A stretch of DNA of 64,000 nt from Streptomyces sp. P9-A4 (lineage in GTDB: Bacteria; Actinomycetota; Actinomycetes; Streptomycetales; Streptomycetaceae): NCBI RefSeq assembly GCF_036634195.1, contig NZ_JAZIFY010000001.1, positions 4,288,501 to 4,352,500 on the forward strand. The letters are read 5' to 3'. The notes beneath the pieces were generated by a model. The model was not told the DNA's origin. It did not search any database and saw nothing but the letters and a program-made list of their open reading frames with translations. The first letter of the stretch is position 1; every line of letters starts with the position of its first letter. Position numbers and translations under genes: made by a program. This document shows, piece after piece, positions 1 through 64,000 of the stretch.

Positions 1-90
1 GCAGGCGGAGAGTACGAGGAGCCCGGCGGAGACGGCCCCGAGGGCGACGGCGGCCCGGCGGCGCGAGCCGGTGAAGAACGCAACGGTCAT
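1..90 (-). CDS. Lipoprotein, N-terminal fragment (DUF2771-like)
   Basis: Reading leftwards from an ATG at position 90, the first 30 codons encode a lipoprotein signal peptide: a basic start (MTVAFFTGSRRR), a hydrophobic core and a lipobox ending VLSAC, with the lipidated cysteine at residue 30. The gene runs off the left edge, so the mature part is not visible. The product should be exported and anchored to the outer face of the membrane. I recall a DUF2771 lipoprotein next to an MFS permease and a DUF3027 gene in many Streptomyces genomes, and both of those follow here; that assignment rests on neighbourhood, not on visible sequence. Confidence 0.7.
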   Translation of the reverse strand, partial: MTVAFFTGSRRRAAVALGAVSAGLLVLSAC

Positions 91-234
91 GAGCCGAAGG
101 CTATCGGGCCGCCGCGCCCGCGCCACGCGGGGGTACGGCGTGCCGCCTTCCGGCACCGGATGGCGGCACCCGGGCCGCCGACGGCGAGGCCACCCGGGGG
201 CTGACCCGGACACCACGCGGACCTCCATCCGGGG

Positions 235-346
235 CCACCCGGACTTCCGTCCGGGCCCCTCGGGTGGCCCGCCCCGGAGGCCACCCGGACTTCCGTCCGG
301 GCCCCTCGGGTGGCCCGCCCCGGAGGTCACCCGGACTTCCATCCGG
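235..346. repeat. 46-bp tandem repeat, about 2.5 copies
   Basis: Two exact 46-bp units (235-280 and 281-326) are followed by a degenerate partial third. Each unit contains a short inverted repeat around acttcCGTCCGGG and ends gcccgccccggagg. The repeat fills the 287-bp gap between the lipoprotein start and the MFS stop. Reading frames across it look like high-GC artefacts. The pairing arms could form hairpins between the genes, but I see no classical terminator. Confidence 0.8.
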
Positions 347-377
347 GCCACCCAGGCCGCCGCCCCTGGCCCGCCCG

Positions 378-1757
378 CTAGCCCACCCGCGTCTTGGCCC
401 GCCCCTTCGGGCCCGGTCTGCGGCGGGCCTCCGCCAGCAGGCCGCGCACCGCGAGCAGCGCGCCCAGAGCCAGGATCGCCGCCGCCACGGCCATGCCCAG
501 GGTGCCGTTCAGCGGCAGCGCGATGCCGATCCCGCCGCCCACCACCCACGCCATCTGCAACGCCGTCTCGGACCGCGCGAACGCCGACGTCCGTACGGCC
601 TCCGGCACGTCCCGCTGGATCAGCGCGTCCAGGGACAGCTTCGACAGCGCCTGCGTGAGCCCCGCGACCGCGCCGAGCACGGCCACCATCACGCCGCCGA
701 AGAACACCGCCGTCAGGATCGCCGTACCGCAGACCACGCTGATCATGGTGGCGATGATCACCTCGGGCCCGTGCCCCCGGTCCCGCAGCAGCGAGCCCAT
801 CGCCGTACCGCTCGCGTTGCCGACGCCCGCCGCCACGCCCACGATCCCCAGCGAGACGGCGGCGCTCTGCCCGGGGAGCGGGTGCTCGCGCAGCAGGAAC
901 GCCAGGAAGAAGATCAGGAAACCCGACAGCATCCGCTGCGCCGCGTTCGCCTCCAGACCGTGCAGCACCGAAGGCCCCACCGTCCGCAGGCTCGGCTTCC
1001 GCTCGCCGTGCGTCAGCAGGTGCGCCCGCCGCTCGCCCTTCGCCGAGTCCACCTTCGGCGGCATCCGCAGCGCCCAGAACGTCCCGAGCAGGAACAGCGC
1101 GCACGCCCCGTACAGCGGATACCGGGGCCCCAGCAGTTGGAGCCCCGCCCCGACGGGAGCGGCTATGCCCGTCGCGAGCAGCCCGGCGAGGGTCACCCGG
1201 GAGTTCGCCTTCACCAGGGAGAAGCCCGGTGGCAGCAGCCGGGGCACGACCGCGCTGCGCACCACCCCGTACGCCTTCGAGGCCACCAGGACCCCCAGCG
1301 CCGCCGGGTACAGCTCGAGACCGCCCGTCGCCACCGCGCCCGACATCATGATCGCCAGGACCGCGCGGGTCACCATCGCGCCCGCCATCGCCGCCCGCCG
1401 CCCGTGCGGGATGCGGTCCAGGAGCGGACCGATCACCGGGGCGAGCAGGATGAAGGGGGCCATCGTGACGGCGAGGTAGAGCGCGACCCGGCCCCGGGCC
1501 TCGTCCGTCGGCACCGAGAAGAACACCGTGGAGGCGAGCGCGACGGTGATCATGACGTCCCCGGCGCCGTTCACGGCGTGCAGCTCGATCAGTTTCCCGA
1601 GCCCCGACTCGCCCGCGCCGTGCGCGTGGGTCGCCTTGCGGATCCCCTTCGCCGTCCCCGTGAAGGGCAGGTGCAGGGCATGACCGACCCTCCGGCCCGC
1701 TCGGCGGAGCGGTCCGGCATGATCTTCGGATCGTGCGGGGGACCGTGCGGCTGCCAC
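378..1757 (-). CDS. MFS transporter
   Basis: This is a 459-residue membrane protein of the major facilitator superfamily, within the usual length for the family. About ten to twelve hydrophobic segments are visible, starting with VNGAGDVMITVALAST, and the cytoplasmic loop after TM2 reads LLDRIPHGRRAAM, a version of the MFS loop motif. The C-terminus is basic (RRRPGPKGRAK). The substrate cannot be told. The start is uncertain: GTG at 1757 is chosen because CACTAT lies six bases upstream, which would suit a leaderless message; GTG at 1775 and further upstream codons are in frame. It follows the lipoprotein gene on the opposite side of a repeat-filled spacer. Confidence 0.85.
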   Translation of the reverse strand: MAAARSPARSEDHAGPLRRAGRRVGHALHLPFTGTAKGIRKATHAHGAGESGLGKLIELHAVNGAGDVMITVALASTVFFSVPTDEARGRVALYLAVTMAPFILLAPVIGPLLDRIPHGRRAAMAGAMVTRAVLAIMMSGAVATGGLELYPAALGVLVASKAYGVVRSAVVPRLLPPGFSLVKANSRVTLAGLLATGIAAPVGAGLQLLGPRYPLYGACALFLLGTFWALRMPPKVDSAKGERRAHLLTHGERKPSLRTVGPSVLHGLEANAAQRMLSGFLIFFLAFLLREHPLPGQSAAVSLGIVGVAAGVGNASGTAMGSLLRDRGHGPEVIIATMISVVCGTAILTAVFFGGVMVAVLGAVAGLTQALSKLSLDALIQRDVPEAVRTSAFARSETALQMAWVVGGGIGIALPLNGTLGMAVAAAILALGALLAVRGLLAEARRRPGPKGRAKTRVG

Positions 1758-2150
1758 TCCGTCATAGTGCCCCACCGGCGCGCCCGGCGAACCGTGGCGC
1801 GGCGGTGAGGGCCCCTTCTCGACCGCCTCAGGCACCCACTTCGACCGCCTCCGACGCCCTTCTCGGCCGCCTCCCGGTGTTCGTGATCCGGGCCACTTGG
1901 GGCGGGCATGTGGGCTGAGGCCCGCGAACGGGGTAGCGTGCGTAGCGCGTCACCGGCGGAAGCTCCCGGCCGCGCGCCTCTTCGGCATCCCGCAGAATGG
2001 ATGGCGATAGGTGTGCCCGAGACACGCGAGACAAGTCGGGTGCGCGGACGTCGATGCGGCCCACAGGTCCGCTCCGCCCGCCGCCCGTGGCTTCGCTCCC
2101 GCCCCTCGGCCGGCGCACCCGTGAGACGGCGTAGGAGAGAAGCGAGACCT
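1758..2150. other. Intergenic region between divergent genes
   Basis: These 393 bp separate the divergent MFS and DUF3027 genes and should hold both promoters. I found no convincing small gene, RNA gene or strong palindrome. A purine-rich AGGAGA at about 2132-2137 lies upstream of the rightward GTG start at 2151. Confidence 0.5.
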
Positions 2151-3080
2151 GTGAGTGCTGCGACGACGCGAAGCGGTACCCCGCGTACCCCGCGAGCCAC
2201 GCGTATCCCCGACCGCCTGTGCGCCGAGGCCGTAGACCTCGCGCGGGAGGCCGCCGAGGAGGCGGCCGCCCCCGGGATCGTCGGTGCCCACGTCGAGGTG
2301 GTCGCCGAGGGTGACCGCGTCGTCACCCACTACTTCGAGTCCAAGGAACCCGGCTACCGGGGCTGGCGCTGGGCGGTGACGGTCACCCGCGCCTCCCGCG
2401 CCAAGAACGTCACGCTTGACGAAACCGTCCTGCTGCCCGGCTCCGACGCCCTCCTCGCCCCCGAGTGGGTGCCGTGGAGCGAGCGGCTGCGGCCCGGCGA
2501 CATGGGCCCCGGCGACCTCCTGCCCACCGAGCAGGACGACCTGCGCCTGGAGCCCGGCTACACCGGCGAGGACGTGCCCCCGCCGAACTCCGTGGTCTCG
2601 GAGGAGCTGGCCGAGCACCTGGACACGGAGGACGCCGAGATCGTCACCCGCGTGCCCTCGCGCGGCGCGATCGCGGCGGTCGCCGAGGAGCTCGGCATGC
2701 GCCGGGCCCGGGTCCTCTCCCGGTACGGGCTTCACACGGCCACGGACCGCTGGGACGAGGCGTTCGGCGCGAAGACGCCGATGGCGATGGCCGCACCCGC
2801 GACCTGCGAGTCCTGTGCCTTCCTGGTGCCGCTCGCCGGCTCCCTCAAGCAGGCCTTCGGCGTCTGCGCGAACGAGTTCTCCCCGGCGGACGGCCGGGTC
2901 GTCTCCCTCGCGTACGGCTGCGGGGGCCACTCCGAGGCCGCCGTCATGCCGAAGCCCCCGCGCCCGGCCCCCCCGGTCCTCGACTCGATGGGCGCGGACG
3001 CGTTCCCGCTCCGCCCGGCAAAGGACTCCGGCTCGACAACGGAACCGGACGACGCGTCGGAGGACCTGGGCCACTCGTAG
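2151..3080 (+). CDS. DUF3027 domain protein
   Basis: A 309-residue protein starting at GTG 2151, preceded by AGGAGA. The first 20 residues are a Thr/Arg-rich tail, followed by an acidic alpha-helical part with an HYFESKEPGYRGW segment and a WAVTVTR strand, as I recall for actinobacterial DUF3027 proteins. The C-terminal third has a CESCAF motif followed by further cysteines (GVCANEF, AYGCGGH) that could bind a metal. The tail after about residue 270 is proline-rich and acidic. The family is widespread in Streptomyces and its function is unknown to me. It is divergent from the MFS gene and followed by a long repeat region. Confidence 0.85.
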   Translation: MSAATTRSGTPRTPRATRIPDRLCAEAVDLAREAAEEAAAPGIVGAHVEVVAEGDRVVTHYFESKEPGYRGWRWAVTVTRASRAKNVTLDETVLLPGSDALLAPEWVPWSERLRPGDMGPGDLLPTEQDDLRLEPGYTGEDVPPPNSVVSEELAEHLDTEDAEIVTRVPSRGAIAAVAEELGMRRARVLSRYGLHTATDRWDEAFGAKTPMAMAAPATCESCAFLVPLAGSLKQAFGVCANEFSPADGRVVSLAYGCGGHSEAAVMPKPPRPAPPVLDSMGADAFPLRPAKDSGSTTEPDDASEDLGHS

Positions 3081-3361
3081 CCCGACGCGGGACCGGACCG
3101 GCACCGCACGGCGTGGGCCCCACGCGGGCGAGTCCTCGCACCGCACCGCGTGCGCTGCACTGCGCGGGCCCCAGCCCGTACGGGTTGGCCCCGCACCGCA
3201 TGGGCCCCGCCCGCCCGCCCGTGCGGGCGGGCGCCGCACCGCATGGGCTTCACGCCGCACTGTGTGACCTGGCGCTGCACCAGGCGGGCCCGCCCCCGTG
3301 TGAGCTGGTGCCTGCACCTGGAGGGCCCTTCCTGCCCCCGGTGGGCAGGCGCCTGACAAGC

Positions 3362-3540
3362 CGGGCCCGCGCCGCGCTGCTGGGCCCGCGCTGTGTTGTC
3401 GGGCCCGCGCCGCGCTTGTCGGGCCCGCACCGTGCTTGCCGGGCCCGCGCCGCGCTTGCCGGGCCCGCGCCGCGCTTGCCGGGCCCGCGCCGCGCTACCG
3501 GGCCCGCGCCGCGCTGCTGGGCCCGCACCGCGCTGCCTGG
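3362..3540. repeat. 20-bp tandem repeat array, about nine units
   Basis: A unit close to gggcccgcgccgcgcttgcc repeats with small changes between 3362 and 3540; three consecutive copies at 3441-3500 are almost identical. Each unit contains the palindrome gggccc. I see no sign that it is translated. Confidence 0.85.
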
Positions 3541-3724
3541 CCCCCCGCCCGTGCAGGCTGGCGCCGCACCCGTGCGGGCCGCGCCCCACACCGTGTGGGC
3601 AATCGTCCCGCAGGGCGGGACGGGTGGGCACACGGGACATCGCCCCCTGCCGGGCCCAGGCTCCCCGCGCCTGAAACGCCCAGCCACGGGCACGCGCACC
3701 CACAAGCCGCCCGCGCCCAACACA

Positions 3725-3823
3725 CCCGCACGCCCGAAGGGCCCCGCGCCCAACGCACCCGCACGCCCGAAGGGCCCCGCGCCCAACGCACCCACACGCC
3801 CGAAGGGCCCCGCGCCCCGTCAA
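3725..3823. repeat. 33-bp tandem repeat, three units
   Basis: Three head-to-tail 33-bp units occupy 3725-3757, 3758-3790 and 3791-3823. Units 1 and 2 are identical; unit 3 has one change near its start (cccaca for cccgca) and diverges at its end. Direct, contiguous copies without spacers exclude a CRISPR array. Although 33 is a multiple of three, the frame through it carries no credible protein and ends shortly before the start chosen for the ATPase gene. Confidence 0.9.
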
Positions 3824-3900
3824 AGCCACCGCCCCCGGCACGGTACCTTCGGCCCCCGGGCCCAAAGGTCCGCCCCGCCCCCCCCAGAGTGGAGTCAGAC

Positions 3901-6900
3901 GTGAGCGTCAGCGTCCGGACGACGACCGACGGAACCGACCCCTTCGGCACCGCCCGGCTGCGGCGGGGAGTGCTCGACGCCTGGGGCGCCTCCCCCGCCC
4001 GGTTCCGCGAGGACGCCAACGCCGAGGAGGACCTCGCTCTCGGCGGCTACCGCGACCGCCTCGTCGTCGAACTCGCCCAGAACGCCGCCGACGCCGCCCA
4101 CCGCGCCGGCGTCACCGGCCGTCTCCGCCTCACCCTGCACCCCGCCGACCACGAGGGCCCGGCGATCCTCGCCGCCGCCAACACCGGTGCCCCCCTGGAC
4201 GCGACGGGCGCCGAGTCGCTGTCGTCGCTCCGGGCCTCCGCCAAGCGCGAGCAGACCCAGGGCGCAGTCGGCCGTTTCGGCGTCGGCTTCGCCGCCGTCC
4301 TCGCCGTCACCGACGAGCCCGCCGTCCTCGGTCGCCACGGCGGTGTCCGCTGGTCCCTCGCGGAGGCCCGCGAACTCGCCGCCGGGGCCGCCGCGTACAG
4401 CCCCGGTCTCGGTGACGAACTGCGCCGCCGCGACGGCCACGTACCGCTGCTGCGGCTGCCGCTGCCCGCCGAGGGCACCGCCCCCGACGGCTACGACACC
4501 GTCGTCGTCCTCCCGCTGCGCGACACCGCCGCCCGCGACCTCGCCGAACGGCTCCTCGGCTCCGTCGACGACGCCCTCCTCCTCACCCTCCCCGGGCTCG
4601 CGGAGATCGTCGTGGAGACGGCCGAGGGCGTACGGACCCTCCGCCGCTCCGAGGACGACGGCTACGTACGGATCGACGACTCCGCCACCGGCACCCACCG
4701 CTGGCGGACCGTCTCCCACGGCGGCCCGCTCGACGCCGGACTCCTCAAGGACCGCCCGGTCGAGGAGCGCCTGCGCCCGCACTGGTCGGTCACCTGGGCC
4801 GTACCCGTGGACGGGGAGGGCGCCCCGCGCTCCCCGCGTACGACCCCGGTCGTGCACGCCCCCACACCCACCGACGAGCCCCTCGGCATCCCGGCCCTGC
4901 TGATCGCCTCGCTGCCGCTGGACACCGCGCGCCGGCACCCGGCGCCCGGTCCGCTGACCGACTTCCTGGTGCAGCGCGCCGCCGACGCGTACGCCGAACT
5001 CCTCGCCGAGTGGCAGCCGGTGACGACCGCGACGCTCGACCTCGTCCCCGGGCCGCTCGGCAAGGGCCCGCTCGACGGGGCGCTCCGCGAGGCGATCCTC
5101 GACCGGCTGCCGAGGGTCGCGTTCCTCGCGCCCGCCGCGCCCACCGAGGAACTCCCCGCCCTCCGCCCGATCGAGGCCGAGGTCGCGGAAGGCGCGGGCG
5201 CGGAGACCGTGGAGGTCCTGGCGGAGGTCTTCCCGACCCTCCTCCCCGCGGGTCTGGAGCGGCGCCCCGAACTGCGCACCCTGGGGGTCGGCCGCGTCCC
5301 CCTGACGGAGGCCGTGGACCGGCTCGCCGGGGTCGACCGGGCCCCGACCTGGTGGTGGCGCCTGTACGACTCCCTCGCCGGCGTCGACCCGGACCGGCTG
5401 TCCGGTCTCCCGGTGCCGCTGGCGGACGCGGCGGAGGGTGGCCGCACCCGTACGGCCGTCGGCCCCCGCCAGGTCCTCCTGCCGCAGGACCGGACCCCCG
5501 CCGAGCTGACCCGGCTCGGTCTGAAGGTCGCCCACCCGGAGGCCGCGCACCCGCTTCTGGAGAAGCTGGGGGCGCTGCCGGCCACGCCCCGCGCGGTCCT
5601 GACGACCCCGCAGGTACGGGCGGCGGTCGCGGCCTCCCTCGACGCGGGCGAGATCTGGGACGAGGACGCGGACGCACTGGACGCGGACGAACTCGTCGAC
5701 ACGGTCCTCGCTCTCGTCCGGGACGCGGAGCTGGACCCCGGCGACGAGCCCTGGCTCGGGGCGCTCGCGCTCCCCGACGAGGACGGCGAACTCTCCCCGG
5801 CGGGCGAGCTGGTGATGCCGGGCTCGGCGTTCGCCGCCGTGATGCGGGAGGACGAACTCGCGTACGTGGACGCCGAACTGGCCGCCCGCTGGGGCGAACA
5901 GCCCCTGGCGGCCTGCGGGGTGCTCGCCACCTTCGCCCTGGTCAGGGCGACCGATCTGCTGCTCGACCCGGACGAGGTCGAGCCGCGCGAGGGCGACTAC
6001 CCGGAGCCCGACGACGCCGGTCTCCTCGACGCGGTCGACGTGTGGTGCGAGGACGTCCTCGACCGGCTGCCGGAGTCGCCGGTGCCGCCGGTGGCGACGG
6101 AGATCGTGGCCGTACGGGACCTGGACCTGGTCGACGACGACGCATGGCCGCAGGCGCTCGCGCTCCTCGCGCAGCCGCCCCTGCGGGACGCCCTGACCCA
6201 GCCCGTACGGGTGCTGCTGCCGGACGGGACGACGGAGACGGTCCGCTCGTACACGGCGTGGTGGCTCCGGGACCACCCGGTCCTGGACGGCCGCCGCCCG
6301 GCGGGCCTCCGCGCGGCGGGCGGCGACCCGCTCCTGACCGGTCTGTACGACCCCGCCGACGCGACCGGCTTCGAGGACGAGCAGGTCCTGAGGGCGCTGG
6401 GCGTCCGCACGACGGTCCCGGCGCTCCTGGACGAGCCGGGCGGGGCGGCGGAACTCCTCGGCCGCCTGGCGGACCCGTCCCGCGAGGTGACGGCGCCGCA
6501 GCTCCACGCCCTGTACACGGCTCTGGCGGACCTGGACCCGGACCAGGTGACGCTGCCGGACGATCTGAGGGCGGTTGTGGACGGCGTCGTCGTGGTGGTC
6601 GACGCGGCGGAGGCCCTGGTGGCGGACGCCCCGGACCTCCTGCCGCTCGCGGCCGGCCTGCCGCTCCTCCCGGTGTCGCCGTCGAGGGCGGCGGACCTGG
6701 CGGAACTGTTCCAGGTCCGGCGCCTGAGCGAGACGGTCGAGGCGGAGGTCACGACGACGGGCGAGGAGCACGAGGTGCCGGAGCCGGTCCGCACCCTGCT
6801 GGGCGCGGCGACCCCGGCGACCTACGTCGAGCACGAGGAACTCAGGGCGGCGGGCACGGAACTCGACTGGCGCCGCACCTCGGACGGCGTGGTCCACGCG

Positions 6901-7032
6901 TCCACCCTGGAAGGCGTGGCGGCGGGCCTGGCCTGGGCCTCCGGCCAGTGGCCCCGCCGCTTCGAGGTGGCGGCCCTCCTGGAGGACCTGTCGAGGACGA
7001 CGGAACTGGCGAGGGACCGCTGGTTCGACTGA
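3901..7032 (+). CDS. Sacsin-like HATPase protein
   Basis: A 1043-residue acidic protein starting at GTG 3901, with GGAG six bases upstream; longer frames to the left run through repeats and are rejected. The N-terminal 250 residues look like the GHKL/Hsp90-type ATPase fold of sacsin N-terminal domains: the N-box LAQNAADAA near residue 57, a G1-like AANTGAPLD near 90, and the G2 box GRFGVGF near 123. The rest is a long alpha/beta region rich in Leu, Asp and Glu with no domain I recognise and no membrane segment. Such proteins are thought to bind ATP and act as chaperone-like or DNA/RNA-linked factors, but this family has no established role. It stands alone on its strand. Confidence 0.8.
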   Translation: MSVSVRTTTDGTDPFGTARLRRGVLDAWGASPARFREDANAEEDLALGGYRDRLVVELAQNAADAAHRAGVTGRLRLTLHPADHEGPAILAAANTGAPLDATGAESLSSLRASAKREQTQGAVGRFGVGFAAVLAVTDEPAVLGRHGGVRWSLAEARELAAGAAAYSPGLGDELRRRDGHVPLLRLPLPAEGTAPDGYDTVVVLPLRDTAARDLAERLLGSVDDALLLTLPGLAEIVVETAEGVRTLRRSEDDGYVRIDDSATGTHRWRTVSHGGPLDAGLLKDRPVEERLRPHWSVTWAVPVDGEGAPRSPRTTPVVHAPTPTDEPLGIPALLIASLPLDTARRHPAPGPLTDFLVQRAADAYAELLAEWQPVTTATLDLVPGPLGKGPLDGALREAILDRLPRVAFLAPAAPTEELPALRPIEAEVAEGAGAETVEVLAEVFPTLLPAGLERRPELRTLGVGRVPLTEAVDRLAGVDRAPTWWWRLYDSLAGVDPDRLSGLPVPLADAAEGGRTRTAVGPRQVLLPQDRTPAELTRLGLKVAHPEAAHPLLEKLGALPATPRAVLTTPQVRAAVAASLDAGEIWDEDADALDADELVDTVLALVRDAELDPGDEPWLGALALPDEDGELSPAGELVMPGSAFAAVMREDELAYVDAELAARWGEQPLAACGVLATFALVRATDLLLDPDEVEPREGDYPEPDDAGLLDAVDVWCEDVLDRLPESPVPPVATEIVAVRDLDLVDDDAWPQALALLAQPPLRDALTQPVRVLLPDGTTETVRSYTAWWLRDHPVLDGRRPAGLRAAGGDPLLTGLYDPADATGFEDEQVLRALGVRTTVPALLDEPGGAAELLGRLADPSREVTAPQLHALYTALADLDPDQVTLPDDLRAVVDGVVVVVDAAEALVADAPDLLPLAAGLPLLPVSPSRAADLAELFQVRRLSETVEAEVTTTGEEHEVPEPVRTLLGAATPATYVEHEELRAAGTELDWRRTSDGVVHASTLEGVAAGLAWASGQWPRRFEVAALLEDLSRTTELARDRWFD

Positions 7033-7168
7033 GGCCGGGGGCGCCGGGGAATCCCGCGCACCTGGCCCGCCCCGAGGGGCCGCCCCACCGCGACGTCCGC
7101 AAGAACCGCCGCTGGTCCCGACGCGCGCGGAAGCCTCGCTCGCAGCCGCCTCGTGGCGAGCGGGCCGC

Positions 7169-8296
7169 TCACCGGGGCCAGGTGATGTGCTGCCCGTCCG
7201 GAGTGACGGCGATCCGGAAGCGCTCCAGGCCCGGTGAGCCGTCCTGCCGCCATCGGGTGACCCGGTCCTCGATCCCGTCCCACAAGCGGTCCGGTCCGCC
7301 CTGGCGGACGATCCAGCGACCGCCGTCGCGGTGAAGGGCGGCCCACGACCCGGCGCCGACGTCGAGGACCACGTCGTCCGGTTCGCCGCCGTCGACGGAG
7401 ATCCGGACGCGCTGGGCGCGCGGCGCGGCGAGCTGGGCGACGAACCGGGCGGTCCAGTCGTCCAGGGCGTCAGGGCCGAGAGCGGTCTCGCGTTCCTCGC
7501 CGCGGGCGAGATCGGGGAGTACCCCCAAGGGCGGCGGAAGGTGGGGACGGGCCGGCATGAAGGAGACCTGACCGCCGAGGAGCCGGCCGTGGGCGGTGCC
7601 GTCGTCGCCGACGGTGAGGCGGGTGAGTTCGGAGGAGTACATCCATCCGCACACCGTGGCGAGGATCTGCCCGCCGGGTCTGGTCTGGGCGAGCCAGGCC
7701 GGGGGGATCGTCAGGACTCCGCAGGTCGCCACGATCCGGTCGTACGGTCCGCCCTCCGGGACCCCGGCGAGACCGTCCCCGACGATCAGGTGGGGCATGT
7801 GCCCGGTGGTGCCGAGGGCGATCCGGGACCGGGCGGACACCTCCTCGTCGACCTCGACCGAGGTCACGAGGCCGGCGCCGAGACGGTGGCGGAGGAGGGC
7901 GGTCGAGTAGCCCGTACCGGTGCCGACCTCCAGGACGCGCGTCCCGTCGTCCACATGGAGCTCTTCGAGCATCCGGACGACCAGGCCGGGCATGGTGCTG
8001 GAGCTGGTCGGGGCCCGGAAGATCCGGCCCTGGATGTCGCCGGGAGCGATGGTTCCGGCGATCTGGGTCACCAGCGAATCGTCGGTGTACGCCGCCGGGA
8101 GCCAGGTCGGGTCCTCGGGCATCACCGGCTCCCAGCCGGTGGGGCCGACGCCGTCCACGCGCCGGAAGTAGCCGCCGCGAAGGAACTCGTGCCGAGGGGT
8201 GTCGAGAACGGCCTGTCGCCATTGGGGCGAGCGCAGATGACCGTCGGAGGCGAGTCGGTCGGCCAGGGCCTCGCGGAGGGTTCTGTCGTCGCTCAC
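7169..8296 (-). CDS. PCMT-like methyltransferase of graspetide type
   Basis: A 375-residue SAM-dependent methyltransferase related to protein-L-isoaspartate O-methyltransferase. The N-terminal part has the PCMT-like DTPRHEFLRG segment, the SAM-binding loop VLEVGTGTGYS lies near residues 118-128, and DRIVATCGV follows. It is longer than plain PCMT (about 210 residues) and has a beta-rich C-terminal extension ending GQHITWPR, as in the methyltransferases paired with ATP-grasp peptide maturases (TIGR04188, tgmC-like, as I remember). In characterised graspetide pathways such enzymes convert an Asp of the peptide to aspartimide or isoAsp. The GTG start at 8296 overlaps the ATP-grasp stop by four bases, so the genes are translationally coupled. 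Confidence 0.85.
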   Translation of the reverse strand: MSDDRTLREALADRLASDGHLRSPQWRQAVLDTPRHEFLRGGYFRRVDGVGPTGWEPVMPEDPTWLPAAYTDDSLVTQIAGTIAPGDIQGRIFRAPTSSSTMPGLVVRMLEELHVDDGTRVLEVGTGTGYSTALLRHRLGAGLVTSVEVDEEVSARSRIALGTTGHMPHLIVGDGLAGVPEGGPYDRIVATCGVLTIPPAWLAQTRPGGQILATVCGWMYSSELTRLTVGDDGTAHGRLLGGQVSFMPARPHLPPPLGVLPDLARGEERETALGPDALDDWTARFVAQLAAPRAQRVRISVDGGEPDDVVLDVGAGSWAALHRDGGRWIVRQGGPDRLWDGIEDRVTRWRQDGSPGLERFRIAVTPDGQHITWPR

Positions 8297-8889
8297 GCTG
8301 CCTCCCGTTCCAGCAGGTCACCCATGGCCGCGACCATGGGCAGCCCGGTTTCCGGTTCCATCCATGCCCACTGGCCGGACGGGTTGCATTCGAGGAACCA
8401 CCATGCCCCGGCGTGGTCCACCGCGAAGTCGAAAGCACCGAAGACCAGCCCGAAGTGGTCCAGGTACCGGCGAAGGGCGTCGCCGATCCCGGGCGGTGGC
8501 TCGACCACGGTGTACGTGAGCCGGTCGTAGTCCGTACGCCAGTCCAGCAGCCCGGAGTCGATCCGAACGCTGAACACCTGCCGTCCGATGACGGTCACAC
8601 GGACGTCGGCGACCTTGTCGACGCGGTGCTGGAACAGGTGCGCGGTGCCGGCCACCCGTTCGTCGATCTCCGCCGCGGTGACTTCGCCGACCTCGACCGT
8701 GCAGGACACGCCGTCGATGCGGTAGAGGGGCGTGGACAGTGGTTTGTAGATGACCGGTCCGTGGGCCCGGACGAACGTGCGGGCGGCGTCGAGGTCCGAG
8801 GTGACGAGGGTCGGCGGGATCCGGAAGCCGCACTGAGCCGCAGCGGTGAGACCGGATCCGGTCGGGAGCCGGTCCGTGTGGTGGAACAC
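8293..8889 (-). CDS. Short ATP-grasp peptide ligase (N-terminal domain missing)
   Basis: A 198-residue ATP-grasp protein resembling the SAV_5884-type peptide maturases (tgmB) that make side-chain ester or amide rings in graspetides. The central and C-terminal ATP-grasp parts are present: VIYKPL with the ATP-binding lysine near residue 45, an acidic metal-binding stretch VFGAFDF near 150, and WFLECNPSGQW near 165. Family members are about 300 residues or more; the first 100 or so (the pre-ATP-grasp domain) are absent. The GTG start at 8889 has a clean GGAGG six bases upstream, and no further matching sequence precedes it. It is either a deletion derivative that acquired a start or a compact variant. 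It overlaps the downstream methyltransferase by four bases. Confidence 0.8.
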   Translation of the reverse strand: MFHHTDRLPTGSGLTAAAQCGFRIPPTLVTSDLDAARTFVRAHGPVIYKPLSTPLYRIDGVSCTVEVGEVTAAEIDERVAGTAHLFQHRVDKVADVRVTVIGRQVFSVRIDSGLLDWRTDYDRLTYTVVEPPPGIGDALRRYLDHFGLVFGAFDFAVDHAGAWWFLECNPSGQWAWMEPETGLPMVAAMGDLLEREAA

Positions 8890-8912
8890 GGTGTCCTCCA
8901 AAGATGGTTGGG

Positions 8913-9134
8913 TCAGTGCTCGATGGGCAGCAGAGCGGCCTGGATGTTGTCGGCCGAGGTCGTCCACTCGATGCCACTCGTGGGCCGGACATGAGCGATA
9001 CGGACCACGCGGCCGTCGCTGTGCAGTTCATGGGTCACGGCTGTCAGCTCGCCTTCGCCCTTGCTGGCGATGTCGCGAACTCGCGTGTGGAGCAAGGGAT
9101 GTCGCTCATAGCCGTCGTGACCGACCACGTTCAC
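8913..9134 (-). CDS. Small conserved-looking protein, 73 residues
   Basis: A 73-residue soluble protein whose GTG start at 9134 overlaps the preceding stop as GTGA; it ends 23 bp before the short ATP-grasp start. The sequence alternates hydrophobic and polar residues (RVRDIASKGEGELTAV, VVRIAHVRPTSGIEW), suggesting a small beta-rich fold. I do not recognise a named family. It has no signal peptide, membrane segment or typical graspetide core. Its place just upstream of the modifying enzymes makes it a candidate partner or substrate, but it may equally be an unrelated passenger. Confidence 0.7.
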   Translation of the reverse strand: MNVVGHDGYERHPLLHTRVRDIASKGEGELTAVTHELHSDGRVVRIAHVRPTSGIEWTTSADNIQAALLPIEH

Positions 9135-9307
9135 GTCTTCGTCTCGCGCAGCTGCTCCTCGACCTCGGCCCGCCGCATGAACTTCACCCAGCCGGCAGCC
9201 GCACGCATGCGGAGCGCCCGGCTGGGGGCGCCGGGGAGGGGGTCGGGGTAGGAGTACGTCCGGCCACTGGAACCGGGTGTCCTGCGGGGGAGTGCGGAGG
9301 TGGGCAT
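9131..9307 (-). CDS. Micro-ORF, 58 residues, first gene of the operon
   Basis: A 58-residue frame starting at ATG 9307 with an excellent ribosome site (AAAGGAG, seven bases upstream). Its TGA overlaps the next GTG in a four-base GTGA junction, arguing that both are translated. The N-terminal half is rich in Pro, Ser, Arg and Gly (RRTPGSSGRTYSYPDPLPG); the C-terminal part is a likely helix ending RRAEVEEQLRETKT. The acidic and Thr residues at the end could in principle be macrocyclised, but it does not match the precursor type I remember for this enzyme family. No homologue is recognised. Confidence 0.6.
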   Translation of the reverse strand: MPTSALPRRTPGSSGRTYSYPDPLPGAPSRALRMRAAAGWVKFMRRAEVEEQLRETKT

Positions 9308-9320
9308 GCGAGGGCTCCTT

Positions 9321-9366
9321 TCAGGCGGGGGTTACGCCCCTGGAGCGATTCCCCGGGGCCGCCTGA
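9321..9366 (-). promoter_or_regulatory. Inverted repeat abutting the operon's ribosome site
   Basis: In the leader of the leftward operon, TCAGGCGG (9321-9328) pairs with CCGCCTGA (9359-9366) around a 30-nt GC-rich loop that can fold further. The distal arm touches the AAAGGAG ribosome site of the 58-residue gene. It could be a regulatory RNA stem or part of an operator; nothing in the sequence decides between these. Confidence 0.5.
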
Positions 9367-9405
9367 CCACCTTGTCGGGTTGCTGGTGATCGCTTCCACC
9401 GTCAC

Positions 9406-9434
9406 GTCCTATAGGGCCGTCCTATATTGCGAGG
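9406..9434 (+). promoter_or_regulatory. Direct repeats GTCCTATA and leaderless -10 of the XRE gene
   Basis: GTCCTATA occurs at 9406-9413 and 9419-9426, 13 bp apart centre to centre. The second copy overlaps TATATT (9423-9428), a good -10 hexamer ending six bases before the ATG at 9435, which implies a leaderless transcript. The repeats lie between the divergent operon and the regulator gene and are the best candidate operator for that regulator. Confidence 0.6.
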
Positions 9435-10655
9435 ATGGAGCCGGAGCTGAACGTCTGGGCACACCCTGAACTGCGGGCTGCTGCAGCTGTCGAGGACTGG
9501 CCGACGCTGCTGAAGGCCTGGCGGACCCTCACCCGCAGCAGCCAGAGCAGGCTCGGGGCCCTGATCGGCCTTGCGCAGCCCGATGTGTCCGCGATCGAGA
9601 ACCGGCGCCGGGCGGTGACCTCGGTAGAGGTACGTCAGCGGATCGTCGAGGGTCTGGGCATTCCCGCCGAGGTGCTCGGAGGGTCCCGGGTTGATCTTCC
9701 CCTGCCGTCCCTGGTCCTGCCGGGGGTCGTCTCGGACGCTGCCGCAGACCGACTCGCGCGGGTGAATCAGGGTGGGCTTCGCCTGGATTCCATGTCCCTG
9801 GACGAGATGGACCGCTTACTGGCCGTGCATCGCCGGGCCGAGGACGCCCTGGGGTCGCGTGTCATGAACGGCGTGGTCGCCGCCCAGTTCGATGCCGTCT
9901 CCGGCCTCTACGACCAGGCGCGTGGACCGCTCGCGGACCGCCTGGTAAAGCTGATGGCCGAGTACGCGCAGTTCCTGGCCTGGATGGCGCAGGACCAGGA
10001 CAACGCCCCTGTCGCGCTGGGGTGGTTCGACCGTTCCTACGACTGGGCGCTGGAGTCCGGTTACGGCGACATGGCAGCGACCACCATGAGTATGAAGGCT
10101 CACCTGGCCTGGTCGAACGGGCAGGGGCGCCGGTGCGTCAGGCTCGGGGAGGCTGCCGCGTCGACGGCGGGTGCGAGCGAGGTGACGCGGGCGATGGCGC
10201 TTCAGATGGCCGGCCGGGGTCACGCTCTCGAAGGAAACGCCAAGGACGCATACCGCAGGTTGGATGAGGCCCAGCGGGTCATCGCGGACGCCACTGATGC
10301 GCCGCCCTGGCTCTACTTCTACGGGGAGTCCTGGTTCGCGGCGCAACGAGGGATGGCTGACCTTCACCTCAAGGCGTGGGGGAGCGCTGCGGAGAACCTG
10401 GTCGTCGGGCTCGCCGGCTTCGCTCCGAGCTACCGCCGGGACCGGGCTTGGTACGGCGCGTGCCTGGCGCGCGCCTATGCGGGTGCGGGGGAGAAGGAGG
10501 CCGCATTGGAGACTGCGCTGGGCATCGTCGGTGATGCCGCGGATGTCGGCCGACCGCATGCCTGGGGCGAATTGCACAAGGTGGCCGCAATGCTCATGCG
10601 AAGCGGGGCTCCTGAGGGAAGGGCCCTGTTCGATGCTCTTGCGGCGCTCGACTGA
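9435..10655 (+). CDS. XRE-family regulator with TPR-like C-terminus, TTA codon
   Basis: A 406-residue protein with a helix-turn-helix at about residues 20-75 (TRSSQSRLGALIGLAQPDVSAIENRRR), followed by roughly 300 residues of helical, Ala-rich repeats of tetratricopeptide type (for example ALEGNAKDAYRRLDEAQRV). This is the architecture of actinobacterial regulators that sense peptides or ligands through the repeat domain. Codon 128 (9816-9818) is TTA, the rare leucine codon read by the bldA tRNA in Streptomyces, so translation is probably developmentally controlled. Codon usage and base composition are less GC-extreme than in neighbouring genes, suggesting transfer. It is divergent from the four-gene methyltransferase operon and probably controls it. 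Confidence 0.85.
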   Translation: MEPELNVWAHPELRAAAAVEDWPTLLKAWRTLTRSSQSRLGALIGLAQPDVSAIENRRRAVTSVEVRQRIVEGLGIPAEVLGGSRVDLPLPSLVLPGVVSDAAADRLARVNQGGLRLDSMSLDEMDRLLAVHRRAEDALGSRVMNGVVAAQFDAVSGLYDQARGPLADRLVKLMAEYAQFLAWMAQDQDNAPVALGWFDRSYDWALESGYGDMAATTMSMKAHLAWSNGQGRRCVRLGEAAASTAGASEVTRAMALQMAGRGHALEGNAKDAYRRLDEAQRVIADATDAPPWLYFYGESWFAAQRGMADLHLKAWGSAAENLVVGLAGFAPSYRRDRAWYGACLARAYAGAGEKEAALETALGIVGDAADVGRPHAWGELHKVAAMLMRSGAPEGRALFDALAALD

Positions 10656-11105
10656 ACGGGCGGTGGGCGGTCGGGGTTTCCTGCAGTAACTCGGCCTTGG
10701 AAGGGCAATCGGGGTCCTTTCGGGGTTGGTTACCGGGAGTAGTGCAGGGTTATTCGCGTCTTCCGCCCCGCCGGGGGTGACCAGCGGGGCCCGAAGCCCA
10801 ACTCGCTGACGACCGGGACCCGCCAAGCCCTGCCGGGCCGACGCGTGCTCCGACCGGGGCGTGCTCCGTCGCGCCCCGGTCCTGCTCGACGCCCTGTTAA
10901 TCAACGGGAGAGAAACACCAAACCCACCCCTCCCGCTCCCCAACTCCCCTGGCCACACGATCGGGTGAAGGTCTGTCCGGAACTCGGACACATGAGGTCG
11001 AGGGCGGTACGGTCAGCCGCATCACTGGCATATGACAAGTCGGCCCCCGCAGGGACCTGAGAAATCCCGGCGAGGGCCTAGCGCTCAGGAAGTAGCACCT
11101 TCCCA
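10656..11105. other. 450-bp intergenic region with one hairpin
   Basis: No gene or RNA gene recognised. GACCGGGGCG (10852-10861) pairs with CGCCCCGGTC (10872-10881) in a stable stem, and the octamer gtgctccg occurs twice around it. Base composition is mixed, with AT-richer stretches near 10735-10755 and 10895-10920. The promoter of the HTH gene at 11106 should lie near 11010-11090. Confidence 0.5.
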
Positions 11106-12137
11106 ATGGCTGATCCGCAGTTTAACGCGGCCCCCTCCCCGCGCCCCGTTCCGTTCGAGATTCCCGTCGACGCGCCTCGCTCCGGGGTCATCCGCGTACG
11201 GCATCGGCACCCCGACCGGTTCACCGTCGTCGGCAACCACCTCACCCAGCATCCGCGCCTCTCCGCCGTCGCCATCGGGCTCGGTGTGTACATCCAGTCG
11301 CTGCCCGACGGCACCGACGTCACCGTCAAGACGCTCACCCTGCGCTTCCGCGAGGGCGAAGTCACCATTCGGCGGGCGCTCAACGAACTGGTGGCCGAAG
11401 GGTACGTCGAGCGGCGACGCGTCCCCCTCGGCGGCGGGCGGTTCGCCACCCGGACGCTGTCGTACGACAAGCCCGGGTGCGGCGGGCGGGGGGAGGGGCA
11501 GGGGCAGGCGCGGGGGCGGGGGCAGGGGTCGTCACCCGGCATCCCCGGGACCGTACGAGAGACGGGGCCGGGTCCGGGTCCGGGGTTGGGGTCGGGGTTG
11601 GAGTCGGGGTCGGGCACGGGGTCGGAGCCTGCCCCGGAGTCGGAGTCAGCGCCGGAGTCGGAGCCCGTGCCCGCCCCGGAGCCCGAGCCCGAGCCCGCCC
11701 CCGCGCCCCTGCCCGCCCCCGAGTCCGTACGCCACCCCGCGCCCCGCCCCCTACCGCCCCAGTCGTCCCCTCTCCACACCCCCGCCGCCGACATCCTCGC
11801 CCGTCTCCGGACCGTCGACTCCCGGCTCCTGCTCTCCTGGCACGACGTCCTCCGGCTTGCCCCCGGCGTCGAGGAGTGGCTCGCGCGGGACGCGACTCCC
11901 GCCCAGGTCATCCGTACGCTCACGGCCGCCCTCCCGCCCGCGCACGTGCCCATCCACCGTCCGGGACGGTTCATCGAGTACCGGCTCTCCGCGCTCCTGC
12001 CGCCCCCGCTCGCCGCCGTACCCCCGGCGTCCGTGACCGACGGGCCCGCGCCGCTCGTCAACTGCGACGGCTGCGACCGGGCCTTCCGCAGTCACGACCC
12101 CGACGCGTGCTGCTCCGACTGCCGTCCCGCCGCCTGA
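11106..12137 (+). CDS. Helix-turn-helix domain protein with C-terminal zinc-like motif
   Basis: A 343-residue protein. Residues 1-115 include a winged-helix-like section (LSAVAIGLGVYIQSL, then FREGEVTIRRALNELVAEG) similar to the helix-turn-helix found in replication-initiator-like and GntR-like Streptomyces proteins. Residues 120-215 are low-complexity Gly/Ser/Pro/Glu repeats, a flexible linker encoded by near-tandem DNA. The C-terminal part has a hydrophobic segment and a CDGCDR...CCSDCR cysteine cluster that could bind zinc. I recognise it as a common streptomycete hypothetical HTH protein, without known function. It converges with the P-type ATPase, stop to stop, nine bases apart. Confidence 0.75.
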   Translation: MADPQFNAAPSPRPVPFEIPVDAPRSGVIRVRHRHPDRFTVVGNHLTQHPRLSAVAIGLGVYIQSLPDGTDVTVKTLTLRFREGEVTIRRALNELVAEGYVERRRVPLGGGRFATRTLSYDKPGCGGRGEGQGQARGRGQGSSPGIPGTVRETGPGPGPGLGSGLESGSGTGSEPAPESESAPESEPVPAPEPEPEPAPAPLPAPESVRHPAPRPLPPQSSPLHTPAADILARLRTVDSRLLLSWHDVLRLAPGVEEWLARDATPAQVIRTLTAALPPAHVPIHRPGRFIEYRLSALLPPPLAAVPPASVTDGPAPLVNCDGCDRAFRSHDPDACCSDCRPAA

Positions 12138-12146
12138 GCCGCGCGG

Positions 12147-14555
12147 TCACGCCGGGAACCGCCTGCCCACCCAGCGCCACGTGAACTCCAGCAGGACCGC
12201 TCCCGCCGCCGCGATGGCCACCGCCGTCCACGGCATCGTCACGCCCACCAGCTTCAGGGCGAAGAAGTTCTGGAGCCAGGGGACCACCAGGACCAGGAGG
12301 AACGCGCCGCCCATCGCGGCCACCAGGGTCAGGCGCCACCAGGTGTACGGGCGCGCGATGATCGCCAGGACCCACATCGAGACCAGGAACAGCGTCAGGG
12401 TGGCCGCGCTCGTCTCGGCGCCCAGGGCGTCCGGGCCCGTGTAGTAGTGGCGGGCCAGCAGGTACGTCGCGAAGGTGGCCACCGCCGCGATGACGCCGCC
12501 GGGGATCGCGTACCGCATCACCCTGCGGACGAAGTTCGGCCTGGCCCGTTCCTTGTTGGGGGCGAGGGCCAGGAAGAACGCCGGGACGCCGATGGTGAGG
12601 GTGGAGAGAAGCGTGAGGTGGCGGGGGAGGAAGGGGTACTCCACCTGGGAGCAGACCACCAGGACCGCCAGGAGGACCGAGTAGACCGTCTTCGTGAGGA
12701 AGAGGGTCGCGACCCGGGTGATGTTGCCGATGACCCGCCGGCCCTCCGCCACCACCGAGGGGAGCGTCGCGAAGCTGTTGTTCAGCAGGACGATCTGGGC
12801 CACCGCCCGCGTCGCCTCCGATCCCGAGCCCATCGAGACGCCGATGTCCGCGTCCTTGAGGGCGAGGACGTCGTTGACGCCGTCGCCCGTCATGGCGACG
12901 GTGTGCCCGCGGGACTGGAGGGCGGCGACCATGTCCCGCTTCTGCTGCGGGGTGACACGGCCGAAGACCCCGTTCTCGTCGAGGACCTTCGCCATTTCCT
13001 CCCGGTCGGTGGGGAGCTTCCGCGCGTCCACCGTGTTCTGCGCGCCCGGCATGTCGAGCTTCGCGGCCACCGCGCCCACCGAGACCGCGTTGTCGCCGGA
13101 GATGACCTTGGTGGTGACGTTCTGGTCGGCGAAGTAGGCGAGCGTGTCGGCGGCGTCGGGCCGCAGCCGCTGTTCGAGGACGACCAGTGCGGTGGGGCGG
13201 GCGTCGGTGGCGACCTCGGGGCTGTCCAGCTCGTGGGCCGTACGGGCCAGGAGGAGGACCCGCAGACCCTGCTCGTTGAGGTGGTCGATCTCCGCGAGCG
13301 CCGGATCGCCGGCCTTCAGGAGGACATCGGGCGCGCCGAGCAGCCAGGTCGAGTTCTCGCCGTCGCCCTCGCTGAACGACGCCCCGCTGTACTTGCGGGC
13401 GGAGGAGAACGGCAGCGACTCCGTGCACCGCCACTCCACCGTCTCCGGGTAGGCGTCGATGATCGCCTGGAGGGAGGCGTTCGGGCGCGGGTCGGACTCG
13501 CCGAGGGCGCCCAGCACCTTCCGTACGTACGTCTCGTCCGCGCCGTCGAGCGGCCGGAGCTCCGTGACGTCCATGCCGCCCTCGGTGAGCGTGCCCGTCT
13601 TGTCGAGGCAGACGACGTCGACGCGGGCGAGGCCCTCGATGGCCGGCAGTTCCTGGACGAGGCACTGCTTGCGGCCCAGGCGTACGACGCCGATCGCGAA
13701 CGCGACCGAGGTGAGCAGGACGAGGCCCTCGGGGATCATCGGGACGATGCCGCCGACCGTACGGGCGACGGCGTCCTTGAAGTTGTTGTCCTTGACGACC
13801 AGCTGGCTGATGACGAGCCCGAGCGCGGTCGGGATCATCATCCACGTCACGTACTTGAGGATCGTGGAGATGCCCGTACGCAGTTCGGAGTGGACGAGCG
13901 TGAAGCGGGAGGCCTCCTCGGCGAGCTGCGCCGCGTAGGCCTCGCGGCCGACCTTGGTCGCGGTGAAGGCGCCGCCGCCGGCGACGACGAACGAGCCGGA
14001 CATCATCCGGTCGCCGCGCTTCTTGATGACGGGGTCGGCCTCGCCGGTGAGCAGTGACTCGTCGATCTCCAGGCTGTCGGCCTCGGCCACCTCGCCGTCG
14101 ACGACGACCTTGTCACCGGGGCCCAGCTCGATGAGGTCCCCGAGGACGATCTCGGAGGTGGAGAGTTCGGCGGCGACCCCGTCGCGCCGGACGGTCGGTT
14201 TCGCCTCGCCGATGACGGCGAGCCCGTCGAGGGTCTTCTTGGCGCGGAGTTCCTGGATGATGCCGATGCCGGTGTTGGCGATGATCACGAAGCCGAACAG
14301 GCTGTCCTGGATCGGCGCGACGGCGAGCATGATCACCCACAGCACGCCGATGATCGCGTTGAAGCGGGTGAAGACGTTGGCGCGGACGATGTCCGGGGTC
14401 GAGCGGGAACTCCGTACGGGTACGTCGTTCACCTCGCCGCGCGCGACGCGCTCGGCGACCTCGGCGGAGGTGAGCCCGGCGGTCCGATGGACCACGGGTG
14501 GTCCGTTCTCGGCCGCCTCGTCGCCACCCGTGTCGATCTTCGCCTGCTGCGTCAT
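12147..14555 (-). CDS. ctpE: P-type cation-transporting ATPase, CtpE-like
   Basis: An 802-residue P-type ATPase with the complete signature set: actuator loop DESLLTGEADP, membrane motif PEGL, phosphorylation site DKTGTLT with the Asp near residue 316, and hinge TGDGVNDVLALKDADIGVSMG. About eight to ten membrane helices flank these. Length and the N-terminal VRANVFTRFNAIIGVLW segment match, as I remember it, mycobacterial CtpE, a calcium uptake pump; the ion is therefore inferred. There is no N-terminal heavy-metal domain. The start ATG at 14555 is the first in frame. It stands alone on its strand. Confidence 0.9.
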   Translation of the reverse strand: MTQQAKIDTGGDEAAENGPPVVHRTAGLTSAEVAERVARGEVNDVPVRSSRSTPDIVRANVFTRFNAIIGVLWVIMLAVAPIQDSLFGFVIIANTGIGIIQELRAKKTLDGLAVIGEAKPTVRRDGVAAELSTSEIVLGDLIELGPGDKVVVDGEVAEADSLEIDESLLTGEADPVIKKRGDRMMSGSFVVAGGGAFTATKVGREAYAAQLAEEASRFTLVHSELRTGISTILKYVTWMMIPTALGLVISQLVVKDNNFKDAVARTVGGIVPMIPEGLVLLTSVAFAIGVVRLGRKQCLVQELPAIEGLARVDVVCLDKTGTLTEGGMDVTELRPLDGADETYVRKVLGALGESDPRPNASLQAIIDAYPETVEWRCTESLPFSSARKYSGASFSEGDGENSTWLLGAPDVLLKAGDPALAEIDHLNEQGLRVLLLARTAHELDSPEVATDARPTALVVLEQRLRPDAADTLAYFADQNVTTKVISGDNAVSVGAVAAKLDMPGAQNTVDARKLPTDREEMAKVLDENGVFGRVTPQQKRDMVAALQSRGHTVAMTGDGVNDVLALKDADIGVSMGSGSEATRAVAQIVLLNNSFATLPSVVAEGRRVIGNITRVATLFLTKTVYSVLLAVLVVCSQVEYPFLPRHLTLLSTLTIGVPAFFLALAPNKERARPNFVRRVMRYAIPGGVIAAVATFATYLLARHYYTGPDALGAETSAATLTLFLVSMWVLAIIARPYTWWRLTLVAAMGGAFLLVLVVPWLQNFFALKLVGVTMPWTAVAIAAAGAVLLEFTWRWVGRRFPA

Positions 14556-14647
14556 GTTTTCGACGGTACGACCGGTTCGGGGCGTTCACCTGCCGAGAAG
14601 GGCGAAGATCAGACCGGGGGAGGAGACGAATCGTCCCCTGGTCCTAC

Positions 14648-14744
14648 GCGGCCCCTCGGTTGCCGCGTCCCCTGGTGCGTGGCCCCTCGGTCGCCGCGTC
14701 CCCCGGTGCTGCGTGGCCCCTCGGTCCCCGCGTCCCCCGGTGCT
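14648..14744. repeat. About 33-bp tandem repeat, three units
   Basis: Three imperfect units of gcgtggcccctcggt-cgccgcgtcccccggt type fill the gap between the DUF2530 stop and the P-type ATPase start. The last unit touches the DUF2530 stop codon at 14743-14745. It is probably non-coding. Confidence 0.8.
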
Positions 14745-15090
14745 ACGCGCGGCCGGGAGTCTCGGGGTCGTCCCCGGTCTCGGCCTCCTGGCCGGCCTCG
14801 GTCATCCGCGCGGCCCCGTCCGCTTCCGCCGCTTCCGCCGCCCGCGCCGCCGCGTGCCGCTTGATCGCCGCGTCCCGCCCCCGTACGTACCAGATGCCGA
14901 TCAGGCCCAGGCCGGCTCCGGCCAGGCAGGTCCACACCCACCAGGTCAGGTCCCGGTCGTCGAACCAGCCGTAGAAGGGGACCTGGACGAGGAAGAGGAC
15001 GAACCACAGGATCGTTCCGCCGGTGATGGTGGCGACGACGGGCCCTTCCAGGGGCTCGGGTGCCTCGTGCTTCGGTGTCCACTTCGCCAT
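14743..15090 (-). CDS. DUF2530 membrane protein
   Basis: A 115-residue protein starting at ATG 15090 with an EAPEPLEGP motif near residue 8. Two membrane helices follow (TILWFVLFLVQVPF and WWVWTCLAGAGLGLIGIWYVRGRD), then a charged Ala/Glu-rich tail. This matches actinobacterial DUF2530, a two-helix family of unknown function. It is divergent from the NCS2 purine permease, a neighbourhood I recall as common in Streptomyces. Confidence 0.85.
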   Translation of the reverse strand: MAKWTPKHEAPEPLEGPVVATITGGTILWFVLFLVQVPFYGWFDDRDLTWWVWTCLAGAGLGLIGIWYVRGRDAAIKRHAAARAAEAAEADGAARMTEAGQEAETGDDPETPGRA

Positions 15091-15155
15091 GGGGCTCAGT
15101 TTAGGCCGGGCTTTCGGGTGTCTACGCGCGGAGATGGACGCTCGCTCGTTCATGT

Positions 15156-15202
15156 GTTCATACTGAAACGGTTTGCCTCTGGCGGGTTTCGTTCGTATGA
15201 AC
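15156..15202. promoter_or_regulatory. Inverted repeat upstream of NCS2 permease
   Basis: GTTCATAC (15156-15163) and GTATGAAC (15195-15202) form perfect 8-bp arms 31 bp apart, with inner GAAAC/GTTTC boxes also inverted. The pair sits 36 bp before the permease ATG, in the 147-bp gap to the divergent DUF2530 gene, and looks like a two-site operator or a looped site for a repressor. Confidence 0.55.
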
Positions 15203-15237
15203 CGCCAAACGGACACTCCCGAAGAGGAACCCACCCC

Positions 15238-16689
15238 ATGAGCACCACGGCCACCGCCAAGGCCATGCCCGACGAGCCCTCCGCTCCCCAGGAGCCGGGC
15301 TCCGGCCTCGACCGCTACTTCAAGATCTCCGAGCGCGGCTCGACCGTCGCCCGCGAGATCCGTGGCGGTCTCGCCACCTTCTTCGCGATGGCCTACATCA
15401 TCGTGCTGAACCCGATCATCCTCGGCAGCGCCAAGGACATGTACGGGCACCAGCTCGACAGCGGCCAGCTCGTCACCGCCACCGTCCTGACGGCGGCCTT
15501 CTCGACGCTCCTCATGGGCGTCATCGGCAACGTGCCGATCGCCCTCGCCGCCGGCCTCGGCGTCAACACGGTCGTCGCCCTCCAGCTCGCGCCGAAGATG
15601 TCCTGGCCGGACGCCATGGGCATGGTCGTCCTCGCCGGCATCGTCGTGATGCTGCTGGTCGCGACCGGTCTGCGCGAGCGCGTGATGAACGCGGTCCCGG
15701 TCGGCCTGCGCAAGGGCATCGCGATCGGCATCGGCCTCTTCATCATGCTGATCGGCCTCGTCGACTCGGGCTTCGTCTCCCGTATCCCCGACGCCGCGCA
15801 CACCACCGTCCCGCTCCAGCTGGGCGGCGACGGTCACCTCACCGGCTGGCCGGTCCTGGTCTTCGTCCTGGGCACGCTCCTCACCCTCGCCCTGATCATC
15901 CGCAAGGTGCCGGGCGCGATCCTCATCTCGATCGTCGTCATGACGATCGTGGCGATGGTGATCAACGCGGTCGCGACCGTCCCGTCCTGGGGTCTGACCA
16001 CCCCGGAGTGGCCGGGCAACCCGGTCGCCTCGCCCGACTTCGGTCTGGTCGGCGAGGTCAGCCTCTTCGGCGGCTTCGAGAAGGTCGGCTTCCTGACCGG
16101 CGTCCTCTTCGTCTTCACCGTGCTGCTGTCCTGCTTCTTCGACGCCATGGGCACGATCCTCGGCGTCGGCGACGAGGCCAAGCTGATCGACAGGGACGGC
16201 AACTTCCCCGGCATCAACAAGGTCCTGCTCGTCGACGGCCTGGCCGTCGCCTCCGGCGGCGCGACCTCCTCGTCGGCCACCACCTGCTTCGTGGAGTCCA
16301 CGGCGGGCGTCGGCGAGGGTGCCCGTACGGGCCTCGCCTCGGTGGTGACCGGTGCGCTGTTCTCGGTGGCGCTGTTCCTCACGCCGCTGGCGACGATGGT
16401 CCCGTCGCAGGCGGCCACCCCCGCGCTGCTCGCGGTCGGCTTCCTGATCCTGGCCGGTTCGGTCAAGGACATCGACTGGAGCGACTTCACGATCGCGGTG
16501 CCGGCGTTCCTCGCCATGGTGATGATGCCGTTCACGTACTCGATCACCAACGGCATCGGCATCGGCTTCATCAGCTTCAGCGTGCTGCGGCTGGCGGCCG
16601 GGCGGGGCCGTGAGGTCCCGGTGGCCATGTACGTCGTGTCGGCGGTCTTCGTCTTCTACTACGCGATGCCGGCGCTCGGCCTCACGTGA
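15238..16689 (+). CDS. NCS2-family purine permease (AzgA type)
   Basis: A 483-residue membrane protein with about 12 to 14 hydrophobic helices. Features of the guanine/hypoxanthine (AzgA) branch of NCS2 include the N-terminal TVAREIRGGLATFFAMAYII segment, the GLGVNTVVA stretch and the SSSATTCFVESTAGVGEGARTG block around residue 345. It probably imports purine bases with protons across the cytoplasmic membrane. The ATG at 15238 is preceded by GAAGAGGAAC. A 31-bp 3' overlap with the convergent RHH gene is unusual but consistent with both frames. Confidence 0.9.
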   Translation: MSTTATAKAMPDEPSAPQEPGSGLDRYFKISERGSTVAREIRGGLATFFAMAYIIVLNPIILGSAKDMYGHQLDSGQLVTATVLTAAFSTLLMGVIGNVPIALAAGLGVNTVVALQLAPKMSWPDAMGMVVLAGIVVMLLVATGLRERVMNAVPVGLRKGIAIGIGLFIMLIGLVDSGFVSRIPDAAHTTVPLQLGGDGHLTGWPVLVFVLGTLLTLALIIRKVPGAILISIVVMTIVAMVINAVATVPSWGLTTPEWPGNPVASPDFGLVGEVSLFGGFEKVGFLTGVLFVFTVLLSCFFDAMGTILGVGDEAKLIDRDGNFPGINKVLLVDGLAVASGGATSSSATTCFVESTAGVGEGARTGLASVVTGALFSVALFLTPLATMVPSQAATPALLAVGFLILAGSVKDIDWSDFTIAVPAFLAMVMMPFTYSITNGIGIGFISFSVLRLAAGRGREVPVAMYVVSAVFVFYYAMPALGLT

Positions 16690-16904
16690 TCCGGGTCCCG
16701 GGCCCCTTCGGGCCCGGGCGCCCCGCCTTCCCCGTAGAACTTCTGCGTCTCCTCGACGGCGGTCTTGAACCGCTCGTCGAAGTCCTCCCGAATGAGCGTC
16801 CGGACGACATAGTCCTGGACGCTCATTCCTCTTTTCGCGGCGTGACTCTTGAGCCGGTCGAGCAGCTCACTGTCGATGCGCAGGCTGAGCACTGTCGATC
16901 CCAT
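16659..16904 (-). CDS. Ribbon-helix-helix (CopG-like) protein
   Basis: An 81-residue protein with an N-terminal ribbon-helix-helix: strand STVLSLRID, helix ELLDRLKSHAAKRG, then MSVQDYVVRTLIRED. This is the DNA-binding fold of CopG/Arc-type repressors, which act as dimers. The C-terminal 35 residues are a charged helix and a Gly/Pro tail. ATG 16904 puts the first strand at the N-terminus; a GTG at 16961 would add 19 residues. No toxin gene is adjacent, so a toxin-antitoxin role is not supported. The last 31 bp overlap the end of the convergent permease gene. Confidence 0.75.
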   Translation of the reverse strand: MGSTVLSLRIDSELLDRLKSHAAKRGMSVQDYVVRTLIREDFDERFKTAVEETQKFYGEGGAPGPEGARDPDHVRPSAGIA

Positions 16905-17065
16905 GCCGTCAGGGTCGGGGCAGCGGGTGCCCCGTTGCGTCACTTTCCGGATCCGACTCACTCATTTGGGTGATACATGGATGCCGAAGCGTGACCTGCG
17001 AGCGCCAGGTTCACGCGCGTGCGTGGAGATACGGGTGTGATGCGCGCTACCCCGGCGTGTCCCCG

Positions 17066-17103
17066 TTGGTATTTAGACAGAGTAATGAGTTAGGCTAACA
17101 AAC
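17066..17103 (+). promoter_or_regulatory. Leaderless promoter with GTTAGGCTAAC palindrome
   Basis: TTGGTA (17066-17071) and TAGGCT (17091-17096), 19 bp apart, form a plausible promoter whose -10 ends seven bases before the MarR ATG. The perfect palindrome GTTAGGCTAAC (17089-17099) covers the -10, so a repressor bound there would block transcription. The palindrome equals the core of the actinobacterial iron box (DtxR/DmdR type), but its flanks do not extend the symmetry; autoregulation by the MarR protein is the simpler reading. Confidence 0.6.
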
Positions 17104-17547
17104 ATGCCTGACCTGTCCCACGGCACCGCCGACGACGTCGCGGCCGTGAACGCGCTCCGCTCCTCCGTCATGCGACTGGGCCGACGCCTCAAGCACCAGC
17201 GCGTCGACGAGTCGCTGAGCCCCACCGAGATGTCGGTGCTCGGCACTCTCGCGCTCTGCGGCTCCGCCACCCCCGGCGAGCTGGCCCGCAAGGAGCACGT
17301 CCAGCCTCCGTCGATGACCCGCATCGTCGCGCTGCTCGAAGCCAAGGGACTGGTCCGGCTGGAGCCGCACCCCGACGACCGCCGGCAGAAGGTGGTCAGC
17401 CAGACCGAGCAGGCCGAAGCCATGCTCGAAGAGTCCCGCCGCAAGCGGAACGCCTGGCTGGCCTCCCTCGCCGAGGGCCTGGACGAGGACGAATGGGCCA
17501 AGCTGCGCGCGGCCGCCCCGGTCCTGGAGAAGCTCGCCCATCTGTAA
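17104..17547 (+). CDS. MarR-family regulator
   Basis: A 147-residue winged-helix protein of normal MarR length. The core HTH reads ELARKEHVQPPSMTRIVALLEAKGLV, followed by the wing PHPDDRRQKVV. It probably binds the palindrome overlapping its own -10 region and releases it when a small molecule is present. The MFS gene starts 77 bp downstream on the same strand, a typical repressor and efflux-pump pair. Confidence 0.9.
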   Translation: MPDLSHGTADDVAAVNALRSSVMRLGRRLKHQRVDESLSPTEMSVLGTLALCGSATPGELARKEHVQPPSMTRIVALLEAKGLVRLEPHPDDRRQKVVSQTEQAEAMLEESRRKRNAWLASLAEGLDEDEWAKLRAAAPVLEKLAHL

Positions 17548-17624
17548 GGGGGTGTCCGGCGGTCCGGGACAGGGGTCCCGGGCCGCCGGACGCCCCCGAC
17601 CCTGCGCCAAGGAGGCGACGCGCT

Positions 17625-18962
17625 TTGAGTACGGGACCCGGAGCAGACTCCGCACCCGTCCATCAACCCACCCTCAAGACCCGTGGGCGGGGGGAAACCT
17701 TCTCCTCGCTCAGGATTCGTAACTACCGGCTGTTCTTCACCGGTGCCATCGTCTCCAACACCGGCACCTGGATGGCCCGCATCACCCAGGACTGGCTGGT
17801 CCTGAGCCTCACCGGCTCGGCCGCCGCCGTCGGCATCACGACAGCCCTGCAGTTCCTGCCGATGCTGCTCTTCGGCCTCTACGGCGGTGTCATCGCCGAC
17901 CGCTACCCGAAGCGGCGCCTGCTGCTCGTCAGCCAGGCCGCCCTCGGCGTCTGCGGCATCGCACTCGCCGTCCTCACCCTCTCCGGCAGCATCCAGGTCT
18001 GGCACGTCTACCTGATCGCCTTCCTGCTCGGCATGGTCACGGTCGTCGACAACCCGGCCCGGCAGGCGTACGTCGCCGAGATGGTCGGCCCCGACCAGCT
18101 GCGCAACGCCGTCTCCCTGAACTCGGCGAACTTCCAGTCCGCGCGGCTCATCGGCCCCGCCGTCGCCGGTGGCCTCATCGCCGGGGTCGGCAGCGGCTGG
18201 GCCTTCCTCCTCAACGGCCTGTCCTTCCTCGCCCCCCTCGTGAGCCTCCTGCTCATGCGGACCAGCGAACTCCACAAGGTGGAGCGCGCCCCGCGCGGCA
18301 AGGGCCAGCTCCGGGAGGGGCTGCGGTACGTGGCCGGGCGGCCGGACCTGATCTGGCCGATCGTCCTCGTCGGCTTCATCGGCACCTTCGGTTTCAACTT
18401 CCCGATCTGGCTCACCGCCTTCTCCGGCGACGTCTTCCACGTCGGCGCCGGCGCGTACGGCTTCCTCAACACCCTGATGGCGGCCGGCTCCCTCGTCGGC
18501 GCCCTCGCGGCGGCCCGGCGCGGCTCCACCCGGCTGCGGATGCTGGTGATCGCGGCGGGAGTCTTCGGCGTCCTGGAGATCGCGGCGGCCCTGTCGCCGA
18601 CGTTCTGGCTGTTCGCGCTGCTGCTCGTACCGATCGGCATGATCGGCCTCACGGTCAACATCACCGCGAACTCGGCCGTCCAGATGGCGACCGACCCCGC
18701 CATGCGGGGCCGGGTCATGAGCCTCTACATGATGGTCTTCGCCGGTGGCACGCCGATCGGCGCGCCGCTCCTCGGCTGGGTCACCGACACCTACGGCGCC
18801 CGCGTCGGCTTCGCCGCGGGCGGCGTGATCTCGCTCGCGGCGGCGGTGGTCGTGGGCCTGGTCCTGGCCCGGGTCGGCGACCTCAAGGTCGCGTGGGCCT
18901 GGCGGCACGGACACCCGCAGGTCCGGTTCGTGGCACGCGAGCGACTCGCCACGGCCGCGTAG
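17625..18962 (+). CDS. MFS exporter (MFS_3 type), TTG start
   Basis: A 445-residue transporter with 11 to 12 hydrophobic segments. The opening LRIRNYRLFFTGAIVSNTGTWM is typical of the MFS_3/EntS-like group, and the loop DRYPKRRLL follows TM2. The start is TTG at 17625, fixed by the strong AAGGAGG at 17609-17615; longer frames to the left overlap the MarR gene and lack a site. It probably exports a drug-like compound and is controlled by the upstream MarR protein. A 32-bp perfect palindrome downstream ends the transcript. Confidence 0.88.
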   Translation: MSTGPGADSAPVHQPTLKTRGRGETFSSLRIRNYRLFFTGAIVSNTGTWMARITQDWLVLSLTGSAAAVGITTALQFLPMLLFGLYGGVIADRYPKRRLLLVSQAALGVCGIALAVLTLSGSIQVWHVYLIAFLLGMVTVVDNPARQAYVAEMVGPDQLRNAVSLNSANFQSARLIGPAVAGGLIAGVGSGWAFLLNGLSFLAPLVSLLLMRTSELHKVERAPRGKGQLREGLRYVAGRPDLIWPIVLVGFIGTFGFNFPIWLTAFSGDVFHVGAGAYGFLNTLMAAGSLVGALAAARRGSTRLRMLVIAAGVFGVLEIAAALSPTFWLFALLLVPIGMIGLTVNITANSAVQMATDPAMRGRVMSLYMMVFAGGTPIGAPLLGWVTDTYGARVGFAAGGVISLAAAVVVGLVLARVGDLKVAWAWRHGHPQVRFVARERLATAA

Positions 18963-18980
18963 ACGGGAGCGGTTCGCAGG

Positions 18981-19012
18981 GGTACGGGGGCGCCGATCGG
19001 CGCCCCCGTACC
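18981..19012. terminator. Bidirectional terminator, 32-bp perfect palindrome
   Basis: The 16-bp arm GGTACGGGGGCGCCGA is followed directly by its exact complement. It lies between the convergent MFS and GNAT genes and is expected to form a very stable hairpin on either strand. There is no U-tract, as is usual in Streptomyces. Confidence 0.8.
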
Positions 19013-19022
19013 CCCCGGCGCC

Positions 19023-19523
19023 TCAGAACCGCCGTTCCAGCACCTGTCCCGGCCACTCGCCCACCACGAACTCCTCGGTACGGGTGAAGCCCTGGCGCTC
19101 GTAGTACGCGATGAGGCGGCCCTCGCTGCCCGCGAAGCAGTCCACCCGCAGCAGCGACACCCCCTGGCGGCGGGTCTCCGCCTCCGCGTGCTCCAGGAGC
19201 GCCGCGCCGACCCTCCGGCCGTGGAAGCGCCCGTCGGTCGCCAGGAGACGGACGTACACCTCGGGCTCTCCGGCGGGCTCGATGTACTGGCCGGGGTGCG
19301 GCGTCAGCGTCATCGTGCCGGCGGGGACGCCGTCGATCTCGACGATCCACGGGTCGCCCTCGGACATCGTCCGCTCGACCTGCTCCACCGCCTTCGGCCG
19401 CCCGGAGAACGACTCCGTGCCCCACTGGGCGGTGATCCCCTCGCCGTTGAGCCACACCACGGCGCTGTCGAGTATCGCGAGTATCGCGGGGAGGTCCTCC
19501 GCCCCGCCCTTCCGGATCTTCAT
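19023..19523 (-). CDS. GNAT N-acetyltransferase
   Basis: A 166-residue protein of standard GNAT length. It opens with MKIRKGGAEDLPAILAIL, has the acetyl-CoA loop region HGRRVGAALLEHAEAE near residue 105 (a variant of R/Q-x-x-G-x-A) and ends in the typical FYERQGF-like stretch (AYYERQGFTRTEEFVVGEW). The substrate is unknown; small amines or amino acids are usual. It is divergent from thpR. Confidence 0.88.
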   Translation of the reverse strand: MKIRKGGAEDLPAILAILDSAVVWLNGEGITAQWGTESFSGRPKAVEQVERTMSEGDPWIVEIDGVPAGTMTLTPHPGQYIEPAGEPEVYVRLLATDGRFHGRRVGAALLEHAEAETRRQGVSLLRVDCFAGSEGRLIAYYERQGFTRTEEFVVGEWPGQVLERRF

Positions 19524-19636
19524 CCCGCCGACCCTAGTCGTACGACCATCCGGGCGGGGGCCGGGAAGGACACCAGGGGCAGGCGTCCGGCCGGGCGTTC
19601 CGACGGCGACGTCCCGTCTCCTGCCAGACTTCCCCC

Positions 19637-20221
19637 ATGAGGCTCTTCGCCGCCGTCCTGCCGCCCCCGGAGGGGCTGACCGAGCTCGGACACGTCGTCG
19701 ACCGGCTGCACCGGCTGCCCGGCGCGGACGGGCTCCGCTGGACCTCGCGGCCCGGCTGGCACCTCACGCTCGCCTTCATGGGGGAGGTCGACGAGGAACT
19801 GCTGCCCGAGCTGCGCGTACGGCTCGCGAGGGCCGCGCACCGCACCCCGCCGTTCCCGCTGCGGCTCCACGGGGGCGGTCACTTCGGGCGGCGCGCCCTG
19901 TGGACCGGGGTCGCGGGGGACCTGGACGAGCTGCGGCTGCTGGCCGAGCGCGCCGACGCCGCCGCGCGCAGGTCCGGGGTGCCGATGGAGGAGCACCGCC
20001 GCTACCAGGCGCATCTGACACTCGGCCGCGCCCGCGGGGAGGGGGTGAACCTGCACCCGTTCCTCGACGGTCTCGACGGCTTCGAGGGGATCCGGTGGCA
20101 GGCCGAGGAGCTGGCGCTCGTCCGGTCGAGCCTGCCGGTGAGCGGGTTGCGGGGCGAGCAGCCCCGTTACGAGACGGTCGGAGCCTGGCCCCTTGAGGGG
20201 TCCGGGGCACAGTCGGGTTAA
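19637..20221 (+). CDS. thpR: RNA 2',3'-cyclic phosphodiesterase (ThpR)
   Basis: A 194-residue member of the 2H phosphoesterase (LigT/ThpR) family. The two catalytic HxTx motifs are HLTL in WHLTLAFMGEV near residue 43 and HLTL in QAHLTLGRAR near residue 117. The N-terminal MRLFAAVLPP is typical. The family hydrolyses 2',3'-cyclic phosphates at RNA ends in the cytoplasm; the natural role in bacteria is unclear. Its stop overlaps the likely -10 element of the microprotein gene that follows. Confidence 0.9.
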   Translation: MRLFAAVLPPPEGLTELGHVVDRLHRLPGADGLRWTSRPGWHLTLAFMGEVDEELLPELRVRLARAAHRTPPFPLRLHGGGHFGRRALWTGVAGDLDELRLLAERADAAARRSGVPMEEHRRYQAHLTLGRARGEGVNLHPFLDGLDGFEGIRWQAEELALVRSSLPVSGLRGEQPRYETVGAWPLEGSGAQSG

Positions 20222-20230
20222 CCTCGTCGG

Positions 20231-20320
20231 GTGGACCCGAAGACCCGTAACCGAATCATGGCCGGCGTGCTCGTACTGATGTTCGCGATCATCGCGGTGA
20301 CCTCACTGGCCGGCCAGTAG
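20231..20320 (+). CDS. 29-residue single-span membrane microprotein
   Basis: A GTG start at 20231 opens a 29-residue peptide: a basic N-terminus (VDPKTRNRIMAG), one hydrophobic helix (VLVLMFAIIAVTSLA) and a short GQ end. No ribosome site is visible, but TAACCT (20219-20224) lies six bases before the GTG, which suits a leaderless message. I recall similar one-helix peptides annotated near thpR in other Streptomyces. It presumably inserts into the membrane; its function is unknown. The distinct charge and hydrophobicity pattern argues against chance. Confidence 0.6.
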   Translation: MDPKTRNRIMAGVLVLMFAIIAVTSLAGQ

Positions 20321-20362
20321 CCCTCCCGTACCCCGCCCTGCCCATGCCGTGAGAAGTCCCTT

Positions 20363-20382
20363 GCTTCGAGTGCGCTCGAAGC
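20363..20382 (+). promoter_or_regulatory. MerR-type palindrome at the aldo/keto reductase promoter
   Basis: GCTTCGAG-tgcg-CTCGAAGC is a perfect 8-4-8 palindrome. It begins inside a -35-like TTGCTT (20361-20366) and runs into the space before TTGGCT (20385-20390), a weak -10 that ends eight bases before the ATG. A palindrome filling the -35/-10 spacer is typical of MerR-family activators. No MerR gene is in the window. Confidence 0.6.
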
Positions 20383-20398
20383 AGTTGGCTTGGCTCCC

Positions 20399-21388
20399 AT
20401 GGAGTACACGCAGCTCGGACGCACCGGACTCAAGGTCAGCCGCCTCGTCCTCGGCACGATGAACTTCGGACCTCAGACCGACGAACCCACCAGCCACGCG
20501 ATCATGGACGCGGCGCTGGACGCCGGACTCAACTTCTTCGACACCGCCAACGTGTACGGCTGGGGCGAGAACAAGGGCCGGACCGAGGAGATCGTCGGTT
20601 CCTGGTTCGCGAAGGGTGACGGCCGCCGCGACCGGACCGTCCTCGCCACCAAGGTCTACGGGAACATGGGCGCCGAAGGCGAGGCCTGGCCCAACCACGA
20701 CAAGCTCTCGGCGCTGAACATCCGCAGGGCCGTCGAGGGCAGCCTCAAGCGCCTCGGCACCGACTACATCGACGTCTACCAGTTCCACCACATCGACCGC
20801 GCGACTCCCTTCGAGGAGATCTGGCAGGCGGTCGACGTCCTCATCCAGCAGGGCAAGGTGCTCTACGCGGGCTCCTCGAACTTCCCCGGCTACAAGATCG
20901 CCCAGGCCAACGAGGCCGCCGCCCGGCGCGGCTCGGTCGGTCTCGTCAGCGAGCAGTGCCTCTACAACCTCTTCGAGCGGCGCGCCGAGATGGAGGTCAT
21001 CCCGGCCGCGCAGGAGTACGGCCTCGGCGTCATCCCCTGGTCGCCGCTGCACGGCGGCCTCCTCGGCGGGGTCCTGAAGAAGGAGGTCGAGGGCAAGCGC
21101 CGTACGGAGGGACGCGCGGGGGCCACCCTCGCCGACCCGGCCTCCCGGGCGAAGCTCCAGTCCTACGAGGACCTGCTCGACAAGCACGGCCTCGCGCCCG
21201 GCGAGACGGCCCTCGCCTGGCTGCTCACCCGGCCGGGTGTGACGGGCCCGATCGTCGGCCCGCGCACCCCCGAGCAGCTCTCCGGCGCGCTGCGCGCCCT
21301 GGAGGTGGAGCTGACGGAGGAGCTGCTGACGGCGCTGGACGAGATCTTCCCGGGCCCGGGACCGTCCCCGGAGGCTTTCGCCTGGTGA
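20399..21388 (+). CDS. Aldo/keto reductase
   Basis: A 329-residue TIM-barrel NAD(P)H oxidoreductase starting MEYTQLGRTGLKVSRL. The catalytic tetrad is visible: Asp and Tyr in DTANVYG, Lys in ATKVYGN and His in YQFHHID. The C-terminal cofactor region GPIVGPRTPEQL is also typical. The substrate is unknown; carbonyl detoxification is usual. No ribosome site precedes the ATG, and the promoter geometry suggests leaderless translation. A 31-bp repeat array begins at its stop codon. Confidence 0.92.
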   Translation: MEYTQLGRTGLKVSRLVLGTMNFGPQTDEPTSHAIMDAALDAGLNFFDTANVYGWGENKGRTEEIVGSWFAKGDGRRDRTVLATKVYGNMGAEGEAWPNHDKLSALNIRRAVEGSLKRLGTDYIDVYQFHHIDRATPFEEIWQAVDVLIQQGKVLYAGSSNFPGYKIAQANEAAARRGSVGLVSEQCLYNLFERRAEMEVIPAAQEYGLGVIPWSPLHGGLLGGVLKKEVEGKRRTEGRAGATLADPASRAKLQSYEDLLDKHGLAPGETALAWLLTRPGVTGPIVGPRTPEQLSGALRALEVELTEELLTALDEIFPGPGPSPEAFAW

Positions 21389-21535
21389 TCCCGTAGGGGA
21401 TCGGGGGCGAGTCCGGTGGTCCCGTAGGGGATCGGGGCGGGCCGGTGGTCCCGTAGGGGACCGGAGGTGAGTCCGGTGATCCGGTAAGGGACCGGGGGCG
21501 AGTCCGGTGATCCCGTAAGGGACCGGAGGCGGATG
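21386..21535. repeat. 31-bp tandem repeat array, five units
   Basis: Five units of about 31 bp of the form tgatcccgtaggggaccggaggcgagtccgg follow one another from the reductase stop codon. The inner gatcccgtaggggatc is palindromic, so each unit can form a hairpin. It probably serves as, or grew from, a terminator between the convergent reductase and MarR genes. Confidence 0.85.
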
Positions 21536-21601
21536 AGGGATCGCTCGGGGGCGGCCCGGGCCTCCGGCGCCCGCCCGGGCGCCCGGCGCCCGCCCCGGCG
21601 C

Positions 21602-22135
21602 TCAGGGCGCCCCGAGCCAGCTCGGGGCGTCCAGGCGGAACGCCGTCTCCGCCGGTACGACCTGCCGCAGCGCCCCCTCCATGTTCCGGACGCGGTCCGC
21701 GCCCAGGGTCGCGACCCACTCCGCCCGCAGCTCGTCGAAGATCGCCGCCGAGCGGGCCAGGGCCTCGAAGCCGCGCGGGGTGAGGCGGACGAGCTTGCGG
21801 CGGGCGTCGGTGGGGTCGTCGGCGCGGTCGGCGTAACCGAGCGCGAGCAGCCGGTCGACGGTCTTGCCGGCGGCCTGCTTGGAGACGCCGAGGCTGCGGC
21901 CGATCTCGCTGGCGGTGGCGCCCCGGACGCCGACGGCCTGCATGGCGAAGCCGTGCGCGGGGCGCATGTCGGGGTGCCCCTCCGTGGCGAGGCGGGCGTG
22001 CAGCCGGTCGATGAGGGTGCGGAAGCCGCCGAAGAGGAGCAGGGGCAGTTCGTACCCGGGAGCGTCGTTCCCAGGTACCCCCTTGCCAGTATCGACAACC
22101 TGGTTTACGTTTTCTCCAGCGACATGGTCAACCAT
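21602..22135 (-). CDS. MarR-family regulator
   Basis: A 177-residue protein with the MarR fold: dimer helix YELPLLLFGGFRTLIDRLHARLA, HTH ATASEIGRSLGVSKQAAGKTVDRLLALGY and wing DDPTDARRKLVRLT. ATG 22135 is chosen because TAGAAT lies seven bases upstream on that strand, compatible with a leaderless message; ATG 22144 would add three residues. The start region overlaps the palindrome ACATGGT-ca-ACCATGT. It is divergent from the AhpD-like gene, which it probably regulates along with itself. Confidence 0.85.
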   Translation of the reverse strand: MVDHVAGENVNQVVDTGKGVPGNDAPGYELPLLLFGGFRTLIDRLHARLATEGHPDMRPAHGFAMQAVGVRGATASEIGRSLGVSKQAAGKTVDRLLALGYADRADDPTDARRKLVRLTPRGFEALARSAAIFDELRAEWVATLGADRVRNMEGALRQVVPAETAFRLDAPSWLGAP

Positions 22136-22137
22136 GT
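22122..22137. promoter_or_regulatory. Palindromic operator ACATGGT-ca-ACCATGT
   Basis: Perfect 7-bp arms with a 2-bp centre lie at the leftward MarR start and 28 bp before the AhpD-like TTG start. The symmetry and position suit a MarR dimer controlling both divergent genes. Confidence 0.6.
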
Positions 22138-22164
22138 TGTCCATTCTATGCAGGGGGAACCGCC

Positions 22165-22584
22165 TTGTCCGCACCGCTCGACATGTCCGCCCGTACCGCC
22201 GCCGCCGTCGCCCTCCTCAAGGAGTCCCCGGAGACCCTCGACGGCTTCCTCAAGCTCAGCGCGATCTTCGAGTCCACCACCCTCGACCCGCACTCCCGCG
22301 AGACCGTCGTCCTGACCGTCGCCGAACGCAATCAGTGCCACCTCTGCGTCGACATGCACGAGGCCAAGATGGCCGCCCTCGGCCCCGTCCCCGACGCCGA
22401 ACGCCTCGCCGCCGTCCGGACGTTCACCCTCCGGGTCCTCGCCTCCTCCGGTGCGGTGACCGACGAGGACCTCGCCGCCTTCTCGAAGGCCGGCTACACC
22501 CGCCGCAACGCCCTGGAGGTCGTCCTCGGCATCGGTGCGTACACCCTGTCCACCTTCGCGAACCGCCTCACCCGCGCGGCCTGA
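22165..22584 (+). CDS. Carboxymuconolactone decarboxylase / AhpD-like protein
   Basis: A 139-residue protein with the AhpD redox motif ERNQCHLCVDMHEAK (E-x3-C-x2-C-x3-H) near residue 57. This arrangement supports thiol-disulfide chemistry in peroxide defence rather than decarboxylation. The TTG start at 22165 has AGGGGGAA just upstream; ATG 22183 is an internal alternative. The divergent MarR gene suggests control by an oxidant or phenolic signal. Confidence 0.87.
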   Translation: MSAPLDMSARTAAAVALLKESPETLDGFLKLSAIFESTTLDPHSRETVVLTVAERNQCHLCVDMHEAKMAALGPVPDAERLAAVRTFTLRVLASSGAVTDEDLAAFSKAGYTRRNALEVVLGIGAYTLSTFANRLTRAA

Positions 22585-22599
22585 GACGGGAGACCGCGC

Positions 22600-23286
22600 T
22601 CAGGGGGAGTACGGGCCGCCCAGCCCCCACGCCTGGTGCATCGCGTCGGCGAAGGCCGCCGCCAGCTTGTGTTCCCCGGTGGGGCCCGGGTGGGTGCCGT
22701 CGTATGTGTCGGCTCCGAGGTCGTACGACTCCGGGACCGTCGCGAGCAGCAGCGGCGAGGCGGCCGTGTCCAGGTCGGCGACCGCCTTCGCGAGCAGCTC
22801 GTTGAAGCGGGTGCACTCGGCCGCGAAGGGGGCGTCGTAGCCGGCGCGGACATTGGGTATGACGGGCAGGAGGACGGCCCTGACGTGCGGGTTCGCGGCG
22901 CGGGCCGCCGCGACGAAGGCCCGGACGTTCGCCTCGGTCTGATCACTGTTGGTGTAGAAACCGAGGTCGATCAGACCGAGCGAGACCAGCAGGACATCGG
23001 CCCCGGTCGCCGTGACGGTCCCGCCGATCACCGGCGCCATGTGCAGCCAGCCCTCGCCCCAGCCGGCCAGATGCCTGCGGGCGGGCTCGGGGAAGGCCGG
23101 GTCGGCGTACGCCGCGGAGGCCGGGGCGTCGGCGGCGGGGTCGTACAGCCCGGTGCGCGGGCCGACGATCTCGTACCCGCCGGGGAGTACGGACTCCAGG
23201 TGCCGCCACATGCGGTAGCGCCAGGTCCAGTCGCCGGCGCGTCCGATGGTCATGCTGTCGCCGACGAACAGAAAACGCATGGTCAT
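22600..23286 (-). CDS. SGNH/GDSL hydrolase
   Basis: A 228-residue protein with SGNH block I FLFVGDSMTIG at the N-terminus (catalytic Ser), a block III-like VLLVSLGLIDLG in which Leu replaces the usual Asn, and the C-terminal DGTHPGPTGEHKLA carrying the catalytic Asp and His. It lacks a signal peptide, so it is probably cytoplasmic. It would hydrolyse an ester of unknown identity. ATG 23286 is chosen over ATG 23280; neither has a good ribosome site. It converges closely with the AhpD-like gene. Confidence 0.85.
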   Translation of the reverse strand: MTMRFLFVGDSMTIGRAGDWTWRYRMWRHLESVLPGGYEIVGPRTGLYDPAADAPASAAYADPAFPEPARRHLAGWGEGWLHMAPVIGGTVTATGADVLLVSLGLIDLGFYTNSDQTEANVRAFVAAARAANPHVRAVLLPVIPNVRAGYDAPFAAECTRFNELLAKAVADLDTAASPLLLATVPESYDLGADTYDGTHPGPTGEHKLAAAFADAMHQAWGLGGPYSP

Positions 23287-23444
23287 ATCATCGCGGACGC
23301 GGTCCGGGACCAGCGACGTGATCCGGGACACGACGGGGGTGCGCGTCAGGCGTCAGGCGTCAGCCTCAGGCGTCAGGCCTCAGCTCTCACGGCTCCGGGC
23401 TCCGGGCTCACGGCTCCGGGCTCCGTGCCCCGTGCCTCCAGTCC

Positions 23445-24353
23445 TCAGTCCTTCAGGAAGGTGTTCACGGTCTCCACGAGCCCCTCCGCGTCGTCGTGCC
23501 ACGGGAAGTGTCCGGCGCCCGCCACGACGGCCGGCTCGCCCTTCGGGAACAGCGCCGCGTACGCGGTGGCCGTCGGCACCGGGGTGTTCGCGTCGCCCTC
23601 TCCGGCGACGACGAGGACCGGCCGGTCGAACGTCGCGAACACCGCGCGCGTGGCGGCCGGTTCGTAGGCGCCCTCGCCGCTGTGGACGGCCGCACCTTCA
23701 GCGTTGCGCCGACGGTCGCTCTCCGCGTGCCGCTCCCGCGCCGCCTCGTCCCAGGTGCCGTGGAAGAACGGCGCGACCGCCGCGAAGGCCGCCGCGCTCC
23801 CGCGCCCCGCCGCGAGCTCCTCCAGGGCCGCGTACGCCTCCGGGAACCACGGCTCCTCCTCGCGCCACGGCCGGCGGGCCGCCGCGAGCCGCTCCTCGCC
23901 GCTCGTGTCGAGCCCGACGGCCGCCGTGCCCGGGGTGAGGAGGACCAGCCGGGCCACCCGTTGCGGGTAGCGGGCCGTGTACAGCGCCGCGAGGTTCGCG
24001 CCCGCCGAGTGCCCGAGCACGTCGACGGTCTCCAGACCCAGGTGCGCGCGCAGTGCCTCCACGTCGTCGACGAGCCGGTCGCAGCGGTACGAGGCCGGGT
24101 CGTCCGGCACGGCGGACGCGCCCGTGCCCCTGAGGTCGAGCCGGATCAGCCGCCGGTGCGCGCTCAGCCCGCCGAGGTCGCCGAGATAGGCGGAGTCCTG
24201 GAGCGGGCCGCCGGGGAGACAGAGCAGCGGGGCACCGGAGCCGGACACATGGTAGGCGAGCGTCGTGCCGTCGGGCGCGGAGAAGGTCCGCGGGGCGCAG
24301 GTCTGCGCGGAGGAGGGCTGCGGGGCGGAGGTCTGCGGTGTGGAGATGGTCAC
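23445..24353 (-). CDS. Alpha/beta hydrolase
   Basis: A 302-residue alpha/beta-hydrolase-fold enzyme. The oxyanion segment is LCLPGGPLQDS, the nucleophile elbow is GHSAGAN with Ser near residue 116, and the catalytic His is in GAGHFPWHDD near the end; the Asp lies in VVAGEGDANTP. It resembles proline iminopeptidase-like hydrolases; the substrate is unknown. The GTG start at 24353 is followed by a Ser/Pro/Gln-rich 25-residue lead, so a later start is possible. It is divergent from the secreted beta-propeller-like gene. Confidence 0.88.
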   Translation of the reverse strand: MTISTPQTSAPQPSSAQTCAPRTFSAPDGTTLAYHVSGSGAPLLCLPGGPLQDSAYLGDLGGLSAHRRLIRLDLRGTGASAVPDDPASYRCDRLVDDVEALRAHLGLETVDVLGHSAGANLAALYTARYPQRVARLVLLTPGTAAVGLDTSGEERLAAARRPWREEEPWFPEAYAALEELAAGRGSAAAFAAVAPFFHGTWDEAARERHAESDRRRNAEGAAVHSGEGAYEPAATRAVFATFDRPVLVVAGEGDANTPVPTATAYAALFPKGEPAVVAGAGHFPWHDDAEGLVETVNTFLKD

Positions 24354-24447
24354 GGGCGCGACCCTGACAGCGGCTCCGGGGCAGGTCAAGGGAGTTTTCA
24401 GGGTCGGGGGCCAGGCCGGCGCCGCCGCATCGTGGCAGGCTTGAGCC

Positions 24448-25452
24448 ATGCGATCTGCTCTGTGTGCTCTCGGCGCGGCGGCGGCCCTGGTGCTGCTCCC
24501 GGCCGGTCTCGCCCATGCCGAAGGGCAGGAGCCCGACCGGGACTTCACCATCGAGGACTCCCGGGTCACCGAGTCCAGCGGCCTCGCCGCGAGCCGGGCC
24601 CACCCCGGGATCTACTGGACGCACAACGACCAGGACGCCCCCCTGATCTACGGCATCGACTCCCGTACGGGAAAGACGGTCGCGACCCTGACGATGAAGG
24701 GGGTCGGGACCCCCCGGGACATGGAGGCCATCGCGGTCGGCCCGGACGGCGACATCTACGTCGGCGACATCGGCGACAACCTCGACGGCTCCTGGGACCA
24801 CGTCTGGATCTACCGCTTCCCCGAGCCGAAGGAGCTGGGGGACCGGACGGTGGCGGCGAAGCAGTACGTCGTGAAGTACGCCGACGGGCCGCGCAACGCC
24901 GAGGCGCTGATGGTCCATCCGAAGACCGGCCGGGTGTACATCGCCAGCAAGAACGAGGACGGCGGCGGGCTGTACGCGGGCCCCGAGCGGCTCTCCTCGT
25001 CGGGAACGAACGTTTTCCGGAAGGTCGACGAGGTGCCGTGGGTCACCGACGGCGCCTTCTCGCCGGACGGCGGCAGGCTGGTCCTGCGCGGCTACTTCAG
25101 TGCGAAGGAGTACGCCTGGAAGGAGGGCGGTCCGGGCGGCGGCGGCCTCGGTGACGACGGCACGGCGGTCGGGGCCCCCTTCCAGGGGCAGGCGGAGTCG
25201 GTGACGTACACGAGAGACGGCTCGGCGTTCATGTTCGGCTCGGAGGGCCGCGACAGCCGGGTCCTGCGGGTGGAGCGGCCAGGGGCCGAGCATCCCTCCG
25301 GGAAGCCGAAGGAGACGCCGGGCGGCGCGCCCGACTCCCCGTCGTCCCCCGCCGCCGAGGGCGAGAAGGGCAACGTCACCGTCGGCTTCCTCGTCCTCGC
25401 CGGCGCCACGATCCTCGTGGTCGGCGTCAAACGTCTGCTGCGCCGGGACTGA
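24448..25452 (+). CDS. Secreted, membrane-anchored beta-propeller-like protein
   Basis: A 334-residue protein with a clear signal peptide (basic start, hydrophobic core, cleavage after about AHA near residue 23). The mature part has propeller-like repeats such as ESSGLAASRAHPGIYWTHND, MEAIAVGPDGDIYVGDIGDN and TDGAFSPDGGRLVLRGY. A Pro/Ser/Glu linker leads to one C-terminal helix (VGFLVLAGATILVVGV) and a basic tail (KRLLRRD), so the propeller should sit outside the cell, anchored by its end. There is no LPxTG sortase signal. Ligand or enzyme activity is unknown. It converges with the I36-like gene 15 bp away. Confidence 0.8.
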   Translation: MRSALCALGAAAALVLLPAGLAHAEGQEPDRDFTIEDSRVTESSGLAASRAHPGIYWTHNDQDAPLIYGIDSRTGKTVATLTMKGVGTPRDMEAIAVGPDGDIYVGDIGDNLDGSWDHVWIYRFPEPKELGDRTVAAKQYVVKYADGPRNAEALMVHPKTGRVYIASKNEDGGGLYAGPERLSSSGTNVFRKVDEVPWVTDGAFSPDGGRLVLRGYFSAKEYAWKEGGPGGGGLGDDGTAVGAPFQGQAESVTYTRDGSAFMFGSEGRDSRVLRVERPGAEHPSGKPKETPGGAPDSPSSPAAEGEKGNVTVGFLVLAGATILVVGVKRLLRRD

Positions 25453-25467
25453 GCCCGGAGCGGCGGA

Positions 25468-26070
25468 TCAGCAGGGGCTCACGTACCAGACCCAGCGCCA
25501 GTCGGCCTGCGAGTCGTAGCTGAGACCGCCGGGCGAGGTCCAGCGGATGACCTTGGTCTTGTCGTAGAAGTCCGCGTACAGGTCCGAGCGCTGGTTGTTG
25601 ATCCACGAGCCGGTCGTGTTCCACTCGATGCGGAACAGGTGGTTGCAGGTGAACATGTCGAACTGGTCACCCGTGTAGTTCTCGAACTTGTAGGCGCACA
25701 CGTACGAGTAGCGGCAGGTGCCCACGGTGTCGCCCGGGACCGCCGTCGCGTCCAGGTCGCGGGCCTTCCGCTCCCCGGGAAGCGTCAGCAGCAGCTCGCC
25801 GCCGGGCAGGGCGATCTTGTTGGCGGCGACCTGGGTGCCCCCGGTGCTCGCCAGATAGCCGTCGACCCGCTTCTGGAGGCTCTTCGCCTGCGCACCGGTC
25901 AGCCCGGCGGTCCTGGCCTGCGCCGCGAACTCGCCGCCGCCCGCGGCCCCTCCGGCCGTACCCGCCGCCCCCGCCGCGCCGGGTGCGGCCACGAGGGCCG
26001 TGAGCGTCATCGCCAGGGCGGCGACGGCCTTCGCCCACCCGCGCGTCCCTAAGATCTTCTGCGCTGCCAC
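25468..26070 (-). CDS. Secreted I36-type inhibitor-like protein with TTA codon
   Basis: A 200-residue exported protein. The GTG start at 26070 is preceded by GAGGTGA. A long signal peptide (AKAVAALAMTLTALVAAPGAAGAAG) leads to a Gly/Ala stretch, a helical pro-like part (AKSLQKRVDGYLAS) and a compact Cys-, Trp- and Tyr-rich C-terminal domain (GTCRYSYVCAYKFENYTGDQFDMFTC...VSPC) resembling the peptidase inhibitor I36 family. Codon 7 (26050-26052) is TTA, so expression probably depends on the bldA tRNA and is tied to development or stationary phase. An extracellular role such as protease inhibition is inferred from family only. Confidence 0.8.
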   Translation of the reverse strand: MAAQKILGTRGWAKAVAALAMTLTALVAAPGAAGAAGTAGGAAGGGEFAAQARTAGLTGAQAKSLQKRVDGYLASTGGTQVAANKIALPGGELLLTLPGERKARDLDATAVPGDTVGTCRYSYVCAYKFENYTGDQFDMFTCNHLFRIEWNTTGSWINNQRSDLYADFYDKTKVIRWTSPGGLSYDSQADWRWVWYVSPC

Positions 26071-26304
26071 TGAGTCACCTCTGCTTCTCGCCCCCGGCGC
26101 GGTGCCGGTTCGGACCACCACTGTGGGGCGCGCACGACCTGCCTGTCGTTGGCGAGGGGTGCAGTTTCGCGTCACCGTGGGCGCAAAGCGCCGCTGTTGC
26201 GGGCGAGTTGACCGACATCGCGCTGTCCCGGCCGCCCGCTCACGCTTCACGATGGACGGGCGGACGGACGGGTGCACGCGCGGGTGGCAGGAGGGGTGGC
26301 GACG

Positions 26305-27267
26305 GTGGGGGCAGCGGTCTCGACGACCAGCGTCAGCGCGCGCGACGGCTTCGAGTGGTGGGCCGGCATGGTCGGCGACGCCGTCATGCCGGTGTCGATC
26401 ACCACCCCTGACACGGACCGCTTCCAGGGCTCCGCCACGGCGATCGGCCTGGGCGGCACCGACCTCTCCTGCTTCACCTTCTCCCCGATGTCCGCCCGGC
26501 GGGTCGCCGGGCACATCAGGCGCGCGGACCCGGAGCAGTACTTCCTCTTCCTCGTCCACGGCAGCCCCATCGGCATCGAACAGCGCCGCGACAACTCCCT
26601 CCTCACCGCGGGCGACATGGCGCTCTTCGACTCCTCGCACCCCCTGAGGTGCGAGTTCCACGACGAGGGGCGGCTCCCGCAGGTCACCCTGCTGCGCCTG
26701 TCCCGGGCCGCGCTGCCCCTGCCGCAGAACCGGGCGGACCGCCTCCTCGGCAGGGCGCTACCCGCCCGCACCGGCTCGGGGGCGCTGCTCGCCTCGTACC
26801 TGAACGGGCTCCGCGCCGAGGCCGACCGGTGCGCGCCCGCCGAGCTGCGTCGTCTGGGCGGCACGGCTCTCGACCTCGCCGCCACCTTGCTGGCCACCGC
26901 GAGTGACAGCCCGGCCGCGCTGCCCGCCGAGACCCGGCAGCAGGTCCTACGCACCCGTGTCCGCGCCTTCATCGACCACAACCTGTCCGATCCGGAGCTG
27001 GGCCCGGCGGCCGTCGCCGCCCACCACCACATCTCCGTACGCCTCCTCCACCTGCTCTTCCACGAGGAGCCGGAGACGGTCGGCGCCCTGATCCGGCGCC
27101 TCCGCCTCGAACGCAGCAGGGCGGACCTCGCCGACCCGCTTCTCGGGCACTGCGGGATCGGCGAGATCGCGAGCCGCTGGGGCTTCCGGCACCAGGCGGA
27201 CTTCAGCCGCGCGTTCCGCCGCGCGTACGGCATGGCGCCCAGCGACCACCGCCGCAGAAGCCGCTGA
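26305..27267 (+). CDS. AraC-family regulator
   Basis: A 320-residue protein: an N-terminal cupin-like sensing part of about 200 residues with the NphR/AraC-type segment DPEQYFLFLVHGSPIGIEQ, and a C-terminal pair of helix-turn-helices (LGPAAVAAHHHISVRLLHLLF; IGEIASRWGFRHQADFSRAFRRAYG). Start choice: GTG 26305 lies ten bases after AGGAGG (26289-26294); an in-frame GTG at 26272 would add 11 residues. It is divergent from the I36-like gene and may regulate it or a target elsewhere. Confidence 0.85.
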   Translation: MGAAVSTTSVSARDGFEWWAGMVGDAVMPVSITTPDTDRFQGSATAIGLGGTDLSCFTFSPMSARRVAGHIRRADPEQYFLFLVHGSPIGIEQRRDNSLLTAGDMALFDSSHPLRCEFHDEGRLPQVTLLRLSRAALPLPQNRADRLLGRALPARTGSGALLASYLNGLRAEADRCAPAELRRLGGTALDLAATLLATASDSPAALPAETRQQVLRTRVRAFIDHNLSDPELGPAAVAAHHHISVRLLHLLFHEEPETVGALIRRLRLERSRADLADPLLGHCGIGEIASRWGFRHQADFSRAFRRAYGMAPSDHRRRSR

Positions 27268-27288
27268 CCTCAGGGGTCGGGTGCGCCG

Positions 27289-27326
27289 AAGGGCCCGGTG
27301 CGGACGGTGTCCGGTGCCGGGCCCTT
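27289..27326. terminator. Terminator between AraC and serC genes
   Basis: AAGGGCCCGG (27289-27298) pairs with CCGGGCCCTT (27317-27326) around an 18-nt loop. It lies between the convergent AraC and serC genes, followed by cttgtg on the plus strand. Confidence 0.75.
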
Positions 27327-27340
27327 CTTGTGAGCAGAGG

Positions 27341-31516
<4,176 letters not shown>

Positions 31517-31619
31517 GGGACGGCCTCACGTTGCGCTCGCTCGCGCGCTCGCCCCCATCACCTGGGAGACCTGGCCCCGCTGCCCGTCGCGCCCGCCCGC
31601 GCCCGGCGCTGCGCCGTCC

Positions 31620-32477
31620 TCACTTTCCGCTGACGATCTCGTGCGCCATCGCCGCCAGTGCCCCCGTCGCCGGGTGCGGGAACGCGTCGCGCCATGCCAG
31701 TACCACCGGCAGCGTCGGGGCGTCGGACAGTGGGCGGTACGCGACGCCCGGGTGCGGGTGCAGCGCCGCCGTCGACGCGGAGGAGACTCCGACGCCCCTG
31801 CCCGCCGCGATCGCCGTCAGCCAGTCGTCCGTGTTCGCGACCGTCACCGTGGCCGCCGGGCGCGTCCCCGGTGGCCAGAGGGTGAGCGCCGTCGTGCCCG
31901 ACACCGTGTTCAGTACGACCGTTCCGTCCGCCAGGTCGTCGAGCGTCAGCCTCGGCCGGTCCGCCAGCGGGCTGTCGGCCGGGACCGCCGCGACGCGTTC
32001 CTCCGTCGTGAGTTCCTCGGTCACCAGCCCCGGCGCCTCGACCGGTCCCCTCAGCAGCGCCGCGTCCACCTCTCCCCGCGTCAGGCCCGCCGTGCGGTCG
32101 TCGATGCGGAGGAGTTCGAGCGGGGTCTCCGGGTGCTCGCGCTGCCATCGCCGTAGCAGCGGAGTCGTGTACGGGCCGAACGCCGACCACGCGTGCCCCA
32201 GCCGCAGCGGCCGGTGCCTGAGCCTCGCCGGGTCCACGGCGTCGTCGAACGCGGCGAGCGCCGCCGCCGCCCGGTCCTGGAAGGCGCGGCCGTCGGCGGT
32301 CAGGGCGAGGTGGTGGGTGCTGCGGTCGACGAGCCGGGCGCCCAGGTGCGTTTCGAGCGCGGCGAGCGTGCGGGAGACGGCCGGCTGGGTGAGGTGGAGT
32401 CGCACGGCCGCCCTGGTGAGGCTGGATTCCTCGGCGATGGCGAGAAAGCAGCGGAGGTGGCGTAGCTCGATGCTCAT
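31620..32477 (-). CDS. LysR-family regulator
   Basis: A 285-residue LysR protein. The N-terminal winged HTH reads IELRHLRCFLAIAEESSLTRAAVRLHLTQPAVSRTLAALE, and the rest is the usual effector-binding domain. ATG 32477 is chosen because it places the motif at the N-terminus. It is divergent from the EamA exporter, with an inverted repeat between them, so it probably controls that gene. Confidence 0.9.
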   Translation of the reverse strand: MSIELRHLRCFLAIAEESSLTRAAVRLHLTQPAVSRTLAALETHLGARLVDRSTHHLALTADGRAFQDRAAAALAAFDDAVDPARLRHRPLRLGHAWSAFGPYTTPLLRRWQREHPETPLELLRIDDRTAGLTRGEVDAALLRGPVEAPGLVTEELTTEERVAAVPADSPLADRPRLTLDDLADGTVVLNTVSGTTALTLWPPGTRPAATVTVANTDDWLTAIAAGRGVGVSSASTAALHPHPGVAYRPLSDAPTLPVVLAWRDAFPHPATGALAAMAHEIVSGK

Positions 32478-32581
32478 GCCTTCCGAGCATAACCGCAGCC
32501 CAATCGGCATTTCCGGTGCCGCGCGGGGGCTCGTAGCGTGGGAGGGGAACTTTGGCGACATCCAGCCAGGAGTGCATTATT

Positions 32582-32603
32582 CTGGACTGAGAGTGCAGTT
32601 CAG
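32582..32603. promoter_or_regulatory. Inverted repeat between lysR and EamA genes
   Basis: CTGGACTG (32582-32589) and CAGTTCAG (32596-32603) are inverted with one mismatch around a 6-bp centre, 21 bp before the exporter GTG. The position suits a LysR-type operator, although the T-N11-A signature is not clear. Confidence 0.45.
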
Positions 32604-32624
32604 TGAACGAGTGAGGAGTCGTCG

Positions 32625-33677
32625 GTGGACAGTCCGGTCAAGGAGGCGACCCTGACCCCGGCCCCCGCCCCGGCGCGCGCCGTGGTCGGCGCGGGGTCGA
32701 AAGGCACCCCGGGAGTGGCAGACCCCTCGGGAGCGGCGGGCTCCTCGGGGACGGCGGGCTCCTCGGGAGCGGTCGGCGCCCCCGAGTCGACGGGCTTCGC
32801 GGCCCGTAAGGGATCCGGTCACCGGCTCGGGCCCGTCGCGCTCGTCGTCGCCGGCGGGCTCTCCGTGCAGTTCGGCTCCGCCGTCGCCGTCCTTCTGATG
32901 CCCCGGGCCGGCGCCCTCGGTGTCGTGACCCTGCGGCTCGTGCTCGCCGCCCTCGTCCTGCTCCTCGTCTGCCGCCCCAAGGTCCGGGGCTACAGCCGGG
33001 CCGACTGGGGCACGGTCGTCGCGTTCGGTACGGCCATGGCGGGGATGAACATCCTCTTCTACCAGGCCGCCGACCGCATACCGCTGGGCGCGGCGGTGAC
33101 CCTGGAGGTCCTCGGCCCGCTGATCCTCTCGGTCGTCGCCTCCCGGCGTCTGGTGAACCTGCTGTGGGCCGGGCTGGCCCTCGGCGGTGTCGTCCTGCTC
33201 GGCGGCGGCGGTCTGGACCGGCTGGATCCGGTGGGTGCGGGGTTCGCGCTGGCGGCGGGCGTGATGTGGGCGACGTACATCGTGTTCAGCGCGCGTACGG
33301 GCCGGCGCTTCCCGCAGGCGGACGGCCTCGCGCTCGCGATGGCGTTCGGCGCGGTCCTGAGCCTGCCGCTGGGCATCGCGGAGGCGGGCGACAAGCTCCT
33401 CGTGCCGTCGACGATCGCCCTGGGCCTGGGGGTCGCGCTGATGTCCTCCGTCCTGCCGTACACCCTCGAACTCCTCGCCCTGCGCCGCCTGCCCGCGCCC
33501 ACGTTCGCGATCCTGATGAGCCTGGAACCGGCCATCGCGGCGGCGGCCGGCTTCCTCGTCCTCAACCAGGGCCTGTCGCTGACGGACGCCCTGGCCATCG
33601 CCCTGGTCATCGCGGCGAGCATGGGCGCGGTCCGCACCCAGGTCCGGGGCAACCGGACACGGGACGTCGCCTCCTAG
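32625..33677 (+). CDS. EamA-family exporter (DMT, RhtA-like)
   Basis: A 350-residue permease with ten hydrophobic helices in two EamA halves after about 65 residues of Gly/Ser/Ala low-complexity sequence. Characteristic stretches are GLSVQFGSAVAVLLM, IPLGAAVTLEVLGPL and LPAPTFAILMSLEPAIAA, the last matching the RhtA-type amino-acid exporters. It probably exports an amino acid or drug. GTG 32625 has GAGGAG eight bases upstream. It is paired with the divergent LysR gene. Confidence 0.88.
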   Translation: MDSPVKEATLTPAPAPARAVVGAGSKGTPGVADPSGAAGSSGTAGSSGAVGAPESTGFAARKGSGHRLGPVALVVAGGLSVQFGSAVAVLLMPRAGALGVVTLRLVLAALVLLLVCRPKVRGYSRADWGTVVAFGTAMAGMNILFYQAADRIPLGAAVTLEVLGPLILSVVASRRLVNLLWAGLALGGVVLLGGGGLDRLDPVGAGFALAAGVMWATYIVFSARTGRRFPQADGLALAMAFGAVLSLPLGIAEAGDKLLVPSTIALGLGVALMSSVLPYTLELLALRRLPAPTFAILMSLEPAIAAAAGFLVLNQGLSLTDALAIALVIAASMGAVRTQVRGNRTRDVAS

Positions 33678-33702
33678 CCCGTAGGGGATGGGACCTCGCC
33701 TC

Positions 33703-33881
33703 CTAGGGCCTGTCGTCAAATTCCCGTCGTCGCCCGAAGGGCGGCCCCGCGGCGTCTGGTGCGTGCTCTCGGCGTGCCGGGCGGAAGCCCTCGTACTGGA
33801 CGTACTCGGGCTTTCGCCCGGTGCGGCGAGAGCGCGTGCCAGGCGTCGTGGGGCAGGCGGGAGTTTGACGACAGGCCCTAG
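33703..33881. mobile_element. 179-bp palindromic MITE-like element
   Basis: The element starts and ends with CTAG. The outer 24 bp (CTAGGGCCTGTCGTCAAA and following bases) are inverted at the right end with one mismatch, and the inner arms also pair imperfectly around a centre near 33797 (GTAC-tgga-cGTAC), apart from about 15 extra bases in the left arm. It encodes nothing credible. This is the form of a miniature inverted-repeat element moved in trans by a transposase; I recall near-identical sequences scattered through Streptomyces genomes. A remnant gene lies just to the right. Confidence 0.75.
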
Positions 33882-33973
33882 GGACCTCCCTGCCGGCCCG
33901 TAGGGGGAGGGGAGGGTAGGGGTGCGGGCCCCGCCCCCGGGCCCGTGCACATCCGCCGCCCGGTCCTGGACTC

Positions 33974-34051
33974 GACGCGGGCGAGGGCACCCGGAGCTGG
34001 AAGGTCTACGCGGACCCGGCCGGTCACCCCTTCTGCCTGGTCGGGCACTGA
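33974..34051 (+). pseudogene. 3' remnant of a VOC/glyoxalase-fold gene
   Basis: Twenty-five codons ending at TGA 34049-34051 encode DAGEGTRSWKVYADPAGHPFC followed by LVGH, the classic C-terminus of vicinal oxygen chelate proteins (VYADPAGHPFCLV). Nothing upstream in any frame restores the rest, and the palindromic element lies 93 bp away, so the gene was truncated by deletion or insertion. Confidence 0.7.
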
Positions 34052-34247
34052 CCCGAGCCGTCCGGGAACGCGGCGGTGGCGGGTACCGGCCGTCCGGGCG
34101 GGTGCCGGCCGTTCCGCCGGAACCGCGCTGGCCCGATCCTGTTGATCATTGGCTTTCGGGCTGTTTCCGCTGGGTGCGGTCTCCTCGACGATGGGTCTGT
34201 CGTCGGAGGTGCGCGTACGTCTACGCGTGCGAGGGAGGGAGGCCGTC

Positions 34248-34430
34248 GTGGCCCTGGAGATGCGTGACCGGTGCGAGAGGTGCGGGACCGCCGCCCTGGC
34301 GGCCGACGGGGACGCCCGGATCTGCTCGTACGAGTGCAGCTTCTGCGTGCCCTGTGCCGACGCCATGAGCGATGTCTGCCCCAACTGTGGGGGCGAACTC
34401 GTGCCCCGGCCCCGCCGGACCGCCGGGTAG
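34248..34430 (+). CDS. DUF1272 zinc-ribbon protein
   Basis: A 60-residue protein starting at GTG 34248, preceded by GGAGGGAGG. It carries cysteine pairs typical of DUF1272: CERC, then C in ICSYEC, CVPC and VCPNC. It probably binds two zinc ions; the function is unknown. Longer frames to the left have no conserved sequence. Confidence 0.85.
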   Translation: MALEMRDRCERCGTAALAADGDARICSYECSFCVPCADAMSDVCPNCGGELVPRPRRTAG

Positions 34431-34513
34431 GCGCGATCGGCCGTCGTGTCATCGCTGCTGGTCGGCCGGGTGGTGGGTCCGGTCGTCCATCAGCGTCACT
34501 GATGACAGTTGAT

Positions 34514-34527
34514 ACCTTCGCGAAGGT
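34514..34527 (+). promoter_or_regulatory. Autoregulatory-element-like palindrome 1 (ahead of gbnA)
   Basis: ACCTTCGCGAAGGT is a perfect 14-bp palindrome preceded by gat (GATACCTTCGCGAAGGTTTTTAT). It ends 17 bp before the gbnA ATG. It shares ATAC-TTC-GAAGGT with the site between gbnR and the AfsA-like gene, and resembles the elements bound by ArpA/MmfR-type receptors. Confidence 0.7.
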
Positions 34528-34544
34528 TTTTATTTCATGGGTCC

Positions 34545-36272
34545 ATGACCGCATCCACCAGCTCCACTCCGGAGCCGGCTCCTCTGCCGGCTCGCCCCGG
34601 GGCCTACCCGGACGGCAGGACCACCCCCCTCGCTGACGCCGTGCTCGCAGTCGCCCGACGTGACATCGCCACGTTCCACGCGCTGCCGCTCTCGCACGGC
34701 CGGTCTATCCGCGACTCCCACATGCGGGAGACCTACGAGGCGCTCTTCGGCGCCGCGCAGCTCGCGGCCGACGTGTCCTACAGCGGCACGATGCTCGACT
34801 CCTTCTTCCGGCCCCGAGGCCCGCTCCGGGAGGCCCAGCGCCTCGCCGCCCGCAGCTTCGGTGCCGACGCCACCTTCTTCCTGTCGGCCGGCACCAGCAC
34901 CGCCAACCGGGTCGCGCTCACCGCGCTGACCCAGCCCGGCTCCCGGGTCCTCGCGGACCGCTCCTGCCACCAGTCGGTGCACTTCGCCCTCAACTCGCTC
35001 GGCGTCCAGGTCGCGTACGCACCCATGCAGCGCTGCTGCGACGACTGCCCGCGGACGTACGCCGACCTGCCCCGGCTCCTCGAGATGTTCCGCGCCGCCG
35101 CCGTCGAGGGCCGGCCCTACGACACCGTCGTCCTCTCCGCCGTCTCCTACGACGGCGTCCGGTACGACCTGCCGACCGTCCTCGCCGAACTCGCCGCCGT
35201 CCACCCCACCGTCTCCGTCCTCGTCGACGAGGCCTGGGGCGCGGCCCACCGCTTCCACCCCCGGCTGCGCCCGCTCACCGCGCTGCACGCCGTCGAGGCG
35301 CTGCGCGCCGCCGACCCCCGCCTCGCCATGACCGTCGCCGTCACCCACTCCGCGCACAAGTCGATGTCCGCGCTCCGGCAGGGCTCCTACCTGCACCTCA
35401 TCGGCGACGGCGAGGCCCGCGAACGCACCGCGCAGGCCCTCTTCCAGCACCACACCACCTCGCCCAGCTGGCCCGTCCTCGCGAGCCTGGACCTGGCCCG
35501 GCTCCAGGCCGAGACGGAGGGCGAGGCGCTCCTCGGCCGTTCCCTCGGCCTCGCCCGCACCCTGCGCGTCGAACTCGCCACGGATCCGCGCCTCTCCGCG
35601 TACCGGCCGCTCGGGCCCGACGGGCACCTGGTCGACCCGGCGCAGCTCGTCAGCGACGACCCCACCCGGGTCCTCGTCGACATCAGCGCCCTCGGCATCA
35701 CGGCGGCGGACTTCCGGCGGATGCTCTTCGACGAGTACGCGCTGTACGTCGCCCGCGAGAGCGGCGACGCCGTCCTCTTCCACATCCACATCGGTGTGGA
35801 CGAGGCGACGCTGCTACGGCTCCTCGAAGCCCTCCGCACCATCCAGCGCACCTACCGCAGCGCCTCGGCGGCCCTGGCCGCGGGCACCTCCGAGCACTTC
35901 ATCATCGCCTACCCGCCCGGCATCCCCATCACCGTGCCCGGCGAGAAGCTCTGCGAGCGGACGCTCAGTCAGATCGACTCCCTGCGGTCCAGCGGCTGCG
36001 AGATCTACACGCTGCGGAACCCGACCGTCTCGGCGGGCGAACTGGCCGCGCAGGCGGCGGCGACGGGGGCCCTGCCGTCCGTGCCGTCGATCCCGTCCCT
36101 CCCCTCCCTGCCGTCCGTACCGGCCGTTCCTTCCGTACCGGCCGTTCCTTCCGCGCCTCCCGCGCCGGTCTCCGCTCGCCTCGCCGGTGCTGCCACCGCC
36201 GTATCCGCCGCATCGACCACCGCGGCCACGGTGTCGGCGGCGGCGAACGCCACGGTCGGCGCCACCCGCTGA
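34545..36272 (+). CDS. gbnA: PLP-dependent amino-acid decarboxylase, probable gaburedin enzyme
   Basis: A 575-residue fold-type I PLP enzyme related to Orn/Lys/Arg decarboxylases. It shows LSAGTSTANRVAL near residue 115, the cofactor Asp in VLVDEAWGAAH near residue 226, and the Schiff-base lysine in THSAHKSMS near residue 272. The last 80 residues are Pro/Ser/Ala/Val low complexity. From memory, the gaburedin cluster of S. venezuelae has such a decarboxylase proposed to turn glutamate into GABA, followed by an AMP ligase and a transporter, as here. The ATG at 34545 is followed by a Ser/Thr/Pro-rich lead. A palindrome 17 bp upstream suggests repression by GbnR. Confidence 0.8.
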   Translation: MTASTSSTPEPAPLPARPGAYPDGRTTPLADAVLAVARRDIATFHALPLSHGRSIRDSHMRETYEALFGAAQLAADVSYSGTMLDSFFRPRGPLREAQRLAARSFGADATFFLSAGTSTANRVALTALTQPGSRVLADRSCHQSVHFALNSLGVQVAYAPMQRCCDDCPRTYADLPRLLEMFRAAAVEGRPYDTVVLSAVSYDGVRYDLPTVLAELAAVHPTVSVLVDEAWGAAHRFHPRLRPLTALHAVEALRAADPRLAMTVAVTHSAHKSMSALRQGSYLHLIGDGEARERTAQALFQHHTTSPSWPVLASLDLARLQAETEGEALLGRSLGLARTLRVELATDPRLSAYRPLGPDGHLVDPAQLVSDDPTRVLVDISALGITAADFRRMLFDEYALYVARESGDAVLFHIHIGVDEATLLRLLEALRTIQRTYRSASAALAAGTSEHFIIAYPPGIPITVPGEKLCERTLSQIDSLRSSGCEIYTLRNPTVSAGELAAQAAATGALPSVPSIPSLPSLPSVPAVPSVPAVPSAPPAPVSARLAGAATAVSAASTTAATVSAAANATVGATR

Positions 36273-36281
36273 GATCCGGGA

Positions 36282-36410
36282 CCCCGCACCCGAGCCCCGC
36301 ACCCGAGCCCCGCACCCGAGCCCCGCACCCGAGCCCCCAGACCCGAGACCTGAGCCCCCAGACCCGAGACCTGAGCCCCGAGTCCCGAGTCCCGAGTCCC
36401 GAGTCCCGAG
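36282..36410. repeat. Mixed short tandem repeats between gbnA and gbnB
   Basis: Four copies of a 12-bp unit (cccgcacccgag) are followed by two copies of a 21-bp unit and at least four copies of a 7-bp unit (tcccgag). All are variants of one c-cccgag theme. They fill most of the 200-bp gap between the two genes. Confidence 0.85.
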
Positions 36411-36472
36411 CCCCCATCCGTACTGCTCCGCCCGCTCCGACCGTCCCGCCCGACCTCCAGGGAGACACCTCC

Positions 36473-38071
36473 ATGATCAAGATCGCGGACATCCGTAAGC
36501 ACGCCGCCCGCTGGCCCCAGCGCGTCGCCGTCGTCGACGGCGAGACCCGTATGACCTGGGCGAGTTTCTCCGACAAGGTCAGCCGCGTGGCCTGCGCCAT
36601 TCAGGATCTGCTGCCCGAGACCCGGCCCGCCCGTGCCGTCTTCCTCGCCGAGAACAGCTGGGAGCTGGTGGTCGCCATGGCCGCCGTCAGCTCGCTCGGC
36701 ATCCCCTGCGTCGGCCTCGACTACACCGCCGGGCCCGTCGCGACCACCGCGGCGCTCGACCAGCTGGAGCCGACCGTCGTCATCACCTCGAAGGCCCACC
36801 GCGGCCTCGTCGAGGAGTGCGGCTGGCCGAACGGCAGAGACATACTCGACATATTCATCGACAGTGAGCCCGTGGGCCTGCCCGACGGCCACACCGTCTC
36901 CGTCAGCTTCACCGACCTCCTCGTGTCGGCGCCCGGCGACCCGCAGCCCGTCGAGCAGCCCTTCGAGGCCTTCTCCTTCACCTCCGGCACCAGCGGCGTG
37001 CCCAAGATGGTCGTCCGCCGGACCTCCTTCGAGGCCCGCCGGTTCGCCGATCTCGTCGACCAGTACGCCTTCGACGAGGAGGACGTGCACCTGGTGACCG
37101 TCCCGCTCTACCACGCCTCCGGGCCCGGCTGGGCGCGCATCTTCCTCACCCTGGGCGGCACTGTCGTCCTCGGCCCGCACGACGACGCCGAGGAGCTCAT
37201 CCGGATCATCCAGGACGAGGGCGTGTCCACCACCCTCATGGTCCCGCCGGTCCTCGCCCGGGTCGTCGCCCACCCGAACTCCGAGCACCTGCACAAGACG
37301 TCCCGTCTGCACTTCGTGCTCTCCGGCGGCCGGCACCTCAACCGCTGGGTCATCAACAACGCCTGGGACCGCCTCGGCCCCGTCCTGCACCTCTACTACG
37401 GGACCACCGAGACCGGCGTGAACGTCATGATCGGCCCCGAGGAGCTGCACGTGGCGCCCTGCCGCTCCGGCCGCCCCATGCCCGGCAACACCGTCGTCGT
37501 CCTCGACGCCGACAACAAGCCGCTCCCGAAGGGCAGTCGGGGCCGGGTCGCCATCGCCAGCTACCAGCTCATGGACAGTTACGCGACCAGCGAGCCCGAC
37601 TTCATGACCCTCGACTACGGCGGGCGCACCCAGCGCTTCCTGCTGACCGGTGACAGCGGCCTCGTCGACGAGGCCGGCCGGCTCGAACTCACCGGCCGCA
37701 ACGACGGCGTGGCCAAGGCGGAGGCGGGCAAGCCGCTCGACGTCAACATCTTCGGCCTCGAAGCCGACCTGATGGACCTGCCCTGCGTCCGGGAGACCGC
37801 CGTGCTGCGGACGAACCTTCCCGGGGCGGGCGAGGTGCTCGTCGTCCCCTTCACGCCGGTGGCGCCCGAGCGCCAGGAGAGCGGATACCGGGCGGTCAGC
37901 GCCGCCTGCGCCCGTCGAGTGCCCTGCCTCCCGGCGTACGTGGTGCCCGTCGAGGCCATCCCGTACAGCCCGACCGGCAAGGTCCGGGCGGCCCAGCTCC
38001 TGGAGTCGGTGCTCCACCTCCTCGACGTCCGGCCGGCGGAGACCCGCGAGCCGGAGCCGGCCGGGGTCTGA
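36473..38071 (+). CDS. gbnB: AMP-dependent ligase, probable gaburedin enzyme
   Basis: A 532-residue adenylate-forming enzyme. The ATP loop reads FTSGTSGVPKMVV near residue 172, the A5-like motif YYGTTETG near 310, LTGDSG near 390, and the C-terminal lysine motif YSPTGKVRAAQL near 505. It has no carrier-protein domain. In the gaburedin model this enzyme activates substrates so that GABA is joined to amino acids as ureas; the exact reaction is not visible from sequence. The start is set by GGGAGA eight bases upstream. Same strand as gbnA and gbnC. Confidence 0.82.
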   Translation: MIKIADIRKHAARWPQRVAVVDGETRMTWASFSDKVSRVACAIQDLLPETRPARAVFLAENSWELVVAMAAVSSLGIPCVGLDYTAGPVATTAALDQLEPTVVITSKAHRGLVEECGWPNGRDILDIFIDSEPVGLPDGHTVSVSFTDLLVSAPGDPQPVEQPFEAFSFTSGTSGVPKMVVRRTSFEARRFADLVDQYAFDEEDVHLVTVPLYHASGPGWARIFLTLGGTVVLGPHDDAEELIRIIQDEGVSTTLMVPPVLARVVAHPNSEHLHKTSRLHFVLSGGRHLNRWVINNAWDRLGPVLHLYYGTTETGVNVMIGPEELHVAPCRSGRPMPGNTVVVLDADNKPLPKGSRGRVAIASYQLMDSYATSEPDFMTLDYGGRTQRFLLTGDSGLVDEAGRLELTGRNDGVAKAEAGKPLDVNIFGLEADLMDLPCVRETAVLRTNLPGAGEVLVVPFTPVAPERQESGYRAVSAACARRVPCLPAYVVPVEAIPYSPTGKVRAAQLLESVLHLLDVRPAETREPEPAGV

Positions 38072-38234
38072 CCTCGACCGCCCACACGCGAGAACGCACC
38101 CGTGCGGCCGGGTCCCGGAGCCCGTACCCCCTCCTCCGGACCCGGGGCCCGGCCGCCCTCCTCCCCGTCCGTCACCCCTCTCCCTCCCCGCAGACCCTCA
38201 ACTCCCGGCCCGCTCAGGCCCGACAGGAAGACTC

Positions 38235-39311
38235 ATGAACAGTCAGAACACGTACACGCGAGGCGTCCTTCTCTGCCTCCTGGCCACGGTGTCCTGGGGC
38301 GCGATGTTCCCCCTGATGGACTCCACCCTCCAGCACATCGACCCCTTCACCTTCACCGTCATGCGGTACACCATCGCCGGCGCGATGTTCCTGGTCTTCC
38401 TGCGGATGCGGGAGGGACGCGAGGGGCTGCGCCTGAAGGGCGAACGCATCGGTCTGGCCTGGCTGTTCGGTACGGCCGGCTTCGCGGGCTTCCAGTTCCT
38501 GGTCTTCTTCGGCCAGGACCTCATCGGCGAGCGGGGCGCCCTCAACGCCTCGATCATGATGGCGACCATGCCCATGATGGGCTTCCTGGTGAACTGGGTG
38601 CTGAAGAAGGTCGTTCCGCCGAAGTTCTCGCTCCTCTTCATCGCGATGTCCTTCGTCGGCACCATCCTCGTCGTCTCGAACGGTGACATCGGCTCGCTGA
38701 TCGCCTCCCCGAAGACGGCCGGCGCCGACGCCCTGCTGCTCTTCGCCGCGCTGTGCTGGGTCGTCTACACCTCGGGCGCCAGCTACTTCCCGACCTGGTC
38801 CCCGATCAAGTACACGGCGATCACCACGGCCCTCGGTCTCGCCAGCGCCACCGTGATCACGGCGGTCATCCTGGCCGCCGGCGGCGTGCCGGTCCCGACG
38901 GCGGGCGCGGTCGGCTCGATCCTTCCCCAGCTGGCGTACATGAGCGTCATCGCCGGGTTCGTGGGTGTGCTCGGCTGGAACTTCGGCAACCGCTACCTCG
39001 GCCCGCTCAACGGCGTCCTCTTCATGGACGTGGTGCCGATCACGGCCTTCGTGATCTCCGCCCTGACGGGCGTCGTCCCGGCGGGCATGCAGATCGTCGG
39101 TGCCGCGCTCACGGCGGCGGCGCTGGTCTTCAACAACCTGTACCTGCGCCGCATCGCGGCGAAGGCAGCCCCGGCCGCGGCCCCGGCCCCCGTCGCTTCG
39201 AGTGCCACGACGTCCGCCGCGGCCTCCGGTGCGTCCGCCGGTACGGCTTCCGGTTCCGGTTCTGCTTCCGCTTCCGCTCCGGCGCCCGTCGGATCGGGCA
39301 GCAGGTCCTGA
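38235..39311 (+). CDS. gbnC: EamA-family exporter, probable gaburedin transporter
   Basis: A 358-residue DMT permease with ten helices in two EamA repeats (GVLLCLLATVSWGAMFPLMD at the start; GWNFGNRYLGPLNGVLFMD in the second half). The C-terminal 60 residues are an Ala/Ser/Pro/Gly tail. ATG 38235 has AGGAAG six bases upstream. As the third gene of the gbn set it most likely exports the product. A strong hairpin follows its stop. Confidence 0.82.
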   Translation: MNSQNTYTRGVLLCLLATVSWGAMFPLMDSTLQHIDPFTFTVMRYTIAGAMFLVFLRMREGREGLRLKGERIGLAWLFGTAGFAGFQFLVFFGQDLIGERGALNASIMMATMPMMGFLVNWVLKKVVPPKFSLLFIAMSFVGTILVVSNGDIGSLIASPKTAGADALLLFAALCWVVYTSGASYFPTWSPIKYTAITTALGLASATVITAVILAAGGVPVPTAGAVGSILPQLAYMSVIAGFVGVLGWNFGNRYLGPLNGVLFMDVVPITAFVISALTGVVPAGMQIVGAALTAAALVFNNLYLRRIAAKAAPAAAPAPVASSATTSAAASGASAGTASGSGSASASAPAPVGSGSRS

Positions 39312-39346
39312 TCGCGTACGGAGCGGCCGTCGGCCGCTGAACGCAT

Positions 39347-39385
39347 ACGGCGTGGCCTCCCACATCTCGTGGGGGGCCACGCCGT
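39347..39385. terminator. Terminator between gbnC and gbnR
   Basis: ACGGCGTGGCC (39347-39357) pairs with GGCCACGCCGT (39375-39385), followed by TTCC on the plus strand. It separates the convergent gbnC and gbnR genes and can act in both directions. Confidence 0.8.
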
Positions 39386-39418
39386 TTCCGGTCTCTCACG
39401 GCAGGCGCGCGCGGCTGG

Positions 39419-40021
39419 TCAGCCGCGCATCCCGTCGAGGAGTACGGTGCGCAGCTCCGCGTACCGCTCGGGAAGGTCCTTGCGCCGGGTCAGGACGTCG
39501 GAGATGTGCTGCATGCCGAAGAAGGCGGAGACCAGGACGCGGGCGGCGGCGCGAGGTTCCACTCCGGCGCGCAGTTGTCCGACGTCCTGGGCCTCGGCGA
39601 TCAGCCGGCTGAGGTAGTCCTCCCAGCCGACGTACGGCTCGGGCAGCTCGGCGTCGATGAGCGCCCGTTCGATCTGGAGCCGGGCGCCCGCCTGGACGAC
39701 GATGTCCCGCGCGAACGCCCTGGTGACGGTGTCCAGGACGGCCGCGAGCCGGTCGAAGGGCTCCTGGTGGTCGCCCTCGGCGCCGTTGAGGATCCCGGGC
39801 CAGCGGGCGTAGTGCTCCTGGACGACCGCGACGGCGAGGGCCTCCTTGTTCGTGTAGTGGAAATACACCGCCCCCTTGGTCATCTCGGCCCGTTCGGCCA
39901 CGTCCTGGAGCGTCACGGTCGCGTAGCCGCGCTCCGAGAACAGCTCGGCCGCCGACTGGAGGATGTGCACCTTCGTGCGCCGGGCGCGTTCCTGCTTCGG
40001 TTCGCTTCGGGGTGTCGCCAT
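39419..40021 (-). CDS. gbnR: ArpA-like TetR receptor/repressor
   Basis: A 200-residue TetR protein whose N-terminus (KQERARRTKVHILQSAAELFSERGYATVTLQDVAERAEMTKGAVYFHY, given here in overlapping pieces of the classic HTH) marks the gamma-butyrolactone receptor branch. The ligand domain includes the branch-typical VVQEHYARWP and RLQIERALI segments. It should bind the palindrome in its own promoter region and the one before gbnA, and release DNA when the signal binds. ATG 40021 is the first start. It is divergent from the AfsA-like gene, as in scbR/scbA and related pairs. Confidence 0.87.
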   Translation of the reverse strand: MATPRSEPKQERARRTKVHILQSAAELFSERGYATVTLQDVAERAEMTKGAVYFHYTNKEALAVAVVQEHYARWPGILNGAEGDHQEPFDRLAAVLDTVTRAFARDIVVQAGARLQIERALIDAELPEPYVGWEDYLSRLIAEAQDVGQLRAGVEPRAAARVLVSAFFGMQHISDVLTRRKDLPERYAELRTVLLDGMRG

Positions 40022-40053
40022 GCCTGTCCGCCTCTCTCGTGCCTATGCCTTGC

Positions 40054-40077
40054 AATATACATTCTCGAAGGTATATT
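40054..40077. promoter_or_regulatory. Autoregulatory-element-like palindrome 2 (gbnR / AfsA-like)
   Basis: AATATAC-attctcgaag-GTATATT has perfect 7-bp outer arms and a nearly symmetric centre. It lies in the 121-bp divergent promoter region between the repressor and the AfsA-like gene, which is markedly AT-rich for this genome. It shares ATAC-TTC-CGAAGGT with palindrome 1. Confidence 0.8.
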
Positions 40078-40142
40078 TCTTGCTGCCGAGGGACCGCCGA
40101 GGTCCCCCGTCGCCACGATGATTCACCTTGAGGGGGAAAAGG

Positions 40143-41141
40143 ATGTCCATCGGTGTGCTGCAGACCGTATTGCCTCTTGAACCGCTTGAGCCCCTGGAGT
40201 CACTGGAGTCCCTGATACGGGAGGCCAAGGACGGGCTCAGCTTCGACCGGACCGTGTCCCGGCGGCTCGTGCACCGCGCCTCGGTGACGGAGGTCTTCCT
40301 CACCGACGCGGTCGTGGCCGGCGCGGACCGCTTCCTGGTCGGCGCCCAACTGCCCCGCAACCACGCGCTGTACCGCCCGGAGAAGACCGGGCAGGCCGAC
40401 TTCATGCTGCTCGTCGAGGCCGTACGACAGGCCGGGATCTTCCTGAGCCACCGCTACCACGACGTGCCGCTCGGCCACCACTTCATCTTCAAGGCGCTGT
40501 CGCTCCGCATCAGCGACCCGGCCGCCCTCCGGGTCGGCAGCGGGCCGCTCCCGGTCGTCGTCGACGTGAGGGTCGTGACACCCGCCGGAGGGCGCAACCC
40601 GCGCCGCTTCGACGCCCGCTTCGACATGGTGATCGAGGTCGGGGGCCGCGAGTGCGCCCGCGCCTCCGCCGGCGTGACCGTGATCGACGGGGTGCGGTAC
40701 GGGCGGCTGCGGCAGCGGGGGCGTACGGCGCAGCCCGCGGGACCCGTCGCGGGTGCCGTCGCCGCCGGGGACTCCGCGGAGAGCCGGGGCGTGCTCCTGT
40801 CCGTACCGGGTGCCCCGGGCACGTGGCGGCTGCGCGTCGACCCGACGCACCCCGGGTACTTCGAGCACCCCTCGGACCACGTACCCGGGATGCTGCTCCT
40901 GGAGGCCTTCCGCCAGGCGGCGCTGCTGACGGGGCGGGCCGGGGGAGCGGGCGCGGGAGCTCGGGCGGGAGCCGGGGGAGCGGTGGCGCTCGCCTCGCTC
41001 GACGCCGAGTTCGCCGTCTTCGGCGAGCTGGCCGAGACCGTGACCGTCGAGGCGACGGCGACCCCCGACGGCCGGGTGCGGCTTTCCGCCACCCAGGGGA
41101 GCCGCGTCCTCGCGACGGCCGTGGCCCGCCGCGCCGCGTGA
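40143..41141 (+). CDS. AfsA-like signal synthase (hot-dog repeats)
   Basis: A 332-residue member of the AfsA/ScbA/MmfL family, which joins a beta-ketoacyl unit to dihydroxyacetone phosphate in butyrolactone, butenolide or furan signal synthesis. Two hot-dog repeats are visible: residues 30-190 with VHRASVTEVFLTD and GQADFMLLVEAVRQAGI, and residues 220-332 with HPSDHVPGMLLLEAFRQAALL. The N-terminal 25 residues contain a short PLEPLESLESL repeat. ATG 40143 has GAGGGGGAAAAGG upstream. It probably makes the ligand sensed by the two ArpA-like receptors here. Confidence 0.88.
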   Translation: MSIGVLQTVLPLEPLEPLESLESLIREAKDGLSFDRTVSRRLVHRASVTEVFLTDAVVAGADRFLVGAQLPRNHALYRPEKTGQADFMLLVEAVRQAGIFLSHRYHDVPLGHHFIFKALSLRISDPAALRVGSGPLPVVVDVRVVTPAGGRNPRRFDARFDMVIEVGGRECARASAGVTVIDGVRYGRLRQRGRTAQPAGPVAGAVAAGDSAESRGVLLSVPGAPGTWRLRVDPTHPGYFEHPSDHVPGMLLLEAFRQAALLTGRAGGAGAGARAGAGGAVALASLDAEFAVFGELAETVTVEATATPDGRVRLSATQGSRVLATAVARRAA

Positions 41142-41194
41142 ACGTACGAGAACAAGGCCAAGGCAAGAACGGACGAGCGTAGAAAGGTACGGAG

Positions 41195-41641
41195 ATGGAA
41201 CTCCAGCACTTACGGGCCTTCCGCGAAGTGGCCCGCGAGCTCAGCTTCACCCGCGCCGCCCACAACCTGCACTACTCCCAGCCCGCGGTGACCGCGCAGA
41301 TCAAGGGCCTGGAGGAGGACATGGGGGCGTCGCTCTTCCAACGGCGGGGCAACCGCTCCGTGGAACTCACACCGGCGGGAGCGCGTCTGCGGCCCCTGGC
41401 GGAACGCATCCTCGAACTCGTCGAGACGGCGCAGCACGAGATCGCCGAGCCGCAGCAGGTCCAGGAGCGCCGGGTCGTTCCGATGGGCGGCGGCAGGGCC
41501 TTCGGTGCGGGTGCGGGTTCCGGTGTCGGTGCGGGTGCCGGTTCCGGCAGGCGGTTCCTCAAGGGGCAGTTCGGGGACGCGCGTCTCGGGGACTCCCGTC
41601 TCGGGGACTCCCGTGTCGCGGACAGAGGGAGAAGAGCATGA
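41195..41641 (+). CDS. LysR DNA-binding domain only, with TTA codon
   Basis: A 148-residue protein whose first 90 residues are a normal LysR winged HTH and linker helix (LRAFREVARELSFTRAAHNL, HYSQPAVTAQIKGLEED, then ILELVETAQHEI). The effector-binding domain of about 200 residues is absent; a Gly/Ala/Ser repeat and two 15-bp DNA repeats follow. Codon 6 (41210-41212) is TTA, so translation probably needs the bldA tRNA. RBS AAAGG is eight bases upstream. The TGA overlaps the phosphatase ATG, arguing that the short form is translated. It may be a degenerate gene or a real DNA-binding antagonist. Confidence 0.75.
   Translation: MELQHLRAFREVARELSFTRAAHNLHYSQPAVTAQIKGLEEDMGASLFQRRGNRSVELTPAGARLRPLAERILELVETAQHEIAEPQQVQERRVVPMGGGRAFGAGAGSGVGAGAGSGRRFLKGQFGDARLGDSRLGDSRVADRGRRA
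41583..41612. repeat. 15-bp tandem duplication in the short LysR gene
   Basis: gtctcggggactccc occurs twice in direct succession (41583-41597, 41598-41612) near the 3' end of the gene and encodes a repeated RLGDS. Flanking half-copies suggest older duplications. Being a multiple of three, it keeps frame. Confidence 0.8.
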
Positions 41642-42381
41642 GCATCGCTCCCGCCCGGGCCGCGTTCTTCGACGTGGACGAGACCCTGATCACCTGCAAG
41701 AGCATGGCCTGTGTCCTCGCCCGTTTCTCCGGACGCGGGGAGGTCGCCGCCCGCACGCTCGCCGCGGCGCCCGCCTCGCTCCAGCGGCAGATCCGCGAGG
41801 GGGTGCCCCGGGAGCAGGTGAACCGTTCCTTCTTCCGCTTCCTCGCCGGCAGCCACCTCGACGACCTGGAGGCCTGCGGCCAGGAGTGGTACGAGAAGGC
41901 CCGCGCCGGCGGTCTGATCCACACGCCCGTGTACGAGGCGCTGCGCCGCCACGCCGACGCCGGCGACCTGGTCGTCCTCGTCTCCGGGGCCTTCGCCGCC
42001 TGTCTCGACCCGCTGGCCCGGGAGATCGGCGCCGACCTGGTGGTCTGCACCGTGCCCGAGGTGACCTCGGAGGGCCGGCTCACCGGGGAACTGATCGGCG
42101 CGCCGATGATCGGCGAGGCCAAGGCCGAGGCGGCCCACCGGATCATGACGGCCTTCGGCCTCGCACCCGAGGACTGTTCCGCGTACGCGGACGACGAGAG
42201 CGATCTGCCGCTGCTGCGGGCCGTCGGCCATCCGGTCCTGGTCGGCGACGGGCCGGTGTCCGCGCCACGCGCGGAGACGGCCAGCTGGTCCTGGCTGCCG
42301 GGCCCCGCGCCGCTGCCCGGCCCCATGACCGCGCGGACCCCCGCCCCACCGGCCCGCGCACTGACACCGCAGGCGGCCTGA
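41638..42381 (+). CDS. HAD-IB phosphatase
   Basis: A 247-residue HAD hydrolase of the SerB-like IB type. Motif I is FFDVDETL with the nucleophile Asp near residue 11; motif II is VLVSGAFAAC; motif IV is AYADDESDLPLL. Its place behind an AfsA-like gene suggests removal of the phosphate from the butenolide or furan intermediate, the role proposed for MmfP-like phosphatases in methylenomycin furan synthesis. The start overlaps the LysR stop by four bases. The C-terminal 30 residues are Pro/Ala low complexity. Confidence 0.85.
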   Translation: MSIAPARAAFFDVDETLITCKSMACVLARFSGRGEVAARTLAAAPASLQRQIREGVPREQVNRSFFRFLAGSHLDDLEACGQEWYEKARAGGLIHTPVYEALRRHADAGDLVVLVSGAFAACLDPLAREIGADLVVCTVPEVTSEGRLTGELIGAPMIGEAKAEAAHRIMTAFGLAPEDCSAYADDESDLPLLRAVGHPVLVGDGPVSAPRAETASWSWLPGPAPLPGPMTARTPAPPARALTPQAA

Positions 42382-42784
42382 GGCTCCGTAGTGGACGCGG
42401 CCGAACGCCGCGGGAACCACTACCGGCGGCCCGCCGCCCCGGCGCCCGGCCGACCCGGCGCCGGGGACCTCCGCCACCGGAGCCCCCCACTCCTTGAGAA
42501 GCCCGCACTGGCGGAGCCTCCACCGCCGGAAGAGCCCGCACCGGCGGAGAAGCCCGCACCGGCGGAGAAGCCCCGCCGTACGGTTTCCCCCGCCTTACGG
42601 TTTCCCCCGCCGTACGGGTCCCCCCGCCGTACGGGTTCCCCCGCCATACGCTCTCCCCCGCACCAAACGCCCCGATCCCGGTCGGCCCCACCGCCGGAGA
42701 AGCCCCGCCGCCAAGGAGGCTTCGGGGCCGGTGACTTCCGCCGGTGCCGTCGTTCATCCCCCTGCATCCGTCATCACCCCCACC
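42382..42784. repeat. Intergenic region with minisatellite repeats
   Basis: This 403-bp gap contains about four copies of a 20-21-bp unit (cccccgccgtacgggtt type, about 42571-42660) and, before it, copies of gcccgcaccggcggagaa. No gene or terminator stem stands out. It separates the convergent phosphatase and second TetR gene. Confidence 0.75.
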
Positions 42785-43438
42785 TCATCCGCGCGCAGGA
42801 CGAGGGGTGTCGGACAGCGACGGCTCCAGGAGGTCCCACACCTCGCGCACGAACTCGGCCGGACCGGCCGTCGCGTCCGTCGCCGTCACCACGGCGGGGG
42901 CGCCCACGAGCAACGCCACCACGAGCTGGGCCAGAAGCCCGGCCGGGTGGGCGTCGGATACGGAGCCCTCCTCCTGGCCCTTCCGGATCAGGAGGGCCAC
43001 CACGGCACAGAGGTCGTCGAGGTGGGCGGGCGAGGTTCCCTCGGCGCGGGCCGCGTCCATGACCAGGCGCAGTCCCGCCGCGAACGGCGGGTCCTCGTAC
43101 GCCCTTCGGGAGAGTCCGACGAGCAGCCGGCGGAGGGCGGGCAGTGCCCGGCCCTCCTCGGTGCCCCCCTCCGCGTCCGCCTCCGTCCCTTCCTTCCCCT
43201 TCGCCTCGTCGGTGGCGGTGGCGAGGGCGTCGGCCCATCCCGACGTGAAGGAACGGGTCAGCTCGCCGGCGAGATCCGCCTTGGACGAGAAGTGTCCGTA
43301 GAGGGCTCCCTTGGTCAGCCCGGTGCGGGCCGTGATGTCGGCCAGGTTCGTCCCCGCGAATCCGTGCAGGGAGAACTCGGCGGCTGCGGCGCCGAGCACC
43401 AGGTCGTAGGTCATGCGGGCCCTGTCCTGTTGCCTCAC
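42785..43438 (-). CDS. Second ArpA-like TetR regulator
   Basis: A 217-residue TetR protein with the HTH FAGTNLADITARTGLTKGALYGHF, close to the butyrolactone-receptor style. The opening VRQQDRARMTYDLVLGAAAAEF is typical of that branch, so GTG 43438 is preferred; an ATG at 43483 would add 15 residues. Acidic residues around 85-105 (KGKEGTEADAEGG) form an unusual insert. It may be a pseudo-receptor or a second receptor for the same signal. It is divergent from the flavoenzyme gene, with palindrome 3 between them. Confidence 0.82.
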   Translation of the reverse strand: MRQQDRARMTYDLVLGAAAAEFSLHGFAGTNLADITARTGLTKGALYGHFSSKADLAGELTRSFTSGWADALATATDEAKGKEGTEADAEGGTEEGRALPALRRLLVGLSRRAYEDPPFAAGLRLVMDAARAEGTSPAHLDDLCAVVALLIRKGQEEGSVSDAHPAGLLAQLVVALLVGAPAVVTATDATAGPAEFVREVWDLLEPSLSDTPRPARG

Positions 43439-43497
43439 CGAGCGTCCGCCTCCCGTCGCGTGTCCGGCCTCCATGGGGTTCATGACGGCCGCTCAGA

Positions 43498-43523
43498 AAA
43501 TACCTTCTGGACCGAATCTTTTT
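43498..43523. promoter_or_regulatory. Autoregulatory-element-like site 3
   Basis: AAATACCTTCTGGACCGAATCTTTTT shares ATACCTTC with site 1, and its right half (GAATCTTTTT) is a degraded inverted arm. It lies in the divergent region between the second TetR gene and the flavoenzyme gene, in an AT-rich island. Confidence 0.55.
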
Positions 43524-43572
43524 CTACTCGCGCCAGTCTCGCATCAGTACCGCCACTCAAGGAGTACGCGTC

Positions 43573-44838
43573 ATGACAGTCGTCGACACCCCCGCGACCG
43601 TGCCCGCACCCGCACCCCTGCCCGCGACCGCACCCACGAGTCCCACGGCAAGCGCCGCGCCGGTCGCGTCCCTCGCCGCCGGATACCTGTACGCCGCCGC
43701 CGCGCGGCACGCCGAGGAGTCGGAACGGACCGGGCGGCTCCACCCCGAGGTGGTCGCCGCGCTGACCGGCGCCGGCCTCGCCCGGCACTTCGTACCGCGC
43801 CGCTGGGGCGGAACGGCGGGCGGCTTCGCCGAACTGATCGACACGGTCGCCGAGGTGGGCGCGGCCTGCGCGTCCACCGCCTGGTGCGGGGTGCTGCTCG
43901 CCGCGCACGGCCGCCTCGCCGCGCACCTGCCGGTCGAGGGGCAGCGCGAGCTGTGGGGCGACTCGCCGGACACGCGCGTCGCGGCGGCCGTCGTACCCCC
44001 GGCGGGCCGGCTCGCCCGGGCGCCGGGCGGCTGGACGCTGTCGGGGGAGTGGGCGTTCGCCAGCGGAGTCGAGCACGCCGAGTGGGTGCTGCTGGCCTCC
44101 CTCGACCACTCGGGGGCGGGCGCGCCGGTCTACCAGGTCCTCGCCGTGCCCCGCGAGCGGGTCGGGATCAGGGAGACGTGGGACGCGGTGGGGCTGCGGG
44201 CGACGGGCAGCCACAGCGTGGTGATCGAGGAGGCGGACGCGGTCTTCGTACCGGAACGCCGCACGTTCGTGCGCGACGCGTTGGTGACCGGGGCCCGGGA
44301 GGAAGAGGGCGAGGGGGAAGCGGTGGCCGTCGTACGTGGTTCCGGTGTGGCGCCCTGCCACCGTGTGCCGTATCAGCTGGTCGCCGCCCTTCTGTTCGCC
44401 GCTCCGGCGCTCGGTGCGGCGCGCGGTGCGCTGGCGGCGTGGACGGTTCTGACGGGACTCCGCCGTGTTCCCGGCGGGCGTCCGCTGACGGAGGACCCGG
44501 TGGTCCAGCAGACCCTTGCCCGCTGCGCGGCCGAAATCGACGCCGCGCACCTGCTGTTGAGGGCGGCGGCGACGCGAGCGGACGACTGGACCGGGGGCGG
44601 AGAAGGGGCCGGGGCGACCGTCGTCGCGCTCAACCAGCGGGACTCCGCCGTCGCCGTGGACCTGCTGGTCGGTGCCGTCGAGCGCCTGATGCGTACCGGT
44701 GGCGCCCGGGGGCTCATCGCGGGCGGCGGCCTGGAGCGCGCCTGGCGCGACATCCACGCCATCGCCGCCCACGCGGCCCTCCAGCCGGCCCCGGCCGCTG
44801 CGGCCTATGCGGCGACGGTCTTCCCCTCCGATTCCTGA
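43573..44838 (+). CDS. Acyl-CoA dehydrogenase-fold flavoenzyme
   Basis: A 421-residue protein of the acyl-CoA dehydrogenase superfamily, nearer to the group D monooxygenase/oxidase side than to true dehydrogenases. Visible segments are the N-terminal helical LHPEVVAALTGAGLARHFVPRRWGG, the middle GWTLSGEWAFASGVEHAEWVL and VGLRATGSHSVV, and the C-terminal GLERAWRDIHAIAAHAALQP. It could oxidise or hydroxylate the fatty chain of the signal, as acyl-CoA oxidase-like enzymes do in avenolide synthesis, or act on another product. ATG 43573 is used. It has its own candidate receptor site upstream. Confidence 0.78.
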   Translation: MTVVDTPATVPAPAPLPATAPTSPTASAAPVASLAAGYLYAAAARHAEESERTGRLHPEVVAALTGAGLARHFVPRRWGGTAGGFAELIDTVAEVGAACASTAWCGVLLAAHGRLAAHLPVEGQRELWGDSPDTRVAAAVVPPAGRLARAPGGWTLSGEWAFASGVEHAEWVLLASLDHSGAGAPVYQVLAVPRERVGIRETWDAVGLRATGSHSVVIEEADAVFVPERRTFVRDALVTGAREEEGEGEAVAVVRGSGVAPCHRVPYQLVAALLFAAPALGAARGALAAWTVLTGLRRVPGGRPLTEDPVVQQTLARCAAEIDAAHLLLRAAATRADDWTGGGEGAGATVVALNQRDSAVAVDLLVGAVERLMRTGGARGLIAGGGLERAWRDIHAIAAHAALQPAPAAAAYAATVFPSDS

Positions 44839-44938
44839 ACTCCCCTTGAATCAGCGGGACTTCATCACCCCCACGGTTGAAGCCTCGCGGTTGGGGCCCC
44901 AGGCTCGGAGCGCCCCTCGCTGCCGCGCGAAGGGAGGG

Positions 44939-44973
44939 GTCTATACACTGCATGTATAGACCGTGCGTATAGT
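44939..44973 (+). promoter_or_regulatory. Perfect palindrome GTCTATACA-ctgca-TGTATAGAC and leaderless -10
   Basis: Nine-bp arms (44939-44947 and 44953-44961) are perfectly inverted around 5 bp. TATAGT (44968-44973) lies seven bases before the ATG at 44981, so the message is probably leaderless and the palindrome covers the -35 region. The tatacactgcatgtata form resembles GntR/YtrA-type operators; no such regulator is in the window. Confidence 0.7.
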
Positions 44974-44980
44974 CACCGCC

Positions 44981-45415
44981 ATGGCACCGTCCTCACCCAC
45001 CCCGCTCGCCCCCCGGCTCCTGAAGGCGCTGATCGTCTCGGCGGTCGGCGTCGCCGCCTCCCATCTGATCCTGTCCGACGGCCTGTATCTGTCCTTCACC
45101 GGTCAGGCGGCGGCGACGCTGGGGGCGGAGCCGGGGTACTCGACGGACCAGGCGTTCACGGCGGCGGTCGTGAACACCGCCCTGGTCATGCCGATCGTCC
45201 TGTGGATCGGCATGCTCATCACGGGGGAGCGGCGGGTCGGCCCCATGGTCCTTGTCGGCATGGTCAGTTGGATCACGGCCGTGGGCAACGGCATCGACGG
45301 CATCGACGACGCCCCCGGCACCCTCCTCCCCTTCCGCTCCCTCGTCCTCGTCGTCGCCGTCACGGCCTTGTCGTCGGTCGTCCGGAGGAAGCGGCGCGGG
45401 GACGTGCCCGCGTAG
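44981..45415 (+). CDS. Small four-helix membrane protein
   Basis: A 144-residue protein with four hydrophobic helices (LLKALIVSAVGVAASHLIL; AAVVNTALVMPIVLWIGML; MVLVGMVSWITAVGNGI; LVLVVAVTALSSVV) and a basic end (RRKRRGD). I recognise no named family. ATG 44981 has no ribosome site, and its promoter looks leaderless and tightly controlled by the palindrome described above. It converges with the FtsX-type gene 37 bp away. Confidence 0.75.
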   Translation: MAPSSPTPLAPRLLKALIVSAVGVAASHLILSDGLYLSFTGQAAATLGAEPGYSTDQAFTAAVVNTALVMPIVLWIGMLITGERRVGPMVLVGMVSWITAVGNGIDGIDDAPGTLLPFRSLVLVVAVTALSSVVRRKRRGDVPA

Positions 45416-45452
45416 GCGAGCGTCAGTCCGACCGCCGCCGGACACCCCGCCG

Positions 45453-48053
45453 CTACTCCGCGTGCAGCGCGTCCACCACCACCATCCTCCGTACGCGTCG
45501 GGCCGGCAGCACCGAGGCCGCGATGCCCGTCAGGAGCGTGGTCGCGAGGATGCCGAGGACCGTCAGGGCCGTGCCGCCCGACGAGGCCAGTGCTTCGAGC
45601 GGGGAGACGTGGCCCGCCAGTACGGAGCGGGCGGCGAGGGTTCCGTACAGCAGGCCCAGGAGGGTTCCGGCGACCGCACCGGAGAGGGCGAGCAGCGCCG
45701 ACTCCAGGGTCAGGACACGGCGCAGTTGCCCGCCCGCGAGGCCGATCGCCCGGAGCGTCCCGAACTCGCGGGTGCGCTCCTCGACCGTGAGCATCAGGGT
45801 GGCGGCCACGCCGATCGCGGCGATGGCGATGGAGAAGCCGAGCAGCACGGTGACGACGAGCATCATCCGGTCGAGCGTTCCCCGGATGAGTTCGGCGTCC
45901 TTGCCGGTGTCCGCGACGCGGATCTCCGGATGCGCGGCGAGGGCCCGGTCGACGGCGGCGCGGGCCGCGTCGTGGCCGGTGTCGCCCGCCGGGCTGATCA
46001 GCACGGTGGAGATCGCGGGGGTGGCGGCGGCCGTGGCCGCCAGCTTCGCGAGCGTGGCCTCCGTGACGTACAGGGTCGCCTCCGGGTAGAGGGAGACGGG
46101 CAGTGCCGCCCCGCCGGGGACGACGGTCAGCCGGGTGCCCGCGACGGTCGGGGGCGAGCCCCGGCCCGTGAGCCCGAGCGCCTCGCCGTCTTTCAGGTTC
46201 CGGGCCGCCGCCACGCCCTCCGCGTCCGGGTTGAGCCCCGCCGGGTCGGCCGCCGCGACGGTCGTCTTCCGGCCGCCGACGGTGAGGGTGGCCGTACGGA
46301 CCGGGGTGACCGTCAGCCCGTCGGCGGAGCGCAGCGCGTCGACCGCGTCGGCGGGCACCCGTCCGGCGTCCGTGTCCAGGGCGAAGACCGCCGGCATACG
46401 GCTCGCCAGCATGGTGTCGAGTCCGCCCTTCGCGGCGCCGATCGCGGTCACGGCCGAGACGGCGACGGTGACGCCGACGAGCATGGCGGAGGAGGCGGCG
46501 GCGGTCCGGCGGGCGTTCGCCCGCAGCTGCTGGACGGACAGCCTGCCGACGGTGCCGAACGGGCGGCGCAGTGCGAGGCCGAGCAGTCCGACGAGCGGCG
46601 GCAGCAGGTGGTGGGCGTACCGCAGGACGGCGAAGAAGGTCAGGATCGCGCCGAGCGTCACGAGGAGCACCGCCAGTGCCGAGCCGCCGAACGCGCCGAA
46701 CGCGAGCAGCGCGGCCCCGCCGGCCAGCATCAGCGCGGAGACCGTCTCGCGGACCGTCCGGCTGCCCGGTTCCGGCAGCTTCGCCGCCCCGCTCGCGGCG
46801 AGCGCGGCGATCGGCGGGACGGCGGCGGCGGCCCGCGCCGGCTTGCGTACGGCCCACAGCGTGAGCAGCACCCCGAACACCCCGGCCAGGCCGAACGTCC
46901 AGCCGCCCGGCATGAGCGAGACCTCGACCGGGCCCAGGTCGGCGAGGGCCGTGAGCAGCGCCGTGCCGAGCGCGCAGGCCGCCGCGCCCGCCGCGAGCCC
47001 GGCGGCGGAGGCGAGCACGCCGAGCATCAGGCCCTGGCGGCGGATGACACGGAGGATCTGCTCGCGGTCGGCGCCGATGCAGCGCAACAGGGCGAGCCTG
47101 CGGGCGCGTTGGGCGAGGACGACGGAGAAGGTGTTGGTGACGACCATGCGGGCGACGGCCATCGCGATGAGGACGAAGGAGAGCGCGGCCGTCATCACGA
47201 CCGCGTACATGGTCCCGGCGCTCTGGGTGGCGTGGTCGACGGCTCCGGCGTGGGTGTAGGCGGCCACGGCCTTGCCGCCGAGGGCCTTCTTGACGGCCTT
47301 CGCGACCGCCAGATCGTCCACTTCCGCATCCTGGCCGGTGCCGGTGCCGGTGCCGGTGCCGGTGCCGGTGCCTGCCCCGGTCCCGGAACCCGTCCCCGAT
47401 CCCGAACCGCGTCCCCCGCCGATCCCGAGATCCAGGTGCGTCGCCCGTACCCCCGTCGCGTACGTCCGTGTCTCCGCGTACGGCACCCCGATCGCGGGCT
47501 GTGAGCCGAGCGTGTTCGACGCCGAGGTGTCCAGGAGGCCGGTGAGCCGGGCCTCCGTCGTGGCCCCGTCGGCCTTCGTCAGTCGTACGGTGCCGCCGGG
47601 GCGCGCGCCGACGCGGTCCGCGCTCTCCCGGTCGAGGACCACCTCGCCGGGGCCCTCGGGCCAGCGCCCCTCGTCGAGGCGCTGCCAGCGCAGGGCGGGG
47701 TCGGCGGCGATCGACGTGACCAGGGCCCGGTCGTCGAGGGGGCGCCCGGAGGGGGCGATCACATGGGCGTACCCGACGAGGCGCTCGGCCACCTTCGTCA
47801 CGTGCTGGACGCGGGCGGCGCGGGCCGCCGCGTCGGCGGGCAGGAACGGTCCCTCGGCCGGGACGACCTGGACGGGTGCGCCGCCGACGTCGGCGGCGGC
47901 CGACTGCTCGTAGGACTGGACGAGCGCGCCCGCGCCGCCGACCGACAGGACGAGGAAGGCGACGCCGACGGCGACCGCCGCGCCGGTGAGGACGAGTTGG
48001 CGCAGCTGGGCCGCGAAGTCCTTGACGGTGAAGGTGAGGAGAGACGACGACAT
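45453..48053 (-). CDS. FtsX-type ABC permease, double domain, no adjacent ATPase
   Basis: An 866-residue permease with an N-terminal helix, a large extracellular domain and two FtsX/MacB-type four-helix sets (first near residues 275-440, second near 720-866, the latter with ERTREFGTLRAIGLAGGQLRRVL). Such proteins work with a LolD/MacB-like ATPase to move lipids, peptides or signals. No ATPase gene lies nearby, so it must use one encoded elsewhere, or it is an orphan. The first extracellular loop contains a Thr-Gly repeat encoded by six exact ccggtg copies. ATG 48053 follows TAGCGT by seven bases, suggesting a leaderless message. Confidence 0.85.
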   Translation of the reverse strand: MSSSLLTFTVKDFAAQLRQLVLTGAAVAVGVAFLVLSVGGAGALVQSYEQSAAADVGGAPVQVVPAEGPFLPADAAARAARVQHVTKVAERLVGYAHVIAPSGRPLDDRALVTSIAADPALRWQRLDEGRWPEGPGEVVLDRESADRVGARPGGTVRLTKADGATTEARLTGLLDTSASNTLGSQPAIGVPYAETRTYATGVRATHLDLGIGGGRGSGSGTGSGTGAGTGTGTGTGTGTGQDAEVDDLAVAKAVKKALGGKAVAAYTHAGAVDHATQSAGTMYAVVMTAALSFVLIAMAVARMVVTNTFSVVLAQRARRLALLRCIGADREQILRVIRRQGLMLGVLASAAGLAAGAAACALGTALLTALADLGPVEVSLMPGGWTFGLAGVFGVLLTLWAVRKPARAAAAVPPIAALAASGAAKLPEPGSRTVRETVSALMLAGGAALLAFGAFGGSALAVLLVTLGAILTFFAVLRYAHHLLPPLVGLLGLALRRPFGTVGRLSVQQLRANARRTAAASSAMLVGVTVAVSAVTAIGAAKGGLDTMLASRMPAVFALDTDAGRVPADAVDALRSADGLTVTPVRTATLTVGGRKTTVAAADPAGLNPDAEGVAAARNLKDGEALGLTGRGSPPTVAGTRLTVVPGGAALPVSLYPEATLYVTEATLAKLAATAAATPAISTVLISPAGDTGHDAARAAVDRALAAHPEIRVADTGKDAELIRGTLDRMMLVVTVLLGFSIAIAAIGVAATLMLTVEERTREFGTLRAIGLAGGQLRRVLTLESALLALSGAVAGTLLGLLYGTLAARSVLAGHVSPLEALASSGGTALTVLGILATTLLTGIAASVLPARRVRRMVVVDALHAE
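47335..47370. repeat. Hexanucleotide repeat (ccggtg)x6 inside the FtsX gene
   Basis: Six exact head-to-tail copies of ccggtg encode alternating Thr and Gly on the minus strand in an external loop. Further Gly/Ser/Thr low complexity extends it. Slippage would add or remove two residues without breaking frame. Confidence 0.9.
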
Positions 48054-48186
48054 GGCCTCCACGCTAGGAGGAGGAGACGGCGGGACGCGGCCCCACCAGG
48101 CACGATTCAGGGTCATACCGGAGGGGGCCCCGGGGGAGCCCCCGTACCTCTCCGGGATGACGGGAGGCTTCCCGCAGAATCTAAAG

Positions 48187-48198
48187 CAAGCATGCTTG
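48187..48198. promoter_or_regulatory. Palindrome CAAGCATGCTTG upstream of the catabolic operon
   Basis: A perfect 12-bp palindrome in an AT-richer stretch (taaagCAAGCATGCTTGatt), 71 bp before the first gene of the operon and in the region divergent from the FtsX gene. It is the best candidate binding site for the TetR protein encoded at the end of the operon. Confidence 0.55.
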
Positions 48199-48269
48199 AT
48201 TGTTTCTGGTGTCACTGACATGCTCCTCGCGAAGGCCCGAGACCGCCCGTCCCCCGAGGGGAGCGCACC

Positions 48270-49064
48270 GTGTCCGACCCCGTCGTCGTCCTCGACGACC
48301 TGCGCGACGAGAGTGAAGAACTCGACCGTCTCGTCGGCGAGTTGAGCGAGGAGGAGTGGGCCGCGCCCACCCCCGCGCCCGGCTGGACCGTCGCCCACCA
48401 GATCGCCCACCTCGCCTGGACCGACCGCGCCGCGCTCCTCGCCGCCACCGATGCCGAGGCCTTCGCCGCCGAGACGGAGAAGGCGCTCGCCGCCCCCGAC
48501 CGCTTCGTCGACGACGGCGCGGAGGAGGGCGCGAAGCTGCCGCCCGCCGTTCTCCTCGCCCGCTGGCGCGAGGGCCGCGAACGGCTCCAGGAGGCCCTGC
48601 GCGCGGTGCCGCCGGGTGTGCGTTTCCCCTGGTACGGGCCGCCGATGAGCGCCCCCGCGATGGCCACGGCTCGGCTCATGGAGACCTGGGCGCACGCCCA
48701 GGACGTCGCCGACGCCCTCGGGGCCGTCCGCCCGCCCACCGCCCGGCTCCGGCACGTCGCCTGGATCGGCCACCGCGCCCGCGACTACGCCTTCCTCGTA
48801 CGGGGCCTCCCGGTGCCCGCAGAGCCGGTCCGGGTCGAGATCACCGCGCCCGACGGGGAGTTGTGGACCTACGGCCCCGAGGACGCCGCCCAGAAGGTCA
48901 CCGGTCCCGCCCTCGACTTCTGCCTCCTCGTCACCCAGCGCGCGCACCGCGACGACACCGCCCTGGTCGCCCACGGCGCCGACGCCGAACGCTGGCTGGC
49001 CATCGCCCAGGCCTTCGCGGGCCCTGCGGGCGCCGGCCGTGCACCCCACGGAGCCCCGGAATGA
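48270..49064 (+). CDS. TIGR03084-type metal-binding protein (DinB/maleylpyruvate isomerase fold)
   Basis: A 264-residue protein of the DinB-like fold. The N-terminal metal-binding segment is WTVAHQIAHLAWTD near residues 39-52 and a second ligand is in METWAHAQDVADAL near 137; these supply the three His/Asp-type ligands typical of the family. It opens the operon (GTG 48270) and overlaps the AtuA-like gene by four bases. TIGR03084 proteins are common beside acyl-CoA catabolic genes in actinobacteria; the reaction is not known. Confidence 0.8.
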   Translation: MSDPVVVLDDLRDESEELDRLVGELSEEEWAAPTPAPGWTVAHQIAHLAWTDRAALLAATDAEAFAAETEKALAAPDRFVDDGAEEGAKLPPAVLLARWREGRERLQEALRAVPPGVRFPWYGPPMSAPAMATARLMETWAHAQDVADALGAVRPPTARLRHVAWIGHRARDYAFLVRGLPVPAEPVRVEITAPDGELWTYGPEDAAQKVTGPALDFCLLVTQRAHRDDTALVAHGADAERWLAIAQAFAGPAGAGRAPHGAPE

Positions 49065-50857
49065 TCCGTATCGGCAACGCCTCCGGCTTCTACGGCGACC
49101 GCTTCGACGCCGTCCGCGAGATGCTCACCGGCGGCGGACTCGACGTCCTCACCGGCGACTACCTCGCCGAGCTGACCATGCTCATCCTCGGCCGCGACCA
49201 GCTGAAGGACCCCTCCGCCGGGTACGCGAAGACCTTCCTGCGCCAGATGGAGGAGGGCCTCGGCCTCGCCCACGAGCGCCGGGTCCGGATCGTCGCCAAC
49301 GCGGGCGGCCTCAACCCCGCCGGGCTCGCCGACGCCCTGCGCACGCTCGTCGCGAAGCTCGGCCTGCCGACCCGGATCGCCCATGTGGAGGGCGACCTGC
49401 TGCCCGCCACCGGGGGCGCGCTGGCCGCCAACGCCTACCTCGGCGGGGCGGGCATCGCCGCCTGCCTCGCCGCCGGCGCCGATGTCGTCGTCACCGGCCG
49501 GGTCACCGACGCCGCCCTTGTCACCGGGCCCGCGCAGTGGCACTTCGGCTGGGGCCCGGAGGAGTACGACCGGCTGGCCGGCGCGGTCGTCGCCGGACAC
49601 GTCCTGGAGTGCGGCACCCAGGCCACCGGCGGCAACTACGCCTTCTTCCGCGAGCACGACCCGGGCCTGCTGCGCCGCCCCGGCTTCCCGGTCGCCGAAC
49701 TCCACGAGGACGGCAGCGCGGTCATCACCAAGCACCCCGGCACCGGCGGCCTCGTCGACATCGGCACGGTCACGGCCCAGCTCCTCTACGAGACGGCCGG
49801 CGCCCGCTACCCCGGACCCGACGTGACCACCCGCCTCGACACCGTCCGGCTCACCCAGGAGGGCCCCGACCGGGTCCGCGTCGAGGGGGTACGGGGCGAG
49901 GCGCCGCCCCCGACGCTCAAGGTCGGGCTCACCCGGCTCGGTGGCTTCCGCAACGAGGTCGTGTTCGTCCTCACCGGCCTCGGTATCGAGGCCAAGGCGG
50001 ACCTCGTCCAGGCGCAGATCCACGACGCCCTGGCGAAGAACCCGCCCGCCGAGACCCGCTGGGAACTCGTCCGCACCGACCGGCCCGACGCCCCCACCGA
50101 GGAGACCGCGAGCGCCCTGCTGCGGCTCGTCGTCAGGGACCCCGACCCCGAGAAGGTCGGCCGCACCCTGACAGGGGCGGCGATCGAACTGGCCCTCGCG
50201 AGCTACCCCGGCTTCCATGTCACCGCCCCGCCCGGCAGGGGCGCCCCCTACGGGGTCTTCGAGACCGCGTACGTCCCCGCCGCCGAGGTCCCGCACACGG
50301 CCGTGCTCCCCGACGGGACCCGGCGGGAGATCCCCGTACCGCCCCGGACCCGGGAACTGGCGCCGGTCCCGGAACCGGCCCTTCCCGAACCGCTCCGGAC
50401 GGCGTCCACCCGGCGCGAACCGCTCGGCCTGGTCGCCGGAGCCCGCAGCGGCGACAAGGGCGGCGACGCCAACATCGGCGTCTGGGTCCGCACGGAGGAG
50501 GAGTGGCGCTGGCTCGCCCACGCCCTCACCGTGGAGAAGGTCCGTGAACTCCTCCCGGAGACCGCCGGGATGGCCGTCACCCGGCACCTCCTCCCCCATC
50601 TCCGCGCGGTGAACTTCACCGTCGCCGGGATCCTCGGCGAGGGTGTCGCCTCGCAGGCCCGCTTCGACCCCCAGGCCAAGGCGCTCGGCGAGTGGCTCCG
50701 CTCCCGCCGCCTCGACATCCCGGAGGAACTGCTGCCCGACAGCCCGGCCGGCCTGCCGCCCGAGGTCCCGGACGCCCTCCCGTACGAGGCCTCGGCCGCC
50801 TTCCCGCCCGGCACCCCGGCCGACTTCCCGCCCGACGTCCCGGAGGAACACCTGTGA
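49061..50857 (+). CDS. AtuA-like acyclic terpene utilisation protein
   Basis: A 598-residue protein resembling AtuA of the acyclic terpene utilisation pathway. Conserved stretches include IGNASGFYGDR at the start, ERRVRIVANAGGLNP, ADVVVTGRVTDAA, CGTQATGGNY and GARSGDKGGDANIGVW in the last third. It has about 70 low-complexity Pro/Glu/Leu residues at the C-terminus. The family's activity is not established. ATG 49061 overlaps the previous stop, and its own TGA sits at the first copy of a duplicated junction before the carboxylase gene. Confidence 0.85.
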   Translation: MIRIGNASGFYGDRFDAVREMLTGGGLDVLTGDYLAELTMLILGRDQLKDPSAGYAKTFLRQMEEGLGLAHERRVRIVANAGGLNPAGLADALRTLVAKLGLPTRIAHVEGDLLPATGGALAANAYLGGAGIAACLAAGADVVVTGRVTDAALVTGPAQWHFGWGPEEYDRLAGAVVAGHVLECGTQATGGNYAFFREHDPGLLRRPGFPVAELHEDGSAVITKHPGTGGLVDIGTVTAQLLYETAGARYPGPDVTTRLDTVRLTQEGPDRVRVEGVRGEAPPPTLKVGLTRLGGFRNEVVFVLTGLGIEAKADLVQAQIHDALAKNPPAETRWELVRTDRPDAPTEETASALLRLVVRDPDPEKVGRTLTGAAIELALASYPGFHVTAPPGRGAPYGVFETAYVPAAEVPHTAVLPDGTRREIPVPPRTRELAPVPEPALPEPLRTASTRREPLGLVAGARSGDKGGDANIGVWVRTEEEWRWLAHALTVEKVRELLPETAGMAVTRHLLPHLRAVNFTVAGILGEGVASQARFDPQAKALGEWLRSRRLDIPEELLPDSPAGLPPEVPDALPYEASAAFPPGTPADFPPDVPEEHL

Positions 50858-50941
50858 CCGTCCTCGCCTCCGCCTTCCCGCCCGACGTCCCGGCCGCCTT
50901 CCCGCCCGGCACCCCGGAGGAACACCTGTGACCGTCCTCGC
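50783..50941 (+). repeat. About 74-bp tandem duplication of a gene junction
   Basis: The sequence ggaggaacacctgtgaccgtcctcgcctccgcc occurs twice, 74 bp apart, so the ribosome site, GTG and first seven codons of the carboxylase are present in two copies (GTG at 50854 and GTG at 50928). The first copy opens only a 25-codon frame that stops at 50929-50931, overlapping the second GTG. Confidence 0.85.
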
Positions 50942-52526
50942 CTCCGCCCTCGACACCGGCGGACCCGACTACGCCGCCGCCCGCGCCGCCATGCTCGACA
51001 AGCTGACCGCCCTCGACGCCGAGCACACCAAGGCGCTCGCCGGCGGCGGCGAGAAGTACACGGCCCGGCACCGGGCGCGCGGCAAGATGCTCGCCCGCGA
51101 ACGCGTCGAGCTGCTGGTCGACGCCGACTCGCCGTTCCTCGAACTGTCGCCGCTCGCCGCCTGGGGCAGCGACTACGCCGTAGGGGCCTCCCTGATCACC
51201 GGCATCGGGGTCGTCGAGGGCGTCGAGTGCCTGATCACCGCCAACGACCCGACCGTGCGCGGCGGCGCCTCCAACCCGTGGACGCTGAAGAAGGCCCTCC
51301 GCGCCAACGAGATCGCGTTCGCCAACCGGCTGCCCGTCATCTCGCTGGTCGAGTCCGGCGGCGCCGACCTCCCCTCCCAGAAGGAGATCTTCATCCCCGG
51401 CGGGGCGCTCTTCCGCGACCTCACCCGTCTCTCCGCCGCCGGCATCCCCACGGTCGCGGTCGTCTTCGGCAACTCGACGGCCGGCGGCGCGTACGTCCCC
51501 GGCATGTCCGACCACACCGTGATGATCAAGGAGCGGTCGAAGGTCTTCCTCGGCGGTCCGCCGCTGGTGAAGATGGCGACCGGCGAGGAGAGCGACGACG
51601 AGTCGCTGGGCGGTGCCGAGATGCACGCCCGCACGAGTGGCCTCGCCGACCACTACGCCGTCGACGAGGCCGACGCGCTCCGCCAGGCCCGCCGGATCGT
51701 CGCCCGCCTCAACCACCGCAAGGCGCACCCCGATCCGGCCCTCGCGGAAGCGCCGAAGTACGACGAGGACGAACTCCTCGGGATCGTGCCCGGCGACCTC
51801 AAGACCCCCTTCGACCCGCGCGAGGTCATCGCGCGGATCGTCGACGGCTCCGACTTCGACGAGTTCAAGCCGCTGTACGGGACCTCGCTCACGACGGGGT
51901 GGGCGCGCCTGCACGGCTACCCGGTCGGTGTGATCGCCAACGCGCAGGGGGTCCTGTTCTCCGCGGAGTCGCAGAAGGCCGCGCAGTTCATCCAGCTCGC
52001 CAACCAGCGGGACATCCCGCTGGTCTTCCTGCACAACACCACCGGCTACATGGTCGGCAAGGAGTACGAGCAGGGCGGCATCATCAAGCACGGCGCGATG
52101 ATGATCAACGCCGTGTCGAACTCGAAGGTCCCCCATCTGTCCGTGCTCATGGGCGCGAGCTACGGCGCCGGGCACTACGGCATGTGCGGCCGGGCGTACG
52201 ACCCCCGCTTCCTCTTCGCCTGGCCGAGCGCCAAGTCCGCCGTCATGGGCCCGCAGCAGCTCGCGGGTGTCCTCTCGATCGTGGCGCGGGCGTCCGCCGC
52301 CGCGAAGGGGCAGCCGTACGACGAGGAGGCCGACGCCGGTCTCCGTGCGCTGGTCGAGGCGCAGATCGAGTCCGAGTCGCTGCCGATGTTCCTCTCCGGC
52401 CGGCTCTACGACGACGGGGTCATCGACCCCCGCGACACCCGCACGGTCCTCGGACTGTGCCTCTCCGCGATTCATACGGCACCGGTCGAGGGCGCGCGCG
52501 GCGGCTTCGGCGTCTTCCGAATGTGA
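50928..52526 (+). CDS. Acyl-CoA carboxylase, beta (carboxyltransferase) subunit
   Basis: A 532-residue carboxyltransferase of the methylcrotonyl/geranyl-CoA type. The two crotonase-like halves show GKMLARERVELLVD, NSTAGGAYVPGMSD (oxyanion region) and, in the second half, MGASYGAGHYGMCGRAYDPRF. With the biotin subunit downstream it should carboxylate a beta-methyl unsaturated acyl-CoA from leucine or terpenoid breakdown. The GTG at 50928 is chosen because the protein continues from it; the upstream duplicated GTG leads to an early stop. GGAGGAAC precedes it. Confidence 0.92.
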   Translation: MTVLASALDTGGPDYAAARAAMLDKLTALDAEHTKALAGGGEKYTARHRARGKMLARERVELLVDADSPFLELSPLAAWGSDYAVGASLITGIGVVEGVECLITANDPTVRGGASNPWTLKKALRANEIAFANRLPVISLVESGGADLPSQKEIFIPGGALFRDLTRLSAAGIPTVAVVFGNSTAGGAYVPGMSDHTVMIKERSKVFLGGPPLVKMATGEESDDESLGGAEMHARTSGLADHYAVDEADALRQARRIVARLNHRKAHPDPALAEAPKYDEDELLGIVPGDLKTPFDPREVIARIVDGSDFDEFKPLYGTSLTTGWARLHGYPVGVIANAQGVLFSAESQKAAQFIQLANQRDIPLVFLHNTTGYMVGKEYEQGGIIKHGAMMINAVSNSKVPHLSVLMGASYGAGHYGMCGRAYDPRFLFAWPSAKSAVMGPQQLAGVLSIVARASAAAKGQPYDEEADAGLRALVEAQIESESLPMFLSGRLYDDGVIDPRDTRTVLGLCLSAIHTAPVEGARGGFGVFRM

Positions 52527-52534
52527 GGCCCCTG

Positions 52535-54415
52535 GTGATTTCCACCCTTCTGGTCGCCAACCGGGGCGAGATCGCCTGCCGGGTGTTCCGTACCTGCCGT
52601 GAGCTGGGCATCTCGACCGTCGCCGTGTACTCCGACGCGGACGCCGACGCCCTGCACGTACGGGAGGCCGACGCGGCGGTACGGCTGCCGGGGGCCGCGC
52701 CCTCGGAGACGTATCTGCGCGGGGACCTGGTGGTGGCGGCGGCCCTCGCGGCCGGCGCCGACGCCGTCCACCCCGGCTACGGCTTCCTCTCCGAGAACGC
52801 CGGCTTCGCGCGGGCCGTGACCGCCGCCGGACTGACCTGGATCGGCCCGCCGCCCGAGGCGATCGAGGCGATGGCGTCGAAGACCCGGGCGAAGGAACTC
52901 CTGGGGATCGCGCCTCTTCGTCCGGAGGACGTGACCGGGGCCGACCTGCCCGTCCTGGTGAAGGCGGCGGCGGGCGGCGGCGGCCGGGGCATGCGGATCG
53001 TGCGTGAACTGGCCGCGCTGGAAGGGGAGTTGCGGGATGCGTCCGCCGAGGCGGCGAGCGCGTTCGGCGACGGCGAGGTGTTCGTCGAGCCGTACGTGGA
53101 GAACGGCCGCCATGTCGAGGTGCAGCTGCTCTGCGACACCCACGGCACGGTGTGGGCGCTCGGCACCCGTGACTGCTCGCTCCAGCGCCGCCACCAGAAG
53201 GTGATCGAGGAGGCCCCGGCGCCCGGCCTGCCCGCGCCCCTTCTCGACGAGCTGTACGAGCGGTCGGCGGTCGCCGCGAAGGCCGTCGGCTATGTCGGCG
53301 CGGGCACGGTCGAGTTCCTCGTCGCGGACGGCCGGGCGCACTTCCTGGAGATGAACACCCGGCTCCAGGTCGAGCACCCGGTGACGGAGGAGGTGTACGG
53401 GGTCGACCTCGTCGCCCTCCAGCTGGCCGTCGCCGAGGGCCGGGCCCTGCCCCCGGAGGTGCCGTCCCCGCGCGGCCACGCGGTCGAGGCGCGGCTGTAC
53501 GCGGAGGACCCGGCGCGGGCGTGGGCGCCGCAGACGGGCGTCCTGCACCGCTTCGACGTCCCGGAGGGCGTGCGCGTCGACACCGGGTACGCCTCCGGGG
53601 ACGCGATCGGCGTGCACTACGACCCGATGCTCGCGAAGGTGATCGTCCACGCCCCGACCCGGGAGGCGGCCCTCCGCAAGCTCGCCCACACCCTGGAGCG
53701 GGCCCGGATCCACGGCCCCGTCACCAACCGGGACCTGCTCGTCGCCTCGCTCCGGCACCCCGAGTACGCCCACGAGGAAGCCCTCGACACCGGCTTCTAC
53801 GACCGGAACCTGACCGCGCTGACCGAGCGGGTCCCGGGGGAGGAGCACGCGGCCGTCGCCGCCGCCCTCGCCGAGGCCGCCGCCGACCCGGGCCGTTTCG
53901 GCGGCGGTTGGCGCAACCTGCGCTCGCAGGACGAGACGAGGACGTACGGGGACCACGAGGTCCGCTACCGGCCGGTCCGCGGCGGCGGCTGGGAGGTCAC
54001 GGCCCCGGAGGGCGTACGGGTCGTGTCGGCGACGCCCGAGGCCGTGAGCCTCGAAGTGGCCGGAGTCGTAAGGAACTTCACGGTCGCCGCCTACGAGGGC
54101 ACGGTCCACGCGGGCAGCCACCGCCTCACCGCCCGCCCCCGCTTCACCGACCCCCGCGAGCAGTCCGCACCCGGCTCCCTGCTCGCCCCCATGCCCGGCA
54201 CCGTCGTCCGGGTCGCGGACGGCCTCGCCGTCGGCGACCGGGTCACCGCGGGGCAGCCGCTCCTCTGGCTGGAGGCCATGAAGATGGAGCACCGCGTCAT
54301 CGCTCCCGCCTCCGGCACGCTCACCGCGCTCCACGCCGCCCCCGGCCGCCAGGTCGAGGTCGGCGCCCTGCTCGCCGTCGTACAGACCGAAGCAACGGAG
54401 GAAGACCCCGTATGA
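52535..54415 (+). CDS. Acyl-CoA carboxylase, alpha (biotin carboxylase/BCCP) subunit
   Basis: A 626-residue protein with a biotin carboxylase domain (STLLVANRGEIACRVFRTCR at the start; AAAGGGGRGMR; EMNTRLQVEHPVTEE) and a C-terminal biotinyl domain with LEAMKMEH, the biotinylated Lys near residue 584. The loop after residue 110 is shorter than in most biotin carboxylases, with fewer residues between MASKTRAKELL and the ATP-grasp strand. GTG 52535 has GAGG six bases upstream; GTG 52523 overlaps the beta stop and is an alternative. It is paired with the beta subunit. Confidence 0.9.
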   Translation: MISTLLVANRGEIACRVFRTCRELGISTVAVYSDADADALHVREADAAVRLPGAAPSETYLRGDLVVAAALAAGADAVHPGYGFLSENAGFARAVTAAGLTWIGPPPEAIEAMASKTRAKELLGIAPLRPEDVTGADLPVLVKAAAGGGGRGMRIVRELAALEGELRDASAEAASAFGDGEVFVEPYVENGRHVEVQLLCDTHGTVWALGTRDCSLQRRHQKVIEEAPAPGLPAPLLDELYERSAVAAKAVGYVGAGTVEFLVADGRAHFLEMNTRLQVEHPVTEEVYGVDLVALQLAVAEGRALPPEVPSPRGHAVEARLYAEDPARAWAPQTGVLHRFDVPEGVRVDTGYASGDAIGVHYDPMLAKVIVHAPTREAALRKLAHTLERARIHGPVTNRDLLVASLRHPEYAHEEALDTGFYDRNLTALTERVPGEEHAAVAAALAEAAADPGRFGGGWRNLRSQDETRTYGDHEVRYRPVRGGGWEVTAPEGVRVVSATPEAVSLEVAGVVRNFTVAAYEGTVHAGSHRLTARPRFTDPREQSAPGSLLAPMPGTVVRVADGLAVGDRVTAGQPLLWLEAMKMEHRVIAPASGTLTALHAAPGRQVEVGALLAVVQTEATEEDPV

Positions 54416-55545
54416 GCACCGACATCGAGCCGCAGGAACACACCGGACTCCGCGCCGCCGTCACCGCCCTCGGGCGGCGCCACGGCCCCGGCTTCGACCG
54501 GGCCGCCCTGTGGGCGGAGGCCGGGAAGCTCGGCTACCTCGGCGTGAACCTCCCCGAGGAGTACGGCGGCGGGGGCGGCGGCATCGCCGAGCTGTCCATC
54601 GTCCTGGAGGAGACGGGCGCCGCCGGGGCCCCGCTCCTGATGATGGTGGTGTCGCCCGCCATCTGCGGCACGGTCATCGCCCGCTTCGGCACCGAGGAGC
54701 AGAAGCGGGCCTGGCTCCCCGGCCTCGCGGACGGCTCGAAGACGATGGCCTTCGGCATCACCGAGCCCGACGCGGGCTCCAACTCGCACCGCATCACCAC
54801 CACCGCCACCCGCACCGAGAACGGCTGGGTCCTCAACGGGCGGAAGGTGTTCGTGTCGGGGGTCGACATCGCGGACGCGACCCTCGTCGTCGGCCGCACC
54901 TCCGACGCCCGCACCGGCAACCTCAAGCCCTGCCTCTTCATCGTCCCGCGCGACGCACCCGGCTTCGGGCGGCGTCACATCGAGATGGAACTCGACGCGA
55001 GCGAGAAGCAGTTCGAGCTGACCATCGACGACGTCCACCTGCCGGCGGACGCGCTCGTCGGCGACGAGGACGCGGGCCTCCTCCAGCTCTTCGCCGGCCT
55101 CAACCCGGAGCGGATCATGACGGCCGCGTTCGCGATCGGGATGGGCCGGCACGCCCTGGACCGGGCGGTGGCGTACGCGAAGGAGCGCCAGGTCTGGAAG
55201 GCGCCCATCGGCGCCCACCAGGCCATCGCCCACCCCCTCGCGCAGGCCCACATCGAGCTCGAACTCGCCCGTCTGATGATGCAGAAGGCGGCGCGGCTGT
55301 ACGACGCGGGCGACGACATGGGCGCGGGCGAGGCCGCCAACATGGCGAAGTACGCGGCGGCCGAGGCCTGCGTGAAGGCCGTCGACACGGCCGTCCACAC
55401 CCTCGGCGGCAACGGCCTCACCAAGGAGTTCGGCCTCGCGCGCCTGATCACGGCGGCCCGGGTGGCCCGGATCGCCCCCGTCAGCCGCGAAATGATCCTG
55501 AACTTCGTGTCGAGCCACTCCCTGGGGCTGCCCAAGTCGTACTGA
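54412..55545 (+). CDS. Acyl-CoA dehydrogenase
   Basis: A 377-residue acyl-CoA dehydrogenase, near the normal family length. It shows LGYLGVNLPEEYGG at the N-terminus, FGITEPDAGSNSH (FAD/substrate region), VLNGRKVFVSG, and HTLGGNGLTKEFGLARLITAARVARI near the end. The usual catalytic glutamate is not obvious to me, as in some divergent members. It should make an enoyl-CoA for the carboxylase or hydratase. ATG 54412 overlaps the alpha-subunit stop by four bases. Confidence 0.88.
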   Translation: MSTDIEPQEHTGLRAAVTALGRRHGPGFDRAALWAEAGKLGYLGVNLPEEYGGGGGGIAELSIVLEETGAAGAPLLMMVVSPAICGTVIARFGTEEQKRAWLPGLADGSKTMAFGITEPDAGSNSHRITTTATRTENGWVLNGRKVFVSGVDIADATLVVGRTSDARTGNLKPCLFIVPRDAPGFGRRHIEMELDASEKQFELTIDDVHLPADALVGDEDAGLLQLFAGLNPERIMTAAFAIGMGRHALDRAVAYAKERQVWKAPIGAHQAIAHPLAQAHIELELARLMMQKAARLYDAGDDMGAGEAANMAKYAAAEACVKAVDTAVHTLGGNGLTKEFGLARLITAARVARIAPVSREMILNFVSSHSLGLPKSY

Positions 55546-55567
55546 TCCGGCCCGCGGCGGCCGACGA

Positions 55568-55608
55568 CCGGGCCCGGTCCGGTCCGTCGACGGCCCGGAC
55601 CGGGCCCG
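55568..55608. terminator. Hairpin between dehydrogenase and ligase genes
   Basis: CGGGCCCGGTCC (within 55568-55580) pairs with GGACCGGGCCCG (55597-55608) around a 16-nt loop. It lies in the 198-bp gap inside the operon, so it may be a partial terminator or processing site dividing the operon into two parts. Confidence 0.6.
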
Positions 55609-55743
55609 CCGGCCCGCGAGCCGCAGCACATCGAGACCACCGAGGACGCGACCGAAGAGGCCGGAGGGCTGACAGGGTCTCCCCGAGTCCCGCCCGCAGC
55701 CGCGATCCTGGCGTCCACTCTCACCTCTCCAGGGGGCCAACGC

Positions 55744-57321
55744 ATGGTGTTCCACAGTGAGTACGAGGCCGTTTCCACCCTCTCCCTGCCCATTCACGAC
55801 GCCGTGCTCGGCCGCGCCGCCGAGTACGGGGACGCCCCGGCCCTCGTCGACGGGGCCGGAGGGCTGACCCTCTCCTACGGGCAGGTCGACGCCTTTCACC
55901 GGCGGGTCGCCGCCGGGCTCGTGGGGGCCGGGGTGCGCAAGGGGGACGTGCTCGCGCTGCACAGCCCCAACACCGTGCTGTTCCCCATCGCGTTCTACGC
56001 CGCCACCCGCGCCGGCGCGTCCGTCACCACCGTGCATCCGCTCGCCACGCCCGAGGAGTTCGCCAAGCAGCTGCGCGACTCCTCCGCGCGGTGGATCGTC
56101 ACCGTCTCACCGCTGCTCGCCGCCGCCCGTGCGGCGGCCGGACTCGCGGGCGGAATCGAGGAGATCTTCGTCTGCGACCAGGCGCCGGAGGGGGAGGGCG
56201 TCCGCTCGCTGCAGGGCTTCCTCGGCCGCGCCGAAGACCTCCCCGAGATCGCCGTCGACCCCGACCGGGACGTCGCCGCCCTCCCGTACTCCTCCGGCAC
56301 CACCGGCGTCCCCAAGGGCGTCATGCTCACCCACACCTCCATCGCCACCAACCTGGCCCAGCTGGAGCCGGTCATCCCGATGGGCCCGGGTGACCGCATT
56401 CTTGCGATATTGCCCTTCTTCCACATCTACGGGCTCACCGCCCTGATGAACGCGCCCCTCCGCCGGGGCGCCACCGTCGTCGTCCTGCCCCGCTTCGAAC
56501 TCGACACCTTCCTCGGCGCCATCCAGGAGCACCGGATCAACGGCCTGTACGTCGCCCCGCCGATCGTGCTCGCGCTCGCCAAGCACCCGGCCGTCGCCGA
56601 CTACGACCTCTCGTCCCTGGAGTACGTCGTCAGCGCCGCCGCCCCGCTCGACGCGGCCCTCGCCCAGGCGTGCGCGGCCCGGCTCGGGCTGCCGCCGGTC
56701 CTCCAGGCGTACGGCATGACGGAGCTGTCCCCGGGCACCCACGTCGTCCCGCTCGGCGCCGCGAACCCCCCGCCCGGCACCGTCGGCAAGCTGCTGCCCT
56801 CCACCGAGATGCGCATCCTGTCCCTCGACGACCCGGCGAAGGACGCGGAGCCCGGCGAGGAGGGCGAGGTCGCCATCCGGGGGCCGCAGGTCATGAAGGG
56901 ATACCTCGGCCGGCCCGACGCCACCGCCGCGATGATCGACGCCGACGGGTGGGTGCACACCGGCGACATCGGCCGCGTCGACGCGGACGGCTGGCTGTTC
57001 GTCGTCGACCGCGTCAAGGAACTCATCAAGTACAAGGGCTTCCAGGTCGCCCCCGCCGAACTCGAAGCGCTCCTCCTCACCCACGAGGGGATCGCCGACG
57101 CCGCCGTCATCGGCGTCACCGACGCGGAAGGGACCGAGACGCCCAGGGCCTTCGTCGTACGCCAGCCCGCCGCGTCCGGCCTCACCGCCGAGGACGTCAT
57201 GGCGTACGTCGCCGCCCGGGTGTCCCCGTACAAGAAGGTCCGCAGCGTCGAGTTCATCGACACCGTGCCCCGGGCGGCCTCCGGGAAGATCCTCCGCAGG
57301 GAATTGAGGGACCGCGCATGA
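55744..57321 (+). CDS. Acyl-CoA synthetase (4-coumarate-CoA ligase-like)
   Basis: A 525-residue AMP-forming ligase. The signature loop YSSGTTGVPKGVMLTH is near residue 183, QAYGMTELSPG near 325, HTGDIGRVDADGWLFVVDRVKELIKYKGFQV near 405, and the C-terminal PRAASGKILRRELR near 512. It activates a carboxylic acid as its CoA thioester, probably the entry step of the pathway. ATG 55744 has AGGGGG upstream. It overlaps the hydratase start by four bases. Confidence 0.92.
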   Translation: MVFHSEYEAVSTLSLPIHDAVLGRAAEYGDAPALVDGAGGLTLSYGQVDAFHRRVAAGLVGAGVRKGDVLALHSPNTVLFPIAFYAATRAGASVTTVHPLATPEEFAKQLRDSSARWIVTVSPLLAAARAAAGLAGGIEEIFVCDQAPEGEGVRSLQGFLGRAEDLPEIAVDPDRDVAALPYSSGTTGVPKGVMLTHTSIATNLAQLEPVIPMGPGDRILAILPFFHIYGLTALMNAPLRRGATVVVLPRFELDTFLGAIQEHRINGLYVAPPIVLALAKHPAVADYDLSSLEYVVSAAAPLDAALAQACAARLGLPPVLQAYGMTELSPGTHVVPLGAANPPPGTVGKLLPSTEMRILSLDDPAKDAEPGEEGEVAIRGPQVMKGYLGRPDATAAMIDADGWVHTGDIGRVDADGWLFVVDRVKELIKYKGFQVAPAELEALLLTHEGIADAAVIGVTDAEGTETPRAFVVRQPAASGLTAEDVMAYVAARVSPYKKVRSVEFIDTVPRAASGKILRRELRDRA

Positions 57322-58040
57322 CCCTGGTCGCCGTCACCGAGGAGCGGGGCGTCACCACGCTCGCGCTGGACTCCCCGGCCAACCGCAACGCCCTGTCGGC
57401 CGCGCTCGTCACCGAACTCGCCGGTGCGCTCACCGCCTGCGGCAAGGACCCGGCGGTCCGGGCCGTCGTCCTCACCCACACCGGCTCGACGTTCAGCGCG
57501 GGCGCCGACCTGAAGGGCCCCGCGAGCCCGTACGCCTTCGTGGACCTGCTCCGGCAGCTCGTCGAGCTGCCGAAACCGGTCGTCGGTCATGTCACCGGGC
57601 ACGTACGGGCCGGGGGTCTCGGGCTGCTCGGCGCCTGCGACCTCGTGATGGCGGGGGAGAAGGCGGACTTCGCCCTCACCGAGGTACGGATCGGGGTCGC
57701 GCCCGCCGTCATCTCCCTCACCCTCCTCCCCAGGCTCGAACCGCGCGCGGCGGCCCGCTACTACCTGACGGGCGAGCGGTTCGGCGTCCCCGAGGCGATC
57801 GGCATGGGCCTCGTGACGGCCGGCGAGGAGGCCCTTCCGTCCGTCCTCGACTCCTTCCGCGCCGCCTCCCCGCAGGGCCTGCGGGAGGCGAAGAGGCTGG
57901 TCACCGCTAGAGTCCTGGAGACCTTCGAACGTGACGCGGAGGACCTGGTGCGGAGGTCGGCCACGCTCTTCGCCTCGGCGGAGGCGCGCGAGGGGATGAC
58001 GGCCTTCCTCGAACGACGGGACCCCGCATGGCGGCTCTGA
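57318..58040 (+). CDS. Enoyl-CoA hydratase family protein
   Basis: A 240-residue crotonase-fold enzyme. The substrate loop is SAGADLKG near residue 60, the oxyanion region VRAGGLGLLGACDLVMA near 100 and ALTEVRIGVAP near 122. One of the usual catalytic Glu positions seems replaced, so hydratase activity is likely but not certain. ATG 57318 overlaps the ligase stop; the end overlaps the TetR start by 13 bp. Confidence 0.88.
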   Translation: MTLVAVTEERGVTTLALDSPANRNALSAALVTELAGALTACGKDPAVRAVVLTHTGSTFSAGADLKGPASPYAFVDLLRQLVELPKPVVGHVTGHVRAGGLGLLGACDLVMAGEKADFALTEVRIGVAPAVISLTLLPRLEPRAAARYYLTGERFGVPEAIGMGLVTAGEEALPSVLDSFRAASPQGLREAKRLVTARVLETFERDAEDLVRRSATLFASAEAREGMTAFLERRDPAWRL

Positions 58041-58654
58041 CCGCGCAGAACCAGCCGAAGCCGGACCGCAACCCGAAGCCGGACCGCAACCCCAAGCAGG
58101 ACCGCAGCCGGGCCACCCGGCAGCGCCTGCTGGAGGCCGCCGTGGCCTGTCTGGCCGAGCACGGCTGGGCCGGGTCCACCGTCGCCGTCGTCGCCGAGCG
58201 GGCCGGAGTGTCCCGGGGGGCCGCCCAGCACCACTTCCCGACCCGCGAGGACCTGTTCACCGCCGCCGTCGAGTACGTCGCCGAGGAACGCTCGCAGGCC
58301 CTGCGGGAGGTCCGTACGGACGACCGCGAACAGGCCGTCGCCGCCCTCGTCGGCCTCTACACCGGGCCCCTCTTCCGGGCCGCGCTCCACCTCTGGGTCG
58401 CCGCCTCCGACGAGGAGCAGCTCCGTGAGCGGGTCACGGAGCTGGAGGCCCGCGTCGGACGCGAGTCGCACCGGATCGCCGTGGAGGTGCTCGGCGCGGA
58501 CGAGTCCCGCCCGGGAGTCCGGGAGACCGTGCAGGGTCTCCTGGACATGGCCCGGGGCCTGGGCCTCGCGACCCTCCTGACGGACGACCGCGCCCGCCGG
58601 GACCGTGTGGTGTCCCAGTGGGCGCGGCTGGTCAACGAGGCGCTGAGCGACTAG
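58028..58654 (+). CDS. TetR-family regulator of the catabolic operon
   Basis: A 208-residue TetR protein with an N-terminal Pro/Lys/Asp/Arg repeat (PKPDRNPKPDRNPKQDRS) before the HTH STVAVVAERAGVSRGAAQHHF. It is the last gene of the operon and overlaps the hydratase, so it likely controls the operon by feedback through an acyl-CoA ligand; the palindrome at 48187 is the candidate site. Its TAG shares the CTAG at 58651-58654 with the stop of the convergent metalloprotease. Confidence 0.88.
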   Translation: MAALTAQNQPKPDRNPKPDRNPKQDRSRATRQRLLEAAVACLAEHGWAGSTVAVVAERAGVSRGAAQHHFPTREDLFTAAVEYVAEERSQALREVRTDDREQAVAALVGLYTGPLFRAALHLWVAASDEEQLRERVTELEARVGRESHRIAVEVLGADESRPGVRETVQGLLDMARGLGLATLLTDDRARRDRVVSQWARLVNEALSD

Positions 58655-59688
58655 ACGCCCGGGATCTCCCGCGCCCGGAAGGCGTCGCGCACGGCGTTCG
58701 CCGCCGTCGTCCCGTACATCTTCTGCGCGGTCGCGACCGTCGTCAGGGCCGCGTCCTTGAAGCTGGTGTCGGCGGCGAAGCCGAACTGGGCGTTCACGAT
58801 GATCCGGTCGGCCGTGCGGGCGCCGAGCTTGCCCCGGATGTCGAAGAGCGCCCGGGACCAGATCTCGCCGTCCGCGTGGACCTCGCCCTCGCGGTCCGCG
58901 TACGTCTTGGTGCCGTCGAGGCGGCGCAGGCAGTGCGGGGCGGCGGTGTAGCCGGTCGAGTCCCAGTCGCCGACGCAGGCCAGGTCGGCCTTCATCGGCC
59001 AGCCGTACTTCGTGACCGCGTTCGTACCGACCTCCACGGCCAGGTAGTCGCCGAAGGCCTCGCCGATCGCGCCGGCCTCCGGGGACGAACCGAAGCCCGA
59101 CACCTGGGCGTTGTGCACGGCGTGGCCGTACTCGTGGACGATCACCTCGGCGTCCTCGGCGTCGTCCACCCCGCCCTTGCCGAAGCGGATCTCGTCCTTC
59201 TTGTCGGTGAAGAAGGAGTTGTCGGCGCCCCACTGGTTGAGGCGGACCTGCTGCACCCGGTCGTTGGCGCCGGGCAGCTCGCTGCCGAAGCCGAGGCCCT
59301 GGAGGTACTCCTGCGCCTCGTTGACCCAGAAGTACGCCATGACCTGCTCGAACCCGTCGTCCGAGCGGTCGTACGAGGCGGCGCCGGCGACCGCGGCGGG
59401 CTTGCCGGTCTCCGAGCGGACGGCGGCCCACCGGCCGGACAGCCCGCCGCTCGCGTCGAGGTTCCGCAGCGTGACGGTGGCGTACGCGGAGGCGGGCACG
59501 TCGCTCGCCGCGTCCTTGTGGTCGGCGAGGGTCTGGTCGCCCGAGGACTGCACCGGGTTCACCATGAAGACCCGGGCCTGGGGGAGCGGGGCGGCCGAGG
59601 CGCCGGCGGAGGGGAGGAGCGCGGCGGTGGCGGCGGCCACGGTGGCGGTGGCCGCGGCGATCATGCCGCGGGACGGGCGGCGACTCAT
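58651..59688 (-). CDS. Secreted M36-type metalloprotease
   Basis: A 345-residue exported protease. A Sec signal peptide (RGMIAAATATVAAATAALLPSAGASA) precedes a mature domain with the zinc motif HEYGHAVHN near residue 183 and the third-ligand segment GAIGEAFGDYLAV, the gluzincin pattern of fungalysin/M36 enzymes. It lacks the long propeptide of fungal members. Start: ATG 59688 has AGGAGG six bases upstream; the ATG at 59694 would be too close to it. It stands alone, convergent with the TetR gene. Confidence 0.9.
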   Translation of the reverse strand: MSRRPSRGMIAAATATVAAATAALLPSAGASAAPLPQARVFMVNPVQSSGDQTLADHKDAASDVPASAYATVTLRNLDASGGLSGRWAAVRSETGKPAAVAGAASYDRSDDGFEQVMAYFWVNEAQEYLQGLGFGSELPGANDRVQQVRLNQWGADNSFFTDKKDEIRFGKGGVDDAEDAEVIVHEYGHAVHNAQVSGFGSSPEAGAIGEAFGDYLAVEVGTNAVTKYGWPMKADLACVGDWDSTGYTAAPHCLRRLDGTKTYADREGEVHADGEIWSRALFDIRGKLGARTADRIIVNAQFGFAADTSFKDAALTTVATAQKMYGTTAANAVRDAFRAREIPGV

Positions 59689-59855
59689 GGACATCCTCCT
59701 GCGTTGGGATGCTGCGACGAGATGATTGGCATGCGCTTGACATGCGTGGCGGTGATCTTCGCGTACCGCCGCCCCTTTGAACACCCCCGCACCACCGACC
59801 GCCGGACGTGACGCGGACCACAGTCGAACCCGCCCCTCCGCAGTACGCTGGTCGC

Positions 59856-59930
59856 ATGCCTACGCTCGTACGCCGTCGCCACGTGGACTTCGTCCGCGTC
59901 ACGAGCATGAGCTGTCGCCGCTCCGCCTGA
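59856..59930 (+). CDS. 24-residue leader peptide with CRR end
   Basis: MPTLVRRRHVDFVRVTSM followed by SCRRSA is an example of the short actinobacterial leader peptides that carry an LVxRRHVDLxRVxSxxCR pattern, often found ahead of sulfur assimilation genes. TACGCT (59844-59849) lies six bases before the ATG, so the message is probably leaderless. The Cys near the C-terminus may sense cysteine or charged tRNA-Cys. The next gene on the strand starts 136 bp downstream. Confidence 0.8.
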   Translation: MPTLVRRRHVDFVRVTSMSCRRSA

Positions 59931-60066
59931 CCCTCACGGCACCGGGGCCACACCACGCCCCCCGCCCACGGGTCCCTCGTCCAGAGCCCCTGCCGACCGG
60001 CACCCGTGGCCCCCGCCCCACCCCTGGCGGCCGCCCCGGGCACCCGTAGACCCCGCGGACGCATCC

Positions 60067-61110
60067 ATGACTCGCAGCTCGTACACCTCGCAGCTCCCCA
60101 TCGTCGACCTCTCCGCCGCCGACCGGGACCCGCAGGCCCGCCGGCTCCTCCACGCGCAGCTCCACTCCGCCGCCCACGACGTCGGCTTCTTCCAGCTCGT
60201 CGGGCACGGCGTCACCGAGGCCGAGACCCGGGCCCTGACCTCCGCGACGCACGCCTTCTTCGCGCTGCCCGAGGCCGACCGGCTCGCCCTCGACAACATC
60301 AACTCGCCGCACTTCCGCGGCTACACCCGCATCGGCGACGAACGCACCGCCGGCGCCCGCGACTGGCGCGACCAGCTCGACATCGGCGCCGAGCGCCCCG
60401 CGCACGTCCCCGCCCCCTGGGAAGCCCCCTACTGGTGGCTCGAAGGCCCCAACCAGTGGCCCGGGGCCCTCCCCGAGCTGCGGACCGCCGCCCTGCACTG
60501 GATCGACCGGCTCAGCGGCGTCGCCGAGCGCCTGCTGCACGAGCTGCTGGCCTCCATCGGCGCGCCCGCGGGCTTCTACGACGACATCTTCGGACCGCGC
60601 GCCCACCCGCACCTCAAGCTGGTGCGCTACCCGGGCAGCAGCGGCGAGGGCGACGAGCAGGGCGTCGGCGCGCACAAGGACTACGGTTTCCTCACCCTGC
60701 TCCTCCAGGACCAGGTGGGCGGGCTCCAGGTGCAGCGCGAGGACGGCGAGTTCCATGAAGTGCCGCCGCTGCCAGGCGCGTTCGTCGTGAACCTGGGCGA
60801 GCTGCTCGAAGTGGCGACGAACGGCTATCTGGTCGCCACCAACCACCGGGTCGTCTCACCGCCCGGGGCGACGGAGCGCTACTCCGTTCCGTTCTTCTAC
60901 AACCCGCGGCTCGACGCCCGCATCGAACCGCTGGTCTTCCCGTACGCGGGGACGGCGCCCGGCGTCACGGCCGACCCGGCGAACCCGCTGTTCGCCGAGT
61001 ACGGGCGCAACGAGCTGAAGGGCAAGATGCGGGCGCACCCGCTGGTGGCGGCCCGCCACCACGCGGACCTGCTGCTCCACCCGGAGGCGCAGCCGGCGCT
61101 GTCGGTCTAG
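60067..61110 (+). CDS. Isopenicillin N synthase-like Fe(II)/2-oxoglutarate dioxygenase
   Basis: A 347-residue double-stranded beta-helix dioxygenase. The iron ligands are in GAHKDYGFLTLLLQD (His and Asp near residues 203-205) and ATNHRVVSPP (second His near 260), followed by the Arg-x-Ser in ERYSVPFFYNP that binds 2-oxoglutarate. The N-terminal DIN-type domain starts LPIVDLSAADR. The substrate is unknown. It lies behind a cysteine-type leader peptide, so its expression may respond to sulfur or cysteine supply. Part of its 3' end is repeated downstream. Confidence 0.9.
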   Translation: MTRSSYTSQLPIVDLSAADRDPQARRLLHAQLHSAAHDVGFFQLVGHGVTEAETRALTSATHAFFALPEADRLALDNINSPHFRGYTRIGDERTAGARDWRDQLDIGAERPAHVPAPWEAPYWWLEGPNQWPGALPELRTAALHWIDRLSGVAERLLHELLASIGAPAGFYDDIFGPRAHPHLKLVRYPGSSGEGDEQGVGAHKDYGFLTLLLQDQVGGLQVQREDGEFHEVPPLPGAFVVNLGELLEVATNGYLVATNHRVVSPPGATERYSVPFFYNPRLDARIEPLVFPYAGTAPGVTADPANPLFAEYGRNELKGKMRAHPLVAARHHADLLLHPEAQPALSV

Positions 61111-61125
61111 CGGGTACGGCCGCCG

Positions 61126-61172
61126 GGTACGGCCGCGACGAGCCGAAGGGCAAGATGCGGGCGCACCCGCCC
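61126..61172 (+). repeat. Partial duplicate of the dioxygenase 3' end
   Basis: The stretch gggtacggccgcgacgagccgaagggcaagatgcgggcgcacccg matches 61000-61044 of the coding sequence (gagtacgggcgcaacgagctgaagggcaagatgcgggcgcaccc) with few changes. It lies after the stop codon and is probably a non-coding relic. Confidence 0.75.
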
Positions 61173-61198
61173 AGCCGGTACGGCTTCCGCCGCGCGTG

Positions 61199-61237
61199 CG
61201 ACGACGGCCCCGACTGTGCGGGTCGGGCCGTCGTCGT
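61199..61237. terminator. Terminator between dioxygenase and citrate synthase
   Basis: CGACGACGGCCC near 61200 pairs with GGGCCGTCGTCG near 61236, with one bulge, around a short loop. It lies between the convergent genes and can work in both directions. Confidence 0.75.
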
Positions 61238-61257
61238 GGCGGGGGGCGGGAGCAGGG

Positions 61258-62358
61258 TCAGCCCGCGATGTCCGCGTAACCCTCGATCTCGCGAGGGTCC
61301 CGCTGGCCGGGGCCCGTGTAGCGGGCCGACGGGCGCACGAGGCGGCCGGTGCGCTTCTGCTCCAGGATGTGCGCCGACCATCCGGCGGTACGCGCGCACG
61401 TGAACATCGACGTGAACATGTGCGCGGGGACCTCGGCGAAGTCGAGGACGATGGCCGCCCAGAACTCCACGTTCGTCGCGAGGACGCGGTCGGGGCGCCG
61501 GTTGTGCAGCTCCTCAAGGGCGGCCTGCTCCAGGGCCGCGGCCACCTCGTAGCGGGGGGCGTCCAGCTCCTTGGCGGTGCGCCGCAGCACGCGCGCGCGA
61601 GGGTCCTCGGCGCGGTAGACGCGGTGGCCGAAGCCCATCAGGCGCTCACCCTTGTCGAGGGCCTGCTTCACCCACGCGGTGGCGTCGCCGGTCCGCTCGA
61701 TCTCCTCGATCATGCCGAGGACGCGGGAGGGCGCGCCGCCGTGCAGCGGGCCGGACATCGCGCCGACGGCGCCGGAGAGGGAGGCGGCCACGTCGGCGCC
61801 GGTGGAGGCGATCACGCGCGCGGTGAAGGTCGACGCGTTCATGCCGTGCTCGGCGGCGGAGGTCCAGTAGGCGTCGACGGCCTTCACGTGCTTCGGGTCG
61901 GGCTCGCCGCGCCAGCGGATCATGAAGCGCTCGACGACCGACTCGGCCTTGTCGATCTCGCTCTGCGGGACCATCGCGAGGCCCTGGCCGCGCGCGGACT
62001 GCGCGACGTACGAGAGGGCCATGACGGCGGCGCGGGCGAGGTCGTCGCGGGCCTGCTCGGCGGAGATGTCCAGGAGCGGTTTGAGGCCCCACACGGGCGC
62101 GAGCATCGCGAGCGCGGACTGCACGTCGACCCGGATGTCGCCGGAGTGCACCGGGATCGGGAAGGGTTCGGCGGCCGGCAGGCCCGGGTTGAAGGCGCCG
62201 TCGACGAGGAGGCCCCAGACGTTGCCGAACGAGACGTGACCGACGAGGTCCTCGATGTCGACGCCGCGGTAGCGGAGGGCGCCGCCTTCCTTGTCGGGTT
62301 CGGCGATCTCCGTCTCGAACGCGACGACTCCTTCGAGCCCGGGTACGAAGTCGGACAT
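61258..62358 (-). CDS. Citrate synthase (type II-like, 366 residues)
   Basis: A 366-residue citrate synthase joining acetyl-CoA and oxaloacetate. Conserved catalytic sites are the His in EHGMNASTFTARV, the His in GFGHRVYR and the Asp in the region EDPRARVL; LHGGAPSRVL is also typical. The length fits the short Gram-positive citrate/methylcitrate synthase group, so 2-methylcitrate activity is possible. ATG 62358 has AGAGGAG upstream. It is divergent from pdxH. Confidence 0.92.
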   Translation of the reverse strand: MSDFVPGLEGVVAFETEIAEPDKEGGALRYRGVDIEDLVGHVSFGNVWGLLVDGAFNPGLPAAEPFPIPVHSGDIRVDVQSALAMLAPVWGLKPLLDISAEQARDDLARAAVMALSYVAQSARGQGLAMVPQSEIDKAESVVERFMIRWRGEPDPKHVKAVDAYWTSAAEHGMNASTFTARVIASTGADVAASLSGAVGAMSGPLHGGAPSRVLGMIEEIERTGDATAWVKQALDKGERLMGFGHRVYRAEDPRARVLRRTAKELDAPRYEVAAALEQAALEELHNRRPDRVLATNVEFWAAIVLDFAEVPAHMFTSMFTCARTAGWSAHILEQKRTGRLVRPSARYTGPGQRDPREIEGYADIAG

Positions 62359-62556
62359 CAGGCGGCTCCTCTAATCGATGATCGATCAACCGTGTACTGG
62401 TCGGTCGTCGGGATTCAACAGTCGTCCAGCCCCAGAGTCTGTACGGTTCCGATGATGCGGGGAAGCGTGACATCCGGCACACTGCGCCGATCCGGCGACT
62501 GAGGATTGGCGGCGGGCGGTGCCGGGCAAACTGAGGCGCTGTCGCACAATGGCTCC
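62359..62556. promoter_or_regulatory. Divergent promoter region citrate synthase / pdxH
   Basis: The 198-bp gap contains ATCGAT-g-ATCGAT close to the citrate synthase start (about 62373-62385), a perfect palindrome and possible operator. On the right, CACAAT lies six bases before the pdxH GTG, fitting a leaderless start. Confidence 0.5.
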
Positions 62557-63234
62557 GTGACCGATCCCGTGACCGACGCCCTGGATCCCGCCGACATGCG
62601 CGAGCAGTACCGCACCACGGAGCTGTCCGCCGCCGACCTCGCGCCCGAGCCGATCGCGCAGTTCACCCGCTGGTTCAAGGAGACCGCCGCCAACCCGGCG
62701 ATCCACGAGCCGAACGCGATGATCGTCTCCACGGCGTCGCCCGACGGCCGCCCCTCCTCCCGGACCGTCCTGCTCAAGCACTACGACCGGGCCGGATTCG
62801 TCTTCTTCACCAACTACGACTCCCGCAAGGGCAGGGAGACCGCGGCCAACCCGTACACCTCGCTGCTCTTCCCCTGGCACCCGCTGGCCCGCCAGGTCAT
62901 CGTCACCGGCCGCGCCGAGCGCGTCGGCCGCGACGAGACCGCCGCCTACTTCCGCACCCGCCCGCACGGCTCGCAGCTCGGCGCCTGGGCGAGCCGCCAG
63001 TCCTCGGTGATCGCCTCCCGCGCGGAACTCCTCGCCCGCTACGAGGAACTGGCCGCCCGCTACCCCGAGGGCTCCCAGGTCCCGGTCCCGCCGGAGTGGG
63101 GCGGCATCAGGGTCGTCCCGGACGCCGTCGAGTTCTGGCAGGGCCACGAGAACCGCCTCCACGACCGCCTCCGCTACGTCCGCGAGGGCGGCCCCCGGGG
63201 CGAGACCTGGCGGGTGGAACGACTCGCCCCCTGA
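62557..63234 (+). CDS. pdxH: Pyridoxamine 5'-phosphate oxidase
   Basis: A 225-residue FMN enzyme that oxidises pyridoxine or pyridoxamine phosphate to pyridoxal phosphate. It shows the family segments [52 protein letters not shown] and the C-terminal [19 protein letters not shown] 62557 gives the normal length; longer frames add unlike sequence. It is divergent from citrate synthase. Confidence 0.93.
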
Positions 63235-63313
63235 GGGCCCCGGAGTCCGGCGCCCGGGGGCCGGGGGGCGGGGTCCGGCGGCCACCCCCTCCCGCCCGAA
63301 TTCGTATGCGTTT

Positions 63314-63362
63314 CCGCGATGCAACGATTTCGGTGAAGGTGATGTGCTCTGCGTCACGTTCC
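63314..63362 (+). promoter_or_regulatory. Possible BldD-like site upstream of PAS gene
   Basis: The stretch ggtgatgtgctctgcgtcacg contains GTGA-N11-TCAC and, on the minus strand, TGACGCAGAGCA, close to the BldD half-site pattern (one mismatch by eye). It lies about 40 bp before the PAS-protein ATG, in a relatively AT-rich promoter. Confidence 0.35.
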
Positions 63363-63393
63363 AGTTGAATGGCCGCAGCATGGGGGGTGCGGC

Positions 63394-64000
63394 ATGAGTG
63401 CATTCACGGGGTCCGCGAGCGAGACCGCTTCCGTTCCCGGAGCGGGGGCCGATCTGCTGGCCGCGCTGCTCGACGGGATGGACGCGGCGCTCTGCGCCTT
63501 CGACGCCGACGGGACGGTCACACACTGGAACCGTGAGGCCGAGCGGATCCTCGGCTGGTCCGCGGCCGAGGCCGTCGGGCGCCGGGGCTTCGAGGGGTGG
63601 GGCGCGCGCAGCGCCGATTCCGAGGACATCCTGCGCCGGCTGATGGGCGTCATGAAGGGCCCCGGACGGCAGGTCCACGAGCTGGCGCTGCTCCGCAAGG
63701 ACGGCGGCCGGGTGCTCGTCCGCAGCCAGGCCGCCGGCGTGCGCGGCGCGGACGGCGCACCGGCGGGCGTGTACTGCGCGTTCAGCGAGGTCCACGTACA
63801 GCTCGACCTGGAGCGTTCGGTGGCCCTCAGCGAGGCCCTCTTCGAGGACGCCTCCTGGGGAGTCGTCCTCGTCGACGCCGACCTGCGCCCCGCCATGGTC
63901 AACGGTCACGCCGCCCGCGCCTTCGGCACCGGGCGTACGGCCCTGCTCGGGCGCCCGCTGGGCGATGTCGTCGTCCAGGGCGCCGAGGAGCTGGAGGCCG
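63394..64000 (+). CDS. PAS-domain sensor/phosphatase, N-terminal part
   Basis: A protein of at least 202 residues that runs off the right edge. One PAS domain is clear at about residues 20-130 (ALCAFDADGTVTHWNREAERILGWS; ELALLRKDGGRVLVRSQ), and a second starts near 150 (WGVVLVDADLRPAMVNGHAARAFG). In Streptomyces such double-PAS starts often precede a SpoIIE-type PP2C phosphatase or a histidine kinase domain; which applies here is not visible. ATG 63394 is preceded by GGGGGG. Confidence 0.85.
   Translation, partial: MSAFTGSASETASVPGAGADLLAALLDGMDAALCAFDADGTVTHWNREAERILGWSAAEAVGRRGFEGWGARSADSEDILRRLMGVMKGPGRQVHELALLRKDGGRVLVRSQAAGVRGADGAPAGVYCAFSEVHVQLDLERSVALSEALFEDASWGVVLVDADLRPAMVNGHAARAFGTGRTALLGRPLGDVVVQGAEELEA

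Follow-up and report, generated by a model that had tools for sequence, protein, structure and literature searches.

The DNA between positions 7169 and 10655 of the window (the whole 64,000-nucleotide stretch of the Streptomyces sp. P9-A4 genome that was analysed) most likely holds a dead copy of a known Streptomyces cross-linked-peptide system and not a compact new design. The favoured explanation is that a group 13 graspetide (graspimiditide) operon was inactivated by one deletion of ~660 bp (probability about 0.85), which would have joined, in frame, the start of tgmA to codon 130 of tgmB in a formerly intact tgmA–tgmB–tgmC operon. As a graspetide locus this would be ordinary decay, yet it provides a clean natural example of a deletion joining leader to ligase, and cautions against taking short ATP-grasp genes for new compact systems. 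The most interesting part of the locus is a little-described wider module to which two small genes, orf58 and orf73, and the adjacent regulator belong.

All annotated features, namely orf58–orf73, the short ATP-grasp frame, the methyltransferase and the divergent regulator, were present in the sequence. The operon lies on the minus strand and begins with orf58 (9131–9307, 58 aa), which overlaps by 4 bp with orf73 (8913–9134, 73 aa); both encode small conserved proteins. A 23-bp gap (8890–8912) containing the ribosome-binding site GGAGG (8895–8899, minus strand) separates orf73 from a tgmA'–'tgmB' fusion frame of 198 aa with a GTG start (8293–8889), and this frame overlaps by 4 bp with a full-length tgmC (7169–8296), encoding a PIMT-like O-methyltransferase of 375 aa. 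An XRE/TPR regulator gene of the NsdA family (9435–10655, 406 aa) is located on the plus strand, divergent to orf58–orf73. The gene order, the 4-bp overlaps, the 23-bp gap and the regulator's TTA codon given in the original prediction were all found at their coordinates when the sequence was re-read, and its ATP-grasp and methyltransferase identities were confirmed by family scan. The tgmC product matched TIGR04188 over the whole profile (448.2 bits, cut-off 380; positions 1–363 of 363), while the short ATP-grasp gave a partial match to TIGR04187 that was below the cut-off (256.1 bits, cut-off 350) and covered only positions 127–312 of 312, with positions 1–126 missing. The regulator scored 138.3 bits against the NsdA-family profile NF053720 (cut-off 75).

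DNA alignment with four related loci (L110, L111, L034 and L113) showed that ~660 bp are missing here (longest gap 662 columns; 662–663 bp relative to L110 and L111), with a clean junction at 8854–8858 that has a 2-bp (TC) microhomology at the join. Beginning at tgmA codon 12 and reaching tgmB codon 130, the in-frame deletion takes away 92 of the precursor's 103 residues and residues 1–129 of the 316-residue ATP-grasp enzyme. The tgmA remnant (8857–8889, minus strand) consists of codons 1–11, VFHHTDRLPTG, and retains the start codon and ribosome-binding site of tgmA; it is followed in the fusion by TgmB from residue 130 (P0029 numbering). A search of the own genome matched the fusion N-terminus to precursor residues 1–15. 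Of six solved relatives listed, three align with the fragment only from chain residue 125 (9bou), 129 (5ig9) and 136 (5ig8), and the remaining three from residues 152–169. A PWG motif, found at residue 23 of all ten close precursors, lies beyond the 11 leader residues kept here and is, by our own reading, the probable counterpart of RPFG, which the available part of PMC13003496 gives as the leader recognition motif of ThfA. With the core peptide, this probable recognition motif and the N-terminal region of the ligase lost, no cross-linked peptide would be produced; the ligase fragment and TgmC may be idle or not yet decayed.

Two other genomes (G268, locus L110; G307, locus L111) have an intact orf58–orf73–tgmA–tgmB–tgmC operon at the same chromosomal site, with a tgmA of 103 aa, flanked by a P-type ATPase gene and, at the opposite end, a sacsin-like gene. 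The intervening HTH gene was a strong match in L110 (74–82 %) and a weak one in L111 (30–36 %), and in L043 a P-type ATPase gene is likewise found upstream of tgm genes in unchanged order. The two syntenic, intact operons indicate descent from an intact A–B–C operon at this locus. S. gardneri (L033) retains orf58–orf73 at the same site along with the HTH and sacsin-like neighbours, and no tgm match was detected in the 12.2 kb covered. The five other broken tgm copies that were read have different breakpoints or frameshifts. L114 and L117 keep the precursor and have a frame-shifted tgmB, while L115, L116 and L120 have neither the N-terminal ATP-grasp part nor a detectable precursor, with breakpoints at about TgmB residues 115, 151 and 117–123, respectively. 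Since breakpoints and upstream sequences differ among these three and the window's locus, the broken copies look like independent losses, and a recurrent short ATP-grasp architecture was rejected. The original prediction had offered either a compact variant or a decayed copy. The decayed copy is favoured over the compact variant, as syntenic relatives do have the full-length ATP-grasp and standard precursor that were expected if the copy were decayed; the accompanying expectation, that this would be the only truncated copy, is contradicted by L115, L116 and L120. A compact new system was also rejected on the grounds that no relative shared the junction among the matches listed (150 in each of two lists).

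On the branch leading to this genome, the remaining tgmB part had an omega of 0.136 against a background of 0.099 (P=0.43), and tgmC one of 0.258 against 0.154 (P=0.08), the latter being the highest among four branches tested. These values average over the whole branch, a large share of which may be older than the deletion. An omega of 1 was rejected on this branch for both genes (P=1.5e-6 for the tgmB part and P=5e-5 for tgmC), and the same test on three intact relatives gave 0.088–0.143 for the tgmB part and 0.166–0.202 for tgmC. Frame decay, also expected of a decayed copy, was not seen, the remaining frames being open and omega about 0.14 and 0.26. The constrained codon evolution on this branch implies that the loss is recent or that some of the locus is still useful; open frames, constraint and a fusion that kept its frame and start signals fit a young deletion and would also fit a retained function.

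One such function would be that of a working minimal variant, in which the leader–ligase fusion acts as an activated ligase whose substrate peptide is encoded at another site, with TgmC acting next. This is very unlikely, although the fusion is in frame with intact start signals, the branch is constrained, and MvdD and MvdC became constitutively active when a leader was fused to their N-termini in the laboratory, according to the available part of PMC9826346. In those fusions, as described there, the ligase is extended by a leader plus a 30-residue linker, whereas here the pre-ATP-grasp part is absent and the PWG motif falls in the deleted part. Searching the own genome with the L034 precursor revealed no second precursor: the top hit had E=0.48, and the junction itself scored E=0.71. 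A precursor search with TIGR04186 gave no match, nor did its control. Among 150 matches listed, only this genome and G237 (L120) align from before residue 30, and the sequence upstream of the ATP-grasp in L120 is unrelated. An assembly or sequencing artefact hiding a truly intact operon is highly improbable: the locus is within a 6.8-Mb contig of a two-contig assembly that is 99.94 % complete and the junction is in frame with microhomology, even though this is the single assembly available for the strain and an intact operon is the rule in the close relatives read. A further protein (P0149) is identical to orf58 over the first 48 residues and then diverges, so near relatives may vary here.

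The two small genes are probably not the substrate. Both are small and directly upstream of the ligase frame, as a new precursor type replacing tgmA might be, but they accompany a real tgmA in L034, L043, L060, L110, L111 and L113 and also occur at loci where no tgm gene was detected, and orf73 is a predicted folded small beta-barrel, conserved over most of the protein, rather than a leader followed by a core. Such a replacement is therefore extremely unlikely, and the 'unfamiliar substrate' of the original prediction was not supported. That orf73 is the missing N-terminal part of the ligase was rejected, as it coexists with full-length tgmB in syntenic loci. At E≤1, neither protein matched any NCBIfam or Pfam family. 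Streptomyces homologues exist for both (orf73, 28 listed; orf58, 18 listed), which makes them more than chance ORFs; NG86 dN/dS was 0.10–0.29 for orf73 (11 non-independent pairs, L113 being equal to L035 here) and 0.29–0.58 for orf58 (five pairs). In some relatives orf73 is fused to an orf58-like N-terminus.

A divergent regulator was found opposite the module in 39 of the 47 orf73 loci collected, and both genes also precede radical-SAM and lasso-type operons. Regulator orthologues with 81 % identity are divergent to orf58–orf73 in L036 and L055. The in-frame TTA codon of the regulator gene (9816–9818, plus strand; codon 128, Leu) is TTA at the same codon in L036, and L055 has a TTA at a different position; the regulator is possibly bldA-dependent through this codon. 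A direct repeat, GTCCTATA-N5-GTCCTATA, forms a predicted operator at 9406–9426 (plus strand). It is the sole site in the genome at ≤2 mismatches, with a backwards control pattern also giving one match, and L036 (with one mismatch) and L055 likewise carry it ahead of their regulator genes. The regulator would bind this repeat and control both itself and orf58–orf73, and the module may be kept independently of the peptide system. At least three types of peptide-modifying operon with unrelated chemistry begin with orf73, often accompanied by orf58, and face different regulators. A tentative reading is that orf58–orf73 could be a portable two-protein adaptor that stands first in unrelated Streptomyces peptide-modifying operons, faces an XRE or GntR regulator that can be exchanged, and connects this regulator to the peptide system; its operon types might include graspetide, AmcB-type radical SAM and albusnodin-type macrolactam cyclase operons, among others. 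If so, the module in the window has outlived its own graspetide operon. The small-protein module could help to find new peptide clusters and poses a testable question on operon control.

Like standalone RiPP recognition elements (PqqD-like) and LPL-family helpers, orf58 and orf73 are small conserved proteins in RiPP operons. The PqqD fold is a winged helix, whereas orf73 is predicted to be mostly beta and has no family match. The pairing of an XRE regulator with a small conserved protein is shared with the XRE–DUF397 pairs of Streptomyces, and the available part of PMC13097080 reports DUF397/DUF5753 pairs close to graspetide clusters of groups 11 and 13. Here, in contrast, the small partners have no DUF397 match, are divergent to the regulator and head a biosynthetic operon, and the regulator is NsdA-like, with a TPR-like family score above cut-off. 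The fusion frame resembles engineered LP-MvdD type fusions in that a single chain carries leader residues ahead of an ATP-grasp ligase; those constructs, as far as the available source describes them, carry a leader and a 30-residue linker, whereas this one has 11 leader residues without a recognition motif and an incomplete ligase without the pre-ATP-grasp part. The closest likeness is to the group 13 graspetides (fuscimiditide ThfA–ThfB–ThfM, amycolimiditide, albusimiditide and SsfA(BM)), which have an ATP-grasp ligase and PIMT-like methyltransferase in common with this locus; in its intact relatives the precursor, ligase and methyltransferase genes lie together. Where that group has a leader and a Thr/Asp-containing core beside a full-length ligase, this locus has lost the precursor core and the ATP-grasp N-terminal part and retains tgmA codons 1–11 in an in-frame leader–ligase fusion, next to a complete TIGR04188 methyltransferase.

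Four leftward genes, consisting of orf58 (9131–9307), orf73 (8913–9134), a short ATP-grasp frame (8293–8889) and the methyltransferase gene tgmC (7169–8296), were present on the reverse strand facing a divergent regulator gene on the forward strand (9435–10655). The sequence bore out the 4-bp overlaps and the 23-bp gap described in the original prediction, as well as its TTA codon, which is in frame in the regulator gene. Family scans identified the methyltransferase as a full TIGR04188 member and the regulator as an NsdA-family protein, with no family matched by orf58 or orf73. The TIGR04187 match of the ATP-grasp frame was limited to positions 127–312 and fell under the cut-off. A large rightward ORF adjoining the locus (3436–7032) had a sub-threshold match to the Pfam sacsin domain (27.9 bits, cut-off 32.8), and a counterpart of this ORF also lies beside the locus in each of L033, L110 and L111.

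At the same chromosomal site, L110 and L111 carry a P-type ATPase gene, an HTH gene (in L111 only weakly similar to the window counterpart), orf58, orf73, tgmA, tgmB, tgmC and the sacsin-like gene, with a precursor gene of 103 aa and a full tgmB. Alignment with these loci, L034 and L113 revealed a single gap of 662 columns in the window (662–663 bp relative to L110 and L111). The left edge of the deletion lies after tgmA codon 11 (VFHHTDRLPTG) and the right edge at tgmB codon 130 (SGLTAAAQCGF), with TC common to both edges. The tgmB reading frame continues across the join, so the predicted product would have 198 residues and use the start codon (GTG) and ribosome-binding site of the precursor gene. 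Searching the same genome with the L034 precursor matched residues 1–15 at the deletion site (E=0.71); no convincing precursor was found elsewhere in this genome with that query (best E=0.48). In L110, the counterpart of a 360-aa regulator-like protein of L111 is split over two frames (3641–4739), owing to a frameshift or, alternatively, an error in sequencing.

The tgm locus in the window is probably dead, as the whole core peptide, the PWG motif and the N-terminal 129 ligase residues all lie in the deleted part. PWG is found at residue 23 in all 10 close precursors and also in two precursors of a more distant subgroup (L046 and L053). PMC13003496 describes ThfB as leader-dependent and an RPFG tetrapeptide of ThfA as the inferred recognition sequence, of which we read PWG as the counterpart. 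Alignments of the ligase fragment with solved relatives begin at residue 125 (9bou), 129 (5ig9) or 136 (5ig8), and at 152–169 for three further structures. Of the two options originally proposed, a decayed copy is favoured as the probable one over a compact undescribed variant, against which stands a junction shared by no other genome among the matches listed. On the window branch, omega=1 was rejected for both tgmB (omega 0.136 versus 0.099 elsewhere, p=0.43; 8 sequences, 183 codons) and tgmC (0.258 versus 0.154, p=0.08; 8 sequences, 371 codons), with neither difference between branches significant. Three intact relatives as foreground gave 0.088–0.143 for tgmB and 0.166–0.202 for tgmC. The branch model was run with a script of our own in which the FastTree topology was fixed for each gene, and the two trees conflict over the window's nearest relatives. 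These values count against a simple pseudogene and indicate that either the loss is recent on this branch or something is still selected.

Among the best 120 of 1114 ATP-grasp relatives, 114 were full length at 306–321 residues and six were shorter; the two inspected were P0135, with an internal deletion, and P0043, which sits on a 1.6-kb contig and starts inside the N-terminal part. The short ATP-grasp matched 139 of 392 genus genomes, and in two of the 150 matches listed the alignment started before residue 30: its own genome and G237 (L120), where the upstream sequence is unrelated. With full-length TgmB (P0029) as query, eight of the 150 matches listed begin after residue 40, including the own genome, G237 and two frame-shifted copies (G085:C124 and G022:C57). 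The other four (G099, G096, G007 and G375) are known from the match listing alone, as are at least three matches that end early (G368:C21, G104 and G265). The five other broken tgm copies inspected (L114–L117 and L120) were frame-shifted or had another breakpoint. This is not the only truncated copy. At the same site in Streptomyces gardneri (L033), orf58-orf73 is kept and no tgm match was found in the stretch compared. Together, these sequences suggest that tgm gene loss is recurrent. The junction itself appears private and was seen in no other genome among the matches listed.

Sequences related to orf58 or orf73 were also observed in other settings. A second orf58-orf73 pair in the same genome, outside the window (L145, G000:C1:4158713–4158907), precedes an ATP-grasp gene of the sugar-transfer type that shares 94 % identity with the one in L063; the other side of the pair has a regulator match (28 % identity to the L033 regulator). 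In L055 (1542–3289) the pair precedes a radical-SAM gene resembling the AmcB-type one of L039, followed by an ORF that ends in repeated FDNRPTWDN motifs and looks like a precursor. A tgmC-like sequence directly follows orf73 in L042 (6001–7177), without tgmB. In L049 (6001–10102) an AmcB-like radical-SAM gene adjoins orf73, and a tgmC-like gene farther on is represented by its tail only, as if the tgm genes had been lost here too. The first 48 residues of P0149 (55 aa, 243-kb contig) are identical to orf58 and the rest differs, which suggests that in a close strain the end of orf58 underwent recombination or an indel.

In the accessible portions of the literature on these systems, no description was found of the orf58-orf73 pair or of a fusion of the window type. 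That literature covers group 13 graspetides with PIMT partners well (PMC13001092, PMC10787088), notes DUF397/DUF5753 regulator pairs close to groups 11 and 13 (PMC13097080), and presents XRE-DUF397 pairs as pleiotropic regulators (PMC10364602). Truncated, catalytically inactive ATP-grasp proteins are reported in branch 8 (PMC8939145), but they keep the two N-terminal domains, whereas the window fusion is without the N-terminal part. Laboratory leader-ligase fusions are active (PMC9826346); unlike the window fusion, they carry the leader and a linker on the ligase N-terminus.
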